A stretch of DNA of 64,000 bases, from assembly GCA_025146135.1 (NCBI GenBank), contig CP102255.1:2418001-2482000 (forward strand), written 5' to 3'. The first letter of the stretch is position 1; every line of letters begins with the position of its first letter. Source of the stretch: Anaerotruncus colihominis (GTDB lineage: Bacteria; Bacillota; Clostridia; Oscillospirales; Ruminococcaceae). Below are positions 1 through 64,000 of the stretch, piece after piece. A program made the position numbers and the translations under genes. The notes under the pieces are model-generated. The model was not told the origin of the DNA, did not search any database, and saw only the letters and a program-made list of their open reading frames with translations.

Positions 1-393
1 GACCTGTCCAAGGCGTTAAATATCGATACTCTGTCGTGGGATTCGAATACTGCATTTTATCCTCTGCAATGCCCGGAGACTGGCACATACACAGCTTACA
101 AAAAGGCCAATAATTTAATCGTGGAGCTGGAAATTCCATATGACGCCCTTCGCTCGTCGGCTACAAGTCGCAAATGCAGGGCCAGCAAGGCGAAGGTGAT
201 CAGCATTACAGATCTGGCAGGACACCCCGCTGGGGATCGGGTGTTGAGCGACTACGCCTACAGCCCGAAAATTGAATACATTGTCGGACAAACAATTGAG
301 ATTCCCAATTTTGATACAAACCGCTGGCGTGAATGCGCCCCTGGAATTCACCACTATATCACGAGGGAAGAAGCCGTCAAGCATGAAAATTAG
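1..393 (+). CDS. DUF5758-like phage protein, 5'-truncated by the window
   Basis: The reading frame is open from base 1 and gives 130 residues before TAG at 391-393. The motif CPETGTYTAYKKA, then RSSATSRKCRASKAKV and a C-terminal GIHHYITREEAV, match the phage and bacterial DUF5758 type as I remember it. No function is established for this family. It sits in the early/accessory block and its end overlaps a small ORF that begins at 383. Confidence 0.65.
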   Translation, partial: DLSKALNIDTLSWDSNTAFYPLQCPETGTYTAYKKANNLIVELEIPYDALRSSATSRKCRASKAKVISITDLAGHPAGDRVLSDYAYSPKIEYIVGQTIEIPNFDTNRWRECAPGIHHYITREEAVKHEN

Positions 394-463
394 GCAGCCA
401 AACAGGGACAAACGAACGCGCACGGTATTTGCCGCAAATACCCCGAAAATAGCGGAGGAATAA
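383..463 (+). CDS. Possible small ORF, interrupted by an in-frame stop
   Basis: An ATG at 383 overlaps the end of the previous gene and opens 26 codons up to TAA at 461-463. Reading on in the same frame gives 16 more codons to a second stop at 509-511, and that tail ends in QFSMFEKE, which resembles a sliding-clamp binding peptide. This looks like one small protein of about 43 residues split by a nonsense codon, or two unrelated micro-ORFs. There is no strong ribosome site for the ATG. Treat as tentative. Confidence 0.3.
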   Translation: MKIRQPNRDKRTRTVFAANTPKIAEE

Positions 464-519
464 CATTGGCTGGAGGCTGAACAGTCGCAGTTCTCGATGT
501 TTGAAAAGGAGTAACCACA

Positions 520-1035
520 ATGAAAAAAATTTATATTTGCAGCCCCCTCCGGGGGGATATTGAGCGGAACATCATGCGGGCCCTGGATCATTGCCGGGAG
601 GCTGCCGAGCTGGGCGTCCTGCCTATCGCCCCGCACGCCTATTTCACCCGTTTTCTGGACGACAGCGTCCCGCAGGAGCGGGCCCTCGGCATGGAGTTCG
701 GCCGGGAGCTCCTCAGAATGTGCGATGAGGTGTGGGCGTACAACCTCGAGCGCATGAGCGCCGGCATGGCTGAGGAGATCGCACTGGCCAGAGAGCTCGG
801 GATCCCCGTCCTCGATGCTGAGGCGGTTTACAGACAGGCCCATGAGGACACCGAAAAGCGGCGCCGGCTCCGAAACGTAACGATCCACATCCCCAGGCGT
901 CGTTCCTGCCTCAAGGGAGGCCCTGACCGGGAACCGCTCGACGTTGTTCTCCCCGGCTCGCTCGTCATGAAGCTGGCCGAGCTGCTCCAGGAGCACCCGG
1001 GCGAGGACTTAACAGCCGGGAGGTACAGGCAATGA
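520..1035 (+). CDS. DUF4406 protein (nucleoside deoxyribosyltransferase-like fold)
   Basis: 171 residues. The N-terminal MKKIYICSPLRGD is the signature start of DUF4406, whose fold resembles nucleoside 2-deoxyribosyltransferases. RMSAGMAEEIALA near residues 85-97 and the following GIPVL fit the second half of that domain. The C-terminal 50 residues (from about 115) are basic and not part of the core fold. AAGGAG lies just upstream of the ATG. Members are common in phage early regions; the substrate is unknown. The stop overlaps the next start (ATGA), so it is translationally coupled to the RecU-like gene. Confidence 0.75.
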   Translation: MKKIYICSPLRGDIERNIMRALDHCREAAELGVLPIAPHAYFTRFLDDSVPQERALGMEFGRELLRMCDEVWAYNLERMSAGMAEEIALARELGIPVLDAEAVYRQAHEDTEKRRRLRNVTIHIPRRRSCLKGGPDREPLDVVLPGSLVMKLAELLQEHPGEDLTAGRYRQ

Positions 1036-1592
1036 GAGATCCGCGCAGGCAGCTCCAAGGCCGGCAGGCCAAGGTCGCCGGGGAGCATTTCGAGAACATG
1101 ATCGCGGGGGCGTGCCGATTCTATGAGGAGTCGCACCTCGCCAAGATTGAAAAGACGCCAGAGCCCATGCGTCCCCTCCGGGCTCCGAACGGATCGGGCC
1201 AGTTCCTTGCGTGCTATACCAAGCAGGCGCAACCCGATTTCAAGGGCGCCATATACGGGGGACGGGCGTTCGTCATGGAGGCCAAGCACACCGATGCCGA
1301 CCGCATTGAGCGCAGCCGGCTCACCCAGGAGCAGCTCGACGAGCTGGAGAGCTACCACGCGATCGGGGCCCGTGCGTTCGTCCTGGTCTCATTCTCGCTC
1401 CGGCAGTTCTTTCGGATCCCGTGGCCAGTGTGGCGAGATATGCGGGAGCGGTTCGGACGCTTGTACGTCAAGCCCGAGGAGTTGGAGGAGTACCGCGTCA
1501 GCGCCCCGGGCGGGATCATCAAGTTCCTGGAGGGGCTCGTGCCGCCGCTCCGACATGGCTCATTTGGAGAGGAGCAAGTTCGTGATGAATAA
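1032..1592 (+). CDS. RecU-like Holliday junction resolvase
   Basis: 186 residues. The PD-(D/E)xK nuclease core is visible: QPDFKG at residues 67-72 and EAK at 83-85, followed by HTDADRIERSRLTQEQ, which is typical of phage RecU-type resolvases. The family cuts four-way DNA junctions; in a phage this would resolve recombination or replication intermediates before packaging. It overlaps both neighbours by a few bases, placing it in the early operon. Confidence 0.8.
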   Translation: MRDPRRQLQGRQAKVAGEHFENMIAGACRFYEESHLAKIEKTPEPMRPLRAPNGSGQFLACYTKQAQPDFKGAIYGGRAFVMEAKHTDADRIERSRLTQEQLDELESYHAIGARAFVLVSFSLRQFFRIPWPVWRDMRERFGRLYVKPEELEEYRVSAPGGIIKFLEGLVPPLRHGSFGEEQVRDE

Positions 1593-2043
1593 AGCATTAT
1601 TAAGTAGCAAACGGCTCGACTGGTGTACTCCCCGGGACTTTTTCGATGCGCTGGACGTCGAGTTCCATTTCACACTCGACGCAGCAGCCACGGAGAAGTC
1701 GGCCAAGTGTGCCAAGTATTACACCCCCGAGACCGACGGCCTGAGCGCCTCCTGGGCCGGCGAGACCGTGTTCTGCAACCCGCCCTATGGACGGGAGATT
1801 AAAGCCTGGATTAAAAAAGGCTTTGAGGAGGGACAACAGTCCGGCACCACCGTGGTACTACTGATTCCGTCAAGAACAGACACAGAATATTTTCACAAAT
1901 ACATACTCGGAAAAGCGGAGATCCGTTTTCTAAAAGGTCGATTAAAATTTACTGACGAGGAGGGCTTGACGCAGGATGCAGCTCCATTCCCCTCTATGCT
2001 GGTCATATATCGAGGCCAAGGAAAGGAGCAGAACGATGGCTAA
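1585..2043 (+). CDS. dam: Phage DNA N6-adenine methyltransferase (Dam family)
   Basis: 152 residues from ATG 1585, with GGAGAGGAG upstream; the frame is open further 5' but only inside the previous gene. WCTPRDFFDALDVEF (13-27) and FTLDAAATE (29-37) are the SAM-binding start of the phage Dam family, and NPPY at 65-68 is the catalytic motif IV. It should methylate adenine in phage or host DNA, probably protecting against restriction. The middle of the gene is almost identical at DNA level to the following gene, showing a recent tandem duplication. This copy keeps the active site. Confidence 0.85.
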   Translation: MNKALLSSKRLDWCTPRDFFDALDVEFHFTLDAAATEKSAKCAKYYTPETDGLSASWAGETVFCNPPYGREIKAWIKKGFEEGQQSGTTVVLLIPSRTDTEYFHKYILGKAEIRFLKGRLKFTDEEGLTQDAAPFPSMLVIYRGQGKEQNDG

Positions 2044-2734
2044 AGCAGTAGCGGCCGCGGATTGTACGCCGCAAGCCTTTTTCGAGGAGCTCGACCGCGA
2101 GTTCCATTTTACACTCGACGCAGCAGCCACGGAGAAGTCGGCCAAGTGCGCCAAATATTACACCCCCGAGACCGACGGCCTGAGCGCCTCCTGGGCCGGG
2201 GAGACCGTGTTCTGCCACCCGCCAGCCGACGATGTGGAGACTTGGGCGCGGAAATGCTACGAGGAGAGCCAGCAGCCCGGCACGGCGGTCGTGCTGCTGA
2301 CGGCGGCTAAGACCGAGACCTCCTATTTCCACGACTACATCCTCGGCAAGTCTGAGCTCCGTTTCCTCAAAGGGCGGCTCATTCTTGTCGACGAGGACGG
2401 CAACAAGGGAGGGCGCCCGGCAACGGGCTCCCTGCTCGCCGTCTACCGGGGCACCGCGCAGCAACCGGAGGCGCCGGTCAAGGAGCGGCCCAAGGGGGGC
2501 AACAAGGAACTCGTCCTGGGCCTAATCCGTGGCCAGGATATGACGGCCAACGAGATCACCGAGCGGCTCCAGGCCACCGGCTACGACATCGACCGCGGAA
2601 CCGTGAGCCCTTGCCTCACCAAGCTCCTCGCCGACAGGCTCGTGGAGAATATTGGGAAACGCCCCTGCAAGGTGACGGGCAAGAATGCCATCGCCTGGAG
2701 GGCCGCCATTGAGGGAGGTGCCCATCATGAGTGA
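2036..2734 (+). CDS. Degenerate Dam paralogue fused to a winged-helix domain
   Basis: 232 residues from ATG 2036 (GGAAAGGAG upstream). Residues 9-150 are a second copy of the Dam protein before it: residues 24-60 match residues 28-64 of that protein exactly. The catalytic NPPY is replaced by HPPA at 61-64, so methylation is unlikely. From about residue 155 a different domain follows: ELVLGLIRGQDMTANEIT and a second half ending in KNAIAWRA resemble a winged helix and match the next gene product. The first copy lacks this tail. SAM or DNA binding may persist, giving a regulatory or decoy role; that is inference. Confidence 0.75.
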   Translation: MAKAVAAADCTPQAFFEELDREFHFTLDAAATEKSAKCAKYYTPETDGLSASWAGETVFCHPPADDVETWARKCYEESQQPGTAVVLLTAAKTETSYFHDYILGKSELRFLKGRLILVDEDGNKGGRPATGSLLAVYRGTAQQPEAPVKERPKGGNKELVLGLIRGQDMTANEITERLQATGYDIDRGTVSPCLTKLLADRLVENIGKRPCKVTGKNAIAWRAAIEGGAHHE

Positions 2735-3017
2735 TTACACCAGGGAGATCCGGCGCGAGTCCTATGAGGCTATCACGGCCAAGCGGGCCAACCGCCGCGC
2801 GCTGATCCTCGAGCTCCTCGGGGATCGCCAAATGACGGCCAGCGAGCTCACCTGGGAGCTGCTGGCCAAGGGGTACATCAAGTATTACGATCGCAATTTT
2901 GTCGCCCCGCGCCTCACGGAGCTCAAGGAGGCCGGACTTGTTATGACCGTCGGGAAACGCATGTGCAAGCGCACTGGCAAAAATGTCGCCGTGTGGGCCC
3001 GGAGGTCGGCAGAATGA
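2727..3017 (+). CDS. Small winged-helix protein related to the tail of the preceding gene
   Basis: 96 residues from ATG 2727, overlapping the previous stop. ALILELLGDRQMTASELT followed by LTELKEAGLVMTVGKR and TGKNVAVWA matches the C-terminal domain of the degenerate Dam protein, with the same order and spacing. It appears to be a stand-alone copy of that DNA-binding domain. The function is unknown; a transcriptional or DNA-targeting role is a reasonable guess. Confidence 0.6.
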   Translation: MSDYTREIRRESYEAITAKRANRRALILELLGDRQMTASELTWELLAKGYIKYYDRNFVAPRLTELKEAGLVMTVGKRMCKRTGKNVAVWARRSAE

Positions 3018-3553
3018 GAGAGATACAACTGGGCGGCGGTTTTGCTACTCTCGAGGTCATCCCGCTTGATCTCGGCATCAAGGCGCTCACAATCTGGCAG
3101 CCCTGGGCGTCCCTGCTGGTGGATGGTCCCAAGAAGTACGAGACCCGGAGCTGGGCCACCAGCTACCGCGGCCCGATCGCCATCCATGCCGCAAAACGGG
3201 TGCCTAGCCTTACCAAGAAGATTATCCCGCCGCTGGTGCTCGAGCATATCATGCGACACTTGGGAGGCCGTTTGCTGGAGGAACTGCCCACGGGCAGCAT
3301 CATCGGCACGGCCGATCTGGTAGCGTGCCACCCGATCGACGACGTGTTCCTCTCCTCTCTGTGCGAGGGAGAGGAACGGCTTGGCGATTATACCATAGGC
3401 CGCTATGCCTGGGAGTTCAAAAACATGCGGGCGCTGGAGGAGCCGATCCTCGCCCGTGGTGGTCAAAGGATCTGGAACTGGCGACCACAAGGAGGCCATC
3501 ATGGTGTGGGAAATGTCGAACCGGGCGGATCCAAAGGCCAGAGAGATCGCTGA
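3014..3553 (+). CDS. ASCH-domain protein
   Basis: 179 residues from ATG 3014, which overlaps the previous stop. ALTIWQPWASLLVDGPKKYE (residues 24-43), then TRSW and GPIAIHAAK (53-61), are hallmarks of the ASCH/PUA-like fold; GSIIGTADLV follows. ASCH proteins bind RNA or modified bases, and some act as amidohydrolases on modified nucleosides. The last 20 residues run into the next gene in another frame and are glycine-rich, so the natural core probably ends near QRIWNWR. Confidence 0.8.
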   Translation: MREIQLGGGFATLEVIPLDLGIKALTIWQPWASLLVDGPKKYETRSWATSYRGPIAIHAAKRVPSLTKKIIPPLVLEHIMRHLGGRLLEELPTGSIIGTADLVACHPIDDVFLSSLCEGEERLGDYTIGRYAWEFKNMRALEEPILARGGQRIWNWRPQGGHHGVGNVEPGGSKGQRDR

Positions 3554-4022
3554 CCGTCACTATAATCGGCAAAGCGTCGGGGCCGTTCAATTTGTGCCTC
3601 CCGGCCGTTGCCTTGTTTTGTACGCCTCCACAGATTCCGGCCGGGCCTTGTGGGTGACGTCGTTCCCTTTCCCCCAATTTGTGAGACACGCATGGCCGGG
3701 AGCGTGGATCTGCTCCGCATTCAGAAACGAGGGAGCCGGCAGAGCCTCCGAGCTCATAGTGCAGGCCGTCGCAGCAACACGGGCCCATTTTGGAATCCCG
3801 CCGGAGCCCGGCATGGTCACGTTTATCGACCGGCGCAAGGTCAGGCCGATGATGGTGCATGGGAGCCCCGTGTGGGGCTGGACGTATCAAAAAGCCGGTT
3901 TTCAAGTCGCCGGAGAAACCAAGGGCGGCCTCCTGGCTTTACGATTGGCACCCGAGAATATGCCGCCAGCGGAGCCGGCGCAGAACACTCAAATATCATT
4001 TTTTACAGGAGGCAGGACATGA
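3501..4022 (+). CDS. GNAT-like phage protein, possibly Mom-type
   Basis: 173 residues from ATG 3501, preceded by AAGGAGG at 3489-3495. HYNRQSVGAVQFVPPGR, an FRNEG turn, ELIVQAVAATR, GMVTFID and a C-terminal WTYQKAGFQ...GETKGGLLAL give the order of a GNAT acyltransferase fold (acyl-CoA loop region, then the GF hallmark strand). Phage proteins of this layout include Mom, which modifies adenine in DNA, but family membership cannot be shown here. Its place beside a methylase and an ASCH protein fits a DNA-modification cluster. The stop overlaps the next start. Confidence 0.5.
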   Translation: MVWEMSNRADPKAREIADRHYNRQSVGAVQFVPPGRCLVLYASTDSGRALWVTSFPFPQFVRHAWPGAWICSAFRNEGAGRASELIVQAVAATRAHFGIPPEPGMVTFIDRRKVRPMMVHGSPVWGWTYQKAGFQVAGETKGGLLALRLAPENMPPAEPAQNTQISFFTGGRT

Positions 4023-4558
4023 AAAAAGAGCTTTTGCTTTCCATGAGCGACGACACGTTCGCCGCCATGAAAATGGATTTTGACAGCGTCCTCAATGATA
4101 CGATCACCAATATGGAGGATAAAAAGGCGGATCTTGCGGAGATCACCCTCAAGCTCAAGATCACGCTCGCCGAGGCAGAGACCACCGACGAGGAGGTCGT
4201 CAACTATGAGGCCATGAGGGAAATTATCAAGCCAAAATTTGAGCATAAGATCAGTTCCGTCATGCAGGTCAAGGACAGCCGCAGCGGCAAGCTCGAGGGC
4301 GACTATGAGCTCGTATATGACCGAGAGGCCGGCTGCTATAAGCTCCGGGAGCTCACACATGGGCAGACCTCCCTCTTTGATCAGAACGAGGACAAGGGCA
4401 TCACCACCAAGGTCGATGGAAGTTATGTCGTGGTCGACGTGGATTTCCACAACGCCGACGACAACACGCCCAAGCTCGATGGCCAAACCCGTCCGGCGCT
4501 GCCGGCGCCTAAGAGCGCGATCGACCTCGAGGGAGACGGCGAGGAGGGGGAACAGTGA
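4019..4558 (+). CDS. Unknown phage protein with a predicted sliding-clamp binding motif
   Basis: 179 residues from ATG 4019. The N-terminal 85 residues are charged and helical. HGQTSLFDQ around residues 115-122 contains QTSLF (116-120), which matches the bacterial beta-clamp binding consensus. The last 50 residues are acidic and probably disordered. A role with the host replication clamp is inferred from the motif only. The GTG of the next gene overlaps its stop. Confidence 0.55.
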   Translation: MKKELLLSMSDDTFAAMKMDFDSVLNDTITNMEDKKADLAEITLKLKITLAEAETTDEEVVNYEAMREIIKPKFEHKISSVMQVKDSRSGKLEGDYELVYDREAGCYKLRELTHGQTSLFDQNEDKGITTKVDGSYVVVDVDFHNADDNTPKLDGQTRPALPAPKSAIDLEGDGEEGEQ

Positions 4559-4929
4559 GAAGGTTTAAGGATCCATTCCTGAATAGTCCTTGCGGGCTCC
4601 TTGCGCTCGCTTTTGCCGAGCTCTACCCGGGTAAGGAGTACGACGCGCAGCTCGTCCCCGATATTGTCGACAAGGAGGGCTCCCAGGTGTGCGGCTGCAC
4701 CACCATTCCCAAGGAGCCGGGCGAGCGGCCCCTGGTGGAGATTTCCGGACAGCTCCGCATCGTGGATATGCTGGAGATATTCGCCCATGAGCTGGCGCAC
4801 GTCGCCACCGGGAACCAGGAGGACGATCACGGCCCCAAGTTCGAGGAGGCGTTCGAGGCCATACATGCAAAATATGAGGAGCTCGCCGAGCAGTACCTTG
4901 GCAACGAAAAGGAGCAGGATCATGAGTGA
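4555..4929 (+). CDS. HExxH metalloprotease-like (SprT/zincin-type) protein
   Basis: 124 residues from GTG 4555, which overlaps the previous stop. FAHELAHVATG contains HELAH at 78-82, the zinc-binding HExxH helix; DDHGPKFEEAF follows with the third-ligand-type His near residue 92. VCGCTT earlier may add a metal site. Such small phage zincins are common and mostly uncharacterised. It could cleave proteins on DNA (SprT-like) or a host factor; there is no direct evidence. Confidence 0.65.
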   Translation: MRRFKDPFLNSPCGLLALAFAELYPGKEYDAQLVPDIVDKEGSQVCGCTTIPKEPGERPLVEISGQLRIVDMLEIFAHELAHVATGNQEDDHGPKFEEAFEAIHAKYEELAEQYLGNEKEQDHE

Positions 4930-5167
4930 CAACAGCAGCAACGGAGGGCACAGCAGCGCGGCCGGCGGGATCGGCTTTTTCGGGCTCCTAGCCATCGTGT
5001 TTATCGTCCTCAAGCTATGCAACGTCATTTCCTGGAGCTGGTGGTGGGTGCTAGCGCCCTTGTGGGGCCCGGCGGCCCTGGCAATGACCATTTTGGTCAT
5101 TGTCCTGGTGGTCGCTCTCACCGGGCAAGTACGTAAAGAGCTCAAACGGAGGGAGCGCAAACGATGA
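4922..5167 (+). CDS. Small phage membrane protein (Fragile-X-F-like)
   Basis: 81 residues from ATG 4922. A glycine/serine-rich start is followed by two hydrophobic helices, GFFGLLAIVFIVLKLC (about 18-33) and LALMTILVIVLVVAL-type sequence (about 50-67), separated by WSWWWVLAPLWGP. The end is strongly basic (KRRERKR), which predicts a cytoplasmic C-terminus. Phage proteins of this type are often labelled transmembrane Fragile-X-F; the function is unknown. Confidence 0.6.
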   Translation: MSDNSSNGGHSSAAGGIGFFGLLAIVFIVLKLCNVISWSWWWVLAPLWGPAALAMTILVIVLVVALTGQVRKELKRRERKR

Positions 5168-6006
5168 GAGAGCAGCAGCCGGCCGAGCCGGTGCAGGAAT
5201 ACATAACAACGGCGACGCCGAGGGCATGGGCCTCCGGCGTTCCCGTGTTTTGTGCCCATGACAAGGTCATGCCGATCGGAGAGCTCCGGCCGAACCCCAA
5301 GAACCCAAACCACCACCCGCCGGAGCAGATCAAGCTCCTGGCCTATGTGATCAGGACGCAGGGATGGCGGGCGCCGATCACCGTGAGCACACGCTCCGGG
5401 CTGATCGTGCGCGGGCATGGGCGCCTCGAGGCCGCCCTGCTGGACGATCTCGAGGAGGTGCCGGTCGATTTCCAGGAGTACGGCAGCGAGGCCGAGGAAA
5501 TGGCCGACCTCGTGGCCGACAACAGGATCGCGGAGCTCAGTGACATCGACAATCGCAAGCTCGCCGACGCATTTGCAGAGATAGACACCGGCGAGATCCC
5601 GTTCCTCCTCTCCGGCTACACAGAGGAGCAATACCAGCAGATCGTCACGGCGCTCTCGGAGGCCATACACGACGAGGAGCCCCAGGAGGAGCCCGCAGAG
5701 GAGGACGCCGGGGCCCCTGTCACCCAGGCCGGCGACGTGTGGCTCCTCGGGGCCAAGGCCACCCAAGCGAGCGAGGAGACCATGAAAGGAATATTGTCAA
5801 GGACTTCCAAGCGTGCGGCCGTGGTCATTGTGGAGATTGAGCCGGCGCAGGCCGACGCCACCGTGGCGAGGTACATCCGGGAGGCCGGCAAAAAGCTCAT
5901 TCGCTGCATCCGCGGCGGCCAGGAGCTCGCCCGCTCCAAGTTCGAGGGGATATTCGAACGGGCGGCGCAGGAGGCCGCCGACGCCGAGGGAGGTGGACGG
6001 GAGTGA
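5164..6006 (+). CDS. ParB/sulfiredoxin-like protein with remnants of a fused DNA methyltransferase
   Basis: 280 residues. Residues 35-110 form a ParB/Srx domain (ELRPNPKNPN, then IVRGHGRLEAA). In many phages this domain is fused to a beta-class DNA methylase. Here the linker motif GDVWLLG survives at 190-196, and VEIEPAQADATVARYIREAG (223-242) resembles the C-terminal end of such methylases. Everything in between, including the DPPY active site, is missing. It therefore looks like an internally deleted ParB-methylase fusion. The remaining ParB domain may still bind DNA or nucleotide. Confidence 0.7.
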   Translation: MREQQPAEPVQEYITTATPRAWASGVPVFCAHDKVMPIGELRPNPKNPNHHPPEQIKLLAYVIRTQGWRAPITVSTRSGLIVRGHGRLEAALLDDLEEVPVDFQEYGSEAEEMADLVADNRIAELSDIDNRKLADAFAEIDTGEIPFLLSGYTEEQYQQIVTALSEAIHDEEPQEEPAEEDAGAPVTQAGDVWLLGAKATQASEETMKGILSRTSKRAAVVIVEIEPAQADATVARYIREAGKKLIRCIRGGQELARSKFEGIFERAAQEAADAEGGGRE

Positions 6007-6020
6007 TGCCCCGCTGAGAT

Positions 6021-6479
6021 ATGCCCGAACCAGTCAAGCAGCGGCTCCAGAGATACACGGAGCTCCTCGAGGAGATAGACAACCAGAGCGAGAGGCTCAT
6101 GCGTCTGGAGTCGTCCATGACCGCGCCACGCTCGCTGAATATGGACGGGATGCCCAGGGCGGGCCACGGCACGGATCAGATCGGCGCGGCGATTGCCCGC
6201 AAGGAGGTCATAATGGCAGACCTCAAGGAGATCCGTGCAGAGGCCGACCGCGAATATTGGCAACTGGAGAGGGCCGTCAAGCAGCTCAGGAAGGCACAGG
6301 AGCGCATGGTGCTCCGGCTCAGGTATTTCGACCGCTGCACCTGGACGGACATCACCGACGTTCTGTTCGGGAGGCGGCCGGACTATGACGACAAACTGGA
6401 GAGCTACACCAGGAGGGCCCAACGCCTCCACGGGGCCGCGCTCATGTCGCTCGAAAAAATATTGCAGAAAAATCCGTAA
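6021..6479 (+). CDS. ArpU/DUF1492-type late transcription regulator
   Basis: 152 residues, highly charged and helical. RYFDRCTWTDITDVLFGRRP (about 107-126) is a sigma-region-4-like helix-turn-helix preceded by a long coiled coil. Proteins of this type close the early operon of Gram-positive phages and activate late genes. It is the last gene before a strong terminator and a phased repeat array, which could be its binding site. The 14-bp gap from the ParB gene suggests co-transcription. Confidence 0.65.
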   Translation: MPEPVKQRLQRYTELLEEIDNQSERLMRLESSMTAPRSLNMDGMPRAGHGTDQIGAAIARKEVIMADLKEIRAEADREYWQLERAVKQLRKAQERMVLRLRYFDRCTWTDITDVLFGRRPDYDDKLESYTRRAQRLHGAALMSLEKILQKNP

Positions 6480-6499
6480 ATTTGAAAATCACACCAGAG

Positions 6500-6541
6500 A
6501 GCCCGCAAACCCGCACCGCGCCGGCGTTTGCGGGCTTTTTT
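6500..6541 (+). terminator. Intrinsic terminator ending the early operon
   Basis: A perfect 11-bp stem (AGCCCGCAAAC at 6500-6510 with GTTTGCGGGCT at 6526-6536), a 15-nt loop and a run of six T. It separates early from late genes. Confidence 0.9.
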
Positions 6542-6553
6542 GTGCTCGAAAAT

Positions 6554-6623
6554 ATGGTAGTAAACCGGAGTAAATGGTAGTAAACCGGAGTGAATGTCAC
6601 CAAATGTCATTGAATGTCATGGG
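6554..6623. repeat. Seven 10-bp phased direct repeats
   Basis: Decamers repeat in strict 10-bp register: ATGGTAGTAA, ACCGGAGTAA, ATGGTAGTAA, ACCGGAGTGA, then three ATGTCA-type decamers at 6594, 6604 and 6614. The first four form two copies of a 20-bp unit. One-helical-turn spacing suggests a protein array on one DNA face. Candidates are a late-promoter activator site or a terminase recognition site. Confidence 0.7.
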
Positions 6624-6715
6624 ATCCGGGTGATAGCATTACACTCAGCAAAATAGAACGGCCGCCAGGGAGACGATCCCGGGCGGCTTTCTCATTGCGG
6701 AGAGGAGTGAGAGCC

Positions 6716-7360
6716 ATGTCCAGTAAGACCATCAAGATGCAGATCCGCAGCTATAGAAAGCTGATCGGGGATCTCCGGGCAATCGACGAGAGAACAGCCA
6801 AGGCTATCAAGGCTACGGTCAAGGACATCAAGGCCAGGGCCCCGAGCTGGATCTCCAAGGCGGTCGTTGGCGTCTATAACATTAATAAGTCGGAGGTCAC
6901 GCCGGCGAGCAGCTCGGCCAGGAGGCCGCAGAAGAAAGCGGCAAGCGTCCGCGTCTCGGGGGAGACCATAGACAGCATCGCCATCACCTACATGGGCCGC
7001 CGGCTGACGCCCACCCATTTCGACATGAAGCCCAAGCAGAGGCCGTGGCGCTCCACCAAGGACGAACGCGGCCGTACCGTGAAGCGCGCCAAGCCCTACA
7101 CCGTGACGGCCGAGATCAAGGGCCAGCGCAAGGGGCTCGGGGCCGACGTGTTCCTTGCCAGCAGCAAGGGCACCGGCGAGATCCCATTCCAGCGCATAGG
7201 ATCAGGCAGGACTCCTATAAAAGCGATTAAAACACTGAGTGTCCCGCAGATGCTGAAAAATGTACAAGTCGAGGAAACCATCCAGGGCAAGCTCAACGAG
7301 GGACTTGAGGAGAGGTTCAACCACCATATGAGCCGGCAGCTCGGCATCAACATCAAGTAA
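6716..7360 (+). CDS. Minor tail protein Z-like (GPZ) phage tail protein
   Basis: 214 residues from ATG 6716 with AGAGGAG upstream; a longer frame to 6614 has no ribosome site. The helical N-terminus (residues 1-60), a middle KPYTVTAEIKGQ strand region and the C-terminal TPIKAIKTLSVPQMLKN resemble the lambda gpZ/GPZ tail-completion family. Its position ahead of the terminase genes is unusual, as tail-completion proteins normally sit after the capsid genes. A GC-rich stem-loop at 6661-6687 lies in its leader. Confidence 0.5.
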   Translation: MSSKTIKMQIRSYRKLIGDLRAIDERTAKAIKATVKDIKARAPSWISKAVVGVYNINKSEVTPASSSARRPQKKAASVRVSGETIDSIAITYMGRRLTPTHFDMKPKQRPWRSTKDERGRTVKRAKPYTVTAEIKGQRKGLGADVFLASSKGTGEIPFQRIGSGRTPIKAIKTLSVPQMLKNVQVEETIQGKLNEGLEERFNHHMSRQLGINIK

Positions 7361-7634
7361 CGGGCCCCCTGCCCGCTCCAGGCCCGCCGCAAACGGGCCG
7401 CAGTGCCCACGAGGCGCGAGAGGTAAAGAGAGAGAGACGACCAAACGGCCAGAGGGGCCTCCACGGGCCGAACAGAGGCCGCCAGAGCCATCCGTTGGCC
7501 GGAAGTTGCCGCGCATAGGTTCTTTCTGGAGCCTGAAATGCCTGCGGCGCTTTCGAGCCCAAAAAACGCGCAGACACCAGAAAAATTTTCCGGGGCGTTT
7601 CGTTTCCCCACTCTTTCGGAAAGGAGGGAGATCC
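7361..7634. other. 274-bp GC-rich gap upstream of terminase genes
   Basis: No credible gene with a ribosome site is seen on either strand. Because it directly precedes the small terminase gene, it is a candidate location for the packaging (cos or pac) site. I could not identify a specific repeat that proves this. Confidence 0.35.
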
Positions 7635-8207
7635 ATGCCGGCAGCGAATGGTTCCAATCTGGTCGGGAGCGACATCGTCGCCAACCTGTTCGGAGTGACC
7701 ACCCGGCGAGTGCAGCAGCTCGTCAAGGATGGCATCATTACGGCCACCAAGGAAAAGGGCGTCAACAAGTACGACCTCCACGTCGTCGTCAAGCAGTACA
7801 TCCGGCACCTCTCCGAAAAGGTGCAGGGCCGCGAGAGCAGGCACAACAGCGAGCTCGACAACCAAAAGCTCGGAGCCGAGATCAGGATCAAGGAGTCCAA
7901 GGCCCGGCTCGCCGAGCTTCAGCTCCAGGAGCTCGAGGGCAAGATGCACCGCTCGGAGGACGTGGAGGACATGACCACCGATCTCGTGTTTACCATTCGC
8001 GGGATGCTGGTGGCGCTGCCCGGCCGGCTGGCCGTGGATCTGGCCGGGCTCGACAGCCCCCTGGAGATCTCGGAGAGGATCCGGCTGGAGGTCAACAGCA
8101 TTTTGCAGCAGCTCGCAAATTATCGCTATGATCCGGCCGAGTACAAACGGCGGGCCCGGGAGCGGGAGGGCTGGCAGGGCGTGGAGGAAGATGGCCCGGA
8201 CGAATAA
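7635..8207 (+). CDS. Terminase small subunit (Nu1-like)
   Basis: 190 residues from ATG 7635 after AAGGAGG. Residues 8-45 form a winged-helix recognition domain (VANLFGVTTRRVQQLVKDG), followed by a long coiled coil (about 58-105) for assembly. This is the layout of lambda Nu1-type subunits, which recognise the packaging site and hand DNA to the large subunit. It overlaps the large subunit gene by 17 bp. Confidence 0.85.
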   Translation: MPAANGSNLVGSDIVANLFGVTTRRVQQLVKDGIITATKEKGVNKYDLHVVVKQYIRHLSEKVQGRESRHNSELDNQKLGAEIRIKESKARLAELQLQELEGKMHRSEDVEDMTTDLVFTIRGMLVALPGRLAVDLAGLDSPLEISERIRLEVNSILQQLANYRYDPAEYKRRAREREGWQGVEEDGPDE

Positions 8208-10113
8208 GCGGGCCACCGAGCGCCTCAACGCGGCCATCGCGCCGGCGCTGAAAAACTTCCAGCCCCCGGAAAACCTGACCGTCTCCCAATGGGCCGAGCG
8301 GCACCGCTACCTCTCGCCGGAGACATCGGCCGAGCCGGGGCCCTGGAGGAACGCGCGCACCCCCTACCTCGTGGAACCTATGGATGCCATCACCGACCCG
8401 AAGATCCACAAGGTCGTCATGGTGGCGGCCTCCCAGGTGGGCAAGTCTGAGCTTGAGCTCAACACAATCGGCTATATCATTGACCAGGATCCGGGCAGCG
8501 TCCTCTATATCCACCCGACCCTTGAGGACGCCAGGAAGTTTTCGCGGATCCGTATCGCCCCTATGATCCGCGACAGCAAGACGCTCAAGGCCAAGGTCTC
8601 GGACGTCAAAGCCAAGGACAGCGGCAACACGATTTTGCAAAAGTCTTTCCCCGGCGGGATGCTCACCATTACCGGCTCGAACAGCGCCTCGGCCCTTGCC
8701 TCCACCCCTTGCCGCTATGTGATCGGCGACGAGCGCGACCGATGGGCGGTCAGCGCCGGCACCGAGGGCGATCCATGGGCGCTGGCTGAGGCCCGGCAAG
8801 CTACGTTTTATAATGCGAAAGCGATCGAGATCTCGAGCCCCACCGTCAAAGGACACAGCAACATCGAGACGGCGTTCGACGAGGGCACCCGGGAGCGATG
8901 GAGCCACCAGTGTCCCGAGTGCGGCGCATGGCACTCGATTGAGTTCGATGAGGTCAAGTTCGAGCATGAAGCCGTCACCGTTCACGGCAAGCGGGATTTC
9001 AAGGTCAGGATCCTCGGCTGGGCCTGCCCCTCATGCGGCTGCCTCTCCAGCGAGGCCACCATGCGCCGGCAGCCGGCCCGCTGGATTGCCGAAAACCCTG
9101 ACGCCTATCTGGAGAAAGGGATCCGATCGTTTTGGCTCAATGCTTTCGTGAGCCCGTGGACGCCCTGGTCGAAAATCGCTTATAAGTTCCTGGCCGCCGG
9201 CAAGAATCCCGAAAAGCTGCAAGTCGTTTTCAACACCCTGCTCGGGCAGCTATGGGAGGATCGCGGCGAGCTGGCCGACGAGGAGACCTTGCTCGGCCGG
9301 CGCGAGGAATACGGCGCCGAGCTGCCCGAGGGCGTGCTGGTGCTGACGTGCGGCGTCGATACCCAGGGAGACCGCCTCGAGTATGAGGTCGTCGGGCATG
9401 GCCACTATGGCGAAACTTGGGGCATCAAGAAAGGCGTCATCAACGGAGTGCCGGACACCCCCGAGGTGTGGCAGCGCCTCGACGACGTCGTGGATCATGT
9501 CTACCGCTTCAAGAACGGCGCCGGCCTCCAGATCTCGGTCACGTTCGTTGACTCCGGCGGTAATCACACGCAGGACGTATATAAAGCCTGCCGGGCCCGG
9601 CAGAATAAAAAAGTTTTTGCCATCAAGGGCAAGAGCGCCAACGGAATACCATATGTTTCCCCGGCCAAAAAGACCAAGATCGTCGTCAATAAGCAGGTGA
9701 TCGGCACCTGCTGGCTCTATAGCCTAGGCGTCGACGCTGGCAAGGCCGCGATCATGAGCTCCCTCAAGGTACAGGAAAAGGGCGCGGGCTATGCTCATTT
9801 CCCAGTCGAGGATCAGTTCGGCCGAGGCTATGATCGCGCCTACTTCACCGGCCTCCTCTCTGAAAAGCTGACCAGAGTGGAGACCAGGCGCGGAGACCGC
9901 TGGGAATGGCAAAAGCTCCCCGGCCACGAGCGAAACGAGCCGCTCGACCTCCGCAACTACGCGAACGCAGGTTTTAAGATGCTGGATCCCGACCTTCAGG
10001 CCGTGGAGCGCCGTCTCAAGGGACTGCCGGAGCTCCGGCAGTCCCAGCCGGCCGCGCAGCAGCAACCCCAGGCCAGGAGATCCCGCAAGTCCGATTTTTT
10101 CGATGACTGGTAA
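8191..10113 (+). CDS. Terminase large subunit (lambda gpA family)
   Basis: 640 residues from ATG 8191. AASQVGKSE (79-87) is the Walker A loop of the GpA ATPase. DERDRW follows as part of the motor core, and a zinc ribbon (CPECGAW and CPSCGC) is present around residues 243-290. The C-terminal nuclease half contains VLTCGVDTQGDRLEYEV with acidic metal ligands. The protein cuts concatemeric DNA and pumps it into the prohead. Length is normal for the family and it looks intact. Confidence 0.93.
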   Translation: MARTNKRATERLNAAIAPALKNFQPPENLTVSQWAERHRYLSPETSAEPGPWRNARTPYLVEPMDAITDPKIHKVVMVAASQVGKSELELNTIGYIIDQDPGSVLYIHPTLEDARKFSRIRIAPMIRDSKTLKAKVSDVKAKDSGNTILQKSFPGGMLTITGSNSASALASTPCRYVIGDERDRWAVSAGTEGDPWALAEARQATFYNAKAIEISSPTVKGHSNIETAFDEGTRERWSHQCPECGAWHSIEFDEVKFEHEAVTVHGKRDFKVRILGWACPSCGCLSSEATMRRQPARWIAENPDAYLEKGIRSFWLNAFVSPWTPWSKIAYKFLAAGKNPEKLQVVFNTLLGQLWEDRGELADEETLLGRREEYGAELPEGVLVLTCGVDTQGDRLEYEVVGHGHYGETWGIKKGVINGVPDTPEVWQRLDDVVDHVYRFKNGAGLQISVTFVDSGGNHTQDVYKACRARQNKKVFAIKGKSANGIPYVSPAKKTKIVVNKQVIGTCWLYSLGVDAGKAAIMSSLKVQEKGAGYAHFPVEDQFGRGYDRAYFTGLLSEKLTRVETRRGDRWEWQKLPGHERNEPLDLRNYANAGFKMLDPDLQAVERRLKGLPELRQSQPAAQQQPQARRSRKSDFFDDW

Positions 10114-10125
10114 ATGGAGGCTATC

Positions 10126-10389
10126 ATGCAGAACAAAGAAAGCATTGTGAAAGAAATAGAAACGAAACGCCGCCGGCTGGAGCTTTACTATAAGCGCGAG
10201 GAGGAAATGCTTGCCGGAGGCGTGCAGAGCTACGGCATCGGCTCTCGCAATCTGGCGAGATATTCGACAGATTTGAAAGAAGTTCGGGATGCCATCCAAA
10301 CCCTCGAAGAGGAAATCCAGACTCTTGAGGGCTCCCTCTCTGGCCAATGCCCGCGTCGCGCGCTAGGTGTCGTTCCCCGCGACTGGTAA
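10126..10389 (+). CDS. DUF6148-like small head protein
   Basis: 87 residues. I chose ATG 10126 because GGAGG at 10116-10120 sits 5 nt upstream; an earlier ATG at 10114 overlaps that site. A helical N-terminus, then SYGIGSRNLARYSTDLKEVRDA, matches the small phage family found between terminase and portal (often called DUF6148 or gpW-like). A head-tail joining role is likely by position. Confidence 0.6.
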   Translation: MQNKESIVKEIETKRRRLELYYKREEEMLAGGVQSYGIGSRNLARYSTDLKEVRDAIQTLEEEIQTLEGSLSGQCPRRALGVVPRDW

Positions 10390-10399
10390 AAAGTTAAAC

Positions 10400-10470
10400 G
10401 CCCGGGATCCTACGGGCTTTTAACATACAGAGCCCCTGGGTGAGTTTACTCCTTTTCTCACCCGGGGGCC
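10400..10470 (+). terminator. Two consecutive stem-loops between DUF6148 gene and portal gene
   Basis: GCCCG at 10400-10404 pairs with CGGGC at 10413-10417 and is followed by TTTT. A second stem pairs CCCCTGGGTGAG (10433-10444) with CTCACCCGGGGG (10457-10468). They may attenuate transcription or mark mRNA ends. Confidence 0.55.
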
Positions 10471-10489
10471 CTCCATTTTCAGCAAGGAG

Positions 10490-12130
10490 GTGATCGTCAT
10501 TCCCTATTTAGACAAGAGGCTCGGCTTGTACCTCCCGGACAGTATGCGCCCACAAAATAAGGGTTACGGGGACGCCGGAGCGAGCTGGCACAAACGGGCG
10601 ACAAAGGGCTTTAACGCACAGAGCGGCAGCCCCCGGGAGGATATTGACTATAACAACGCCACGCTCAGGCAGCGGGCACGGATGCTGGCCATGTCCTCGC
10701 CGCTCGCCGGCAGCGCCGTCAAGACCAACCGCACCAACGTCGTCGGCATCGGCCTCCGGCTCAAGAGCCAGATCGACCGGGATGTCCTGGGCATGAGCCC
10801 CGAGGCCGCGGAGGCGTGGCAGAAAAAGACCGAGCGCGAGTTCGCTTTGTGGGCCGAAAACAAGCGGGCATGTGACGCCACCGGCGTCAACGACTTCTAT
10901 GCGCTCCAGCAGCTCGCCCTCTCCTCGTGGCTCCTGAGCGGCGACGTCTTTGCCGTCTATAAGCAGCGGGAGCCCACGCAGCTCAACCCGTATAGCTTGC
11001 GAATCCACATCGTTGAGGCTGACCGAATTAGTACACCCTACGACGCGAGCCCGCGGCGCCTATGGCTCACTGACGGCAAGGCCGCGAACGGCAACGACAT
11101 CTTTGACGGCGTCGAGGTCGACGGCAGCGGCATGATCGTGGCCTACTATATCCGCAACACCTACCCCCACCAGCTCGGCGCAGCGAGAACCGAGTGGCAG
11201 CGCGTCCTCGCATATGGGGAGGAGACCGGCCTGCCGAACATTGTGCAGATCATGGACTCGGAGCGGCCGGATCAATATCGCGGCGTCAGCTACCTCGCGC
11301 AGATCATTGAGCCGCTGCTCCAGCTCCGGCGCTACACCGACAGCGAGCTCGCCGCGGCCGTGGTCGAGAGCTTTTTCACAGCGTTCGTGATCACCGGGGC
11401 CAACAAGGCCGACGAGAACCCATTCAACGAGACCCGCACCTCGCTCGGAGAGGTCTCCGGGAACCCCGACGAGTATGAAATGGGCCCGGGCCAGATTAAC
11501 GTCATGAAGCAGGGCGAGGATGTCAAGTTCGCGGATCCCAAACGGCCGACGAGTGGCTTTTCCACGTTCGTCCGTGCCATGTGCGAGCAGATGGGCGCCG
11601 CGCTGGAGATTCCGGCCGACCTGCTGCTCAAGAGCTTTAACAGCTCATACAGCGCCAGCCGGGCCGCGCTGCTGGAGGCGTGGAAAGCCTTTCGTATGCG
11701 CCGCGAGTGGTTCGTGGCTGATTTCTGCCGCCCCACCTATGAGGTGTGGCTCTCCGAGGCCGTTGCCCGTGGACGTATCAGCGCCCCGGGCTTTTTTACT
11801 GCCCCGGAGATCCGGGCTGCATATCTCGGCGCCGAGTGGATCGGGCCCTCCCAGGGCCAGCTCGACCCGGTCAAAGAGATTACGGCCGAGATCCTGGCCA
11901 ACGATGCCGGCTATTCCACGCATGAGCAATCCACCATCCGCCTCAACGGCGGCCAGTGGGGCGCAAACGTCGAGCAGCTCCGGCGGGAAAATGAGCAGCT
12001 TGCCCAGGCAAAGGCGCCGGACCCTTCCGGCAGCGGTCATCCGCCGGTCGCTAATACCATCAAGACCGCGGTCGTCAAGGCCGTACTATTAGACATTTTG
12101 AAAGAGGGCGAAGAAAATGCGTATAAGTAA
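10490..12130 (+). CDS. Portal protein (lambda gpB family)
   Basis: About 543-546 residues. RARMLAMSSPLAGSAVKTNR, then GDVFAVYK and a C-terminal PADLLLKSFNSSYSASRAAL stretch are diagnostic of lambda-type portals, which form the dodecameric ring at the capsid vertex. The start is odd: AAGGAGGTGATC (10484-10495) is a full match to the 16S rRNA tail, so the GTG at 10490 lies inside the ribosome site. The first codon at proper spacing is ATT 10499. The 3' end overlaps the protease gene. Confidence 0.92.
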   Translation: MIVIPYLDKRLGLYLPDSMRPQNKGYGDAGASWHKRATKGFNAQSGSPREDIDYNNATLRQRARMLAMSSPLAGSAVKTNRTNVVGIGLRLKSQIDRDVLGMSPEAAEAWQKKTEREFALWAENKRACDATGVNDFYALQQLALSSWLLSGDVFAVYKQREPTQLNPYSLRIHIVEADRISTPYDASPRRLWLTDGKAANGNDIFDGVEVDGSGMIVAYYIRNTYPHQLGAARTEWQRVLAYGEETGLPNIVQIMDSERPDQYRGVSYLAQIIEPLLQLRRYTDSELAAAVVESFFTAFVITGANKADENPFNETRTSLGEVSGNPDEYEMGPGQINVMKQGEDVKFADPKRPTSGFSTFVRAMCEQMGAALEIPADLLLKSFNSSYSASRAALLEAWKAFRMRREWFVADFCRPTYEVWLSEAVARGRISAPGFFTAPEIRAAYLGAEWIGPSQGQLDPVKEITAEILANDAGYSTHEQSTIRLNGGQWGANVEQLRRENEQLAQAKAPDPSGSGHPPVANTIKTAVVKAVLLDILKEGEENAYK

Positions 12131-13346
12131 CAACCTGCGCGTACTGGCAGGCCCGGCGCCCGCAGCAGCCGCCGGCACCGCGCCGAAGTTCTGGAGCATG
12201 GCCGACGTGGGAGAGGACGAAGCCGAGATCACCATGTACGGCGAGATCGTCGACCGCCGCCCGGTCGACTGGTGGACGGGAGAGCCTGAGCCCGGCCTGT
12301 TCATCAGCCCGGAGGGATTCCTCGAGGATCTGGCTCAGGTCAAGGGCAAGAGCCGCGTCACAATCAGGATTAACTCGATCGGCGGGGATCTTTATACCGG
12401 CATGGCCATTTATAACCAGCTCAAGGCCCTGCCGGGGCAAAAGACCGTTGTTATTGACGGGATCGCGGCCAGCGCGGCCAGCGTGATCGCTATGGCCGGG
12501 GACGTAATTCAGATTCCCGTCGGCGGCACCGTTATGATCCATGAGCCATCGGCTTTCCTCGCGGACAGCTATGACCAGCAGCAGCTCAAGGGCGTCCTCA
12601 AGATGCTCGACGCCGCCAGCAGGTCGGCCGCTGAGGTTTACGCCGGAAAGACCGGCCTGGAGGTCGACGCCGTCCGCTCCATGATGGCAAAAACAACATG
12701 GATGATCGGCCAGGAGGCCGTTGACAAGGGATTCGCCACGGAGCTACTCGAGGGAGACGGGCCTCAAATGGCCATGAGCGCCGACCGTTCGACGCTCGTG
12801 GTGGGCGGGCTCCGCTTCAACGCCAAGGGGCTCCGCAATATTCCCGGGGGGATCCCCGTAAAAGACAATATTCTGCCCGCAGCGGCGGCCGCTCGCCCTA
12901 CGGCCGGGATAGAAAAAACGAAGCAAGGAGGAAAACAGGTCATGACATTGGAAGAATTGAGGGCAGCGCACCCGGAGCTCGTGGCTCAGATCGAGAGCGC
13001 AGCGCAGGCCGCCGCCCGGACTGAGGCCACGACCGCGGAGAGGGCCCGCATCAAGGCTATCGAGGAGATCGCCTCCGGAGTCGGAGATCCGCAGCTCGTC
13101 GAGGATGCCAAGTACGGGGACGCCCCATGTACTGCGCCGGAGCTGGCGCTCAAGGCCATGCAGCAGCAGGCCAAGCTCGGCGCCAAGCACCTCCAGAACG
13201 CCGCCAAGGATTTCAACGCGTCTGGAGCTGACGGAGTGGGCGCAGTTCCTAACGGAGGCGCGGGCAATGAGCCCGAAGACGAGGCGCATCAGGTCAAGGC
13301 GGTCGTCGACGCCTACAACATGATCAAGGGAGGTAACAACAAATGA
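12117..13346 (+). CDS. ClpP-type prohead protease with C-terminal scaffold
   Basis: 409 residues. The ClpP fold is clear: INSIGGDLYTGMAIYNQL, GIAASAAS with Ser119 as probable nucleophile, and MIHEP with His142. Residues from about 276 form a separate helical scaffold domain. This matches lambda gpC/Nu3, where the protease and the scaffold share one frame. The protease trims head proteins during maturation. A strong internal ribosome site supports separate synthesis of the scaffold. Confidence 0.9.
   Translation: MRISNNLRVLAGPAPAAAAGTAPKFWSMADVGEDEAEITMYGEIVDRRPVDWWTGEPEPGLFISPEGFLEDLAQVKGKSRVTIRINSIGGDLYTGMAIYNQLKALPGQKTVVIDGIAASAASVIAMAGDVIQIPVGGTVMIHEPSAFLADSYDQQQLKGVLKMLDAASRSAAEVYAGKTGLEVDAVRSMMAKTTWMIGQEAVDKGFATELLEGDGPQMAMSADRSTLVVGGLRFNAKGLRNIPGGIPVKDNILPAAAAARPTAGIEKTKQGGKQVMTLEELRAAHPELVAQIESAAQAAARTEATTAERARIKAIEEIASGVGDPQLVEDAKYGDAPCTAPELALKAMQQQAKLGAKHLQNAAKDFNASGADGVGAVPNGGAGNEPEDEAHQVKAVVDAYNMIKGGNNK
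12942..13346 (+). CDS. Nested scaffold protein from an internal in-frame start (Nu3-like)
   Basis: 134 residues in the same frame as the protease. AAGGAGG at 12925-12931 lies 10 nt before ATG 12942 (MTLEELRAAHPEL). The product is alanine-rich and helical with a flexible acidic C-terminus, as expected of a capsid scaffold. Lambda Nu3 is made from gene C in the same way. Existence is inferred from the site and the precedent. Confidence 0.7.
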   Translation: MTLEELRAAHPELVAQIESAAQAAARTEATTAERARIKAIEEIASGVGDPQLVEDAKYGDAPCTAPELALKAMQQQAKLGAKHLQNAAKDFNASGADGVGAVPNGGAGNEPEDEAHQVKAVVDAYNMIKGGNNK

Positions 13347-13741
13347 GCAAGCGACTTGATGAAAACCTGGGCGCCGTGGGCTATGACGGCCTGATCAACC
13401 AGTGTTTTCCCACCGGCGACGTGTTCGCCGTGTCCCTTCGGGCCGGCCAGGGGAACCTCACGCGCGGCACCGCGCTCGCCCTGAGCTCCGGCACCGCCGG
13501 CAAGGGCGACATGGTGCTCCTCGGCACCGAGGCCGTGGCCGACGAGACCCTGGCCGCCAACTGCATCCTCGCGGACGACACCGACACCGGCACCGCGGCG
13601 GGCGATGCCGTGAACGGGATCGCCTACCGTACCGGGCATTTCAATCGGAACACCCTGATCGTAAAAGAGGGCTACACCATGACCAAGGCAGACGAGGAGG
13701 AGCTCCGCAAGGGCGGGATCCTGCTCGACGATGCAATCTGA
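13343..13741 (+). CDS. Head decoration protein (lambda gpD-like)
   Basis: 132 residues, starting with an ATGA overlap with the previous gene. GDVFAVSLRAGQGNLTRGTALAL and the beta-rich body followed by GIAYRTGHFNRNTLIV are typical of the HDPD/gpD decoration family that caps capsid trimers. Order between protease and major capsid gene supports this. Confidence 0.8.
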   Translation: MSKRLDENLGAVGYDGLINQCFPTGDVFAVSLRAGQGNLTRGTALALSSGTAGKGDMVLLGTEAVADETLAANCILADDTDTGTAAGDAVNGIAYRTGHFNRNTLIVKEGYTMTKADEEELRKGGILLDDAI

Positions 13742-13754
13742 GGAGGAGAAGATC

Positions 13755-14819
13755 ATGCCGTTTGATATTTACAGCACCCACACCCTGATCGCGGCGGTCG
13801 AGCAAGTCGAGCCGCTGCACACCTTTCTCCGGGATCGTTACTTCCCCACGAATGACGCCTCGGACATCTTCACCACCGACGACGTCCTGATCGAGTACCG
13901 CGACGGCGACAAAAAGCTCGCCCCGTTTGTGGCTCCCCGCAAGGGCGGCATCACCATGCTCCGCAACGGCTCCCACATGGAGCGGTTCACCCCTCCCTAT
14001 ATCGCGCCCCGCCGTCCGATTACCATCGACGACCTCAAAAAGCGCGGTTTTGGTGAGGCCCTGTTCGCCAAGCTCACCCCGCAGCAGCGGGAGGGCGCCC
14101 TGCTCATGAGAGACGCCGACGAAATGGGCCAGATGATCAGCCGCCGCGAGGAGCAAATGGCCGCCGAGACGCTGCTGACCAACGGCTGCATTATGAAGCA
14201 CATCACCGACGACGCCAGCAAGCCCGAGGAAAAGGAGATCCGTTTCTATTCCGGGGTCAGCAATCCCGCTGTATACACACCCGCCGTGCCCTGGAATCAG
14301 GAGGGCGCGCACATTCTGGCCGACGGTGCCGCGATGGCGCGGCTGCTCACTTCCCGCGGCCTGCCTGCCGCCGATCTCCTTGTTGCCCCGGACGTGGCCG
14401 ACACCATTCTCGCGGATCCCGACATCCTCAAAAAGCTCGACAACAACAATTATAAGCTCGGCGGCGTGGATCCCGCGACGCTGCCGGCCGGCGTGACCAA
14501 GATCGCCCGGCTGAATTTCAAGGGCCGTATGATCGACATCCTGAGCTATGAGGACACCTATGAGGACGACGACGGCACGGTTAAGCAGTACATCCCCGCG
14601 GGCTACGTCGTCATGACCGCCCCCGCGGCCGGCCGCACCCTTTACGGCGCCGTCACCCAGGTCGAGCAGGCAGACGGGCAGACTCACACCTATGCCGCCC
14701 GCCGGGTGCCGAAATATCTGGCTGACGCCAACAACAACACCCGCAGCCTGACGCTCACCTCCTGCCCGCTGCTGATCCCCAACAATAAAAATCCGTGGAT
14801 CGTCGCTAAGGTGCAGTAA
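13755..14819 (+). CDS. Major capsid protein (lambda gpE family)
   Basis: 354 residues from ATG 13755 with AGGAGGAG upstream. DIYSTHTLIAAVEQ at the start, VAPRKGGITMLRNG, and REEQMAAETLLTNG near residue 135 are family marks, and the length is typical. It assembles the icosahedral shell. It looks intact. Confidence 0.92.
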   Translation: MPFDIYSTHTLIAAVEQVEPLHTFLRDRYFPTNDASDIFTTDDVLIEYRDGDKKLAPFVAPRKGGITMLRNGSHMERFTPPYIAPRRPITIDDLKKRGFGEALFAKLTPQQREGALLMRDADEMGQMISRREEQMAAETLLTNGCIMKHITDDASKPEEKEIRFYSGVSNPAVYTPAVPWNQEGAHILADGAAMARLLTSRGLPAADLLVAPDVADTILADPDILKKLDNNNYKLGGVDPATLPAGVTKIARLNFKGRMIDILSYEDTYEDDDGTVKQYIPAGYVVMTAPAAGRTLYGAVTQVEQADGQTHTYAARRVPKYLADANNNTRSLTLTSCPLLIPNNKNPWIVAKVQ

Positions 14820-14853
14820 TACCGGCATGCCCGAAAGAAAGGAGTAAAAAGTC

Positions 14854-15300
14854 ATGATCCAGATTGTGCAAGGCACTTTCGGCTATTGGAACGGCACGAG
14901 CGTCGTGCCCAAGACCTCCAAAGACGGCCCCCTGGAGCTGGAGCCCACGCTGGAGCAGCGCCTCGTCGAGAAAGGCGTGGCCGTATATGTCAACGCGGAG
15001 CCTCAGGCTCCCGCAGCGCCTCCCGCCCCCACTGGTGCCGAGGATTCCGGCAATTCTGATCCCGCAAACAGCGTCCAGGGAGAGCCCACAGGAGCCGACG
15101 ACGGCCTGCCGGAATATAACGCCGACATGAAGCTCGACGAGCTCAAGGAGATCGCCGCCGCCTATGATGTGGACGCCTCCAAAATGCGGAGCAAGGCCGA
15201 AGTCGTGGCCGCGATTGACGCGGCCAAGGCGGCGCTCCAGGAGGAGACCGGGGACGACGAGGCCCCTCCCGTCGTAACCCCGGCCGCCCCTGTGGTGTAA
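14854..15300 (+). CDS. Head-associated protein with a C-terminal HeH/SAP-like helix motif
   Basis: 148 residues. A short beta N-terminus (IVQGTFGYWNG) is followed by a Pro/Ala-rich linker (about 48-85). MKLDELKEIAAAYDVDASKM (about 91-110) looks like a HeH/SAP or Rho-N helix-extension-helix motif; these often bind DNA. It sits where lambda FI is found. Function is unknown. Confidence 0.55.
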   Translation: MIQIVQGTFGYWNGTSVVPKTSKDGPLELEPTLEQRLVEKGVAVYVNAEPQAPAAPPAPTGAEDSGNSDPANSVQGEPTGADDGLPEYNADMKLDELKEIAAAYDVDASKMRSKAEVVAAIDAAKAALQEETGDDEAPPVVTPAAPVV

Positions 15301-15620
15301 TGGCTTTTGATTTCAAGGACATGGTGCAACGGGATCGGGATCTGTTTTTGAACCTCGGCGAATATGGGGAGACCCACCGCGTCGAGGGACGCGACGTGAC
15401 GATCATGATCGACGACGATGCCCTCAAGGAGCGCCAAGGAGGGGCCGCCCTGAGCATTGCCGAGTCGTCGCTGCTATTCTATGCCAAGCCCGAGGATCTC
15501 CCGCCGCGCCGCGCAGCAGGCGCCAGCCTCAACGTCGACGGCCGGGAGTACATTGTGGACGACTGGAGCGAGGACATGGGGATCGCCACCGTTGCCCTCA
15601 GCCAGAGCCGCAGCAGCTAA
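15300..15620 (+). CDS. Head-tail adaptor (lambda FII-like)
   Basis: 106 residues; the ATG overlaps the previous TAA. DMVQRDRDLFLNLGEYGETH and the C-terminal GREYIVDDWSEDMGIATVAL resemble the small beta-barrel adaptors of the lambda FII / Gifsy-2 type that attach the tail to the portal. Position after the capsid gene agrees. Confidence 0.6.
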   Translation: MAFDFKDMVQRDRDLFLNLGEYGETHRVEGRDVTIMIDDDALKERQGGAALSIAESSLLFYAKPEDLPPRRAAGASLNVDGREYIVDDWSEDMGIATVALSQSRSS

Positions 15621-15632
15621 GGAGGTGCCGGC

Positions 15633-16268
15633 ATGACTATCGTGCAGAGTATCGAGACGATCCGCGACTGGCTCGAGGCCAACGTCTGCTCCCTGGTGGA
15701 GCTCAAGCTCCCCGACGACAACGCGGCCGCCGAGACCTACCCCTATAAGCTCGTCAAGCCGGCGGCGTTCTCCCTGTTCGTGCCCGGAAAGGATCGGCTC
15801 CCGCAGAGCGTGGCGCCGATCCCGTCCGTGTGTGTGCAGCTTTTGGAGGGTAGTGACTCGCTCCTGGAGAGCAAGGGACGGCTTCGCGTGCGGCTCGTCT
15901 TTTCCGCATGGAACCCCGGGCAGCACGGGCCCGACACCCTCCCGCCGGCCTCCGGTGTCGACATCCATGTCGAGCCGGCCAAGGCTGCCGGCTCGCTCCC
16001 ACACAGCGGCGCCGGAGCGGGTAGCTTTACCCGCAACGCCGACGGCTGGCGGGATGCTTGGAGCTTTGTGGACGTCGCCCTCCGGGAGCTGGAGAACGCC
16101 GAGTATTTAGGCGGGCTCCGCATTGCCAAGGAGGAGGGCATCGCGTTCGGCCCGCTCACGGAGCAGGACGCGGTCGTCGACTATTATCCCTACTGGTTCG
16201 CCTGGATCTCGTTCTCCGTGCAGTACGGGATCGCCCGGAACCCCAAGCAATACCGTGATTTACTCTAG
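15633..16268 (+). CDS. Probable tail terminator/completion protein
   Basis: 211 residues, ribosome site AAGGAGG. It starts with a helix (TIVQSIETIRDWLEAN), has a beta-rich middle and ends with PYWFAWISFSVQYG. By position just before the sheath it fits a tail terminator that caps the tube. No decisive motif is seen, so the call is mainly positional. Confidence 0.45.
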   Translation: MTIVQSIETIRDWLEANVCSLVELKLPDDNAAAETYPYKLVKPAAFSLFVPGKDRLPQSVAPIPSVCVQLLEGSDSLLESKGRLRVRLVFSAWNPGQHGPDTLPPASGVDIHVEPAKAAGSLPHSGAGAGSFTRNADGWRDAWSFVDVALRELENAEYLGGLRIAKEEGIAFGPLTEQDAVVDYYPYWFAWISFSVQYGIARNPKQYRDLL

Positions 16269-16308
16269 GCGGCCCGCGCGGCCGCTTTACTTTTGAGAGG
16301 TGAAAAGC

Positions 16309-17793
16309 ATGGCAAACGAGTATTTATACGGCGCTTTTGGCCACATCGGCGAGACCGTGGCACAGAGCGCCGTGCAGGCCGGCACCGTCCCCGTCTATGT
16401 GGGAGTGGCGCCGGTCAATCTTGTGCGCGGCTATGCGGAGCAGGACGTCATCAACGTGCCGACCAAGATCTCCAATTTCGTCGACGCACAGAAAAAACAG
16501 GGCTACGCGGCCGACTGGTCGACGTTCACGCTTTGCGAGGCATTTGCCGCCCACTTTGATAACACCAAGGGCAACATCGGCCCCATTTACGCGATCAACG
16601 TCCTCGACCCTGACGTCCACCGCAAGGCCGCAGCCACCACCAAGACCCTGACCTTTACCAACGGCCGCACAGAGTTCTCAAGCTCCACGATCATCCTCGA
16701 CACATTCGTCCTGGCCAACAAGGTCGAGGGCGTCGACTTCACCCTTGATTACAGCTTTGTCAAGGGCAGCGTGATCGTCAGCTCCGCAGATCCCGACAGA
16801 CCGCTCACCGATAACCTTTCCGCCACATTCTACGAGGTGGAGCCTGGCAAGATTGCGGAGGGCGATATCATCGGCGGCGCCACCGCGGCCGGAAACTATT
16901 CCGGGCTCGGCGCGATCACCCTGCTCTATCAAGAGCAGTTCCAGGTCGCCAACCTGATCGCGGCGCCCGGCTGGAGCCACATCCCCGCGGTCTACAACGC
17001 CATGATCAAGGCCGGCACGCAGATCAACGGGCATTGGAATAGCTTTTGTGTCGGGGACATCCCCCTCGTCGACGGCGAAATCAAGATCGACACGATCGAA
17101 AAGGCCAAGGCGTGGAGGCGCGCTAACGGCTACACCAACGAGCGCACCAAGGTCTATTGGCCCCAGGCCATCGACAACACCGGCCGCGTGTTCCACCTGA
17201 GCACGATGGCGATGGTGGAGTTCATGCGGACGGACTACACCCACAATTCGATCCCGATGGAAACGTGCGGCAACAAGGAGATCCCCGTCGTGCGCCAGTA
17301 TTTCGGGCCGGACAACAAGAGCCGCGGCTTTGATCAGGAGCAGGCCAAGGAGCTCACACAAAACGGCATTTGCACCGCGATCGCGTGGGGCGGCCGTTGG
17401 GTATTGTGGGGAGATCATACGGCCGCCTACACCTACGGCGCCGACGTGGATCCGCGCGCTATTTTCGACGTGTCCATGAGGATGCTCATGCACATCACGA
17501 ACGATTTTCAGCGCGAATGGAGCCCCAAGATCGATGAGCCCATGACGCTCCAGCTCCGGGACAGGATCGTCAACCGGGAGCAGGAAAAGCTCGACGGCTA
17601 TGTGGCCGTCGGCGCGCTGATCGGTGAACCCCGGATCCTGTTTTTGCAGAGCGAGAACAGCACCACCGACCTCATGAATGGGGATTTCAGATGGGACATC
17701 GCCGTCACCCCGACGCCGCCCCTCAAGAGTGCGAGCGTCTACGTGGCCTATACCGACGCCGGATTCTCGGCGTATTTCGAGGAGGTGGCATAA
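16309..17793 (+). CDS. Contractile tail sheath protein
   Basis: 494 residues from ATG 16309 (GAGAGGTG upstream). It begins ANEYLYGAFGHIGETVAQSA. The C-terminal half (residues about 320-490) with WGDHTAAYTYGADVDPRAIF and the following helices resembles the conserved sheath core. It is the gene that defines the particle as a myovirus; contraction drives the tube into the host. Confidence 0.85.
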   Translation: MANEYLYGAFGHIGETVAQSAVQAGTVPVYVGVAPVNLVRGYAEQDVINVPTKISNFVDAQKKQGYAADWSTFTLCEAFAAHFDNTKGNIGPIYAINVLDPDVHRKAAATTKTLTFTNGRTEFSSSTIILDTFVLANKVEGVDFTLDYSFVKGSVIVSSADPDRPLTDNLSATFYEVEPGKIAEGDIIGGATAAGNYSGLGAITLLYQEQFQVANLIAAPGWSHIPAVYNAMIKAGTQINGHWNSFCVGDIPLVDGEIKIDTIEKAKAWRRANGYTNERTKVYWPQAIDNTGRVFHLSTMAMVEFMRTDYTHNSIPMETCGNKEIPVVRQYFGPDNKSRGFDQEQAKELTQNGICTAIAWGGRWVLWGDHTAAYTYGADVDPRAIFDVSMRMLMHITNDFQREWSPKIDEPMTLQLRDRIVNREQEKLDGYVAVGALIGEPRILFLQSENSTTDLMNGDFRWDIAVTPTPPLKSASVYVAYTDAGFSAYFEEVA

Positions 17794-18303
17794 ATGGCTT
17801 TATGGCTCGACCTCAAGGGCCCCGTGCTGGCTGACACGGTTTATAGAAACGGCGTGCTTGTGGGGAAAGACGTTACCGTCACCCTGCCCGCCGTTAACTT
17901 TGTCACGCACGACCACAAGGCGATGGGCACGGTCACGTTGCCTGTGCCCGGCCAGATCGAGGCAATGGAAATGACCATCACCAAGATCGGCGTCGACCTC
18001 GGCCTCGGCCGCATGATTGCCCTAAAAAATGAAACGTTTGAGTTTCGATGGGCCCAGGACGTCGTCAAGGCTGACGGCACATCCTCCCCGGAGGGCTGCA
18101 AGGCGTTCGTCCACGGCGTACCGAAAGGCATCCCCGGGATCGGCCTGGAACCCGGCACGGCCTCAGAGAATGAGATCTCCCTGGCCGTCAACCGTTATCA
18201 GCTCTACGTTGCCGGCGAGGAGTATTTCCTGATCGATCCTCTCAAGGGCACGCAGCGGATCCTCGGCGTGGACTACGCGAAAAACATCATGAGCATGTTA
18301 TAA
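17794..18303 (+). CDS. Tail tube protein (P2 FII-like)
   Basis: 169 residues immediately after the sheath stop. The beta-rich sequence (DVTVTLPAVNFVTHDHKAMG, then PVPGQIEAMEMTI) matches the major tail tube family of P2-like phages. It polymerises inside the sheath to form the DNA channel. Confidence 0.85.
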   Translation: MALWLDLKGPVLADTVYRNGVLVGKDVTVTLPAVNFVTHDHKAMGTVTLPVPGQIEAMEMTITKIGVDLGLGRMIALKNETFEFRWAQDVVKADGTSSPEGCKAFVHGVPKGIPGIGLEPGTASENEISLAVNRYQLYVAGEEYFLIDPLKGTQRILGVDYAKNIMSML

Positions 18304-18308
18304 AACCC

Positions 18309-18342
18309 GGCGCCGCCTCATTTGTGGGGCGGCGTCCTTTTG
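18309..18342 (+). terminator. Stem-loop after the tube gene
   Basis: CGCCGCC and GGCGGCG pair across a short loop and are followed by TCCTTTTG. It may reduce transcription of the assembly chaperone relative to sheath and tube. Confidence 0.5.
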
Positions 18343-18360
18343 TTGAAAGGAGCGCGCTAC

Positions 18361-18771
18361 ATGAACACCTTAAAACTCAACCACCCGATTCAGGTGGGCA
18401 CCCAGGAGGGCGCCAAGGAACTCACCGAGCTTCCCTATGATCCCGAGGAGATCACGGCGCAGATGTTCGCACGGGCCGACGCCAAAAAGGTCAAGGCCGG
18501 CGGGGCCGGCGGCGTCTCCATGGCCGAAGTCGACTATGGGATGCACCTGTACCTCGGATTTATGGCCATTCTGGCCGTCAATCCCCAGCTCGACCTCAAT
18601 GACCTGGAAAGGATCAAGGGCTCCGACCTTGTTGTGGTGATGCATATCGGCCGAAATTTTATGCTGCTCAAGTCGGCGGTCGTATCTCAGGAAAGCAGCT
18701 CCGGCGGGCGATCCGAAACTATGCCCGAGAGTTCCACACCTCCGTCGCCGACCTCGAGCGCGAAAGGCTGA
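18361..18771 (+). CDS. Tail assembly chaperone, short form (P2 gpE-like)
   Basis: 136 residues in the zero frame. NHPIQVGTQEGAKELTELPY and DPEEITAQMFARAD match the small P2 gpE-type chaperones. Translation without a frameshift ends at 18771 in a Ser/Pro-rich tail that does not look like a real protein. The second half of the family lies in the -1 frame (see next entry). Confidence 0.8.
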   Translation: MNTLKLNHPIQVGTQEGAKELTELPYDPEEITAQMFARADAKKVKAGGAGGVSMAEVDYGMHLYLGFMAILAVNPQLDLNDLERIKGSDLVVVMHIGRNFMLLKSAVVSQESSSGGRSETMPESSTPPSPTSSAKG

Positions 18772-18884
18772 TCGACTTCCTGGCCGACTACCGGGAGGCC
18801 GTCGAGGACGCCAGGGAGGCAGCGAAAAAACGGCCGCCAGTTCCGCGGCCGCCTAAAGTTCGGATCCGTCATGGGAGGAGGTGA
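18361..18884 (+). CDS. Tail assembly chaperone, -1 frameshift product (gpE+E'-like)
   Basis: Codons 1-100 are shared with the short form. At the heptamer A-AAT-TTT (18654-18660) a -1 shift gives 74 further residues ending at TGA 18882-18884. The new tail reads NFYAAQVGGRISGKQLRRA, then helical charged sequence (HTSVADLERERLIDFL), like E' or lambda T. The product would be about 174 residues. Such pairs wrap the tape measure protein during tail assembly. The slippery site is canonical; efficiency is unknown. Confidence 0.8.
18654..18660 (+). promoter_or_regulatory. Programmed -1 ribosomal frameshift site
   Basis: The heptamer AAATTTT is read A-AAT-TTT in the chaperone frame, an exact X-XXY-YYZ slippery sequence. 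The -1 frame downstream is open and protein-like for 74 codons. Confidence 0.8.
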
Positions 18885-21202
18885 TCCCGCTGGCTAAAAA
18901 CAAGATATTGCAGGCCGTCGTCGACGTGGCCGGCTCCATCGACCCCTCACTCGGCAAAATGATGGATGGCGTCACCAAGTTGCTCGAGGGGATCAACCTC
19001 AAGGCCTTGGCGGTCGCCGGCGCCGTGGGCGGCATAGCGGTCGCCACTGGCAAGGCCGTATTAGCAGCCGGGAGCTATTTGAGCGATCTCGGCCAAGAGT
19101 ATAACACGGCAATCAATGATCTTTCTGCAAGCACCGGCGCAACTGGAGAGGAACTCCAGGAGCTCGGCGACATTGTCAAAAATGTGTATAAGTCCGGCAT
19201 GGGTGAAAGCCTTGCAGATGTCTCAAACGGCCTTGCAACGGTCGAAAAGATCAGCGATCTCGCTGGCGACCAACTCGAATCGGCCACACAATCGGCTTTT
19301 TTGCTATCTGATTCTTTTGAATTTGAGATAGGAGAAAGCGCAAGAGCAGCCTCAGCATTGATGAAAAACTTTGGGCTCGACGCTGATCAAGCCTACGGGA
19401 TGATCGCTATTGGAGCCCAAAATGGCGCAGACAAAAACGGCGACTTGCTCGACACACTGAACGAGTATTCTGGCCAATATGCCGCCCTCGGCTTGACCGC
19501 CGATCAATTTATGGGCAGCCTGATTTCCGGCGCAGATGCGGGCCTGTTCTCCATCGACAAAGTAGGCGACGCCGTCAAAGAATTTAATATCCGAGCAAAA
19601 GATGAAAGCGATAGCAGCGCCCAGGCGTTTCAGTCGTTAGGATTTAACGCGGATGATATGTTCGCCTCGTTTGCGGCGGGTGGGGATAAAGCCCAAACCG
19701 CATTTTTTGAGACAGTAAACGCGCTGAATGATCTGGACGATCCACTGAAAAAGAACCAGATCGGCGTCGCTCTGTTCGGCTCTCAATTTGAGGATCTGGA
19801 GGCGGGAGTGCTGCCCGTGCTCGGAAGTATCGAGACCGCAGCCTATGACGGAGCTGCCGCCCTTCAGCAGATCAACGATGTCAAGTACAACGACCTCGGC
19901 AGCGCCTTCGAGGCGGTCAAGCGGTCGGCCGAAGTGGCTCTGCTGCCTATGGCCTCCATGATCGCCAATACTTTGACCTCGCTGGCCCCTATCCTGAGCG
20001 AAACCTTCGAGGCCATCAGCCCCGTCATCACCGACACCCTCAACGCCTGTATGCCGTTTATCGAGGAGTTTCTTGTGGGGATGGGCGACACGCTCAAAGC
20101 CGTTATCCCAATGATTGCGCAGCTGGCTGCGGAATTGCTGCCGGTTCTTACCCAGCTCATGAGCACGCTTTTGCCGCCGTTATTGGATCTCATCCAACAG
20201 CTTTTGCCGCCGTTTATGCAGATTGTACAGGCGGTCCTTCCGCCTCTCGCCAGCATCCTTGCAACGATCCTGCCAATACTGACGCAGATTGCAGCTGCGG
20301 TTTTGCCTGTGCTGGCGCAAATGATTAACAGCCTGATGCCTGCTGTTACGCCGCTTCTTGATATTCTCGCACAGATACTCAACAGCGTGATTACGCCGTT
20401 GCTTGAGCCTCTGTCCAGTCTTGCGCAGGCTTTGCTCCCCGCGATTACGCATGGGCTTGAAATAAGCGCGCCTGTCCTTGAATTGATCGGCAGCCTGCTT
20501 TCTACGGTTGTCGGGTGGATAGCAAAGGTGGTCGAGTGGGTGGCCAGCGGGCTCGGCTGGGTGGTAGATCTGTTCACTGGCAAGGCCAAGGCCGGAGTGG
20601 CCCCCGAGGGCTATGCCGCCGGCGGTTTTACGTCCGGCCTGAGCTATGCGGGCGAGGATCCGCGCTATCCCACCGAGGCGGTCATCAGCTTTAACCCGGC
20701 GTATCGCCGGCAGAATCTCGGGTACTGGGAACGCGCCGGCAGGATGCTCGGCGTGGAGCCCCGCAGCATGGAACCCGACAACTATTTCGAGGGGATCGCC
20801 AACGTGATCCTCGTCAGCACCCTCCAACCGTTCGCGGCCGGGGGCTTCACAAGCGGGCCGGGCATTGTCGGCGAGGATCCGCGCTACCCCACCGAGACCG
20901 TGATCAGCTTCAACCCGGCATATCGTCAGCAGAATCTCGGGTACTGGGCCCAGGCCGGGCAAATGCTCGGCGCGTCCGATTTTGACGATGGGGTCCTCCA
21001 GGGGGGCGGCTCCAATACCGTGATCTATGACCTGGGCGGCGTCACATTTGCGCCCCAGGTGACGGTCGGCGGAAACGCCGACAAGGACGACATCATCCAG
21101 CAGCTCAAGGATCTCGAGCCGGAGTTCTTTGACCTGCTCGAGACGTGGCTCAGAAAGAGGGAGGCGGGCAAGTATGTCACAGCAAATCACGGGGTATTTT
21201 GA
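18881..21202 (+). CDS. Tail tape measure protein
   Basis: About 770 residues. Helical N-terminal half, a repetitive hydrophobic middle (about residues 385-530) with recurring LLPxL units, and two homologous 48-residue blocks near the C-terminus (from about 579 and 652), each with AAGGFTSG, GEDPRYPTE and ISFNPAYR. The TMP sets tail length and is threaded into the host. The start is odd: GGAGGAGGTGATCC matches the 16S tail, so GTG 18881 lies inside it; the next in-frame codon at suitable spacing is CTG 18890. Confidence 0.9.
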   Translation: MIPLAKNKILQAVVDVAGSIDPSLGKMMDGVTKLLEGINLKALAVAGAVGGIAVATGKAVLAAGSYLSDLGQEYNTAINDLSASTGATGEELQELGDIVKNVYKSGMGESLADVSNGLATVEKISDLAGDQLESATQSAFLLSDSFEFEIGESARAASALMKNFGLDADQAYGMIAIGAQNGADKNGDLLDTLNEYSGQYAALGLTADQFMGSLISGADAGLFSIDKVGDAVKEFNIRAKDESDSSAQAFQSLGFNADDMFASFAAGGDKAQTAFFETVNALNDLDDPLKKNQIGVALFGSQFEDLEAGVLPVLGSIETAAYDGAAALQQINDVKYNDLGSAFEAVKRSAEVALLPMASMIANTLTSLAPILSETFEAISPVITDTLNACMPFIEEFLVGMGDTLKAVIPMIAQLAAELLPVLTQLMSTLLPPLLDLIQQLLPPFMQIVQAVLPPLASILATILPILTQIAAAVLPVLAQMINSLMPAVTPLLDILAQILNSVITPLLEPLSSLAQALLPAITHGLEISAPVLELIGSLLSTVVGWIAKVVEWVASGLGWVVDLFTGKAKAGVAPEGYAAGGFTSGLSYAGEDPRYPTEAVISFNPAYRRQNLGYWERAGRMLGVEPRSMEPDNYFEGIANVILVSTLQPFAAGGFTSGPGIVGEDPRYPTETVISFNPAYRQQNLGYWAQAGQMLGASDFDDGVLQGGGSNTVIYDLGGVTFAPQVTVGGNADKDDIIQQLKDLEPEFFDLLETWLRKREAGKYVTANHGVF

Positions 21203-21416
21203 TCACACCGCGGCCGGCGGCGACACGTTCGACTCGCTGGCCTTTCGTTTCTACACCGAGGAGCGAATGGCGCACTATATTATCCAGGCGAATCCCGACT
21301 ATGCCGACGTCCTGATCTTTGAGGGCGGTGAAAAGCTGAGGATCCCAACCCTGGAGAGCGTCGAGTCTCCCGACACGCTGCCGCCCTGGAGACGGCCTAA
21401 AAACATCAGCAAGTAG
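21174..21416 (+). CDS. Tail protein X (LysM-like, P2 gpX)
   Basis: 80 residues from ATG 21174, overlapping the tape measure end. GDTFDSLAFRFYTEERMAHY and IIQANPDYADVLIFEGGE form a single LysM-like fold, typical of gpX at the tube-baseplate junction. Confidence 0.8.
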   Translation: MSQQITGYFDHTAAGGDTFDSLAFRFYTEERMAHYIIQANPDYADVLIFEGGEKLRIPTLESVESPDTLPPWRRPKNISK

Positions 21417-21428
21417 GGGGCGAGCAGT

Positions 21429-22748
21429 ATGGCCATTATGGCACAGTGGCGCGGTATGCGCTGGGAGATCTCTCCGAACATGATAAAAGCCATTGCGGGC
21501 CTCTCCACCTCCTACAAGCTCAAGGCGTCAACGGACGAGGATGGCCGGCGCAAGGTTGAGGGCTTTGAACTTCAACCGCTTTCTCTCGACTACGACGTCA
21601 GCGACGCGGCCGGGGGCTCCCCACGGGCCGAGTTTGAGGCATGGGAGGGGCTGGTCGGACAGATCGGCCCCTTTTACCTCGGCGGCCGCCGGTTCGGTCC
21701 CCGGAGCGTTCAGCTCGACGAGGTCAGCATCGGCGACCTCGTGCTTGACAATTTCGGCAGGATCCGCTCGGCCAGGATCTCGCTCAAGTTCACGGAGTAT
21801 GCGAACGAGGGTGGCAAGGGCCAAGGCCGGACGCAGATCCTTTATAACGGCGTCGATATTTACAACGACATCAGCGTCAACCAATGTTTTCACGATATGT
21901 TCGCCGCCTCGCAGAGCGACGAGCTGCTGCTCCGCTTCAATGACACCCGGCACCTATGGGACGGATGGAACCCGGCCAACGAGGAGACCATCGAGGTCGT
22001 GGAGGGGGCCGCCCGCAGCGGCAAAATGTTCATTGAGTCTGTGATTCCTGAAAACGGCCTCATGACGCTCCGGGCCTTTTCTATTCCACCCACCGCAAAG
22101 GATCCGTTTACCAAGTCATGGGAAAACGTCAAGCTCCTCCAGATCGGGCAAGAGATCGCCAGCCGGCACGGCCTGGGCTTTGAGCAGTACGACGTCACCG
22201 ATCAGCTTTACGACTATGTGAGGCAGGATAACCTCCCGGACTTTGAGTTTCTCGAGCAACGATGCGCGCTCGAGGGCGTCGCCTTTCTGGTATTCGACGG
22301 CACGCTGGTCATGTATGGGGAGGCAGCCCTGGAGGCAAAAGCCCCGGCAGGATCCATCGACGTGCCGCCCGACGGCGTTTTTGAGTATCACGACGACGCG
22401 ACGGCCGCCTATGGCAAGGCCGAGGTCGTCAACGGGGACATCACCGGCAGCTTTGCGGCTCCCTCCGGGGGCTCCAAGCTGCTGCACCGTGTCCTCCAGA
22501 TCCGCATCGCCAGCCAAGCGGAGGGCAACAGGTTCGCCAAGGGCCTCCTCCGCTACGAAAACCGCAACATGACAACCGGCACGCTGCAAACGGCCCTCCT
22601 CCCGGAGTACGCCGCCGGCAGCGTGGCCACGCTCAAAACCGGAGGGGCCGGCTCCTGGGACGGGCCGGCCTTTATCATGCGGATCCGGCATGACTATGTC
22701 GCAAAGAAAAGCAAGATCTTTTTCAGGAAACCGCTGGAGGGCTACTAA
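21429..22748 (+). CDS. gpU-gpD fusion: tail protein U domain joined to baseplate hub D
   Basis: 439 residues. Residues 1-125 match the stand-alone U-like protein encoded downstream (shared GLSTS, AAGG, PRAEFEAW, FYLGGRRFGP). From about residue 135 the sequence is a late-control-D-type hub (LYNGVDIYNDISVNQC, then PDFEFLEQRCALEGV and FIMRIRH near the end). U and D are separate genes in P2. The hub sits under the tube and holds the spike. Confidence 0.8.
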   Translation: MAIMAQWRGMRWEISPNMIKAIAGLSTSYKLKASTDEDGRRKVEGFELQPLSLDYDVSDAAGGSPRAEFEAWEGLVGQIGPFYLGGRRFGPRSVQLDEVSIGDLVLDNFGRIRSARISLKFTEYANEGGKGQGRTQILYNGVDIYNDISVNQCFHDMFAASQSDELLLRFNDTRHLWDGWNPANEETIEVVEGAARSGKMFIESVIPENGLMTLRAFSIPPTAKDPFTKSWENVKLLQIGQEIASRHGLGFEQYDVTDQLYDYVRQDNLPDFEFLEQRCALEGVAFLVFDGTLVMYGEAALEAKAPAGSIDVPPDGVFEYHDDATAAYGKAEVVNGDITGSFAAPSGGSKLLHRVLQIRIASQAEGNRFAKGLLRYENRNMTTGTLQTALLPEYAAGSVATLKTGGAGSWDGPAFIMRIRHDYVAKKSKIFFRKPLEGY

Positions 22749-23125
22749 TGGCACAGATTGAGAAAGGCAAGATCTCCACCATAGAGGGGCCGGCAGACCG
22801 CAACGGAGACAACACCAGGGCCCGCGTGCTGCCGTCCACCAGGGCGACAGAGCCCTCGAGGCCCCTGGTCATTCCCTGGTGGCTCCGGGGCCAAATGGGC
22901 GCACTCAGCCCGGGCACCGAGGTCGTGTTCGCAGTATTCGAGGATCTGACCGGCTTTCTTATCGGCCGGACGGATGGAGAGTGGCCGGGGATCGTCCCGG
23001 GCGACGTCACCGTCACCGGCAAGGCCACGGTCGAGGACATGATCACCGAGCAGGTGCCGAGCTACAACGGGCACCGCCACGGCGGGATCATGGGCGGCCC
23101 GGGTGACACCGGGAACCCGAAGTAA
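22748..23125 (+). CDS. Baseplate spike protein V, short form
   Basis: 125 residues. An OB-fold body (GKISTIEGPADRNGDNTRAR, then SPGTEVVFAVFED) is followed by NGHRHGGIMGGPGDTGNP, whose HxH may bind an iron ion at the needle tip as in P2 V. It is short compared with P2 V (about 211), lacking a long beta-helix. Start overlaps the fusion gene stop. Confidence 0.75.
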   Translation: MAQIEKGKISTIEGPADRNGDNTRARVLPSTRATEPSRPLVIPWWLRGQMGALSPGTEVVFAVFEDLTGFLIGRTDGEWPGIVPGDVTVTGKATVEDMITEQVPSYNGHRHGGIMGGPGDTGNPK

Positions 23126-23138
23126 TGGAGGCGATGGC

Positions 23139-23636
23139 ATGGCCGTTATGGCTGAGTGGCACGGGAGGAGCTGGGAGGTCTCCCCCTGGAGGCTGGCCGC
23201 CCTGGCCGGCCTTTCCACCTCCCTCAAGCTCAAGAAAGACACCAACGAGGACAAGGACGGGGGGAATCCCACCAACGTCAAGGGCTACGAGGCGCAGGGC
23301 CTCAGCTTTGATTATGAGGCGAGCACCGCGGCCGGCGGCGACCCCCGCGCGGAGTTCGAGGCATGGCAGCGGCTCGTCGGGCAGACGGCGCCCTTTTATC
23401 TCGGCGGCCGCCGGTTCGGCCCGAGCCGGATCCAGCTTGTCGAGGTCAGCCTGGGCGACGTGACGTTCAGCAACCAGGGCCGGATGCTCCTGGCCAAGAT
23501 CTCGCTCAAGTTTGAGCAGAACGGCCCTTTAAGCCTCCAGAGTACCCGGGAGCCTGCTGGGATAGGTACGAGTCGCTCCGTGGTCTCAGCAGCCCGCGTG
23601 GGGCCCTCAGCGGCCGAGAAAGCGGCCCGCAAGTAA
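23139..23636 (+). CDS. Tail protein U-like, stand-alone paralogue
   Basis: 165 residues from ATG 23139. It repeats the N-terminal domain of the U-D fusion over residues 1-125, then has a 35-residue low-complexity tail. In P2, gpU lies at the tail end. Two related copies, one fused and one free, may build two stacked rings. Confidence 0.7.
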   Translation: MAVMAEWHGRSWEVSPWRLAALAGLSTSLKLKKDTNEDKDGGNPTNVKGYEAQGLSFDYEASTAAGGDPRAEFEAWQRLVGQTAPFYLGGRRFGPSRIQLVEVSLGDVTFSNQGRMLLAKISLKFEQNGPLSLQSTREPAGIGTSRSVVSAARVGPSAAEKAARK

Positions 23637-23651
23637 AAGGAGGTAGACATC

Positions 23652-23921
23652 ATGAAAGCCAAAGGGAACGGCTCCCCGGAACAGTGCGTCGAGAACCTCC
23701 TCCTCATTGTTCGAGGCGAGGTGCCTTTCGAGCGCCTCAAGGGGATCGACGCAACCCTGACAGACAGGCCGAGCGAGGAGGCCGCCCCGCTCCTGGAGGC
23801 GGATGCCGAGTGGCTCGTGGAGACCTATGAGCCCCGCGTCTCCCTCGGCAGCGTCAGCATGACGGCAGAGCTGGCCAAGGCCGGGCATTTTGTCATCGGC
23901 GTCGACGCTATCAAACAGTAA
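23652..23921 (+). CDS. Baseplate wedge protein W-like (gp25 family)
   Basis: 89 residues. ENLLLIVRGEVPFERLKGID and WLVETYEPRVSLGSVSM are typical of small gp25/W-type wedge proteins, which join sheath and baseplate. AAGGAGG lies upstream. Confidence 0.65.
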   Translation: MKAKGNGSPEQCVENLLLIVRGEVPFERLKGIDATLTDRPSEEAAPLLEADAEWLVETYEPRVSLGSVSMTAELAKAGHFVIGVDAIKQ

Positions 23922-23934
23922 GAGAGGGAGATCA

Positions 23935-25083
23935 GTGGCAGATATAAATTTCATAGAAGTGGACGCCGGCGAGATTTACAACATGATCATCACGGCGCTG
24001 GAGACTAAGGTCTCCGAGCCGCTCTATCCGGGCGACGAGCGCCGCCTGTTCGGCGAGGCCGTGGCCGCGGTCATGGTGGCGGTTTTTAATAAGCTGAACG
24101 ACGACGCGCGGCAGAGCCTCCTCCGCTACGCTCGGGGCACCGTCCTCGACGCGATCGGGGAGCGAGTCGACACGCCGCGCCTGGAGCCGAACAAGGCCAG
24201 CACCGTCCTCCGCTTTTCCATGTCGCAGGCGCTCGGTCAAAATGTGGTGATTCCCGCCGGCACCCGGGCCACCCCGGATTCAACCCTCTATTTTGCAACA
24301 AGCCGCCCGGCCGTGCTGCCCGCCGGAGAGACCCATGTCGACGTGGACGCTGAAGCCACCGAGGGCGGCGGCGCTTATAACGGCTACCGGCCCGGCACCG
24401 TGAGCACCTTGGTCGACCTCGTGCCCTATGTCAATAGAGTCCAGAACATTGACACCACACACGGAGGCGACGACGGGGAACCCTACACCGAGGAGGGCGA
24501 TGATGCCTACCGGGAACGGATCCGGCTCGCGCCGGCACGGTTCTCCACGGCCGGGCCCGAGGCGGCATATAAATATTACGCGCTTTCGGCCGACCCGGGG
24601 ATCCGTGACGTGCGGATCATCTCCGATCAGGCCGCCGGCACGGTCAGTATCGTCACGCTCATGGAGGATGGCGGCGGCCCCTCGGAGGACGTGGCCGCCC
24701 GGGTGCTGGAGGCGGCCAACGACGCCACCGTCCGACCGCTCGGCGACAAGGTCACGGTCGAGGCCCCCACGTTCCAGGAGTACGACCTGGAGCTCAAATA
24801 CTACGTTACCCAGGAGACCGAGGCCGCAGCGATCCAGACCATTGAGGGCCTCGGCGGCGCCCTGGATCAGTTCGTCGGCTGGCAGGGCGGCAGCATCGGC
24901 CGGGACATCAACCCTGACAAGCTCCGGGCCCTGGTGCTTTGCCCCAACTGGGAGAGCGAGACGCCCCTGGCGGGCGCCCTCCGGGTGGACGTGGTGGCGC
25001 CGAGCTATGCCGTGCTCGATGAGCGCAGCGTGGCCCGATATTCCGGCCAAGCTAAGGTCACGCATGAAGTGGTAAAGGAGTGA
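23935..25083 (+). CDS. Baseplate wedge protein J
   Basis: 382 residues from GTG 23935 (GAGAGGGAG upstream). GTVLDAIGERVDTPRLE, IPAGTRATPD and GDDAYRERIRLAPARFSTAG are conserved J features, and the C-terminal VDVVAPSYAVLDERSVAR fits. It forms the wedge arms around the hub. It looks complete. Confidence 0.88.
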   Translation: MADINFIEVDAGEIYNMIITALETKVSEPLYPGDERRLFGEAVAAVMVAVFNKLNDDARQSLLRYARGTVLDAIGERVDTPRLEPNKASTVLRFSMSQALGQNVVIPAGTRATPDSTLYFATSRPAVLPAGETHVDVDAEATEGGGAYNGYRPGTVSTLVDLVPYVNRVQNIDTTHGGDDGEPYTEEGDDAYRERIRLAPARFSTAGPEAAYKYYALSADPGIRDVRIISDQAAGTVSIVTLMEDGGGPSEDVAARVLEAANDATVRPLGDKVTVEAPTFQEYDLELKYYVTQETEAAAIQTIEGLGGALDQFVGWQGGSIGRDINPDKLRALVLCPNWESETPLAGALRVDVVAPSYAVLDERSVARYSGQAKVTHEVVKE

Positions 25084-25087
25084 GGCT

Positions 25088-25720
25088 ATGAAACTCTCAG
25101 ACTTGGAGCTCCGGGAGCTAATCCCGATCTTTATGCGGGAGGACGAGACCGTCGGTGCCCTGTCCACCGTGGTCAACGAGTACACGCGGCGCGTGAGCCG
25201 GGAGCTCCCCCTGCTGCATAAATGGGAGCAGATCGATAATATGGACAACCGGCAGCTTGATGAACTGGCCTGGGAATTGAACGTGTTATGGTATAGTCCC
25301 GACGCCCCTGTTGAAACCAAACGCCGCCTGATTAAAAAGTCCGATATGGTTTATGCCCGCCTTGGCACGAAATGGGCAGTCGAAGAAGTGATCAGCGCAT
25401 ATTTGGGACGGGCGTCTGTGCAGGAATTTTGGGAATATGATGGACGGCCCCATTATTTTCGCATTGTAGTTGACAACTATGATTTTTCCAATCTGGATGT
25501 AAAAAAATTCTTAGCTGTCCTGGAACTGGTAAAGCGGAAAAGCCAATGGCTGGAGGCCGTCAGAAACCGCTTGCACCGCTGGTCAAAGTTGCGGGCCGCC
25601 GGATGTCCGGTTATTGGGGTGAAACTGCTCACACATCCTTATATTGCCCCTGATCTCCAATCCAGAGGGAACACATACATCAGTTCGTATGGGGCAATCG
25701 GTATCAAATTGAAAAGTTAG
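25088..25720 (+). CDS. Tail protein I (baseplate/fibre attachment)
   Basis: 210 residues. LLHKWEQIDNMDNRQLDELA and KRRLIKKSDMVYARLGTKWA are typical of gpI-type proteins that link J to fibres. Base composition changes inside the gene near 25230: upstream is GC-rich like the other late genes, downstream is clearly more AT-rich, as are the fibre genes. This suggests a recombination join. Confidence 0.82.
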   Translation: MKLSDLELRELIPIFMREDETVGALSTVVNEYTRRVSRELPLLHKWEQIDNMDNRQLDELAWELNVLWYSPDAPVETKRRLIKKSDMVYARLGTKWAVEEVISAYLGRASVQEFWEYDGRPHYFRIVVDNYDFSNLDVKKFLAVLELVKRKSQWLEAVRNRLHRWSKLRAAGCPVIGVKLLTHPYIAPDLQSRGNTYISSYGAIGIKLKS

Positions 25721-25734
25721 GAGTGACGAGTTTC

Positions 25735-26565
25735 GTGAATTTTGTAAAGGCCGAAGGGGCCGGACAACATTACTATAATTTTGTAACCGATATCGGCGTT
25801 GCCCATGCTGTTAATGCTATACTGCTCGGCGAAAAAATAAATCTGACCCATTTTGCAGTAGGCGACGGCGGCGGAAGATACTATGAGCCAAATCCGCAAA
25901 TGACCTCTCTTGTAAATGAAGTGTGGCGCGGTCCGATTACAAAGGCGGAGACGGCGGATAATCAACATGAATTATATGTATCTGCTGTTATCCCAGCAGA
26001 CATAGGGCCGTTCATCATACGGGAGATGGCCATCTTTGATGAAGCAGGCCATATGATCGCAATCTCAAATACGGCAGATATCCACAAAATGACGACTGCG
26101 GAAGGATTGCCCACGGAAATAGACCTTTGTATGCATATTTTTGTATCCAATACAGAAGCGTTTAAGTTTGAGGTCGATCCAACAATCATTATCGCAACAA
26201 GAGACGATATTCAAAAACATAACAATGATCCAAACGCCCATGACAACCGCTTTCTTTCTCTGGAGACAGAAAGCGAGCTGGTGCGTATCGATCACGGGCT
26301 TGGGACGTATCCGCAGGTGACGCTCGGCGCGCTGCAATACGGGCTTGGCGTGGCGGGGCTTGACGAAGGCCCCTTAGGCGGCACGGACACCGCGCAGTAT
26401 CCGGCGCGGGCGGTTTATCACAGCAGCCGGTCGCTGACCGTGATGACGACAAAAAGCATTGCACAGCTCGGTACAGAACCAACGCTGCACAAAATGAACG
26501 ACTGCGAATATACGGTCACATGGCCGGACAACCAGACGGACAGCCTGTATATCCGGCTGATATAG
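25735..26565 (+). CDS. Tail fibre protein, gpH-like N-terminus
   Basis: About 276 residues. Start is taken at GTG 25735; an earlier GTG at 25723 lies inside AGGAG. ITLTHFAVGDGGGRYYEPNP-like sequence near residue 40 and FIIREMAIFDEAGHMIAISN are hallmarks of the DUF3751/phage-collar fibre N-terminal domain that docks on the baseplate. The C-terminal third returns to higher GC. Confidence 0.78.
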   Translation: MNFVKAEGAGQHYYNFVTDIGVAHAVNAILLGEKINLTHFAVGDGGGRYYEPNPQMTSLVNEVWRGPITKAETADNQHELYVSAVIPADIGPFIIREMAIFDEAGHMIAISNTADIHKMTTAEGLPTEIDLCMHIFVSNTEAFKFEVDPTIIIATRDDIQKHNNDPNAHDNRFLSLETESELVRIDHGLGTYPQVTLGALQYGLGVAGLDEGPLGGTDTAQYPARAVYHSSRSLTVMTTKSIAQLGTEPTLHKMNDCEYTVTWPDNQTDSLYIRLI

Positions 26566-26579
26566 GAGGGATTGACTTT

Positions 26580-27299
26580 ATGGGCTTTGAGACTTTCACC
26601 AAGGGGATGCAGGACGCAAACGAGATGCTCAACCGCAATTTTGCCGCGGTAGAGACGCAATTGTCTAATAAGGCGGAGAAATATACCAAGATGCTTGAAG
26701 GAAACGGCATGCCTCAAACCGTACAAGAGATTTTGGCGCTAGAGCCGGGTATATACTCTTGGGTACAGGAAGTCGCTCTCGATTGGCAGCCCGAGGATAC
26801 GCCATCTAGTCTAATGCGCGTTGAATTTAGAATCCATCGCGCAAATGGGACCGGGACCAGGACATATGAGCTTGCTTATACCGATGGTGCTACAAACTCA
26901 CGGCGATATTTTGGAGAGAGCGGACCGGAATACACAATACGATGGGCACAGATGGCCCGTGCATCAGCGCCGCAAAAGTTTGACCTTACGCTGCACAATG
27001 GGCTGTTGGGGCGTGCTAAATACTCAAAAGATCAATTCGGGATGGTCTGGCTTGATTTTAATATATACAAGAGCGAAACCGAAGACCATATCAGCCACAA
27101 TATCCTTATCGGCTATCTGCCGGAAGGTTTCCGACCGAAAGATAACACGCTTATCCCAATTTGGGTCGGTAAGGGCGAAGGCGACAACACAAAAATGATG
27201 GGAAACCTGATTCTTTATCCCAGCGGCGAAATCTGGTTCTATGTGGGATATGGTATCGTAGTCCGCAGCTTTGCGGCGCAATGCGGATTTTACATCTGA
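26580..27299 (+). CDS. Probable distal fibre or receptor-binding protein
   Basis: 239 residues from ATG 26580 with AGGAGGG upstream. A short helical attachment part (residues 1-45, FTKGMQDANEMLNRNFAAVE) is followed by beta-rich sequence. I recognise no enzyme domain. Position after the gpH-like fibre suggests host receptor binding. AT-rich, consistent with frequent exchange. Confidence 0.5.
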   Translation: MGFETFTKGMQDANEMLNRNFAAVETQLSNKAEKYTKMLEGNGMPQTVQEILALEPGIYSWVQEVALDWQPEDTPSSLMRVEFRIHRANGTGTRTYELAYTDGATNSRRYFGESGPEYTIRWAQMARASAPQKFDLTLHNGLLGRAKYSKDQFGMVWLDFNIYKSETEDHISHNILIGYLPEGFRPKDNTLIPIWVGKGEGDNTKMMGNLILYPSGEIWFYVGYGIVVRSFAAQCGFYI

Positions 27300-27429
27300 T
27301 TATGGCGCTGACAGATATTTATGGCTGTTGATAAAGTACGGCGTATTGTCAGTCATATTTCCTACTCTGTGGAGCGTCATTACGCCGTTTGTTTCTAAGG
27401 CGTACATTTACATGAGAAAGGATGAAAGC

Positions 27430-27966
27430 ATGGGTTACAAATATTACAGCGTCATCAACATACAAAACAGATACAAAACCCTTGTGCTGGTGATCAATGA
27501 ACCGGATGAAACCGGAGAGATACAGGAAAGAGTTCAGTACTACACACTTTTGGAAGGAGAACGGCTGATAGATGCAGCGCCGCCCGTGATGCGTCCATAT
27601 ATCGGTGCGGACGGGTTTATCAAGCCTGCCTGGAATGGCTCGGCGTGGATAGAATCCGCCACGAGCGAGGAAATCACAGAATGGGAGACGGAGCACCCCA
27701 CGCCGCCTCCTACCCCACCCGCTGAAAGTGAACGCATTGCGTCTCTGGAAACGCAGATGACAGCCGCACAGATGGCGTTAGTTGAGGCATATGAGGCGGC
27801 GGATGATCAGGCAACGACGATCATGTTGGCGCAGACCGAAGCGTATGAGACAGCGGACAGGCAGAACACAGACGCCCTGCTCGCGCTGGCCGAAGTATAT
27901 GAATCCATGCTTGCGCTGCAAGCGCGCGTGGAGGCTCTGGAAGGGGGTGAACAGATAAATGGCTAA
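27430..27966 (+). CDS. Tail-associated protein with heptad-like C-terminal repeats
   Basis: 178 residues from ATG 27430 (AAAGGA upstream). The N-terminal 75 residues are beta-rich with PYIGADGFIKPAWNGSAWIE. A Pro-rich hinge leads to a coiled coil with repeated VEAYEAAD, TEAYETAD and AEVYES units (about 125-165). It resembles fibre-tip or XkdW-type proteins of Gram-positive phages. Function uncertain. Confidence 0.5.
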   Translation: MGYKYYSVINIQNRYKTLVLVINEPDETGEIQERVQYYTLLEGERLIDAAPPVMRPYIGADGFIKPAWNGSAWIESATSEEITEWETEHPTPPPTPPAESERIASLETQMTAAQMALVEAYEAADDQATTIMLAQTEAYETADRQNTDALLALAEVYESMLALQARVEALEGGEQING

Positions 27967-28063
27967 AGTATACGCGGAGCTGATTCGCAAGGGCTTAAAG
28001 ACAATTGGGGACGTACCCAAGGCCCTACAGGCCGAGGTTAAGGAGCTGCTCGAACATGAGTAG
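27959..28063 (+). CDS. CD1375/XkdX-type small protein 1
   Basis: 34 residues. MAKVYAELIRKGLKTI then GDVPKALQAEVKELL matches the tiny proteins found after fibre genes in clostridial phages and R-type tails (CD1375-like). ATG overlaps the previous stop. Function unknown. Confidence 0.7.
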   Translation: MAKVYAELIRKGLKTIGDVPKALQAEVKELLEHE

Positions 28064-28112
28064 CTTTTTTCTTTTCCTCGCAAAAATATTCTGCCGGAGG
28101 GAGGTGTGCATA

Positions 28113-28232
28113 ATGGCAGTTGTTTACGCGACGCTGATCGTGAAAGGCAAAAAGACGCTGGAGGACGTCCCGGCGCTGCTCAAGGAGCAGGTGCGGGAAA
28201 TCCTCTCCGCTCTCGATGTGGGAGTGCAGTAA
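28113..28232 (+). CDS. CD1375/XkdX-type small protein 2
   Basis: 39 residues from ATG 28113, GGAGGGAGG upstream. Paralogue of the preceding small protein (VYATLIVKGKKTLEDVPALL), so the pair arose by duplication. A stem-loop at 28242-28267 (GGCCGGGCTG with CAGCCCGGCC) follows and may end the tail operon. Confidence 0.7.
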   Translation: MAVVYATLIVKGKKTLEDVPALLKEQVREILSALDVGVQ

Positions 28233-28295
28233 CATACGATGGGGCCGGGCTGGCGGAACAGCCCGGCCTTCAATTTTGCCCAGGGGGTGTAAGTA

Positions 28296-28646
28296 ATGGC
28301 GGATGAGAAATGCATCGTAGACCCGCAGCGGGATTGCCTTGGCCTGCATAAGGCAATCGCCCTGGAAAAGCAAATGTCGGAATACCGCACTCAGGCGCGG
28401 GAAACACACGCCGAAATGTTCCAGCGCATTTCAGCGTTGGAACGGTCCGGCTCTGCACAGGAGGCACGCTATCAGGCGATCATGGACAAATTGACGGAAC
28501 TGTCCGTCCGGCTTAATGAGGCGTTAGCGACTATCGCGGCACTCAAGGAAAAACCGGCGAAACGGTGGGAGAGCATTGCCGACAAAGCGATATGGGCCGT
28601 GCTCGCGGCGGTGATCGCCTTTGTACTGGGACGGATGGGGCTGTAA
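28296..28646 (+). CDS. XhlA-like membrane-associated lysis protein
   Basis: 116 residues: soluble helical N-terminus, coiled coil (about 35-90) and one C-terminal membrane helix (AIWAVLAAVIAFVLGRMGL). This is the XhlA/haemolysin-type layout seen next to holins and endolysins. Confidence 0.7.
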   Translation: MADEKCIVDPQRDCLGLHKAIALEKQMSEYRTQARETHAEMFQRISALERSGSAQEARYQAIMDKLTELSVRLNEALATIAALKEKPAKRWESIADKAIWAVLAAVIAFVLGRMGL

Positions 28647-28663
28647 GACTGGAGGGAGCACAA

Positions 28664-28942
28664 ATGAAAATCAATTGGAAGGTACGCATTAAAAACCCGC
28701 TGTGGTGGGCGCAGATAGCGGCGGCGCTGGTACTGCCGGTGCTCGCATACTTCGGCCTGGCCTGGGAAGATATGACCTCCTGGGGCGCGCTGCGGGATGT
28801 GTTTCTGCGCGCGGTGCAGAATCCCGTTGTGCTACTTGCTGCGGCAGCCAGCGTGTTTAACGCTGTGACCGACCCGACAACGGCCGGCGTTGGGGACAGC
28901 AGGCGGGCGCTTGAGTATAAGACGCCGAATCGTGACGAATAA
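28664..28942 (+). CDS. Holin, phi LC3 family
   Basis: 92 residues from ATG 28664 (GGAGGG upstream). INWKVRIKNPLWWAQIAAAL at the start, a second hydrophobic helix (VVLLAAAASVFNAVTDPTTA) and the conserved GDSRRAL end are diagnostic of phi LC3 holins, which perforate the membrane for endolysin. A stem-loop (28949-28976) follows. Confidence 0.88.
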   Translation: MKINWKVRIKNPLWWAQIAAALVLPVLAYFGLAWEDMTSWGALRDVFLRAVQNPVVLLAAAASVFNAVTDPTTAGVGDSRRALEYKTPNRDE

Positions 28943-29057
28943 ATTATTAAGCCGCCAGTCATCTGACCAGCGGCTTGACCAACTAAATATTAATGATAAA
29001 AACAGTTAAAAAATCGATTGATAATTATACTTATATTTAAGATTTGGAGGTTATGAG

Positions 29058-29834
29058 GTGGGACAAGTCATAAAAGGTATCGATATTTCGTCGCACCAGG
29101 GGGACATTGATTTTGAGCGGGTGAAGGCGGACGGCGTCCGCTTTGTGATCATCAAGGCCGGGCAGGGCCTTCGGGAAATGGGGACGTTCCGTCAAAAATA
29201 CCTGCCTGCTGTACTGGCCGCGGGGCTTGATTGGGGCGCGTACTGGTGGAGCGACGCCGTGACGGTCGCCGAAGCTCAAAAGGAGGCGGCGGCATTCGTC
29301 AGGGCGCTCGACGGCCTGCGCCCGACTTATCCGGTGTACATGGACCAGGAATACGAATCTCCCTGCGGTAACGCCTGGGGAGTGGGCAAGGGAAAGCAGC
29401 TTCGCACCGACATGGCAAAGGCGTTCCTGAAGGTTCTGGAGGACGCCGGGTACTACGCGGGGTTGTACGCTTCGACAAACTGGCTGCAATACTGGGTGGA
29501 CGACAAACAGCTTGAAGCATATGACAAGTGGGTTGCACAGTACGCCGAAAAATGCACCTATACTGGCAGCTATGGGATGTGGCAGCATCATGGAGACGCA
29601 CGGGGCTTTGTGGGGCGTGTGGACGGCATTTCCGTACCGGTGGATATCAACGCCTGCTACCGGGATTATCCGGAGATCATCCGGGCGAACCTGCTCAACG
29701 GCTGGAAGTGTGAGGATAAGCCGGACGCGTCGGAGGGCGAGATGCTGTCCGTATCCACAGCAGAACTGACGGACTTACGCGATAGTTTGTCTGTAGTTCT
29801 CTCAAGGATTACAAAGATGTTAAAAGCTACATAA
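29058..29834 (+). CDS. GH25 endolysin (lysozyme)
   Basis: 258 residues from GTG 29058, GGAGG upstream. KGIDISSHQGDIDF at 6-19 with Asp9, and VYMDQEYE with Asp96 and Glu98, are the catalytic acids of GH25 muramidases; WQHHGDARGFVGRVDGI and VDINACYRDYP finish the barrel. The last 35 residues are a helical tail, not a known wall-binding repeat. It cleaves peptidoglycan at lysis. A promoter-rich AT gap separates it from the holin. Confidence 0.9.
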   Translation: MGQVIKGIDISSHQGDIDFERVKADGVRFVIIKAGQGLREMGTFRQKYLPAVLAAGLDWGAYWWSDAVTVAEAQKEAAAFVRALDGLRPTYPVYMDQEYESPCGNAWGVGKGKQLRTDMAKAFLKVLEDAGYYAGLYASTNWLQYWVDDKQLEAYDKWVAQYAEKCTYTGSYGMWQHHGDARGFVGRVDGISVPVDINACYRDYPEIIRANLLNGWKCEDKPDASEGEMLSVSTAELTDLRDSLSVVLSRITKMLKAT

Positions 29835-29954
29835 TATTATCGGACTCGGAACGGCCGTCATCGCGGTCGTGAGGCTCTCCTATCTGACGCTCGTATAAAA
29901 ACAGCGCCCACCAGGGCGCGCAATGAAACAGGAGGTATTTTTCTATGGACTGAA

Positions 29955-30239
29955 ATGATCATCCCGGATCTCGTTTTCCTTGTGGCTTTTGTCTATGTGG
30001 TGAGCCTGTTCCTCAAAAAGCTGCCCGCTTTCAAGGCCGAGTGGATGATCCCGCTTGTGTTGTGGCTGGTAGCCATCGTGGCGGCGCTCCTCGTCCTAGC
30101 GATCCATCTTGGGCAGAGCTTCACGCCGGCGACGATCCTGAGCGGCGCGCTGCAAGGTACATTCATCACGGCCGTGGCCCTTTTCGGCAATCAAATTTTC
30201 AAGCAGATTGCAGACAAAAGGCTCGACGATCAAAAGTAA
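29955..30239 (+). CDS. Second holin-like membrane protein
   Basis: 94 residues with three hydrophobic segments (PDLVFLVAFVYVVSLFL, LVLWLVAIVAALLVLAI, LSGALQGTFITAVALFG) and a charged C-terminus, like small holins. The start region is odd: GGAGG at 29931-29935 serves ATG 29945, but that frame stops after two codons (ATG GAC TGA) and the real frame begins at ATG 29955. Between 29835 and 29900 a short hydrophobic frame without a start may be a gene remnant. Confidence 0.65.
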   Translation: MIIPDLVFLVAFVYVVSLFLKKLPAFKAEWMIPLVLWLVAIVAALLVLAIHLGQSFTPATILSGALQGTFITAVALFGNQIFKQIADKRLDDQK

Positions 30240-30249
30240 ATGAGCACGC

Positions 30250-30291
30250 AAAAATCCCCTCGACGCCTTACGGCGCCGGGGGGATTTTTTT
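30250..30291 (+). terminator. Terminator at the right end of the prophage
   Basis: AAAAATCCCC (30250-30259) pairs with GGGGATTTTT (30280-30289) around a GC-rich inner stem, with a T run. A/T on both sides makes it bidirectional. Confidence 0.85.
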
Positions 30292-30369
30292 CGTATTATT
30301 GGCATTTTCCAGCCAGATCAATGATGATCCCAAACACACCATCAAGGTAAAAGATGGGGTTCGGATAAT

Positions 30370-30400
30370 ACCCGTTTGGTGGAGATGAGGGGAATCGAAC
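30370..30400. other. Probable right attachment site at the tmRNA 3' end
   Basis: Phage genes stop at 30239 and the tmRNA 3' CCA is encoded at 30377-30379. Integration at the 3' end of ssrA, within the T-arm and acceptor stem, is a well-known site for tyrosine recombinases. The left junction with the repeated core is outside the window, so the exact core is not defined. Confidence 0.65.
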
Positions 30401-30726
30401 CCCTGTCCGAAAACCAGTCCACCCAAGCTTCTCCGGGTGCAGTCGGTCTTTTAAACTTCCCGCGCTGCATCGCCGTCCGACAGGCTATGCAGTTTGGTAG
30501 CCCCCAATACAATCATGTCCTACGAGGCGCTTGGACCGATCGTTCACCACTCATCGACGCTCCGTCCGCGGCCGTGGTACTCCGCAGCGGAACGGCGGCT
30601 TAATTAAGCCGCAAAAGCTAAATTATCGTTGTCGTCTAATTTAAAAACGTCATACTTTTATAGAGGTGCATGCTCCTCTACCCGCTACCTGGACTTCGAG
30701 ATCCCCGTCGAAACCTTTACATCCCC
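30377..30726 (-). ncRNA. ssrA: Transfer-messenger RNA
   Basis: 350 nt. The 5' GGGGATG pairs with 3' CATCTCC before ACCA, and GGTTCGATTCCCCTC forms the T-arm. The 5' D-loop region GGTTTCGACGGGGATC is typical. The reading frame starting at GAC gives the tag DDNDNLAFAA followed by TAA at 30602-30600, close in form to known clostridial tags. It rescues stalled ribosomes together with SmpB encoded next to it. The gene is intact although the phage abuts its 3' end. Confidence 0.95.
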
Positions 30727-30768
30727 ATAGTAAGGGAGCAGTTTCTCCCATTCGTATTATACACGTCT

Positions 30769-31236
30769 TTATGCCTTTTGTCTATCCCGCAATGCACGGT
30801 CAATATCGCGCTGTGCCGCGCGGCGCGCCATGTCGTCGCGCTTGTCATAAAGCTTTTTACCCTTGCACAATCCAAGCTGCACCTTGACACGCGACCCTTT
30901 AAAATAAAGGGATAACGGGATCAATGTATACCCCTGCTGTGCAATCAGACCCATAAGCTTATTGATTTCACGGCGATGCATCAAAAGCCGCCGCGGACGG
31001 TATGGGTCCTTGTTAAAAATATTGCCCTGTTCATATGGGGAAATATGCATCTGCTTGATAAAAAGTTCCCCGCCGGTGATATCGCACCAACTGTCCTTGA
31101 GGTTGCATGCATTTTTGCGCAGCGACTTCACTTCCGTTCCAAACAACTCGATCCCAGCTTCAAAGCTTTCCTCCACGAAGTAGTCGTGACGCGCTTTTTT
31201 ATTGACCGAAATCGTTTTGGTAGATACCCTTTCCAC
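30769..31236 (-). CDS. smpB: SsrA-binding protein SmpB
   Basis: 155 residues from GTG 31236 (AAAGGGGG upstream). [28 protein letters not shown], and [20 protein letters not shown] followed by LLMHRREI are the SmpB core; the basic C-terminal tail is present. It carries tmRNA to the ribosome. Adjacent to ssrA on the same strand, as in most Bacillota. Confidence 0.95.
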
Positions 31237-31261
31237 AGACGTTTCCCCCTTTCCATAGAAT

Positions 31262-31666
31262 CTACTTTCGGAATACCCACAACCGGCTGATTAAAAAATT
31301 AACCACGATTGTAAACGCTGTTGTAAACAGCTTCGCCACGAGTTTGCTCATTCCAAGATAAGCGATTCCCGCCTGAATCAGGACCATGCTTAAAAGCATA
31401 ACCGCCACATTGGCCGCTACAAAACGCGCCATTTGCAGGCTGAAAAAACGATCCTTTGTTTGAAAGGTCCAGCTTCGGTTGATCAGATAGCTGTTGAGCA
31501 TCCCCGCAGAATATCCGCAGAATTGTGAAAACGGAACATTGGCGCCGAGCCACACGGCCAACACGGTAAAAACAACAAAGTCGACCACGGTGTTGCCGAC
31601 GCCGGTTACTGCGAATTTGAGCGCGCGCTTAAGCTCCTCACGTCCGGAATCACCAAATTGAAACAT
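31262..31666 (-). CDS. GtrA-family membrane protein
   Basis: 134 residues with four hydrophobic helices. [38 protein letters not shown] and the C-terminal [12 protein letters not shown] are standard GtrA features. The family flips or handles polyprenyl-linked sugars for cell-surface decoration. No glycosyltransferase partner is adjacent. Confidence 0.88.
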
Positions 31667-31750
31667 CTATTGTCCGGCGTTTGATAAAACGCCCCATCCT
31701 TTCTGTGAAAAACCGCCCGCATGGGCGGCACAGGTACGAACCCTATGTAA

Positions 31751-32353
31751 TCAAAGCTCGCTTCGCCCCTCAAGCGCGCGGAACAGCGTCACTTCATCGG
31801 CGTACTCCAAGTTGCCGCCGACTGGAATTCCATACGCCAGACGCGTCACGCGCACGCCCATCGGCTTGAGCAGGCGCGCAATATACATCGCGGTCGCCTC
31901 GCCTTCAACGGTCGGATTTGTCGCCATGATGACCTCGTCGACGCCGCCGGCGGAAATACGCGCAAGCAGCTCCTTGATATGAAGCTGTTCCGGCCCGATA
32001 CCGTCCATCGGCGAAATCAGGCCGTGCAGCACATGGTACAGCCCCTTATACTCCCGCGTGCGCTCAAATGCGAGCACATCCTGCGAATTTTCCACAACGC
32101 AGATTGTGGAAGCGTCGCGTGACTGATCCGAACAGATTGGACAAACTTCCGTTTCGGTCAGGCTTTGACAAATGCTGCACTTTTTAATTTTATCATGCGC
32201 CTCAACAATTGCGTCGGCAAACTGCTGCGCCTTGTCCCGCGGCAGATTAAGCACATAAAACGCGAGACGCTGCGCCGATTTGCGCCCAATGCCCGGCAGT
32301 CTCTCAAACTGTTCGATCAGCTTTACAAGCGGTACTACATGATACGCCATCAC
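31751..32353 (-). CDS. recR: Recombination protein RecR
   Basis: 200 residues. HhH motif [15 protein letters not shown], zinc finger [18 protein letters not shown], and Toprim core ([12 protein letters not shown], then [20 protein letters not shown]) in order. Works with RecO and RecF in single-strand gap repair. It follows ybaB by 3 bp, forming the conserved dnaX-ybaB-recR operon. Confidence 0.96.
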
Positions 32354-32356
32354 ACG

Positions 32357-32704
32357 TTACATCATACCGGGAATCTGAAGGCTTCCGGTGATCTTCTCCA
32401 TCTCGGCGTTTGTTGTCTCCTCGACTGTGCGGATCGCCTCATTGACAGCCGCGACAATCAAATCCTGAAGCATTTCGATGTCCTCCGGATCGACGATTTC
32501 GGGCTTGAGGACGATCGACTGGACCTCCTTTTTGCCGCTGATCGTCACCTCGACCATGCCGCCGCCGGACGTCGTCTTAAACGTGAGCTGCTCAAGCTCC
32601 TCCTGCTTTGCCTTCATGTCCTCCTGCATTTTCTGCGCCTGGCGGATCATAGCGTTCATATTCTGCGGTCCCCCGCCCATTCCCTGCGGCAATCTTGCTT
32701 TCAT
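32357..32704 (-). CDS. YbaB/EbfC nucleoid-associated protein
   Basis: 115 residues from ATG 32704, 10 nt after GGAGG; an ATG nine bases upstream is too close to that site. Gly/Met-rich N-terminus, then IRQAQKMQEDMKAKQEELEQ and the SGGGMVEVTISGK core are typical. It binds DNA as a dimer. It lies between dnaX and recR as usual. Confidence 0.93.
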   Translation of the reverse strand: MKARLPQGMGGGPQNMNAMIRQAQKMQEDMKAKQEELEQLTFKTTSGGGMVEVTISGKKEVQSIVLKPEIVDPEDIEMLQDLIVAAVNEAIRTVEETTNAEMEKITGSLQIPGMM

Positions 32705-32750
32705 CTGATTCATTCCTCCAACAAAAGCGGTCCCGTTTTCGCGGGCCTTT

Positions 32751-34361
32751 TTATTTCAGTTCGACAGGCACGTCCAGCTCGCTCGCCCTTTTGAGCATCC
32801 CTTCCAGCGGGTCTGACGGCGCGGCGGCAGGCGCGTACTTGTCGGGGTTATACGGTCCAAGGTTATATTTATGCCCTGTGACTGCCAAAATCGCGTCGCG
32901 CAGGCTCTCCTTCGCGGCGATGCTGGTGCGCAAAAGCGTGCGGAACAGCTCATTTTGGCAGTCGATCAGCATCATTTCGCCATGCACAAACGCCCGTGAA
33001 TCGTTCATCGCGCCGCGCAAAGCCGCATTGATCTTTGCAAGCTCCTCCAATACGCGCGCCCAATCGCCGAACGGCGTCACCTGTGCCACGCCGGCCGCCG
33101 GTTTCGGCTTCGAAGCGGCTGCGGCGGATACCGGCTTCGCACTGTCCTTTGGCGGCGCCGTTGCCGCCCCGGACGCTTCCGGCTGCGCTGGCGGCGCGGC
33201 CGGCGCCTGTGCGGCGCCAAGACGCGCCGCCTTCTCCAGCTTTTCCAGACGGTCCAGCACGCCCTCCAGGCCGCCGCCCATGCGCTCGTCGCACAGGCGG
33301 ACAATCGCCATCTCCAGCTCCGTGCGTTTAAACGCCGTGCGCGTCAGGCTCGTCGCGGCGTCCTGCAAAACGCCGAGCGCATACATGATCGCACCGAGCG
33401 AAATACCGCCAGCCTGCGTGCGCAGACGCTCCAAATCTTCCGGCGTGCCCTGCACAAGATCGTCCGCCTCACGAACCGTTTTGACAATCATCAAATTGCG
33501 GTAATGGCCGATCATCTGTTCGCACAAACGCGAAAAATCGCACGACTGTTCGCTCAGGCGCCCGACGACCAAAAGCGCCGCCGCCGGGTCGCGCGCGATC
33601 GCCGCATCGGCGATTTCAAACAGATGCGACTGCCCGGCCAGGCCGGCTGCCTGCGTCACCGCCTGCACGGTGATGTCTGTTCCAAACGAAGCGCACAGAT
33701 CGAGCAGAGAAAGCGCGTCGCGCATACCCCCGTCCGACAGGCGCGCGATCAGAAGCGCCGCGTCGTCCGCAAGGGAAAACGACTCCTGTTCCGCGATATA
33801 AAGAAGTCTGTCCGCGATGACGCGCGAACGGATGCGGTGGAAATCGAACCGCTGGCAGCGCGAAAGGATGGTCGGCAGCACCTTGTGGATTTCCGTGGTA
33901 GCCAGGATAAACACGACGTGCTCCGGCGGTTCCTCCAGGATTTTCAGCAGGGCGTTGACCGCGCCCTGTGAAAGCATGTGGCATTCGTCGAGAATATATA
34001 CGCGGTATTTGACGACGGAAGGGAGAAAATACGCCTCCTCACGGAGCTGGCGGATGTTGTCGACGCCGTTGTTGCTCGCGGCGTCGATCTCCACCACGTC
34101 GAGCACCGAACCGTCGTCAATGCCGCGGCAGGCGGCGCATTCGTTGCACGGGTTGCCGTCGACGGGCCGCTCGCAGTTGACCGCCTTTGCAACAATTTTC
34201 GAACAGGTCGTCTTGCCGGTCCCGCGTGAACCGGTAAACAGGTATGCATGCGAAAACTTTCCCGCGGCCACCTCGTTTTTCAGCGTGGCGGTAATATGCT
34301 CCTGCCCGACCACGTCGTCGAACGTTTTCGGCCGCCACTTGCGGTAAAGCGCCTGATACAT
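32751..34361 (-). CDS. dnaX: DNA polymerase III subunit gamma/tau
   Basis: 536 residues from ATG 34361; the GTG at 34370 is part of GGAGGTG. RKWRPKTFDDVVGQEHI, Walker A GSRGTGKTT, zinc site CNECAAC and YILDECHMLS with the LATTEIHKVLPTILSRCQ sensor are present. The C-terminal part after an Ala/Pro linker (about residues 380-440) is tau-specific. It loads the sliding clamp. I saw no frameshift signal for a separate gamma form. Confidence 0.95.
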   Translation of the reverse strand: MYQALYRKWRPKTFDDVVGQEHITATLKNEVAAGKFSHAYLFTGSRGTGKTTCSKIVAKAVNCERPVDGNPCNECAACRGIDDGSVLDVVEIDAASNNGVDNIRQLREEAYFLPSVVKYRVYILDECHMLSQGAVNALLKILEEPPEHVVFILATTEIHKVLPTILSRCQRFDFHRIRSRVIADRLLYIAEQESFSLADDAALLIARLSDGGMRDALSLLDLCASFGTDITVQAVTQAAGLAGQSHLFEIADAAIARDPAAALLVVGRLSEQSCDFSRLCEQMIGHYRNLMIVKTVREADDLVQGTPEDLERLRTQAGGISLGAIMYALGVLQDAATSLTRTAFKRTELEMAIVRLCDERMGGGLEGVLDRLEKLEKAARLGAAQAPAAPPAQPEASGAATAPPKDSAKPVSAAAASKPKPAAGVAQVTPFGDWARVLEELAKINAALRGAMNDSRAFVHGEMMLIDCQNELFRTLLRTSIAAKESLRDAILAVTGHKYNLGPYNPDKYAPAAAPSDPLEGMLKRASELDVPVELK

Positions 34362-34386
34362 CGTTTTCACCTCCCTGCCGGCAATA

Positions 34387-34549
34387 AGAACCTGTATTCA
34401 CAGCCGTTTAACGCTGTCTGGACGGGGATTTTGCACCCGCTTTGCGTTAAATTTTCTTGCCGGGCGGCAGCCCGCCTGCGAAAATTTGCCTTGACCGGGT
34501 GCAAAATCCCTCGTCTGTCCAGCATTCCCCGGCTGTAAATACAGGTTCT
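34387..34549 (-). repeat. 163-nt imperfect palindrome between SRP RNA and dnaX
   Basis: The two ends match as inverted repeats: AGAACCTGTATTCACAGCCG (34387-34406) against the reverse complement of 34530-34549 with one mismatch. Inner arms also pair (GGGATTTTGCACCCG with CGGGTGCAAAATCCC; AAATTTTC with GAAAATTT), leaving a small GC-rich tip. As RNA it would be one long hairpin in the dnaX leader. It could be a MITE-like repeat element. No ORF is credible. Confidence 0.8.
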
Positions 34550-34553
34550 AAAA

Positions 34554-34693
34554 GTGTGTGCCCACATATGCGGGCATGCAGATTACCTGCGGCGCACATC
34601 ACAAACCGCTTAATGCTGCTCGGTTCCCCGCCTGACATGGTTCACGGCGCTCTGTCGCACAGGACCCGCATACCCGCATGTCTGGGCACACAC
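34554..34693 (-). ncRNA. ffs: Signal recognition particle RNA
   Basis: About 140 nt closed by an 11-bp helix (34554-34564 with 34683-34693). On the minus strand it contains GTGAACCATGTCAGG and GGGGAACCGAGCAGCATTAA, the conserved helix 8 region that binds Ffh. SRP RNA next to dnaX is a known arrangement in Bacillota. Exact ends are estimated. Confidence 0.88.
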
Positions 34694-34807
34694 CGGTCAT
34701 GCTCTTATTTCAGATACTCACAGATTATACCATACGCAATTGCAAATTTCAACTGTTTTTCACCAGGCCGCATCCGTGTACGGGCCGCATACAGATGCGG
34801 TAAAGCG

Positions 34808-35674
34808 TCACCGCTGCTTTGCATAGAAAAACAGCGCGACCGTCCCCGGGCCGGAATGCGCGCCGATCGTCGGGCCGACATAGCTGATGCTGTAGTCGCG
34901 CAGCCCAAAGCGTTTGCACACCTCGTCAGCCACAAACTGCGCGTCCTCAATACAGTCGCCGTGGCTGATGGCGAAACGGCCGCACCGCGCGCGGTCCATC
35001 TGGCGCGCCATTCCCTCGACGAGCGCAAGCAGCGACTGCCTGCGCCCGCGCACCTTGCCTGTCGGGATCAGCCGGCCCTCGTCGTCCACATGCAGCACCG
35101 GTTTGATGCCCAGCATGGTGCCAACAAGCGCCGTCGCCGCGGAAACGCGTCCGCCCCGGCGCAGATGATTGAGGTCGTCGACCGTGAACAGATGCGCCTG
35201 GTGCGGGATATCCTCACGTATGCGCGCCGCATTCTCCTCAAGCGGCAGGCCCTGCTCCTTGTAATCGACGGCGCGCGCGACCAGCATCCCCTGTCCCGCG
35301 GACGCAGCGAGCGAATCGATCACGACGACGCGGCGCTTTGGATACTTTGCCTCAAGCTCCTGTGCGGCGACGCGCACGCTGTTATACGTACCGGAAAGCG
35401 CGGAGGAAAACATGATGCATAATAGGTCGTTGCCGTGTTTGAGCTGCTCCTCAAGCTGCGCGCGCGCCTCCTCGACATTGACCTGCGCCGTGATCGGCAT
35501 CTTCCCTGCGCGCATCATATCATAAAACGCGTGCCGGGAAAGCGCGGGATCGTTGCAGCGATAGGTGCTGCCGTCGATCGTATACGTAAGCTCAAGCTCC
35601 AAAATCTGATTTTCAGCCGCAAATCCCGGCACCAGATCGGCATTTGAATCGGTCACAATGATATATGCACTCAT
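34808..35674 (-). CDS. DegV-family fatty-acid-binding protein
   Basis: 288 residues from ATG 35674 with GAGGGG upstream. YIIVTDSNADLVPG, CIMFSSALSGTYNSV, IDSLAASAGQGMLV and LNHLRRGGRVSAATA are the four DegV signatures, followed by LGIKPVL. DegV/FakB proteins present fatty acids to a kinase for phospholipid synthesis. The kinase FakA is not in this window. Confidence 0.92.
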   Translation of the reverse strand: MSAYIIVTDSNADLVPGFAAENQILELELTYTIDGSTYRCNDPALSRHAFYDMMRAGKMPITAQVNVEEARAQLEEQLKHGNDLLCIMFSSALSGTYNSVRVAAQELEAKYPKRRVVVIDSLAASAGQGMLVARAVDYKEQGLPLEENAARIREDIPHQAHLFTVDDLNHLRRGGRVSAATALVGTMLGIKPVLHVDDEGRLIPTGKVRGRRQSLLALVEGMARQMDRARCGRFAISHGDCIEDAQFVADEVCKRFGLRDYSISYVGPTIGAHSGPGTVALFFYAKQR

Positions 35675-35789
35675 ACAGCGTATCCCCTCACAGGTTGTCA
35701 TCCAAACGCGCCCCGCGTCTGGAGTTGTCGGAACTATGAACCGGTATCACCGGTTATTATACCGCTTTTGCCGCGCGATTACAAGCGGG

Positions 35790-37403
35790 TTACATCTCGC
35801 GCAGCAGGATTTCGTCTGCAATCTCCTTAAAGATCGGCGCGGCCGTGTCGGAACCGGACTCGCCGCCCTCCACCAGCACAACGATCGCATATTTGGGCGT
35901 CTCAGCCGGAAAATAACCGGCAAACCATGCGTGTACGATCTCGCTGTCCTCCTCGCCCGGCGTTTCATAAACGCCGGTCTGCGCCGAGGCCGTTTTGCCG
36001 CCGGCTGTTCCAAACGAGGGCTTTGCCTTTACGCCGCTGCCCTCCTCAACGTTTGAAACGAGGCATTCGCGCAGGATATCGGAAGTTCGCTTGGAAAACA
36101 CCTGACTCGGCGCGTATGCGGCCGTATGCTCGTAATAGGTCTTTCCATCGTCGGTGAATCCCTCCACCAAACGCGGCGTCACAGCATAACCGCCGTTTGC
36201 GACGGTGCAGATCATCTGCGCCACCTGGATCGGCGTGGCGGTCAGGGAACCCTGGCCAAACGAAAAGTTGGCCACGGCCGTATCAAGCGACAGCTCCGCG
36301 TCATCCGGCAGCGTTCCGCTTTGCGTTTTGATATCGTCTGTAAACTGGGCCGCACGCGAAAAGCCGATTTCACGCGCCATCGACGCGATGCGCTTTCCGC
36401 CCACGCGCAGCCCGAGATCGATGAAAAACGGGTTGCAGGACACCTCGATGGCCTTCTGCAAATCGATTTCACCGTGCCCGTTGCGCCAGTGGCAATAAAA
36501 TATATGGCCGTCGACATCTTCATAGCCCTTGCAGGTATACGGCGTATAGCGGCCGTAGCCGCTCTCCAAAGCGGCGGCAGCCACGACAAGCTTAAAGGTG
36601 GAACCGACGCTGTACTGCGAAAACGCCCGGTTGACAAACGGTCCGTCCGGATTGTGCAGGCTGTCCGCAAGGTTGTTGGCATCATAGGCGGGCATGGAGA
36701 CAGACGCCTTGATGTCGCCCGTTTCGACGTCCATCACAACAGCCGCCCCCTTTTTGACGTCCTTCATCGCCCGCTGCGCCGCGCGCTGGATATCCGCGTC
36801 AATTGTGAGCGCCACGCCGCCTTCGCTTTTATAGTTGTCCTGCACGATCTCCGGCGCGCCGAGCGAAAGCGACCTGCCCGCCGCGTCGAGCGTATAGCGC
36901 AGCTTGAGGCTGCCGTCGTATTGGCGCAGCAAATCGTCATACGCCATTTCTATGCCGGCGACGCCGCTTGTCTTTTCCGGATTGAGATAACCGATGATAT
37001 GCGGCGCGAGTTGGTCGTCCGCATACCGCTGTACCGCCTCAAACATTTCAACACCGCGTGAATAAACTTCATGGCCGTCAAGCTCCATCAGATACGGCTT
37101 GGTCTGCCCCTCGTCGGGCAACGGCGCGTCAAGCCCTTTTTCACGCGCTTCCGTCAGCGCGGTAAACGCCTCGGGCGACGGCTGTATCGCGGCTACCAGA
37201 TGCGTCTTTTCGCCAACAAGCGGACGTAGCTTGCAATCGTAGATAATCCCGCGCGTGTCGTCCACGCCGAGTACAAACGCGCTCTGCGTATTGGCCGCAG
37301 ACGAAAGCGTCTCCCCCATTGAAAGCGCATACATACGGCAAAGCATTCCTGTAAAAATCAGCACCAAAACAATATAAATCCCAGCAGCTCGTCTGCCCAA
37401 CAA
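35790..37403 (-). CDS. Class B penicillin-binding protein (transpeptidase)
   Basis: 537 residues from TTG 37403 (GAGGAG about 10 nt upstream). One N-terminal membrane helix (about 8-25), a dimerisation domain, then the transpeptidase with STFK at 268-271, SCN at 321-323 and GGKTASAQ near 467-474 (KTA instead of the usual KTG). It cross-links peptidoglycan outside the membrane. The short N-terminal part resembles stand-alone PBP2/SpoVD-like forms; the exact role (elongation, division or sporulation) is not clear. Confidence 0.88.
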   Translation of the reverse strand: MLGRRAAGIYIVLVLIFTGMLCRMYALSMGETLSSAANTQSAFVLGVDDTRGIIYDCKLRPLVGEKTHLVAAIQPSPEAFTALTEAREKGLDAPLPDEGQTKPYLMELDGHEVYSRGVEMFEAVQRYADDQLAPHIIGYLNPEKTSGVAGIEMAYDDLLRQYDGSLKLRYTLDAAGRSLSLGAPEIVQDNYKSEGGVALTIDADIQRAAQRAMKDVKKGAAVVMDVETGDIKASVSMPAYDANNLADSLHNPDGPFVNRAFSQYSVGSTFKLVVAAAALESGYGRYTPYTCKGYEDVDGHIFYCHWRNGHGEIDLQKAIEVSCNPFFIDLGLRVGGKRIASMAREIGFSRAAQFTDDIKTQSGTLPDDAELSLDTAVANFSFGQGSLTATPIQVAQMICTVANGGYAVTPRLVEGFTDDGKTYYEHTAAYAPSQVFSKRTSDILRECLVSNVEEGSGVKAKPSFGTAGGKTASAQTGVYETPGEEDSEIVHAWFAGYFPAETPKYAIVVLVEGGESGSDTAAPIFKEIADEILLREM

Positions 37404-37498
37404 ACGGCAACTCCTCGCTTTCCTGCAAAATCGCTTTCCTTATTGTTGGCAGCCGCAGGCCGGATTTATACAGCCGAACTGCAATCGCCCGACAGCGC

Positions 37499-37530
37499 GA
37501 GGGACGCCGCGAAAAAACACGGCGTCCCTC
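37499..37530. repeat. Inverted repeat upstream of the PBP gene
   Basis: GAGGGACGCCG (37499-37509) pairs with CGGCGTCCCTC (37520-37530). No T run follows on the plus strand. It may end the XRE transcript on the minus strand or be a stable RNA hairpin. Confidence 0.4.
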
Positions 37531-37624
37531 GTGACGGATGCGTAGCTGCTGACAAACAAAGCGCCGCAAAAAGCCAAGACAATGCTTTGGGGAGGCGGCT
37601 TTGCCATCAGCCCCAACGTATGGA

Positions 37625-37864
37625 TTATATACCCGGATGTTCCCTGTGGGGTTGTGGATCATCCGTGAGGCCAAGAATATAGTCGACGCTTGTGTCATAA
37701 AGCTTTGCAAGCGCGATCAGGACATGCGTCGGAATGTCGCGGTACCCGCGTTCATAGCGGTAATACTGCGGCTGGCTCATTCCAAGATATGTGCTCACAT
37801 CTTTCTGTGTCAGGTCATGGTCGATGCGCAAATCATACAGCCTTCTGTAATAATTTGACGTCAT
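37625..37864 (-). CDS. XRE-family regulator 1
   Basis: 79 residues. HTH helices are in DHDLTQKDVSTYLGMSQPQY followed by YRYERGYRDIPTHVLIALA; the end YDTSVDYILGLTDDPQPH is typical of small clostridial XRE proteins. Paralogous to the next gene. A consensus promoter just upstream points away on the opposite strand, so it probably controls that promoter. Confidence 0.85.
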   Translation of the reverse strand: MTSNYYRRLYDLRIDHDLTQKDVSTYLGMSQPQYYRYERGYRDIPTHVLIALAKLYDTSVDYILGLTDDPQPHREHPGI

Positions 37865-37896
37865 TGTTCGCCTCCCAATCCAACTGTTCAGTTCTA

Positions 37897-37925
37897 TTGA
37901 CAGTTTATCAAGGAAGACGTATAAT
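37897..37925 (+). promoter_or_regulatory. Consensus promoter divergent from XRE regulator 1
   Basis: TTGACA (37897-37902), 17-bp spacer, TATAAT (37920-37925). It reads rightward, antisense to the second XRE gene. Its surroundings align with the promoter at 38226, supporting module duplication. Confidence 0.75.
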
Positions 37926-37968
37926 TATTTTAATAATAACCATTCGGTTATAAGCCTTCAAGGGCGCC

Positions 37969-38202
37969 TCATCGCTGTGGGGGCGATGGATTGTCCGTGC
38001 GTCCCACCAGGTAATCCACGCTTGTCCCATACAGATCCGCAAGCGCGATCAGCACTGGCGTTGGTATATCCCGGTATCCCTTTTCATACAGAAAATACTG
38101 TTGCTTGGACATACCCAACCGCTTTCCGATATCGGCCTGCGAATAGTCATGATCCTCCCGCAATTCGCGCAGGCGCCTGTAATAGTTCAGCTCCATTTGC
38201 AC
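37969..38202 (-). CDS. XRE-family regulator 2
   Basis: 77 residues. DHDYSQADIGKRLGMSKQQY is the HTH and YGTSVDYLVGRTDNPSPP the family end; more than half of the residues match regulator 1. Divergent from the small acidic gene at 38306, whose promoter lies in the shared gap, so it is the likely repressor of that gene. Confidence 0.85.
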   Translation of the reverse strand: MQMELNYYRRLRELREDHDYSQADIGKRLGMSKQQYFLYEKGYRDIPTPVLIALADLYGTSVDYLVGRTDNPSPPQR

Positions 38203-38225
38203 GACCTCGTAACGATAAGTTTACA

Positions 38226-38254
38226 TTGACAGTCTAGCAAATGGAGCGTATTAT
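38226..38254 (+). promoter_or_regulatory. Promoter for the small acidic gene with nearby palindrome
   Basis: TTGACA (38226-38231), 17-bp spacer, TATTAT (38249-38254). Downstream, TTTGAAT and ATTCAAA (38273-38290) form an inverted repeat touching the ribosome site, a possible operator or RNA hairpin. Confidence 0.75.
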
Positions 38255-38305
38255 ATACGTATACGTCATCCATTTGAATGACGATTCAAAGAGGAGCAGT
38301 ACATC

Positions 38306-38512
38306 ATGAACAGCAAGCAGCGTTATTACCGTATCTTCAATGAATACCTCGACGAAATCAATCATCTTGTCTCAGTCATCCGCAAAGCCGAGTCACGCTA
38401 TGTCGAAGGCGATCTTCCGGACGATTCCCTGTATAACGAGCTTTGTGAGTACCTTCTCGATGAATTGGATATTTCGGTCGATCATCTTGACGAGGTTCGC
38501 GTAACAGTGTGA
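38306..38512 (+). CDS. Small acidic protein of unknown function
   Basis: 68 residues, GAGGAG upstream of the ATG. Mostly helical and strongly acidic (YVEGDLPDDSLYNELCEYLL). No family recognised. It is paired with a divergent XRE gene, a layout seen four times in this window, so it may be the regulated partner in an XRE switch. Confidence 0.65.
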   Translation: MNSKQRYYRIFNEYLDEINHLVSVIRKAESRYVEGDLPDDSLYNELCEYLLDELDISVDHLDEVRVTV

Positions 38513-38527
38513 GAGGAGAGAAAACTG

Positions 38528-38562
38528 AAAAGGGCGGCCTGCCGGAGCAGGCCGCCCTTTTT
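38528..38562. terminator. Bidirectional terminator
   Basis: GGGCGGCCTGC and GCAGGCCGCCC pair with A-rich and T-rich flanks, serving the small acidic gene and galU, which converge here. Confidence 0.9.
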
Positions 38563-38588
38563 CGCTTTACCAAGCTGTTTTGCGCGGT

Positions 38589-39458
38589 TCACAGGGTTCG
38601 TGCAATCTCCCGCAGATATGAGCGAAAACCGCCCCCAATATCGGGATGGCTCAGGCCGACTTCGACAATCGCCTGCAGGATGCCAAGCTTGCTGCCCATA
38701 TCATAACGGGTACCCTCATATTCAATGCCCATCATGCCGCCATGGCGCGCAATGGTACGCATCGCGTCGGTCAACTGCACCTCACCGTTGCGGGAAGGCG
38801 GCGTGTGCTCGAGGATATCAAAAATATCCGGCGTCAGCACGCAGCGCCCAAGAATGGCGAAGTTGGAAATAATCTCCTCCGGCATCGGCTTTTCAATCAT
38901 GTCGAACACATCGTAAATATTGCCGCGCACCGCGTTAACGCCAAGCGTACAGTAGCTGGGCAGCAGCTCCCGCGCTACCTGCTTGATACCGACAACGCCC
39001 TTCCCAAACTCCTCATGCACGCCGATCAATTGGCCGACCGCGGGCTTGTCGGAAATAATAACGTCGTCTCCGTACAGCACTGCGAACGGCTCGTTGCCGA
39101 CAAAGGACTTCGCGCACCAGACCGCATGCCCCAGGCCGCGCGTCTCCTTCTGGCGGACATACTGGATGTTGCACAGACGCGCCAAGGCGACCACCTCGTC
39201 GTACAAATCCTGCTTGCCGGAGGAAAGAAGCTTTTCCTCCAGTTCCGGCGCATGATCGAAATGATCCTCAATCAGCGATTTGCCGCGGTTGGTAATAATC
39301 AGGATATCCTCGATCCCGCTTGCGACAGCCTCCTCCACGATATATTGGATAGCGGGCTTGTCCACAATCGGAAGCATCTCCTTGGGAACGGCCTTGGATG
39401 CGGGTAGCACACGCGTACCCAATCCGGCGGCGGGAATGACTGCCTTGCGAACTTTCAT
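38589..39458 (-). CDS. galU: UTP-glucose-1-phosphate uridylyltransferase
   Basis: 289 residues from ATG 39458 with GGAGG upstream. KAVIPAAGLGTRVLPASKAV is the nucleotide-binding loop, followed by KPAIQYIVEEAVASGIEDIL and FAVLYGDDVI. It makes UDP-glucose for surface polymers and glycolipids. Full length. Confidence 0.95.
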   Translation of the reverse strand: MKVRKAVIPAAGLGTRVLPASKAVPKEMLPIVDKPAIQYIVEEAVASGIEDILIITNRGKSLIEDHFDHAPELEEKLLSSGKQDLYDEVVALARLCNIQYVRQKETRGLGHAVWCAKSFVGNEPFAVLYGDDVIISDKPAVGQLIGVHEEFGKGVVGIKQVARELLPSYCTLGVNAVRGNIYDVFDMIEKPMPEEIISNFAILGRCVLTPDIFDILEHTPPSRNGEVQLTDAMRTIARHGGMMGIEYEGTRYDMGSKLGILQAIVEVGLSHPDIGGGFRSYLREIARTL

Positions 39459-39512
39459 AGTAACCCTCCGACTGACAGGCCCGTCATCGCGCACGCAGAC
39501 GACGGGCCTTAT

Positions 39513-40532
39513 TTATTGCATCATCGCCATCATCATGACCATGTAGACGCCAAAGTATACGACCACACATCCAACCGCTGCAATTACGACAATGGCGCGG
39601 TTGGTCCTGCCGTAATGCGCCAGTGCCTGTGTGTAGCGGTTGTCGTTGAACCCGCCGGGCGACTGCTCGTAACGCGCATGGATTTTGCGCACATTTTTCA
39701 GCACGTGGCGCATGTACAGCCGGTTGGCAAAGCATGCGAATACAACCCCCGCAGCCAGCAACACAAAGCGCATATAGTACATCGCACTGTACGCCCACAG
39801 GTGCTCTGTCGGCGCAAACAGATTAAACACGTTAAAGCCGTTGAGAATATCCTCCATATGCGAAAGAACAAACCGGATTGTTTCCGGCAAAACAAACAGC
39901 GTCGGGATCTGTGAAGCCGCCAAAAGGCCGAGCAAAATAGCGCCGATGCCGTACATCTTGCGGTAAAAGAAATAAAAGAAGTTAAAAAACAGCGCGCAGA
40001 AATTGATGGTAAAGCCGCTGCGTCCGGCGATCTGCTTAAACCTGGGCAAAAAATACTGGGAATTTTCGCCGACATACAGCGCGATATCGCGCGCTGAGAC
40101 GCCTTCGATTTCCTCTGCCGGGTCCAGGCCGCCAAACGCGGACGTATACGGATTCGCCTGCGGACCGCCCGGCCGGCCGAACGGCGCCTGCGCACCAAAG
40201 GGCGTCTGTCCAAACGGAGCCTGCCCGCCAAAATCCGGCGCAGACTGCCGGCTTAAGGGCGCGCCGCACTTCTGGCAGAAGATTCCCGTCGCCGGATTTT
40301 TCGCGCCGCATGCCGGGCAGACAGCCGCATCCGGCTCCTGGGCGTTCTCCTCGCGTTCGGGGGGCTGCCAGGTATGTCCGTCGATATGCAGCTCCGCCAG
40401 GGCGCAATGTCCCAACCTGCTGTAGCATTCACGATGGTGCGGCGCGCCGCAGACCGGACAGACGACAATGTCGTCGTTGTCCGTGAACCGCTTATTGCAC
40501 ACAGGGCAGCGCGCGCCTGTATAATTTGCCAA
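39513..40532 (-). CDS. RING/zinc-ribbon membrane protein
   Basis: 339 residues from TTG 40532, where AGGATCAGGGG precedes; the frame runs further to 40598 but with no ribosome site. CPVCNKRFTDNDDIVVCPVC followed by GAPHHRECY is a prokaryotic RING-like finger, and CPACGAKN...FCQKCGAPL is a zinc ribbon. A Gly/Pro/Phe-rich linker leads to three or four membrane helices (from about residue 185). Proteins like this are common in Clostridia; function unknown. Confidence 0.75.
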   Translation of the reverse strand: MANYTGARCPVCNKRFTDNDDIVVCPVCGAPHHRECYSRLGHCALAELHIDGHTWQPPEREENAQEPDAAVCPACGAKNPATGIFCQKCGAPLSRQSAPDFGGQAPFGQTPFGAQAPFGRPGGPQANPYTSAFGGLDPAEEIEGVSARDIALYVGENSQYFLPRFKQIAGRSGFTINFCALFFNFFYFFYRKMYGIGAILLGLLAASQIPTLFVLPETIRFVLSHMEDILNGFNVFNLFAPTEHLWAYSAMYYMRFVLLAAGVVFACFANRLYMRHVLKNVRKIHARYEQSPGGFNDNRYTQALAHYGRTNRAIVVIAAVGCVVVYFGVYMVMMMAMMQ

Positions 40533-40554
40533 GAAATCAACCCCTGATCCTTTG

Positions 40555-40571
40555 GGACCCGCGCGGTCCCG
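40555..40571. repeat. Inverted repeat upstream of the RING protein gene
   Basis: GGGACC and GGTCCC flank CGCGC. It lies just before the proposed ribosome site and may be an RNA hairpin. Confidence 0.4.
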
Positions 40572-40833
40572 CATTACTTCTAATGTGTTATCATACAAAG
40601 AAACCTGACGGAATTCAAGGGCATAATTATGAATTTTTCGTGTAAATACGCTGATCTGCCGCTTTTAAACGCAGTATGGAGCATATGAATCCGCATCCTG
40701 AATTTAAGATTATCTTTACTTAAACGGGAAAAAATACTATAATATATGCTGACAATATGTGCCTGCTTTTCGGTTTGCGGACTGCGCCCGTCCGGCACGC
40801 ACCACACACCTCAGAAAGGATGGAACCTATTAT

Positions 40834-41958
40834 ATGCTGCAATTTGAGGAACTGCGTTTGCGCCTGGAAGCGCATCGCGCGGAGCTTGACGAATTTGCGC
40901 AGGCGATCGGATATGATGCTCTGCGCAGAAAGCTCGCCGAGCTGGAGGAGCAGACGACGGCTCCCGGATTCTGGAACGATGTAGAGCGTTCGCAGAAAAA
41001 CCAGCTTGAAACGGCGCGCGTCAGAGGCAAGCTGGAGGCCTGCGACAAGCTAAACGCCCTTTACGACGATACGCTCACGCTCATCGGGCTGGCGGACGAG
41101 GAAAACGACGAATCCGTCTATTCCGAGGCGCTGGCCGACGTGGAAAGGTTTGAGTCCGATCTTGAAACGCAGAAGCTCTCCACGCTGTTAACCGGTGAAT
41201 ACGACGCGAACAACGCCATTATGACCTTCCACGCGGGCGCGGGCGGTACCGAGGCGCAGGATTGGGCGCAGATGCTCTACCGCATGTATACGCGCTGGGC
41301 CGAGCGCCACGGCTTTACGTATAAAATTCTGGACTATCTCGACGGCGACGAGGCAGGGCTTAAAAGCGCCTCGATCCTGATTACCGGAGACAATGCTTAC
41401 GGCTTTCTGCGGTCCGAGGCCGGCGTGCACCGTCTTGTGCGTGTCTCTCCGTTCGACGCGTCCGGCCGCCGGCACACGTCGTTCGCTTCGGTCGAGGTGC
41501 TGCCGGAGCTGCCCGACGATCACTCCGTTGAAATCAATCCCGAGGACATCAAGATGGATGTGTTCCGCTCCTCCGGAGCCGGCGGGCAGCACATCAACAA
41601 AACCTCATCGGCCGTGCGCCTGACGCATATCCCGACCGGGATCGTCGTCTCGTGTCAAAATGAACGCAGCCAGTTTCAAAACCGCGAGATGTGTATGAAA
41701 ATGCTCACGGCAAAGCTTGTAGAAATCAAGGAACGCGAGCACCTGGCCAACATCAATGAGATCAAGGGCGAACAGATGCAGATCGCCTGGGGATCGCAGA
41801 TCCGTTCCTATGTTTTCATGCCGTATACGCTCGCTAAAGATCACCGCACCGGATTTGAAAGCGGCAATATTAACGCCGTTATGGACGGAGATCTCGACGG
41901 CTTTATCAACGCTTACCTCAAGGCCGCGAGTCTGGGGACGCTTGGAAAGGCGGAATAA
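40834..41958 (+). CDS. prfB: Peptide chain release factor 2, without programmed frameshift
   Basis: 374 residues from ATG 40834. The stop-codon motif SPF lies in RVSPFDASGRRHTSFASV, and GGQ in SSGAGGQHIN. It releases peptides at UGA and UAA. In many bacteria codon 26 is an in-frame UGA needing +1 frameshift; here the N-terminal coding sequence is uninterrupted, so that autoregulation is absent. Confidence 0.95.
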   Translation: MLQFEELRLRLEAHRAELDEFAQAIGYDALRRKLAELEEQTTAPGFWNDVERSQKNQLETARVRGKLEACDKLNALYDDTLTLIGLADEENDESVYSEALADVERFESDLETQKLSTLLTGEYDANNAIMTFHAGAGGTEAQDWAQMLYRMYTRWAERHGFTYKILDYLDGDEAGLKSASILITGDNAYGFLRSEAGVHRLVRVSPFDASGRRHTSFASVEVLPELPDDHSVEINPEDIKMDVFRSSGAGGQHINKTSSAVRLTHIPTGIVVSCQNERSQFQNREMCMKMLTAKLVEIKEREHLANINEIKGEQMQIAWGSQIRSYVFMPYTLAKDHRTGFESGNINAVMDGDLDGFINAYLKAASLGTLGKAE

Positions 41959-41961
41959 ATC

Positions 41962-42630
41962 ATGTCGTTCCAATTTTACAAACGTCTGATGCGCCGGTCG
42001 CGCCAGCCGCTGCTGCTTCTGGCAATCTCGGCGGCCTGTCTGGTTATGGTTTTTCTGACCTTTTCAGTCTTTGAGACAGGCACTTTTTGGGGCATGCCAT
42101 TTGGCTACCTGATCCAAACGGTTTCAATCGTCGCACTTTTTCTGTTCATGGTGGCATTTGGTGTTCTGCTGACAATCGGCATCCTTTTCTTTTTCGTCGG
42201 CCGCCGTTCCCGAAAGGCGACCCTGGAACGCTATCGTATGCTCGCCAATTCGGATCGTATGGAAATTGAGCAGGAGGCCGCTTCGCTTCAAAATGGTACG
42301 CTCCTGTATGGCGCGCGGCGCATTTATTTCACTTTGCAGAATTCCAATATGCCGTGCTTTCTCAGCTATGGCGAGGCCGCATGGGTCTATCTCACATTGA
42401 ATGGCATCCCGGTTTCAGAGAACCCGGTTGCCCTGAGCGTCCAAATCGGCACGAACGCTGCCGTCCACTTTTACGACCGCAGCGGCGTCCATTATTCTGC
42501 CAGCATCCGCGGGCTCTCCCACTGCGAAACCCGCGAAGTGATCGGCGCGCTGCGCGAACATTTTCCAAACGCCCTTTACGGCTACTCCAAAGAGCGTGCG
42601 CGGACAGCTAAAGGCGGTTTTCCTACATAG
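41962..42630 (+). CDS. Membrane protein with two N-terminal helices
   Basis: 222 residues, 3 bp after prfB. Two hydrophobic helices (about 17-37 and 53-79) are followed by a soluble domain of about 130 residues that starts with charged helix and then beta-type sequence. No family recognised; the C-terminal part could be PH-like. Co-transcription with prfB is likely. Confidence 0.65.
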   Translation: MSFQFYKRLMRRSRQPLLLLAISAACLVMVFLTFSVFETGTFWGMPFGYLIQTVSIVALFLFMVAFGVLLTIGILFFFVGRRSRKATLERYRMLANSDRMEIEQEAASLQNGTLLYGARRIYFTLQNSNMPCFLSYGEAAWVYLTLNGIPVSENPVALSVQIGTNAAVHFYDRSGVHYSASIRGLSHCETREVIGALREHFPNALYGYSKERARTAKGGFPT

Positions 42631-42665
42631 GTTTATAACCTGTCTATTTCAAAGGAGGCGGTTCC

Positions 42666-43078
42666 ATGTGGGCCGTATTTGCAGTTGGCTCCGCCGTGTT
42701 TGCCGCGCTGACCTCCGTCCTGGCGAAAATAGGTGTTGAAAAAATCGATTCAAACCTTGCGACGGCAGTACGCACTTTCGTTGTACTCATCTTTTCCTGG
42801 GGAATTGTATTCGCCACCGGCGCACAGCGCGGTTTGGCCTCCATCTCCCGCAGAAGCCTGTTATTTTTGATCCTGTCCGCTTTAGCCACCGGCGCGTCAT
42901 GGCTCTGTTATTATCGCGCCATTCAGCTTGGCGACGTTGCAAAGGTTGTTCCCATCGATAAATTCAGTCTCGTATTACTGTCGCGCTTGCATTTTTCCTG
43001 CTGCATGAGGCAATTTCCCCCAAGGCGATCGCCGGCGCGCTATTGGTTACGGCCGGAACAATGTTGATGATATTATAA
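42666..43078 (+). pseudogene. EamA/DMT transporter gene with a frameshift
   Basis: The first 104 codons give SAVFAALTSVLAKIGVEKID, two more membrane helices and LGDVAKVVPIDKFS, typical of short EamA proteins. Near 42975 the frame breaks. A shift to the -1 frame restores the normal fourth helix (VALAFFLLHEAISPKAIAGA, then LLVTAGTMLMIL and TAA at 43076-43078). One missing base explains it. It is a recent pseudogene or a sequence error. Confidence 0.85.
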
Positions 43079-43081
43079 TAT

Positions 43082-43116
43082 GCGCAGAGCAAACAGCAAG
43101 GCTGTTTGCTCTGCGC
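43082..43116 (+). terminator. Perfect 15-bp hairpin after the transporter
   Basis: GCGCAGAGCAAACAG (43082-43096) and CTGTTTGCTCTGCGC (43102-43116) pair around a 5-nt loop. No strong T run follows, but the stem is long. Confidence 0.6.
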
Positions 43117-43152
43117 TATATGTCACACCGCAGCCACAAGACAGCATATTTC

Positions 43153-43181
43153 TTGACATCTGTACGGCTGTGGGATATAAT
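43153..43181 (+). promoter_or_regulatory. Consensus promoter of the structured RNA
   Basis: TTGACA (43153-43158), exactly 17 bp, TATAAT (43176-43181). The spacer contains TGTACGGCTGT (43161-43171), which recurs exactly at 43919-43929 inside another promoter next to an XRE gene. Confidence 0.85.
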
Positions 43182-43189
43182 AAAAATAT

Positions 43190-43395
43190 AAAGGGCGCTG
43201 CGACAAGCGGTTGGCCCAGGAAAAATTTCTAAGTTTTCAAGACCTAGAAACCGTCACTTGGCCGAGTGGCGGTTTCTGCCTTTTATCCGTATCGTTACGG
43301 TGTATCCGAGGATATGTAACGTTATGGTAATTGGCACAGCCTCACCCCCTTTCGGGTGGTGTGGCCAACCGCCTGCCGTTGTTGCAACGCCGACT
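43190..43395 (+). ncRNA. Unassigned structured RNA of about 205 nt
   Basis: It starts about 10 nt after a perfect sigma-A promoter. Closing helix: 43194-43206 pairs with 43379-43391 (12 of 13), then GCGGTTGGCC (43207-43216) with GGCCAACCGC (43363-43372). Inside, AGAAACCG (43246-43253) pairs with CGGTTTCT (43270-43277) around a CACT/AGTG stem. Several other short stems are possible. TTTATTTT follows the closing helix. There is no ORF with a ribosome site. Size and compact fold recall conserved clostridial RNAs such as the raiA motif, but I cannot confirm a family. Confidence 0.7.
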
Positions 43396-43438
43396 TTATT
43401 TTAGCAGGCAATGATATATTTTGTCAAATTATAGAAAG

Positions 43439-43470
43439 CCGCCGTTTGCATTTGCAAACAGCGGCTCTTA
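43439..43470 (-). terminator. Terminator of XRE gene A
   Basis: AGCCGCCGTTTGCA and TGCAAACAGCGGCT pair across a short loop; A/T-rich flanks on both sides. Same structure as the one after gene A' at 46168-46199. Confidence 0.75.
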
Positions 43471-43486
43471 TTGTTCAGAAACGGAT

Positions 43487-43867
43487 TTAATCTTTTTCTG
43501 GCTGAGTGCTTGTCTGGGCGAGGATAGTAGAATCAATATGGTATTTGTCCAAAATTTTATTTAGCTTAATTATTAGATCTTGGGTTTGCATTTGAAATTC
43601 GTTTATAACAGCTGCAATTTCTTCCGCAGCGGCAACTAAATCTTGCGGATTATTTTTTTGAGATTCAGGATTATCGGTATTACCCATAAGATAATCCATG
43701 GAAACTCCTAGAAAATTAGAAACTTTAAGAATTTTGTCCCCTGATGGCATCGAGTCTTTCCACTTCCGCAAGGACCCTACTGTAAGCCCTGTTGCATTTT
43801 CTATTGCATAGAATGATAACCCGATCTGTGAACAGTAGAGGGAAAGCCTGTCAAATAAAACGCTCAT
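43487..43867 (-). CDS. XRE regulator A (cassette 1)
   Basis: 126 residues from ATG 43867 (GGTGGAA upstream). FYAIENATGLTVGSLRKW is the HTH; SMPSGDKILKVSNFLGVSMD and YLMGNTDNPES follow. The C-terminal 55 residues are helical and may dimerise. Paralogue of A' at 46200. A divergent consensus promoter with a GCCGTGTACGGC palindrome in its spacer lies just upstream, so A is the likely repressor there. Confidence 0.8.
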   Translation of the reverse strand: MSVLFDRLSLYCSQIGLSFYAIENATGLTVGSLRKWKDSMPSGDKILKVSNFLGVSMDYLMGNTDNPESQKNNPQDLVAAAEEIAAVINEFQMQTQDLIIKLNKILDKYHIDSTILAQTSTQPEKD

Positions 43868-43905
43868 AATTCCACCATATATAACAATAAATAGTTTGTA
43901 TGTAG

Positions 43906-43934
43906 TTGACATTTGCCGTGTACGGCTGTATAAT
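43906..43934 (+). promoter_or_regulatory. Divergent promoter with palindromic operator, antisense to gene B
   Basis: TTGACA (43906-43911), 17-bp spacer, TATAAT (43929-43934). The spacer holds GCCGTGTACGGC, a near-perfect palindrome, and the shared 11-mer TGTACGGCTGT. The RNA would begin near 43941 with a stem (AAATCATGG with CCATGATTT at 43983-43991) and run antisense through gene B. Confidence 0.75.
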
Positions 43935-43989
43935 ATAATAAAATCATGGTAATATAAGGCTTTATAATTACTTATCTATCACCCATGAT

Positions 43990-44325
43990 TTATTCAGTTA
44001 TTGCTAAAATTAGTTTAATAATAATTTTTGTGGATTTTTCGTCAAGGGTAACTCCTTCCAGAATATGCATGATTTGATTCACAAAAGTCTCATTACAATT
44101 AGCATTAAATAAAGAATCGATGCTGATTCCCAATGACTTTGACACCGCTGGAAGGCTTCTCATCCAGCTACGTTCTTTTTTCCAATTTGCGATTGTGCTT
44201 TCAGAAACCCCCGCATTTTTCGCAATTTTAGCAATGCTTATATTACGTTCATCACAGATAGCCTTTATATTTTGATAAAGAACGGTCGTCTCCTCCGGCT
44301 GGTTGGCAGGGTGCTTATCAGCCAT
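43990..44325 (-). CDS. XRE regulator B (cassette 1)
   Basis: 111 residues from ATG 44325 with GGAGCG upstream. The first 26 residues (MADKHPANQPEETTVLYQNI and on) are identical to those of B' because they lie in the conserved flank. The HTH (IAKIAKNAGVSESTIANWKK) and C-terminus differ strongly from B'. DNA-binding is expected; target unknown. Confidence 0.78.
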   Translation of the reverse strand: MADKHPANQPEETTVLYQNIKAICDERNISIAKIAKNAGVSESTIANWKKERSWMRSLPAVSKSLGISIDSLFNANCNETFVNQIMHILEGVTLDEKSTKIIIKLILAITE

Positions 44326-44669
44326 CTTTATCACGCTCCAATTTGCGCAAACCAAAGACCTGCCTATATCCGCTGACCGTGCGAACCTTTCTGGAAAGAT
44401 CGCGTTTCCCATACGGCCGGCCACAGGCGTTCTTTGTTTTGTGATACGCAGGTATCGCCCCGCCCCGCTAAAGTGTGGCGATACCTGCTCCTATAATAAC
44501 ACAAGGCTGGGACGCCCGTCCAGGGTAACCATACCTTTTTCTATTATAAGCTTGTTATCGTCAATTTTCAAGGAAAGGCGGCTCCGATTTTTCCGGGGCT
44601 GTTTTTATATATTGCATTTAATCGACGGCATACGAAAAATCTCCCTTTTGCCGATTTCCATAAAACAAA
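44252..44669. repeat. 418-bp near-identical repeat, copy 1
   Basis: About 96 percent identical by eye to 46942-47358, with one single-base indel. It holds the start of gene B, its 200-nt leader with a perfect 12-bp hairpin (GCAGGTATCGCC with GGCGATACCTGC) and its promoter. Beyond the repeat, copy 1 lacks the plus-strand gene present after copy 2; 44670-44767 holds only a terminator. Confidence 0.9.
44543..44571 (-). promoter_or_regulatory. Promoter of XRE gene B
   Basis: On the minus strand TTGAAA (44571-44566), 17 bp, TATAAT (44548-44543). It gives B a leader of about 205 nt containing the 12-bp hairpin. Identical promoter in copy 2 at 47232-47260. Confidence 0.7.
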
Positions 44670-44699
44670 TAAGGGGGAGTTGTAATTTATAACATATAA

Positions 44700-44736
44700 A
44701 CAGCCGCCGTTCATAAAATATGAACGGCGGCTGTTG
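44700..44736. terminator. Terminator of the XRE C-D-E operon
   Basis: ACAGCCGCCGTTCAT and ATGAACGGCGGCTGT pair perfectly across a short A/T loop. Confidence 0.8.
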
Positions 44737-44767
44737 CCATTTCAGGTGTGCAGCAGTACCATGAACA

Positions 44768-45061
44768 TCAATCAAACATTAGAAGCTGATAAGGCGCGAT
44801 ATTTAAAGCAGCGGCAATACGATAGAGAGCTATAATAGACATGGGATAGGTAGAAGTGGATTCAATGTGACTTATCGTTGAATAGCTCAAATTGCTTTTT
44901 TCCGCAAGTTCTTCTTGACTCATTCCACATTTCTTACGAAAGAACTGAATGCGGAACCCAATATTTTTTAAAAAGCGAGCTTCATCGTTTGAATATCGAG
45001 AAGCTACATCCATATTGACACATCCATTCAAAACAGGATCAAAATGTATTATCATCATCAA
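44768..45061 (-). CDS. XRE regulator C
   Basis: 97 residues from ATG 45061, or 81 from ATG 45013. RIQFFRKKCGMSQEELAEKS and NLSYSTISHIE form the HTH; the end LNIAPYQLLMFD is typical. Its 5' end overlaps gene D by 23 bp, so it is the last gene of an E-D-C operon. AT-rich. Confidence 0.8.
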   Translation of the reverse strand: MMMIIHFDPVLNGCVNMDVASRYSNDEARFLKNIGFRIQFFRKKCGMSQEELAEKSNLSYSTISHIESTSTYPMSIIALYRIAAALNIAPYQLLMFD

Positions 45062-45251
45062 AATGTTCCATTATATCCTCTACTCGACAATGTAAAATAT
45101 TGCATAACTTATCAATTGTATTAACTTGAACATTTTCATTATGACGTAAGCGATTAAGTTGTGAACGGTTAATATTGTAAGTTGTATATAAAGCGTATTG
45201 AGAAATACCCTTTTCTTTCATTATTTTCCATAATTTATCATATTTTATCAT
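45039..45251 (-). CDS. XRE regulator D
   Basis: 70 residues from ATG 45251 with GGAG five bases upstream. LWKIMKEKGISQYALYTTYN and INRSQLNRLRHNENV are the HTH; DKLCNILHCRVEDIMEHF is the conserved end of a widespread clostridial family. It follows gene E by 2 bp. Confidence 0.85.
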   Translation of the reverse strand: MIKYDKLWKIMKEKGISQYALYTTYNINRSQLNRLRHNENVQVNTIDKLCNILHCRVEDIMEHFDDDNTF

Positions 45252-45253
45252 TT

Positions 45254-45619
45254 TTACTCCGAACGCCAATAGGTTACACGATTTAAATATTCTGAGTATT
45301 CGTCTAAAGCTACATAAATTGCAATATTCACTAACTTTCCAACAGGAAGATCGTATTCTTTGCTCAAGGACTCCAATCCATTAATCAAGCTTTCCTTAAA
45401 AGCAAAAGAACGTTTTGAATGATTGCTATTTTCAACACGATATATTGTAATCTTTTTGGTTTCAATTAAATGATATACTGCTGCCGACACCAGCTTATTT
45501 AGAGAAGCATCCAAAACATGGGTAGAAAGATAGACAAGCTGGTCATAAAATATATCAATAATTTCATACGACCGGTTATATTTTGGCTCAAGATGAAAGA
45601 ATCTGTCAAATGCTCTCAT
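45254..45619 (-). CDS. Unknown protein E with possible ribbon-helix-helix end
   Basis: 121 residues. The N-terminal 70 residues are helical. RSFAFKESLINGLESLSKEY and DLPVGKLVNIAIYVALDEY resemble a ribbon-helix-helix DNA-binding unit. First gene of the E-D-C operon. I do not recognise the family; plasmid or mobile-element accessory proteins are possible relatives. Confidence 0.55.
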   Translation of the reverse strand: MRAFDRFFHLEPKYNRSYEIIDIFYDQLVYLSTHVLDASLNKLVSAAVYHLIETKKITIYRVENSNHSKRSFAFKESLINGLESLSKEYDLPVGKLVNIAIYVALDEYSEYLNRVTYWRSE

Positions 45620-45721
45620 TATTGCTCACCCTTATTCATTGTATCCAATAAATACGCCGCGATTAACCATCTTTAATAAAACTTTTTAGCGTATAATATC
45701 ATTCTAAGAATAGTATTATAA

Positions 45722-45762
45722 CAAAAGAAAATCACATCATTGACGATGCGATTTTCTTTTGC
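45722..45762. terminator. Terminator after the frameshifted XRE gene
   Basis: CAAAAGAAAATC and GATTTTCTTTTG pair around a 16-nt middle; A/T-rich arms give T runs on both strands. Confidence 0.75.
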
Positions 45763-45776
45763 TATAATGAAAAAAG

Positions 45777-46102
45777 CTATTTGCTATCACTTTTCCCGTT
45801 CATCCGGTTTGCTACTTCTAATAAGACTAGGGCATCTTCTCTTGATAGCTCCCTTGCCCGTTTAGTTATCGCGGTTACTACATCAGGATCGTTTGAGTTG
45901 ACCTCAAAAAATTCAGAAGGTGAGATGCCTAAATATTCTATGATTTCTAGCAATCCCTCAACGGTAGGACGAGCCTTTCCAGATACTATTCCATTAATGT
46001 AACTTTTTGTGTGACCAAGCTCGTAACTCATTTGCGCTTCTGAAATCTCTCTCTTTTTAATCGCAATTCGGTTAGACGTCTTATTATAAAATTTAAATCC
46101 AT
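45777..46102 (-). pseudogene. XRE regulator F, frameshifted in a GA tract
   Basis: ATG 46102 opens MDLNFIIRRLTELRLKRE, the usual start of this XRE type, but the frame then breaks at a GAGAGAGA tract (plus-strand 46046-46054). The next frame continues with ISEAQMSYELGHTKSYINGI and VSGKARPTVEGLLEIIEYLG to 45777. Removing one GA unit restores one protein of about 108 residues. It is a broken gene or a phase-variable one; a shorter product from the ATG at 46031 would lack part of the HTH. Confidence 0.75.
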
Positions 46103-46199
46103 ATAAAATCCATTCACTTCACCAATATTATTTTAGCAGGAAATTACATATTTTGTCAAATTGTAGAAAGCCGCTGTTTGCAAATGCAAACAGCGGCTT

Positions 46200-46547
46200 T
46201 TACGGTTCGTCAGGATCTGTGTTGTTAGGTAAAAAAATTAAATTTTGGGATGCGAGAATTTTGTCTGCGGTAGCATTTGCCTGTTTATAAATTTCAGTCA
46301 CCTGCATTAAAGCATCCCTTAAATTTTCTGGATTTTTGTGAGATTGTGGATTATTGGTATTTCCCAAGAGGTAATCGACAGATACATCTAAAAAATTAGC
46401 GACACGCAATATTCTATCGCCTGAAGGCATAGAGGTTGCCCATTTACGTAATGACCCACGAGCCATTCCTGTACCCTTTTCTATTGCATATAAAGATATT
46501 TGATTGGATTTCGAAAACAACACTATTCTTTCATAAAGCTGATTCAT
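46200..46547 (-). CDS. XRE regulator A' (cassette 2)
   Basis: 115 residues. LYAIEKGTGMARGSLRKWAT, SMPSGDRILRVANFLDVSVD and YLLGNTNNPQSHK align with regulator A along the first 75 residues; C-termini differ. GAGGAGG precedes the ATG. Upstream an AT palindrome and a divergent promoter form a likely operator region. Confidence 0.82.
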   Translation of the reverse strand: MNQLYERIVLFSKSNQISLYAIEKGTGMARGSLRKWATSMPSGDRILRVANFLDVSVDYLLGNTNNPQSHKNPENLRDALMQVTEIYKQANATADKILASQNLIFLPNNTDPDEP

Positions 46548-46565
46548 ACGACCTCCTCAATTTGA

Positions 46566-46624
46566 CAAATATACTCTTTTTGGAGTATATTTGTCTTGAC
46601 TTGGAGTATTTTTACCGCTATAAT
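46566..46624 (+). promoter_or_regulatory. Operator palindrome and divergent promoter beside gene A'
   Basis: AAATATACTC and GAGTATATTT (46566-46591) form a perfect inverted repeat. A further half-site GGAGTATTTTT overlaps the promoter TTGACT (46596-46601), 17 bp, TATAAT (46619-46624), which reads rightward, antisense to B'. Confidence 0.75.
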
Positions 46625-46649
46625 ATGATTATAGACGTTAAATAGTACG

Positions 46650-47015
46650 CTAATCTTCGGGTTCAGTCATACTTAATGCGATTATTTTTGCTATCTTGAT
46701 AATAGCGGCTGTACTTTTTTCATTCAATCGAAGATCCTTGAGTGAATACATAATCTCTGATATATGGTTATCGCCTTCTGATATACTCTGGCGATCAAAT
46801 AGTTTATCTAAGGATATTTCCAGTGTATCTGCAACACGAATAAGCGCAATCATCCAAGAACGATTCGCCTTCCAATTAGCAATCGTTTTTGCAGGAATGC
46901 CGGAATCTCTTTCTAATTGAGAAATACTCTTTCTCTGCTCGTCACAGATAGCCTTTATATTTTGATAAAGAACGGTCGTCTCCTCCGGCTGGTTGGCAGG
47001 GTGCTTATCAGCCAT
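46650..47015 (-). CDS. XRE regulator B' (cassette 2)
   Basis: 121 residues from ATG 47015. Shares its first 26 residues with B, then ISQLERDSGIPAKTIANWKA (HTH) and a divergent C-terminus ending KIAKIIALSMTEPED. Transcribed from the promoter at 47260-47232 through a structured leader. Confidence 0.78.
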   Translation of the reverse strand: MADKHPANQPEETTVLYQNIKAICDEQRKSISQLERDSGIPAKTIANWKANRSWMIALIRVADTLEISLDKLFDRQSISEGDNHISEIMYSLKDLRLNEKSTAAIIKIAKIIALSMTEPED

Positions 47016-47358
47016 CTTTATCACGCTCCAATTGCGCAAACCAAAGACCTGCCTATATCCGCTGACCGTGCGAACCTTTCTGGAAAGATCGCGTTTCCCA
47101 TACGGCTGGCCACAGGCGCTCTTTGTTTTGTGATACGCAGGTATCGCCCCGCCCTGCTAAAGTGCGGCGATACCTGCTCCTATAATAACACAAGGCTGGG
47201 CCGCCCGTCCAGGGTAACCGTACCTTTTTCTATTATAAGCTTGTCATCGTCAATTTTCAAGTAAAGGCGGCTCCGATTTTTCCGGGGCTGTTTTTATATA
47301 TTGCATTTAATCGACGGCATATGAAAAATCTCCCTTTTGCCGATTTCCATAAAACAAA
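46942..47358. repeat. 417-bp near-identical repeat, copy 2
   Basis: Counterpart of 44252-44669. Also holds a plus-strand terminator-like stem (about 47267-47299, CGGCTCCG with CGGGGCTG and TTTTT) between the cassette and the downstream gene. Confidence 0.9.
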
Positions 47359-47372
47359 AAGGAGGATTCGCA

Positions 47373-47924
47373 ATGTCTCAAAAGCATATGGTCACAGAAG
47401 AATTTATAGAAGGCATGATGGGGGAGATTTCCACCGCCATGATACCCTACCAACAACTGTTCTCCTCCAGCTATCGGGAGTTTATGAGGTACTATCCTTC
47501 CTTTCTCCCAAAATTTGAGTCGCACAACAGCTATCCTGTCGTTGTTGACGCTTTTATCGATTATGACCAACTTATCAGCAACTATTATTTTGCACAAGGC
47601 TTTCTCGGCGCGGCTGGCGGCCTGCTTGGACAGGTCGTGAAGCCGGCCGGTTTGAAACAGATCCCCGGCCTGGCAGATTTGGAACAGGCGTTGGAACAGA
47701 CTTGCCGGTCGTATATCAACGAGTTTCCGCCAGAAGATCACGCGGAATTCAACAGCCAGTTTGCAAGAAAAAAACGCGCCATTGAGGATTCCTGGGAATA
47801 TTATTATCTGGCTGGGTATGAAATCATGTTTACATTGCTCAAACGCGCCGGTTATGAATTATCCGATAAACCATTGAAAAAATTATACAAAGCAATGTGG
47901 GCGCACAACAACATATTGCGCTGA
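47373..47924 (+). CDS. Unknown 183-residue protein
   Basis: From ATG 47373 with AAGGAGG upstream. Helical, soluble; contains AQGFLGAAGGLLGQVVKPAG in the middle. I recognise no domain. Its leader is the conserved cassette flank, so it may be the gene controlled by the XRE pair. The first cassette copy has lost or never had it. Confidence 0.6.
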   Translation: MSQKHMVTEEFIEGMMGEISTAMIPYQQLFSSSYREFMRYYPSFLPKFESHNSYPVVVDAFIDYDQLISNYYFAQGFLGAAGGLLGQVVKPAGLKQIPGLADLEQALEQTCRSYINEFPPEDHAEFNSQFARKKRAIEDSWEYYYLAGYEIMFTLLKRAGYELSDKPLKKLYKAMWAHNNILR

Positions 47925-48089
47925 TCTTGTTTGTGCGCCATCCCTAATATCAGGTTTCAGTGAAATCCCAGGCGGAAAATATTTTGGTAGGGTCACTTCC
48001 GATCTTTCGGCAGCCCGCCTGGCCGCGTTGATGTCACTTTCGCTTTAGCCAACTGATTTACCGCGTTCTGGCCGCCATACAGTTTTCTG

Positions 48090-48118
48090 TAGACAAAAGG
48101 TTGAAGGTATGATAAAAT
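48090..48118 (+). promoter_or_regulatory. Promoter of the RNHCP gene leader
   Basis: TAGACA (48090-48095), 17 bp, TAAAAT (48113-48118). Transcript would include about 180 nt of leader. Confidence 0.55.
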
Positions 48119-48195
48119 AATTATAAATATGTTTGGCTTCGAATCCAATCGGTTCGCCGGCCAGACTTGTTATTATATTTTTTAGGAGCGCGTAT

Positions 48196-48231
48196 ATGAA
48201 AAATAACTGTGCATCGGTGATTGTCTGCTAA
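48196..48231 (+). CDS. Leader peptide of 11 residues (MKNNCASVIVC)
   Basis: AGGAG (48184-48188) lies 7 nt before ATG 48196; TAA at 48229-48231. The last codons contain the first strand of an RNA stem (48219-48226), so translation of the peptide would change folding of the downstream leader. Confidence 0.6.
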   Translation: MKNNCASVIVC

Positions 48232-48297
48232 CCGGGAGGTTTGCGTAAGACAATCCAGGCTCAAACCTCCCAAAAGTACCATTTTGCTTTTTGGAGG
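48219..48297 (+). promoter_or_regulatory. Translational attenuator with three competing pairings
   Basis: GATTGTCT (48219-48226) pairs with AGACAATC (48248-48255). GGGAGGTTTG (48234-48243) pairs with CAAACCTCCC (48262-48271). CCTCCCAAAAG (48266-48276) pairs 10 of 11 with CTTTTTGGAGG (48287-48297), hiding the ribosome site of the RNHCP gene. The first two interleave. A ribosome on the leader peptide would break the first, favour the second and free the ribosome site. Same logic as erm-type attenuation; inferred. Confidence 0.65.
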
Positions 48298-48307
48298 ATG
48301 TTTCATA

Positions 48308-48733
48308 ATGAAACGAGAAAATAAGAAAAAATCATTTGAAAAAGGGTATTTTAAAACACATGCATGTCATGACAGCTTTGTGTGTAAGGTTTGCGGGAGA
48401 ACGGTCGTCCCAGCCGGGGCTGGCAGTTCACATCGGAACCATTGCCCCAATTGTTTATGCAGCCAGCATCTGGACGATGAACCAGGCGACCGGATGGCTG
48501 ATTGCGGCGGCGTCATGGAACCAATCGCCGTATGGGTCAGAAAGCATGGAGAATGGGCGGTGATTCATCGCTGCCGCATTTGCGGAAAATTAAGTTCAAA
48601 CCGTATTGCGGCGGATGATAATCCCATGAAGCTTATGTCGCTGGCCATGAAGCCTGTTGTGCTTCCGCCTTTCCCTTTGGAAAAGGTGGAGGAAATGACA
48701 AGGCTGATGGGCGGTGAAGGAGCATTGAAGTAA
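48308..48733 (+). CDS. RNHCP-domain protein
   Basis: 141 residues. FVCKVCGRTVVPAGAGSSHR and NHCPNCLCSQHLDD contain the R-N-H-C-P signature between zinc-binding cysteine pairs; CGGVMEPIAVWV and HRCRICGKLSSNRIAADDNP complete the domain. Biochemical role unknown. The regulated leader suggests a response to impaired translation. A terminator (48759-48787, AAGGCCGCCCGC stem) follows. Confidence 0.85.
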   Translation: MKRENKKKSFEKGYFKTHACHDSFVCKVCGRTVVPAGAGSSHRNHCPNCLCSQHLDDEPGDRMADCGGVMEPIAVWVRKHGEWAVIHRCRICGKLSSNRIAADDNPMKLMSLAMKPVVLPPFPLEKVEEMTRLMGGEGALK

Positions 48734-48758
48734 AACCGGACAGGTTAAATAAATTATA

Positions 48759-48787
48759 AAGGCCGCCCGCTAACGCGGGCGGCCTTC
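48759..48787 (+). terminator. Terminator of the RNHCP gene
   Basis: AAGGCCGCCCGC and GCGGGCGGCCTT pair around TAAC, followed by CTTCTT. Confidence 0.8.
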
Positions 48788-48860
48788 TTCTATAAAACGT
48801 CCAGCCAGTTAAGTATTTTACTGAGGCTTTTTTAAAAAAGCTGGAAAGTTTTTTTCGGAT

Positions 48861-49613
48861 CTATGCCATAGTCCGGGCCGCGGACGCCATAGCGCGCACG
48901 CGCGACTCGTCGACAGCGATATAGCAGTCGTCGGGCGGCAACTCAGACGCGCCGAACGCAATGCCCGGCCTGTAGGAGCAGGACGGATCGGCGAAGCGCG
49001 CCGTACCGCCAAAATGTACATGGCGCACACCGCTCTCTTTAATCAGGGCGGCAATATTCTGCTCGGTAATCCCGCCGCCAGCCATGATTTCGATGCGATC
49101 GCCAAATTGCTTCTGAAGCGCGCCGATCTGCGCGCGGCCGTCGTAGCTTCCCGCTGAAAAACCGCTTGTCAAAATGCGCGTCACGCCAAGTCTGGCCAAG
49201 CGTTCAACAGCGTTAAAAGGATCGCGTGTGATATCGATAGCACGATGAAACACCGTTTGTTTGCCGCGCGCAAGCTCGACGAACCGCGCGCACCGCTCAT
49301 AGTCAAGCGAACCGTCCGGCGACAAAAACCCGAACACAATTCCATCCGCTCCAAGCTCCAGCAGATGCCAGGCGTCAAAGCACATCGCATCAAAATCGTC
49401 CTCGCTGTAATAAAAACCAGCCATGCGAGGCCGGATGATCGCCATAACCGGAATGTCAACAGCGCGCTTGGCCATTGCTACTTCCCCAGCTGACGGCGTC
49501 AATCCGCCGAGCGTATGCGCCTGCACCAATTCAATTCTGTCCGCACCGGCGCGCTGCGCCTTTTTGCAGTCCTCAACCGAGCCGCAGCAAACCTCAATCT
49601 GTATCTGTTCCAC
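48861..49613 (-). CDS. cutC: CutC-family protein
   Basis: 250 residues from GTG 49613, with GGGAGG seven bases upstream. QIQIEVCCGSVEDCKKAQRA, GADRIELVQAHTLGGLTPS, then VMAIIRPRMAGFYYSEDDF and MAGGGITEQN are the TIM-barrel signatures of CutC. Linked historically to copper homeostasis, although direct copper function is disputed. Confidence 0.93.
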   Translation of the reverse strand: MEQIQIEVCCGSVEDCKKAQRAGADRIELVQAHTLGGLTPSAGEVAMAKRAVDIPVMAIIRPRMAGFYYSEDDFDAMCFDAWHLLELGADGIVFGFLSPDGSLDYERCARFVELARGKQTVFHRAIDITRDPFNAVERLARLGVTRILTSGFSAGSYDGRAQIGALQKQFGDRIEIMAGGGITEQNIAALIKESGVRHVHFGGTARFADPSCSYRPGIAFGASELPPDDCYIAVDESRVRAMASAARTMA

Positions 49614-49734
49614 CTGGCCGCCTCCCTGTTCCATTTTTTTATATTATAACCGTCCGGCGCGTCCCTATCAAGCCGTCGGCGGCTTTACAAGCATGAATTT
49701 CTATGCTATTCTTTTTAAAAGCCTACTTTATTAT

Positions 49735-49766
49735 GAAAGACAGTGTGAATTTTCACACTGTCTTTC
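49735..49766. repeat. Perfect palindrome of 32 bp
   Basis: Arms GAAAGACAGTGTGAA and TTCACACTGTCTTTC meet over TT. It lies between divergent genes cutC and the PH-domain gene, so it may be an operator; as RNA it is a hairpin. Confidence 0.6.
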
Positions 49767-49892
49767 AAGCGCTCATTGCCTCGCCCCTTTGGGGCAACCG
49801 GCAATGACGGCGAAAAAAATCCCCCATTTCGCCGGGGGAACATTTTATTTCTGTTTGTGCCGCATTTCGCGGCGGAATGGAGGATTTTTATT

Positions 49893-50291
49893 ATGGAAGG
49901 CATCACGATTCTCTGGCACGACCGCAAACGTATCTGCGGTATGCCCATCACGTTTACCCGCTATTCTCTGTCGGACGACAGGCTGTTTTTGGAGACAGGG
50001 CTTCTTAATATGAAGCAGGAGGAGGTTATCCTTTACCGTGTGCGCGATATCAGCCTGTCTATTTCGCTTTGGCAGCGTATTTTCCGTGTGGGAACCGTAT
50101 TGGTGCAGTCCTCCGACAAAAGCCTTCCAAAGCTGGAACTGAAAAATATCAGGAAACCACGCGAGGTTAAAGAGCTGATCCACAAACAAGTGGAGGAAAT
50201 GAAGATTGCCCGCCGGATGCGTGTCGGTGAAATTGTTGACGATGGCGACGATGGCTGCGATGACTGTGGAGACGACGACGCTATCCTTTAA
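49893..50291 (+). CDS. PH-domain (YdbT-like) protein
   Basis: 132 residues from ATG 49893 (GGAGG upstream). YSLSDDRLFLETGLLNMKQE and EVILYRVRDISLSISLWQRI are a bacterial PH (bPH2) domain, then a helix and an acidic Asp-rich end with two Cys. No membrane helix, unlike longer relatives. Role unknown. Confidence 0.75.
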   Translation: MEGITILWHDRKRICGMPITFTRYSLSDDRLFLETGLLNMKQEEVILYRVRDISLSISLWQRIFRVGTVLVQSSDKSLPKLELKNIRKPREVKELIHKQVEEMKIARRMRVGEIVDDGDDGCDDCGDDDAIL

Positions 50292-50309
50292 AAAGCGGCG
50301 CAAAACCGC

Positions 50310-50338
50310 TTGCAAAACAAATGCCGGCATGCTATAAT
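50310..50338 (+). promoter_or_regulatory. Promoter of the T-box-pheST operon
   Basis: TTGCAA (50310-50315), 17 bp, TATAAT (50333-50338). Confidence 0.75.
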
Positions 50339-50344
50339 AGCCGT

Positions 50345-50625
50345 CATACAGTTATCATATAAGGAATCAAAACGCTGAGAACGGGAAAAGTAGCCCTTTG
50401 CAGCGCCATCACAGAGAGGTTTGCCGCCGGCTGAAAGCAAACCATGGCCGAAAGCGCGAAGTTCGCCCGCGAGCGGCGCGGCTGAAGCTGTGCGTTGTAG
50501 GCCGCGACGGGACGCCCCGTTACAGGCGCGAGAGTGTCCATGCGGGCTTGCCGTATGGGAATTTGGGTGGTACCACGGATTGGCGTTCTGCCGTTCGTCC
50601 CTTTGTGGACGAACGGCTTTTATTG
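50345..50625 (+). promoter_or_regulatory. T-box riboswitch, probable tRNA-Phe sensor
   Basis: TGGGTGGTACCACGG (50564-50577) is the T-box sequence, followed by a terminator (CCGTTCGTCC 50591-50600 with GGACGAACGG 50607-50616, then TTTTATT). A long Stem I region precedes, with GAAGTTCG where TTC at 50462-50464 is a plausible Phe specifier. Uncharged tRNA-Phe would stabilise the antiterminator and turn on the genes below. Confidence 0.88.
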
Positions 50626-50677
50626 TGCAGTGCAAACGTACGGCAAACGGTCAACTACCATCTAGCGGAGGAATTTC

Positions 50678-51565
50678 ATGAATAATTGTATAATTAACGG
50701 AAAAATATACCATTTGGAGCATAACGTGCGGGACAATCCGTCTGTACGTGCGGCGTTTTTCGCGTTGGCACAAAAAATCTTTAACCTAAACTTTGCGCCA
50801 TGGTTTTCGGGCGGTTACTGGGGGGCGCGCTATCTCCCCTATACCTTGTTCGATGGAAAAAACGCTGTGTCCAATGTTTCCGTTAATCTGATGGATACCA
50901 TCTTTGAAGGGCGCGCCCGGCGTTATATTCAGATTGGTACCGTGATGACCGACCCCGCGTACCGAAAGCGCGGGTTGTGCCGGTTTTTGATGGAGTTGGT
51001 TCTACAACAGTGGCGCGGCCAATGCGATGCCATTTACCTGTTCGCAAACGACAACGCGCGCGGCTTTTACCCAAAATTCGGTTTTTCTGCCGCAGAAGAA
51101 TGGATGCATCGGCGTACAATCGTGCGGCGGGAAACACAGGTCCGCAGGCTTGATATGGACGACAGCGCCGATCTTGCGCTTTTCCTGCGGCTGTATGCCG
51201 AAGGCAACCCTTATTCCGCGTTCCCGATGCTGGATAACAGGGATTTGCTCATGTTTTACTGCGCGCAATCCCTGAAAAGGCAGGTCTTTTTCATCGAAGA
51301 CTGCGGGGCGGCGGCCGTCGCAGAGCCAATGGATGGCGAATTGCTGTGCTACGACGTATATGGCAAAACAAAACGGCCGCTCAATGATATCCTTTCGGCT
51401 CTCCTGCCGCCCGGGCTGCATACAGCGGCGCTCGGATTCACGCCGGCGGATGGTGAAACCGACGATATTCAGCCGTATCATGAGGATGATACAACGCTCT
51501 TTATCCTTGGGGAAAGCCTGCCGGCAAAGCACCGGCTGATATTCCCGCTGCTGTCGCACACCTGA
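50678..51565 (+). CDS. GNAT-family acetyltransferase in the pheST operon
   Basis: 295 residues. IGTVMTDPAYRKRGLCRFLM is the acetyl-CoA loop (RxxGL), then ANDNARGFYPKFGFSAAEEW. The C-terminal half (from about 150) is a second, degenerate domain. It lies between the T-box and pheS, so charging of tRNA-Phe should control it. Substrate unknown. Confidence 0.8.
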   Translation: MNNCIINGKIYHLEHNVRDNPSVRAAFFALAQKIFNLNFAPWFSGGYWGARYLPYTLFDGKNAVSNVSVNLMDTIFEGRARRYIQIGTVMTDPAYRKRGLCRFLMELVLQQWRGQCDAIYLFANDNARGFYPKFGFSAAEEWMHRRTIVRRETQVRRLDMDDSADLALFLRLYAEGNPYSAFPMLDNRDLLMFYCAQSLKRQVFFIEDCGAAAVAEPMDGELLCYDVYGKTKRPLNDILSALLPPGLHTAALGFTPADGETDDIQPYHEDDTTLFILGESLPAKHRLIFPLLSHT

Positions 51566-51633
51566 AAACCGGCGAACATCTGTAAAGATAAAACTGTTTA
51601 CACATTCCATTTTAACGGAAGGATGAACTAGAA

Positions 51634-52653
51634 ATGATCAACGCGCTGCAAACCATTCAGAAGCAGGCAGCCGAGGCGCTGGACTCAGCGGCCGATCTGC
51701 GGGCCATCGACGACCTGCGTGTGCGCTACCTCGGCAAAAAGGGCGAACTGACCGCTATCCTCAAACAGATGGGCAAACTCTCCGCTGAGGAACGCCCCAA
51801 GGTCGGACAGCTCGCCAACGAGGTGCGCGCCGCCATTGAACGGTTAATCGACGAACGCTCCGCCGCCGTGCGCGCCGCCCAGCTGGAACAACGCCTGATT
51901 GACGAAAAGCTCGATGTGACGCTGCCGGGGCGCGCCGCGCCGCTTGGCAAGGCGCATCCCTTGACAAAGGTACTCGACGAGGTCAAGGAAATCTTTCTCG
52001 GTATGGGCTTTTCGATTGCGGAAGGCCCGGAGGTCGAAACGGATTACTACAACTTTGAGGCGCTCAACATCCCCAAAAACCATCCGGCGCGCGACACGCA
52101 GGACACGTTTTACATCTCCGATAACGTCATTCTGCGCACACAGACGTCGCCTGTCCAGGTGCGCACGATGGAAAAGCAAAAGCCGCCCATCCGTGTCATT
52201 GCGCCGGGACGCGTCTACCGCTCCGATGCGGTCGATGCGACGCACTCGCCGCTGTTTCACCAGGTGGAAGGGCTTGTCGTCGACCGGGGGGTCACGATGG
52301 CCGACCTGAAGGGGACGTTGGAGCTGTTCGTCAAGCGCCTTTACGGCGATGAATCCGTCGTGCGTTTCCGCCCGCACCACTTCCCGTTCACCGAGCCGTC
52401 CGCCGAATTGGACGTGCAGTGCTTCGCCTGCCACGGAGAAGGCTGCCGGCTATGCAAGGGCGAGGGCTGGATCGAACTGCTCGGCTGCGGCATGGTGCAC
52501 CCCAAGGTGCTCTCCATCTGCGGCATTGATCCCGAGGAATACAGCGGCTTCGCGTTCGGCATGGGCCTTGAGCGTATCGTCATGCGCCGCTACGGCATCG
52601 ACGATCTGCGCCTGTTCTATGAAAACGATCTGCGTTTCCTAAACCAGTTCTGA
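51634..52653 (+). CDS. pheS: Phenylalanyl-tRNA synthetase alpha subunit
   Basis: 339 residues. N-terminal coiled coil, then class II motif 1-3 region: [51 protein letters not shown] and [18 protein letters not shown]. Makes the alpha2beta2 enzyme with pheT 20 bp downstream. Confidence 0.97.
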
Positions 52654-52673
52654 TTGCAAGGAGGCTGCATGCT

Positions 52674-55055
52674 ATGAATTTATCAATGAAATGGCTCGCC
52701 GACTATGTGGATGTCGGCGGGATTACCGCCCACGAATTCGCCGAAGCGATGACCATGTCCGGTTCCAAGGTGGAAGGGTATGAGACGGAGGGCGCAAAGA
52801 TCAAAAACGTCGTCGTCGGCAAGGTAACACAAATCGTCCGCCACCCGGATTCCGACCATATGTTTATCTGCCAAGTCGATGTTGGCACGGGCGCGCCCAT
52901 CCAGATTGTCACCGGCGCTCAGAATGTGCGCGCCGGCGATTATGTCCCTGTCGCCATGCATGATTCCTGGCTGCCGGACGGCACACATATCAAAAAAGGC
53001 AAGCTGCGCGGCGTTGAATCGAACGGTATGCTCTGCTCGCTGGCCGAACTTGGTTTGACAACGCACGACTTCCCGTATGCGATCGAGGACGGCATCTTTA
53101 TTTTACAAGAGCCTGATTTGACGCCCGGGCAGGATATCCAGTCGGCAATCGGGTTAAACGACACGTGCGTTGAGTTTGAAATCACCTCGAACCGGCCGGA
53201 TTGTCTGTCTGTTACGGGGCTGGCGCGCGAAGCGGCCGTCACGTTCGATAAGCCGCTCAACATCAAAGCGCCCGTCGTCAAAGGCGCGGCCGGCGATATC
53301 CACAGCTATCTTTCCGTCGAGGTCACAGCCCCCGCGCTGTGCCCGCGCTACACGGCGCGCATGGTCAAAAATATCAAAATCGAACCGTCGCCTCGCTGGA
53401 TGCGCGAGCGCCTGCGCGCCAGCGGCGTGCGTCCGATCAACAATATCGTCGATATCACAAACTATGTTATGCTGGAATACGGCCAGCCGATGCACGCGTT
53501 CGATTATAAGTATGTGGAAGGCGGCAAAATCGTTGTGCGCAACGCCAAGCCGGGTGAAACCATCATGACGCTCGACGGCGTCACGCGTACGCTGTCCCCT
53601 GAAATGCTCGTCATCGCCGACGTGTCCAAGCCCTCTGCGGTCGCGGGCGTCATGGGTGGCGAATACAGCGGCATCATGGACGATACAAATATGATCGTGT
53701 TCGAATCGGCCTGTTTCGACGGTCCGTCCGTGCGCACGACCGCCAAAAAGCTTGGTATGCGCACGGAGGCGTCCGGCCGCTTTGAAAAGCAGCTCGACCC
53801 CGCCACCACCATTCCGGCTGTCCAGCGCGCCTGCGAGCTTGTTGAGCTGCTTGGCGCGGGCGAGGTGATCGGCGGCATGATCGATGCCGACAACGCCTGT
53901 CATGAGCCGCGCCGTATCAAGCTTGAACCGGAGTGGAGCAACCAGTTCCTGGGGATCGAGGTCCCTGTCGGGGAGATGCGCCGCATCCTCACGCGCCTGG
54001 AATGCAAAATCGACGGCGACGATATCCTGCCGCCCTCCTTCCGCAGCGACCTGGAGCACAAGGCCGACATCGCCGAGGAAATCGCCCGCTTTTACGGCTA
54101 TGACAAAATCCCGGTGACAGCCATCCGCGGCACAGCCGACGGCGGTTACACGGCCAAACAGAAATTTGAGCGCCTGATCAATCAGACGCTGCTCGCCCAA
54201 GGGCTTTACGAGGTCGCGACCTATTCCTTCATCAGCCCCAAATATTACGATAAAATCAACCTGCCGGCCAACAGCCCGCTGCGCGCCTGCGTCACCATCC
54301 AAAACCCGCTCGGCGAGGACACGAGCGTCATGCGCACCACAACCGTCCCGTCGATGCTCGAGGTGCTCGCGCGCAATTACAACAACCGCAACAAGGCCGC
54401 CGCGCTCTATGAGATCGGCACCGTCTATCTGCCGCAGGAGGGCCGAGAGCTGCCTGACGAGCGCCCGGTGATTACACTCGGACTTTATGGCGACGCATAC
54501 GATTTCTTTGCGCTCAAAGGTATTGTTGAAACACTGCTGCGCGCGGCGGGTGTGGACGGCTGCGAATATGAATCCAGCGCGGAGGACGCCGCGTTCCATC
54601 CCGGCCGCTGCGCGCGGGTTCTGATCGGCGGCAAATGCGCCGGTATGATCGGCGAGGTCCATCCGGCTGTCTGTGAAAATTATCAGATTGGCACACGCGC
54701 CTACATTGCTTATCTGGACGAAACCGTCCTGTTTGAAAATGTCGCGCCCGAGCGCGGTTACAGCCCGCTGCCGCGTTTTCCTGCTGCGACGCGCGATTTG
54801 GCGTTAATCTGCGACGACGCGCTGCCGGTCGCTGCGCTTGAGAAGGCGATCCGTTCTGCCGTCGGCAGCACGCTTGAGGAATTGACGCTGTTTGATGTCT
54901 ACCGTGGCGCGCAGGTCGCCGATGGCAAAAAGAGCGTCGCTTATTCGCTGACGATGCGCGCGGCCGACCGCACACTCACCGACGAGGAGTCCGATGCCGC
55001 TGTAAAGCGCGCGCTCAAGGCGCTCAGAACCATCGGTGCAGAGCTGCGCAGTTAA
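52674..55055 (+). CDS. pheT: Phenylalanyl-tRNA synthetase beta subunit
   Basis: 793 residues, full length. Domain order: EMAP-like tRNA-binding fold (about 40-150), B3/B4 editing domain (about 210-400), B5, catalytic-like core and C-terminal anticodon-binding domain (about 700-793, PRFPAATRDLALICDDALPV). GGAGG precedes ATG 52674. Confidence 0.97.
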   Translation: MNLSMKWLADYVDVGGITAHEFAEAMTMSGSKVEGYETEGAKIKNVVVGKVTQIVRHPDSDHMFICQVDVGTGAPIQIVTGAQNVRAGDYVPVAMHDSWLPDGTHIKKGKLRGVESNGMLCSLAELGLTTHDFPYAIEDGIFILQEPDLTPGQDIQSAIGLNDTCVEFEITSNRPDCLSVTGLAREAAVTFDKPLNIKAPVVKGAAGDIHSYLSVEVTAPALCPRYTARMVKNIKIEPSPRWMRERLRASGVRPINNIVDITNYVMLEYGQPMHAFDYKYVEGGKIVVRNAKPGETIMTLDGVTRTLSPEMLVIADVSKPSAVAGVMGGEYSGIMDDTNMIVFESACFDGPSVRTTAKKLGMRTEASGRFEKQLDPATTIPAVQRACELVELLGAGEVIGGMIDADNACHEPRRIKLEPEWSNQFLGIEVPVGEMRRILTRLECKIDGDDILPPSFRSDLEHKADIAEEIARFYGYDKIPVTAIRGTADGGYTAKQKFERLINQTLLAQGLYEVATYSFISPKYYDKINLPANSPLRACVTIQNPLGEDTSVMRTTTVPSMLEVLARNYNNRNKAAALYEIGTVYLPQEGRELPDERPVITLGLYGDAYDFFALKGIVETLLRAAGVDGCEYESSAEDAAFHPGRCARVLIGGKCAGMIGEVHPAVCENYQIGTRAYIAYLDETVLFENVAPERGYSPLPRFPAATRDLALICDDALPVAALEKAIRSAVGSTLEELTLFDVYRGAQVADGKKSVAYSLTMRAADRTLTDEESDAAVKRALKALRTIGAELRS

Positions 55056-55078
55056 GGCTTATTGATATATGCAACCGA

Positions 55079-55113
55079 AGCGGCCGCGCAAAAGCGCGGC
55101 CGCTCTTTTTACT
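55079..55113 (+). terminator. Terminator of the pheST operon
   Basis: AGCGGCCGCGC and GCGCGGCCGCT pair around AAAA-type loop, then CTTTTT. The remaining gap up to 55431 is AT-rich and holds only the ireB promoter. Confidence 0.88.
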
Positions 55114-55330
55114 TTACGCACCTGTCAAATATCCCAAAGAATATTTGCGCCGACAGCCCCATACAATAGCATAGATACTTTCTCAGAGCTTTTTCAATTC
55201 TGAATGATGCAGTCGGTAAATGATTGGGATTGCCGCATGTCGTTGATTTTTATGTACAATACATTTTATATGTTAAAAAATCCAAAAAGAGGAATTTTTA
55301 TTTTTTAAACAGCCTCCAAGTTTTATACAC

Positions 55331-55359
55331 TTGCCATCCGGCGAAATATGTTGTAAAAT
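55331..55359 (+). promoter_or_regulatory. Promoter of ireB
   Basis: TTGCCA (55331-55336), 17 bp, TAAAAT (55354-55359). Confidence 0.6.
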
Positions 55360-55431
55360 GGGGAACATAAGGACAGGGATTAACGAGCCTGTTTCTGTGT
55401 ATTTTTAACTTGCCCAAACGAGGTGAAAGCC

Positions 55432-55677
55432 ATGCACGAGCCAACCATATCTTTCTCGATTCATGAGGATAAAGAGCAGCAGATGAAGGCCATTCTAACC
55501 GAGGTGTATGACGCGCTTCGTCAAAAGGGGTATAATCCCATTAATCAAATCGTCGGCTATATTCTGTCGGAGGATCCGACCTATATCACTACGCACAACA
55601 ATGCGCGCAGTCTGATTCGGAAAATCGACCGCGACGAGCTGCTGCAAATGCTGGTCAAGAGCTATCTGAACGATTAA
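55432..55677 (+). CDS. ireB: IreB-family regulatory phosphoprotein (UPF0297)
   Basis: 81 residues from ATG 55432. [40 protein letters not shown] and [14 protein letters not shown] are the family core. In Enterococcus, IreB is a substrate of kinase IreK in cell-wall stress. The usual neighbour ruvX does not follow here. Confidence 0.93.
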
Positions 55678-55788
55678 TGCCTGTCTGTATCGTCTGTGTG
55701 GCGTGATTTGCGCGCCGCACAGATGGATGCGGACGGTATACAAGCAGTCTCCGCTTATGGCGGAGGCTTTTGTCTATGGAGGGCTTAC

Positions 55789-56520
55789 ATGTCTCAGACC
55801 GTATTGATCACCGGCGCATCACGCGGAATCGGCAGGGCGTGCGCTGCGGCTTTTGCACGCAAAGGCTACGGCGTTGCGGCCTGTTATCATCAAAATGAAG
55901 CGGCCGCACGTTCACTCCTGGACGAGCTGTCCGCCGCCGGCTGCGACGCGGCGCTCTTTCGCGCTGACCTGTCGGCCGAAGCGCAGGCAGTCCGAACGGC
56001 GGCGCAGGCGCTGGAACGCTTTGGGCATATCGACGTGGTGATTAATAACGCCGGCATCGCACAGCAAAAACTGCTTTGCGATATCACGGCGGAGGACTGG
56101 GCACGTATGCTTGGCGTCAACGTCACAGGCATGTTTTATATCTGCCGTGCCCTTCTGCCGCAAATGATCCGCAGAAAGTATGGACGAATTGTCAACGTTT
56201 CCTCGATCTGGGGAATTTCCGGCGCGTCATGCGAGGTTCATTATTCCGCATCCAAAGCGGCGGTGATCGGCTTTACAAAGGCGCTCGCCAAAGAGGTTGG
56301 CCCTTCCGGGATCACGGTCAACTGTATCGCGCCGGGTGTGATCGACACGGACATGAACGCACAGCTTGATCCAGAGTCGCTCGAGGCCCTGCGGCTGGAA
56401 ACGCCCCTTGGTACGCTCGGAACGCCGGAGGATGTCGCGCGGCTCGCGCTGTTTTTAGCGTCCGAGGGCGCTGGCTTCATCACCGGGCAGGTCATTGCGG
56501 CCGACGGCGGATTCCTTTAA
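55789..56520 (+). CDS. FabG-like short-chain dehydrogenase/reductase
   Basis: 243 residues from ATG 55789 (GGAGGG upstream). ITGASRGIGRACAAAFARKG binds NADP; NNAG, the catalytic Ser of VNVSSIWG and YSASK give the active site; IAPGVIDTDMN and VIAADGGF close. Could reduce 3-oxoacyl-ACP, but no other fab genes are adjacent. A short stem-loop (55749-55774) precedes it. Confidence 0.9.
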   Translation: MSQTVLITGASRGIGRACAAAFARKGYGVAACYHQNEAAARSLLDELSAAGCDAALFRADLSAEAQAVRTAAQALERFGHIDVVINNAGIAQQKLLCDITAEDWARMLGVNVTGMFYICRALLPQMIRRKYGRIVNVSSIWGISGASCEVHYSASKAAVIGFTKALAKEVGPSGITVNCIAPGVIDTDMNAQLDPESLEALRLETPLGTLGTPEDVARLALFLASEGAGFITGQVIAADGGFL

Positions 56521-56607
56521 CTTATCAGCCTGCAGCAGTCATATACTGTTATCAAACGGCCACCGACCGGTTATCAAACACAGACTTAAATTAAGGAGGC
56601 TTCTCCC

Positions 56608-56850
56608 GTGTTTAACAAAAAGTCCTTCGGCGAACGGCTCAATGCATTACGTATGGCGGAGGGTAAAACCGTTGAGGAGGTTGCGCAGGCCATCGGCCTG
56701 ACTGCACAGAATGTCAAAGAGCTTGAAACAGGCGGCATCAGCGCCTCATTCGATTTCCTTGTAAAGCTTTCTGCTTATTTCAATGTCTCCACCGATTTTC
56801 TGCTTGGCCTGACCGATATCCCGCACATCGAGCAGGGCGCGGCCGACTGA
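56608..56850 (+). CDS. XRE-family regulator
   Basis: 80 residues from GTG 56608 with AAGGAGG upstream. ERLNALRMAEGKTVEEVAQA and IGLTAQNVKELETGG are the HTH, ending YFNVSTDFLLGLTDIP. Same small family as the regulators at 37-38 kb. Confidence 0.85.
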   Translation: MFNKKSFGERLNALRMAEGKTVEEVAQAIGLTAQNVKELETGGISASFDFLVKLSAYFNVSTDFLLGLTDIPHIEQGAAD

Positions 56851-56877
56851 ACATATGCGGATAGATTCATGTATAAA

Positions 56878-56923
56878 AGCGGCTCCCACACCAGCTTTGG
56901 CTGGCGCGGGAGCCGCTTTATTA
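56878..56923. terminator. Bidirectional terminator between XRE gene and add
   Basis: AAGCGGCTCCC and GGGAGCCGCTT pair, with an inner CCAGC/GCTGG stem and A/T flanks. Confidence 0.85.
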
Positions 56924-56941
56924 AATGGCGCCGCTTTGATT

Positions 56942-57889
56942 TCAATCTCTCAAAAACGACGCCTCGCGTGCGTATCGCTGCATCGTCCCGATCTCCTCGC
57001 CGGTAAAACCGAGGTGTGTTTTTAAAAGCGCAATCTCGCGCGGCAGATCGATATTGGATACCGTCATGTTGTCAGAGTTGACCGTTACGCGTACCCCTGC
57101 GTCAAACAGCGCGCGAATCGGATGCTGCTCCAGGCTGACGGCGCCCTTTGTCTGAACATTGCTTGTCGGGCACACCTCGAGCGTCACGCCTGCTTCTGCA
57201 AGCTGGCGGACAAGCGCCGGATCCCCGGCGGCTGTTATCCCATGGCCGATGCGCTTTGTCCCGAAGGAAAGCGCCTGCCGGATACTTTCCGGCCCGGCGG
57301 CCTCCCCGGCATGGATCGTCATCGGGATCTGCTGCGCGCGGGCCTGTTCAAACAGTCCGGCGTAATCGGATGTCGGAAACAACGCCTCCGCGCCGGCCAG
57401 ATCAATGGCGCACACAACCCCGCCGGGCAGATGCTTCCTGACGAGCCGCAGCGTTTCCTCATTGGCGGCCATATTGCCGCTTCCGCGCATACAGCACAAG
57501 ATCAACCCGCAGCGAAAAGCGGGATACGTTTCCATCGCGCGGCGCGCCCCGGCGACAGCCGCGCACACGGCGTCGTCCTGCGTCATGCCATCGCTTGTTG
57601 AAAACTGCGGCGCAAAACGGATTTCCGCCCGGTCGACGCCGAGCCGCCAGAGGTCCTCCGACAGTTCGAATACGGCGCGCTCCAGCGCGTCCGGCGTCTG
57701 GAGCACGGCAAGCGGCAGATCGAACCGTTTTAAATAATCCGTCAGCGACGGGCAGTCCGCCGGTACCTCGAGATACGCGCGCAGAGCCTTTGCATCCGCG
57801 GCGGGCAGCGCGATGCTCTGGTGCGACGCCAGCTCGAAGATGGTCTGCGGCCGCATGGAACCGTCGAGATGAAGATGCAGTTCTGTCAT
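56942..57889 (-). CDS. add: Adenosine deaminase
   Basis: 315 residues. ELHLHLDGSMRPQTIFELA starts with the zinc-binding HxH; MTIHAGEAAGPESIRQAL contains the third His and catalytic Glu; GHGI, CPTSN and VTVNSDNMTVSN follow. Converts adenosine to inosine. Length is near the family norm. Confidence 0.93.
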   Translation of the reverse strand: MTELHLHLDGSMRPQTIFELASHQSIALPAADAKALRAYLEVPADCPSLTDYLKRFDLPLAVLQTPDALERAVFELSEDLWRLGVDRAEIRFAPQFSTSDGMTQDDAVCAAVAGARRAMETYPAFRCGLILCCMRGSGNMAANEETLRLVRKHLPGGVVCAIDLAGAEALFPTSDYAGLFEQARAQQIPMTIHAGEAAGPESIRQALSFGTKRIGHGITAAGDPALVRQLAEAGVTLEVCPTSNVQTKGAVSLEQHPIRALFDAGVRVTVNSDNMTVSNIDLPREIALLKTHLGFTGEEIGTMQRYAREASFLRD

Positions 57890-57956
57890 GGCTATATCCT
57901 CCTGTCTTTACACAAAAGCCCGATAACGAGTCAATCGTTACCGGGCCTTTTTCAGT

Positions 57957-58256
57957 TTACTTGCCGGAAAGCTGGCGCTCCAGCCAGATCGACGCGATAT
58001 TAAGCGCGTCGTACAAATTTGATTTCTCTGTCTTTTTCACAACGCGATCCCGCGGCCGCAGCTCGTCGTCCGTCGACCAGATCTGCACGGAAACCTTGCT
58101 CGGAAGCTGTTCGCCCTCAAACGGCGCCTCCGCCAGGATCTGTAGCATCGCAACATATTTGTCGCCCATGTCACCGTAATAGATTGTATTCCCACTGCGC
58201 ACAAGCGGACGGCCCTTATATGTCAGCGCGCCAGCCTTCGTCACCTTTTTTTCCAA
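57957..58256 (-). CDS. Small conserved protein of unknown function
   Basis: 99 residues from TTG 58256. Beta-type start (YKGRPLVRSGNTIYYGDMGD), then helix and YDALNIASIWLERQLSGK. No family recognised. Its place before add and after mutS2, same strand, is the only clue. Confidence 0.65.
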   Translation of the reverse strand: MEKKVTKAGALTYKGRPLVRSGNTIYYGDMGDKYVAMLQILAEAPFEGEQLPSKVSVQIWSTDDELRPRDRVVKKTEKSNLYDALNIASIWLERQLSGK

Positions 58257-58343
58257 ACCTTCATCACTCGCAATCTATCAAAATCAATCATTTCCCACCT
58301 AATTATATCATACCATAAACAAGGCTGCCTGTAAAGCGCGGCA

Positions 58344-60725
58344 TCATTTCAATTCCGCAACGGTGACGCCGGACTCCCCTTCGCCGAACGTACCAAGGCG
58401 GAACGATTTCACACTGCGATGCTTTTTCAAACGCTGCTGCACTGCGGCGCGCAGCGCGCCGGTACCCTTGCCATGGATAATTGTGACGGTCGGCACATTC
58501 GACAGCACGCTCGCATCGATAAAGCGGTCAAGCTCCATCAGCGCCTCGTCGGTCGTCATCCCGCGCAGGTCCACCTCCGTTTTCACGTCGCGCGAGGCTT
58601 TCGACGATACGCCGCGCGTCGAGACGCCGGCGCCGCCGACCGTCACGTGCCTGTCCTTTGTATCGACAAGGCGCAGCTCCGACTGATGCACCTTCGTCTT
58701 GATAATCCCGGCCTGCACCTGTACAAACCCCTGCCCATCGGGCGCGGACAGGACCGTCCCTTCGCGTCCAAGCGATACAAGGCGCACCGTGTCGCCGCGT
58801 TTGAGCGGGCGCTCGGGCGTGTACTGTTCGATATTTTTGCGCGTCACCGGATCGGCCAAGTCGTGCAAACGGCGCATATTCGCTTTGAAGGCAGATTTGG
58901 CCTGCGCAGCGCGCTCTGCAAAGCCGGCGCTGTCCTTCTGCCTGCGCAGTTCGTCAAGCTCGTCAAGCAGCTTTTGCGCCTGCATCCCGGCCTGCTCCAC
59001 AATCCCGCGCGCCTGCACGCGCGCGCGTTCGATCTCACGCTCGCGCTCCTGCTCCATCGCCCTGCGCAGCGCGTCGGCCTCGTCGCGCTCGCGCTGCGCG
59101 CCGGCGCGCTGACTTTCGGCCTGCACGCGCGCGCGCTCCAATTCCTGGCGCGTCTGCTCAAGCTGCGAGACGACTTCCTCAAAGCGCAGGTTTTCTCCGG
59201 AAACATGCGCCCGCGCCGCTTCGATCACACCGGCCGGCAGTCCGAGGCGCTCACAGATGGCAAACGCGTTCGAACGCCCCGGCACGCCGATCAGAAGCCG
59301 GTAGGTCGGCCGCAGCGTTGCAACATCGAATTCGCAGCTTGCGTTTTCAACGCCGGGCGTATTGAGCGCATACATTTTGATCTCGGCGTAATGCGTCGTG
59401 GCCACAACCTTCGCGCCCTGGGCGCGCAGACGCTCGATAATGGCGACGGCAAGCGCCGCGCCCTCCACCGGATCGGTGCCCGCGCCAAGCTCGTCGAGCA
59501 GCACGAGCGAACGGCCGTCAGCCTCATCCAGAATTCGGATGATATTCGTCATATGCGCCGAAAAGGTGGATAGGCTCTGTTCGATGCTCTGTTCATCGCC
59601 GATATCGACCAAAAGCTTTTCAAAAACAGGCACCGTGCTCCCGTCGGCCGCGGGGAGCATCAGGCCGCACTGCGCCATCGCCGACAGCAAACCGAGCGTT
59701 TTAATCGCAACGGTCTTGCCTCCGGTGTTCGGCCCAGTGACAACAAGCGTGTCAAAATCACCGCCGAGCCGCAGGTCAATCGGCACGACACGATCCGCGG
59801 GCAGCAGCGGATGGCGCGCCCGCTTCAGCTCTGCAGCGCCCGTTTCGCTGATCGCCGGTTCGGTCGCGCGCATCTCGTCGGCCAGACGGCTTTTTGCAAA
59901 ATAAAGATCAAGCTCGACGATCGCTTCATAGCTGCCGCCGATGCTGTCGGCGCACGCGCCGACCTGCGCGGAAAGTTCGCGCAGGATGCGGTCGATCTCC
60001 GCCTGTTCCTGCCCTTGCAGAATCCGGATTTCATTGTTTGCCTCGACAACGCCCATCGGCTCGATGAATACCGTCGCGCCCGAGCCGGACGTATCGTGCA
60101 CCAATCCCTTGATCTCGTTGCGGTATTCCTGCCGCACCGGCACAACAAAGCGGCCGTCGCGCTGCGTGATGATGTTTTCCTGCAAATATTTCTGATAGGT
60201 CGCCGAACGCACCAGCCGGTCGAGCACCTCGCGCGCCTTTGCGCCGGCGCTCCGGATTTTACGGCGGATATCGCCAAGCGCGGGGCTGGCCGCGTCGGCA
60301 ATTTCATCCTCCGTTACGATCGCCGTCGATATGGCGCGCTGCAATGACGGCAGCGCCACAACGCAGTCGAGCAAAAATTCCAGGCTTGTCGGATCGCCCT
60401 CAAGCTGGCTGCGCCAGCGTTCGATCGTCTCAATTGCACGCAGCACGCGCGCCACGTCGAGCAGTTCGCGCGGCGACAGGCGCGCCCCGACCGCCGCGCG
60501 TTTGAGCGCGGCGGAACAATTTGTCACGCCGCCGATCGACGGCGTGGAGTAACGGTTCGTCAATGTGTTCGCATCGACCGTGCGCCGCATCAGCTCGCGC
60601 ACATCGCGGATGTCGCGCGCCGGTTCGATCGCAAGCGCCAGCGCGCGGCTGTCCTCGCACGAACAATGGCGCGCCAAGCGCATAAGCACCTTATCCAATT
60701 CAATTGCTTTACAATATTTATCCAT
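58344..60725 (-). CDS. mutS2: Endonuclease MutS2
   Basis: 793 residues. MutS core with GPNTGGKTVAIKTLGLLSAM (Walker A), DIGDEQSIEQSLSTFSAHM and LLDELGAGTDPVEGAALA; long coiled coil; KOW-like segment; and a C-terminal Smr domain (VDLRGMTTDEALMELDRFID, then IIHGKGTGALRAAV). Involved in ribosome-collision rescue or recombination control. Confidence 0.96.
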   Translation of the reverse strand: MDKYCKAIELDKVLMRLARHCSCEDSRALALAIEPARDIRDVRELMRRTVDANTLTNRYSTPSIGGVTNCSAALKRAAVGARLSPRELLDVARVLRAIETIERWRSQLEGDPTSLEFLLDCVVALPSLQRAISTAIVTEDEIADAASPALGDIRRKIRSAGAKAREVLDRLVRSATYQKYLQENIITQRDGRFVVPVRQEYRNEIKGLVHDTSGSGATVFIEPMGVVEANNEIRILQGQEQAEIDRILRELSAQVGACADSIGGSYEAIVELDLYFAKSRLADEMRATEPAISETGAAELKRARHPLLPADRVVPIDLRLGGDFDTLVVTGPNTGGKTVAIKTLGLLSAMAQCGLMLPAADGSTVPVFEKLLVDIGDEQSIEQSLSTFSAHMTNIIRILDEADGRSLVLLDELGAGTDPVEGAALAVAIIERLRAQGAKVVATTHYAEIKMYALNTPGVENASCEFDVATLRPTYRLLIGVPGRSNAFAICERLGLPAGVIEAARAHVSGENLRFEEVVSQLEQTRQELERARVQAESQRAGAQRERDEADALRRAMEQEREREIERARVQARGIVEQAGMQAQKLLDELDELRRQKDSAGFAERAAQAKSAFKANMRRLHDLADPVTRKNIEQYTPERPLKRGDTVRLVSLGREGTVLSAPDGQGFVQVQAGIIKTKVHQSELRLVDTKDRHVTVGGAGVSTRGVSSKASRDVKTEVDLRGMTTDEALMELDRFIDASVLSNVPTVTIIHGKGTGALRAAVQQRLKKHRSVKSFRLGTFGEGESGVTVAELK

Positions 60726-60783
60726 TTTCCGTCCCCTGTAACGGCCTGTGCCGCCTGAAAGATTCTGTTTGGCAAAACAGGCC

Positions 60784-61536
60784 CTAATCCTTGATCGTCA
60801 GGTAAAAATCGAGCGTTGGGAAGCGTTTGTCGAGCTGGACCTGGACATAATACTGTGTGACCTCCCCCAGATATACAAGCTGCTCCTGCGGCAGCGTAAA
60901 GGCGAACAGCCGTTCAAACGGCGCATACAGGATATGCCGCATCGCGGCCAGCACGCCGGCGGAAAGGCGCATCCGCGGCTGGTCCGGCGGCGCATCGGCG
61001 ATACACTCCCCGCAGGCAAGCTCGCCCGTCAGCGGCAGAAAATATATCAGCTCCGATTCAAAGCAGCCGCAGCCGCGGCATGCGACAAGGTTGGGCATAT
61101 AGCCAGCCATCGTCAAAAGCCGCAGTTCGTACAGCGGTTTGATAAACGCACAGGCACGTTTATCCCGGTCGAGCATATAAAGAGAATTGAGCAGCAAACG
61201 CAGGTACTCCCCTGCGCTCTCGCCGCGCGGAGCCGTTTCAGCCGTCAATTCACACAGGTACGACGCCAAAGACAGCTTGCACACGTCGCCGCGCACGCCC
61301 ATGAACACGCCTTCCAGATCGGCGCGGTCGACGCTGTACCGTTCTTTGTTTGAAAACAACACAAAACACGAGTAGCTGAGAAGCTCGGTCGGAACGCGCA
61401 GCGTTCCTCGCGGCTTCTTAGCGCCTCGTGCGTAGGCGGATATGACGCCGCGCTCCTTTGTCAGGAGCGTCAGCACGCAGTCAAATTCGTCAACCGATCG
61501 TGCCCGCAGGACGATCGCCTCGGTTGTGATATGCAC
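60784..61536 (-). CDS. recO: DNA repair protein RecO
   Basis: 250 residues. OB-fold start (TEAIVLRARSVDEFDCVLTL, then GVISAYARGAKKPRGTL), helical core and zinc site CRGCGCFESE...CGEC. Loads RecA with RecR and RecF. Confidence 0.93.
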   Translation of the reverse strand: MHITTEAIVLRARSVDEFDCVLTLLTKERGVISAYARGAKKPRGTLRVPTELLSYSCFVLFSNKERYSVDRADLEGVFMGVRGDVCKLSLASYLCELTAETAPRGESAGEYLRLLLNSLYMLDRDKRACAFIKPLYELRLLTMAGYMPNLVACRGCGCFESELIYFLPLTGELACGECIADAPPDQPRMRLSAGVLAAMRHILYAPFERLFAFTLPQEQLVYLGEVTQYYVQVQLDKRFPTLDFYLTIKD

Positions 61537-61675
61537 CGTTTTCCCCCGCGGCCGCGGCGTTTTTCGCCGCAGTTGCCTGCGCCTGCCGCTTTACACCGAC
61601 ATAACGCATGTAATCCTCGATTTTTCCGGACTGTAAAAATGTATTAAACGCCATCGCCTCGTCGGGTTTCAACAC
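61490..61675 (-). CDS. YqzL-like small ORF
   Basis: 61 residues from GTG 61675, five bases after GGAGG; it overlaps recO. MAFNTFLQSGKIEDYMRYVG resembles YqzL, a tiny protein found between era and recO in Bacillota. The remaining Ala-rich tail is unusual and may be read-through into recO territory. Confidence 0.5.
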   Translation of the reverse strand: MLKPDEAMAFNTFLQSGKIEDYMRYVGVKRQAQATAAKNAAAAGENGAYHNRGDRPAGTIG

Positions 61676-61840
61676 CGCCACCTCCAAAAATGTTGTGTGG
61701 TTGTATTGTTCCCCGCATCCTGCCGCTTATCGTAGGGAAAGCTTTGCTCCCCTTCCACTATTTTACCACTTGACAGCGTTTTCAAGTCCTGCCCGCCTGC
61801 AGCGCGTCGCTTTTGAAAAGCAGCGGCGCAGGGCAGACGG

Positions 61841-62752
61841 TCAATTGTATCCGAATGAGCGGATGATATTTTCCCGGTTGCGCCAGTCCTCGCGCACCTT
61901 GACCCAACATTGCAGGTTAACGCGGCAGCCGAGAAAATGCTCGATATCCTGCCGCGCCTGGGACGCGATCTTTTTTAACATCGCACCGCCGCGGCCGATG
62001 ATCATACCCTTGTGGCTTTCGCGCTCGCAGTAAATCTGCACCTGGATATCCATAACATCCTTGTCCGCGCGCTCCTTCATCGACTCGACCGACACGGCCG
62101 TGCCGTGCGGCACCTCGTCAAACAGGCTCCTCAGCAGTTTTTCGCGCACGATTTCCGCCACAATTACGCGTTCGGGCTGATCGGTCAGCGTGTCCGCGTC
62201 GAAGAAAAACGGCGACAAAGCTGCAAAACGCCTCAGCTCGGACAGCACATTGCCGACGCCGTCGCCATGCAGCGCCGAAACCGGAATAACCGCCTCAAAC
62301 GCATACGCCCGCATGAACAGGGCGATTTGCGCCATCAGCTTCTCCTTTTCGGCCAGCGTATCGATTTTGTTGATGACAAGCACCGCCGGGATACGCTGCG
62401 CCGTAAAGGAATCGATCAGGCTCTGCTCGGCCTTCTGAATCACATCGCCAGGCTCCACGACAAGAACGGCGACGTCGACGTCGGCCACGCTGTCGCCCAC
62501 CTGCCTGACCATATATTCCGACAGTTTTGTCCTCGGCTTATGCAGTCCGGGCGTATCGATAAACACAAGCTGCGTATCACCATCCGTCAGTACGCCCGTA
62601 ATGCGCGTGCGCGTTGTCTGCGGCTTGCTCGAAACGATGGCCACCTTTTCGCCGACCAGAGCGTTGAGCAGGCTTGATTTTCCAACGTTCGGCCGGCCGA
62701 CAATGGCGACAAAGGCCGATTTTGTCTCAAATTGCGGTTGTGTTTCTTTCAT
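61841..62752 (-). CDS. era: GTPase Era
   Basis: 303 residues. GRPNVGKSSLLNALVGEKVA (G1), DTPGLHKPRTKLSEYM (G3), NKID (G4) and a C-terminal KH domain with HKGMIIGRGGAMLKKI. Needed for 16S rRNA maturation. Confidence 0.96.
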   Translation of the reverse strand: MKETQPQFETKSAFVAIVGRPNVGKSSLLNALVGEKVAIVSSKPQTTRTRITGVLTDGDTQLVFIDTPGLHKPRTKLSEYMVRQVGDSVADVDVAVLVVEPGDVIQKAEQSLIDSFTAQRIPAVLVINKIDTLAEKEKLMAQIALFMRAYAFEAVIPVSALHGDGVGNVLSELRRFAALSPFFFDADTLTDQPERVIVAEIVREKLLRSLFDEVPHGTAVSVESMKERADKDVMDIQVQIYCERESHKGMIIGRGGAMLKKIASQARQDIEHFLGCRVNLQCWVKVREDWRNRENIIRSFGYN

Positions 62753-63234
62753 AAATTCTCCTTATTACAGTCCCCCCGCGAAAATCCAAAAACAAACCAT
62801 CCGGCAACCAGCGCCGAAGCGGCCAACGCCAAAAAACGTGCGGGCGAAGCAAGCGTATCGAGCAGCAGCGTCATCAGCGCGCGCGGCTGCCAGAGCAGCA
62901 CGGCCCCCACGCCGGCAGCCGATGCCGCGAACACAAGCACCGCGCCCGCAGCCGTATCCTTGGCGATTTTAGCCAGCGGACGGCGCTGCGGCGAAACAAG
63001 ATCGACAAGCGCCTCGGCCGCGGTGTTGACCAGCTCGAGCGCAAGCACGCCGCCGATGGTCAAAAACAGCAAGGCAAGGCGCGCGCCCGTGATATGCAGA
63101 TACGCCGCGAGCGCCAGAACGTACGCCGCGGCGACAAGATGGATGCGGAAATTGCGTTCCCGGCGGATGCAGTGCCCAATCCCGCATAGCGCATATCCAA
63201 AACTGCGCCCAAGCGCGGCTATTTTATTTAACAT
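62749..63234 (-). CDS. dgkA: Diacylglycerol/undecaprenol kinase
   Basis: 161 residues from ATG 63234, overlapping ybeY by 11 bp. RRERNFRIHLVAAAYVLALA and ALELVNTAAEALVDLVSPQR followed by AKDTAAGAVLV are DgkA signatures. Three core helices plus one or two extra C-terminal helices, making it longer than most (about 130). Recycles undecaprenol in Gram-positives. Confidence 0.9.
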   Translation of the reverse strand: MLNKIAALGRSFGYALCGIGHCIRRERNFRIHLVAAAYVLALAAYLHITGARLALLFLTIGGVLALELVNTAAEALVDLVSPQRRPLAKIAKDTAAGAVLVFAASAAGVGAVLLWQPRALMTLLLDTLASPARFLALAASALVAGWFVFGFSRGDCNKENL

Positions 63235-63736
63235 CTTCCGGCAAAACGTAGCTGCCGTCGCGCTCAAGTCCCAGACTTGCCAGCACGCTTTCCTCTTTTT
63301 CGCGCATACGCACCATTTCCAGCCCGCCCGCCTCATGGTCGTAACCGAGCAGATGCAGCATGGAATGAACCGTTAAAAAGCCGATTTCGCGCTGAAGCGA
63401 ATGGCCGTACATACGCGCCTGTTCCACAGCCTTCTCAACCGAAATCACAATATCTCCAAGCTGAAGCGCACCCGTCTCCATGTTGCGGTCATATTTGCCG
63501 CCGGAGCCCAGCGGGAACGATAAAACATCCGTCGGCGCATCCTTCTGCCTGTATTCGGCATTGAGCTGGCGGATCTGTTCGTTGTTGACAAAGCTGACGC
63601 TGATCTCCGCGCTCTCATGGAAATTCTCCGCAACCAGCACCGCATGGCAGCAGCGCCGGATCAGCAGACGAATGCCACTCGGTATTTTAACATCCTTTTG
63701 CCTGTTGGAAATCAGGACCTTTACACGTTCCGTCAT
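63224..63736 (-). CDS. ybeY: Endoribonuclease YbeY
   Basis: 170 residues. [30 protein letters not shown] and the zinc motif [12 protein letters not shown]. Acts in 16S 3'-end processing and ribosome quality control. Overlaps phoH and dgkA. Confidence 0.95.
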
Positions 63737-64000
63737 CTGTTGCGTTTACCCTCCTCATAATAACGCTCATACGCCTTAATAATCGCCTGTACAAGCCGGT
63801 GGCGCACAACATCCTTTTCCGTAAAATGCAGGATGCCGATGTCGCCGACGTTTTTAAGCACCTTGATGGCCTCCAAAAGCCCCGACCGTTTTGTATCCGG
63901 CAGATCAATCTGCGTTACATCGCCTGTGATAATCGCCTTGGAATTAAAACCAAGGCGCGTGAGAAACATTTTCATCTGCTCTGGCGTCGTGTTCTGCGCC
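63733..64000 (-). CDS. phoH: PhoH-family ATPase, 3' part only
   Basis: About 88 C-terminal residues are inside the window; the gene continues past base 64000. [20 protein letters not shown], then [11 protein letters not shown] and [20 protein letters not shown] are typical of PhoH/YbeZ. It partners YbeY functionally. Confidence 0.92.

Follow-up and report, generated by a model that had tools for sequence, protein, structure and literature searches.

The closest described relatives of the element studied here are the erm and cat attenuators (ErmBL, ErmCL). Like them, it has a short leader ORF equipped with a ribosome site of its own, hairpins that can form in alternative ways, and a downstream ribosome site kept concealed until ribosome stalling in the leader, here a modelled event, exposes it. 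ErmBL is reported to stall while Asp10 occupies the P site (PMC8274638). In the Actinobacteria, the uORF attenuator of WhiB7/WblC is described as sensing ribosome inhibition, with a regulon that includes GNATs and an RsgA paralog (PMC10727445, PMC7157823); the WblC-activated genes given for Streptomyces coelicolor under tetracycline include an RsgA paralog and 16 GNATs (PMC7157823). Leader-peptide attenuation has also been reported for inducible ABC-F genes such as vmlR and msrD, that is, for chromosomal and acquired ribosome-protection genes (PMC9226507, PMC10314930). Here we describe, upstream of an RNHCP-domain gene, an element that we read as a whole, with a probability of roughly 0.8, as a leader-peptide translational attenuator of a small ribosome-stress module, with erm-like logic. 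Such attenuators are a known kind, but this one looks new in its fold, its family of leaders and its set of targets. A literature search by the name RNHCP found nothing biological, and searches on the attenuator element found nothing among the papers listed.

The window, by which we mean the whole 64 kb stretch of DNA analysed, carries on its + strand, as are all features below unless stated otherwise, a gene for a 141-aa RNHCP-domain protein (48308..48733; PF12647, 130.8 bits, 1.9e-38), well past the gathering cut-off of 24 bits. Covariance model R1, which was built solely from RNHCP leaders and counts the window leader among its 76 rows, has a single match at E<0.01 within the 64 kb, the entire attenuator (48180..48307, 93.2 bits). 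It includes the ribosome site of the leader, AGGAG in the sequence (48184..48188), and the 11-codon leader ORF MKNNCASVIVC (48196..48231; ATG at 48196, stop TAA at 48229-48231). Strand 1 (GATTGTCT, 48219..48226) pairs at 8/8 positions with strand 3 (AGACAATC, 48248..48255), and both covary. Strand 2 (GGGAGGTTTG, 48234..48243), whose GGGAGG is near-invariant in the aligned leaders, pairs 10/10 with the first segment (CAAACCTCCC, 48262-48271) of strand 4, the anti-Shine-Dalgarno strand (48262..48276). Strand 4 can pair instead with strand 5 (48287..48297), which includes the RNHCP ribosome site GGAGG (48293-48297); this pairing uses the segment 48266-48276 and is 10/11, with one C.T mismatch. 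An apical hairpin with a GNRA loop, AACC-GGGA-GGTT (48230..48241), spans the end of the stop codon and strand 2. Further out, a consensus scan gave a sigma-70-like promoter at 48090..48118 (TAGACA-17-TAAAAT with TG before the second hexamer, 10/12), although promoter-like sites in the region are only weakly enriched (4 vs 1.4 +/- 1.3 in shuffles). The same kind of scan gave a GC-rich, terminator-like inverted repeat without assigned strand 3' of the RNHCP gene (48758..48787), such repeats numbering 2 vs 1.4 +/- 1.1 expected by chance.

The initial annotation of this locus had described an 11-codon leader ORF with its own ribosome site overlapping strand 1, together with the pairings 1:3 (8 bp), 2:4 (10 bp) and 4:5 (10 of 11), all of which are exact in the sequence. 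It had also held that 4:5 hides the RNHCP ribosome site, and strand 5 does contain the GGAGG. The minimum-energy fold of 48176-48330 agrees, combining 1:3 with 4:5 and leaving the RNHCP site hidden; the region folds better than its shuffles with a z of -3.21, 2/200 shuffles being equally good. In that fold strand 2 sits in its own hairpin, AACC-GGGA-GGTT, which caps stem 1:3, a GNRA hairpin additionally holding strand 2 that the annotation had lacked. The proposed erm/cat logic stands as far as the leader ORF and the alternative pairings are concerned, but the arrangement is not a simple erm ladder, since 1:3 and 2:4 cross.

Rfam searched over the whole window returned a T-box, tmRNA and SRP RNA elsewhere and no match at the attenuator, and a permissive search of 48050-48450 returned two chance-level matches only. 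Several further features lie in the surroundings. Upstream of the leader (48128-48170) there is by eye a possible hairpin whose arms differ in a compensatory way from those of locus L008. A 195-aa ORF just upstream (47337-47924, + strand) matches nothing in Pfam or NCBIfam at E<=0.001. On the minus strand (43990-47039) lies a run of small ORFs, several of them with helix-turn-helix matches; two of the ORFs have NWSVIKMADKHPANQPEETTVLYQNIKAICDE in common. Downstream, a T-box leader (50368-50605, 112 bits) precedes a GNAT gene, which is followed by two long ORFs (50678-55055) that look pheS/pheT-like by eye.

PF12647 is present in 14/61 relatives and in 77/396 genomes of the family, and a profile scan of named genomes confirmed at least 562 relatives, of which the best 80 were kept. 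We analysed 146 distinct RNHCP upstream regions, leaving out 7 loci whose gene was missed by the pattern. The window-type attenuator is found in 89/146 (80 by motif, 9 by eye), a figure that, the loci having been picked by similarity, gives no estimate for RNHCP genes overall. A second kind of attenuator accounts for 7/146 regions, and RsgA-RNHCP fusions with a different leader and a terminator-like hairpin for 4/146; the remaining 46/146 show no recognised leader of type A, type B or the fusion type, and among them at least two (L049, L051) carry still other short leaders. R1 matches 52/80 named loci (the best 80 of at least 562) at E<1e-4, many of these being its own training rows. The RNHCP leaders with the element come from many Clostridia and from a few MAGs labelled Synergistaceae or Synergistales. 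The annotation had named a lack of conservation in relatives as one refuting outcome and had called for a look at leader peptides of other RNHCP genes, and on both points it has held: the leader ORF, strand 2, 1:3, 2:4 and 4:5 recur and covary, and leader peptides were found at RNHCP genes in many Clostridia.

The other upstream regions offered observations of their own. The second leader type (L023, L025, L026, L027, L052, L064, L103) mostly reads MSAIR*, MSAVRK*, MPAIRK* or similar, and is followed, by eye and pattern, by a GGACA-like stretch, a terminator-like hairpin, TTGTCC and then the RNHCP ribosome site; this is apparently an unrelated attenuator built on the same logic. By eye, the fusion genes (L004, L006, L040, L056) have other short leaders (MSAIYEVAFH*, MSVVFEVAFL*) and terminator-like hairpins upstream. 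Among the RNHCP genes without an attenuator, eight (L005, L036, L121, L127, L132, L146, L152, L155) lie, again by eye, behind a gene for a MarR-type-like regulator, and ten (L044-L047, L101, L104, L108, L112, L115, L118) have the palindrome-like GAACAnnTATATCTGTTC and variants upstream. In an unverified 'Bacteriophage sp.' contig from human faeces (L256, 1377-1503), the attenuator (49.4 bits) stands directly 5' of an RNHCP gene.

The pairings were examined in an alignment of RNHCP leaders from which rows more than 90% alike had been removed (80 -> 76). For 1:3, the pairing energy of each leader with its own partner strand averaged -13.05 kcal/mol against -9.09 +/- 0.30 in permutations, none of 10000 being as good (z -13.0), and control region pairs from the same sequences gave -0.4 to -2.2 (leader N-part with strand 3, -1.4; strand 1 with loop, -2.2; N-part with loop, -0.5; strand 3 with loop, -0.4). 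The apical hairpin is paired in 96.7% of cells, with both-side changes at 2/4 pairs, and 4:5 in 92.7%, with both-side changes at 4/10 pairs. Taken jointly these two are 93.9% paired, and doubly changed cells number 42 vs 20.3 +/- 3.3 in shuffles, although the pairs with a both-side change are not above shuffles (6 vs 5.1). For 2:4, 86.3% of cells are paired and 20 are doubly changed vs 9.4 +/- 2.6. Slid registers are paired at 42-68% for the apical hairpin and 4:5 and at 26-60% for 2:4, one slid 2:4 register exceeding the true one in doubly changed cells (25 vs 20). We also examined leaders of GNAT and RsgA genes, dropping 7 target-family matches without a recognisable strand 2 and removing near-duplicates (GNAT rows 37 -> 22, RsgA rows 10 -> 9). 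In the 22 GNAT leaders, which had no part in R1, the 1:3 energy was -12.85 vs -9.79 +/- 0.54 (0/10000); the RsgA leaders alone (n=9) gave a weaker 1:3 signal (58/10000). Two RsgA attenuators (L213, L236) lack strands 2 and 3 and are perhaps fixed in one state. The pairings themselves are thus shown by covariation, and their meaning for the ground state is what we infer from it. The covariation of 1:3, 2:4 and 4:5 argues that both mutually exclusive states are under selection, which, at the level of sequence comparison, is the mark of a switch.

Although R1 knows only RNHCP leaders, its matches at E<=0.001, found in 43/295 genomes of the order, 33/391 of the class and 14/299 of the phylum, lie mostly before genes of other families. 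We classified 89 of the 90 distinct matches (76 + 13; G887 was left out): 44 (40+4) precede a gene of one GNAT family, 21 (14+7) an RsgA-like GTPase and 18 (17+1) an RNHCP gene, that is, 83/89 with a target in one of the three families. The other 6/89 comprise two at a contig edge, three that are chance-like and one before a short ORF of unknown kind that is truncated where the contig ends. Two genomes (G757, G723) carry switch-bearing RNHCP and RsgA genes together and a third (G824) GNAT and RsgA, and the element precedes plasmid GNAT genes in Selenomonas ruminantium TAM6421 (66.1 bits) and Pusillibacter faecalis (87.7 bits). An additional strong RsgA match was found in 11/11 genomes examined with a switch-bearing RsgA, and the switched gene is therefore a paralog; for the window genome there is one strong RsgA match. 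None of the 83 classified targets is an ABC-F protein, an rRNA methylase or a chloramphenicol acetyltransferase, and none of the three target families counts among the known resistance genes. That one switch precedes three families, in many gut bacteria, suggests a common response of all three to ribosome trouble.

By script, a leader ORF, with a start codon, a purine-rich site upstream and a frame open to strand 2, was found in 121/127 leaders (80 RNHCP, 47 GNAT or RsgA), 116 of them distinct. They run for about 10-12 codons to strand 2, frequently start with UUG, and are diverse except at their end. At the predicted P-site codon, the 116 have E in 67, V in 14, D in 12 and A in 9; the next codon is I in 76, L in 12 and S in 12, and the one after that V in 80 and A in 29. 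The peptide MKNNCASVIVC recurs unchanged in L008, with kindred leaders in further relatives, and GNAT leaders read MKKNNTLEIVA and similar. To our knowledge, the end motif matches no erm or cat arrest motif. In 92/116 distinct leaders a stop precedes strand 2, and in 24/116 the frame continues through it (..IVA-NREVC..), most of these keeping the x-(I/L)-(V/A) codons; because leaders without a stop there mostly keep their end codons, termination before strand 2 is not what is sensed, and the constant part of the leader is its end codons and not its stop. One GNAT leader without a stop (L185) is in frame with its GNAT gene, giving a single 245-aa frame. Among 30 close pairs, 41 synonymous vs 92 non-synonymous codon changes were counted, a synonymous share of 0.31 vs 0.23 expected, and outside its last codons the leader is weakly constrained. 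The end codons show a synonym bias (GAG 63 vs GAA 4; ATT 67 vs ATA 9); because they are conserved as nucleotides too, constraints on peptide and on RNA are not separable there, and both seem to be at work.

These same data bear on a reading in which a structured RNA is bound by a protein, as in feedback by RNHCP or RsgA, or by a metabolite, the leader ORF being incidental. It would fit the nucleotide conservation of GGAGATTG and ACCGGGAGGTTTG and the weak coding signal outside the last codons, but it leaves unexplained why the start codon, the purine-rich site and the open frame come together in 121/127 leaders and why in 24/116 the reading frame passes uninterrupted through strand 2; the Rfam riboswitches give no match either, and we regard this reading as improbable.

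For the leader-peptide attenuator, we modelled what a stalled ribosome would do by folding each leader from the leading edge of the model ribosome onward, with an assumed P-site offset of 16 nt. In the RNHCP leaders (n=76), the RNHCP ribosome site is 8% open without a ribosome, 44-47% open with the first free base 3 to 0 bases before strand 2, and falls to 29% at one base into strand 2 and 7% at three. By P-site codon (n=70), openness is 0.46 at the E/V codon; it is nearly as high upstream, at 0.37 and 0.43 for the positions two codons and one codon earlier, and drops to 0.18 one codon later and 0.02 two later. In the model, E/V is therefore the last codon where stalling would open the gene, and the most highly conserved part of the leader peptide starts with it. 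In the window the predicted P-site codon, placed by this model and its assumed offset, would be codon 8 (Val, 48217..48219). The best edge gains more than 0.3 in openness in only 59% of RNHCP leaders, and the window leader goes from 0.00 to at most 0.41. Without a ribosome, the GNAT and RsgA sites are 39% and 34% open, with maxima of 72% and 60%, and in this crude footprint model their switch looks leakier.

On these grounds the following mechanism can be proposed. In the ground state, stem 1:3 with its ACC-GGGA-GGT hairpin cap would occupy strand 2, strand 4 would pair with strand 5, and the RNHCP ribosome site would be hidden. A ribosome, probably stalling late in the leader as the conserved (E/V)-I-(V/A) codons occupy its P and A sites, would cover strand 1 and the ACC arm and set strand 2 free; strand 2 would then take strand 4, and RNHCP would be translated. 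As the ribosome moves on, the ground state would re-form. The inducing signal would most likely be a translation inhibitor, namely a ribosome inhibitor met in the habitat, and the switch common to RNHCP, a second RsgA-like GTPase and one GNAT family may constitute a cis-regulated ribosome-stress module.

The place of the modelled stall also weighs on the idea of an internal Shine-Dalgarno-like pause, in which the GGAG of the leader would slow every ribosome and the switch would report general translation speed. The codon before GAG does mostly end in G, as a nucleotide signal predicts, but such a pause is expected codons downstream, over strand 2, where the model closes the site (0.02), and leaders without GGAG exist, the window having GGTG, so that we give this idea little credence. 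Amino acid starvation sensed as in trp or his leaders, with an uncharged tRNA stalling the ribosome, would in the model lead to the same RNA outcome from a stall at the same place; yet the leaders contain no codon run for a single amino acid, their peptides vary widely before the last four residues and their targets are not biosynthetic genes, which makes starvation very unlikely. Chance inverted repeats without function, for which one could cite that short repeats are common and that the folding z of -3.21 is by itself modest, are refuted by the comparative data, both the covariation and the R1 matches before three families.

Several genomic associations link RNHCP to the ribosome. At four loci (L004, L006, L040, L056), RsgA carries RNHCP as a C-terminal fusion, with PF03193 and PF12647 within one 466-aa frame in L006; three further candidates for such fusions (L025, L103, L162) were rejected as merely open frames. 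RNHCP adjoins RsgA in L135 and L210 and GNAT in L170, RsgA adjoins GNAT in L198 and L237, and on a Vibrio coralliilyticus plasmid the RNHCP and rsgA genes overlap. On a Streptomyces plasmid (L258, 2009-3479), two tandem RNHCP genes are followed by a gene for FBP_C (PF16571), which we take to be the zinc-finger portion of proteins of the FusB type; on the opposite strand lies a short gene with an aminoglycoside phosphotransferase annotation. In L057, an AAC(3)-like ORF 19 nt 3' of RNHCP (PF02522, 65.6 bits, partial) was set aside as a single case. RNHCP occurs in 4 plasmid and 6 phage records, and is thus not a common mobile gene in such records. RsgA is described as a late 30S assembly GTPase that is also able to split 70S ribosomes (PMC6912228).

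The protein itself gave fewer leads. NCBIfam holds no name for RNHCP, and a PDB search with its profile gave weak zinc-finger matches (best E 0.016), the GNAT profile retrieving generic acetyltransferases. The structure model of RNHCP (pLDDT 68.4, pTM 0.59) had no Foldseek match in the PDB at E<=0.001, and we therefore claim no fold. The initial annotation had suggested that RNHCP proteins respond to stalled ribosomes, and this gains evidence from the element also preceding RsgA-like GTPases and from RNHCP being fused or adjacent to RsgA. Judging from fusion, neighbourhood and shared switch, RNHCP most likely acts on the ribosome, above all on the small subunit, alone or with RsgA.

Taken together, these observations lead us to a broader proposal, which we offer tentatively and at slightly less than even odds: that the Clostridia and their relatives have a cis-only ribosome-stress regulon, in which the same arrest-leader attenuator stands before three genes, those for RNHCP, a second RsgA and a GNAT. 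Their products would jointly repair, remodel or shield ribosomes, and chiefly the small subunit, under a block of elongation. In this view the leader would naturally sense the state of the ribosome, and RNHCP would be a factor for ribosome protection or maturation. This would provide a first testable function for RNHCP proteins, connecting them with both RsgA and stalled ribosomes. It also points to an inducible response in gut Clostridia that protects ribosomes with genes absent from the usual lists of resistance genes. Should the signal be a ribosome inhibitor, the attenuator could serve as a ready biosensor for that inhibitor.

In spite of the shared principle, the element differs from the described systems in several respects: (i) The targets here are RNHCP, RsgA-like and GNAT genes and not rRNA methylases. 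(ii) In contrast to erm, the strands pair as 1:3, 2:4 and 4:5, of which 1:3 and 2:4 cross (1<2<3<4), and a GNRA cap sits on strand 2. (iii) The leaders, of about 10-12 codons to strand 2, end in (E/V)IVx, unlike those of erm; as in ErmBL, however, an acidic residue recurs at the critical place, with E or D at the predicted P site in 79/116 distinct leaders. (iv) Leader-peptide attenuation is shared with vmlR and msrD, but vmlR also uses transcription attenuation. (v) In WhiB7/WblC the attenuator controls one transcription factor, whereas here each effector gene or operon has its own translational attenuator.
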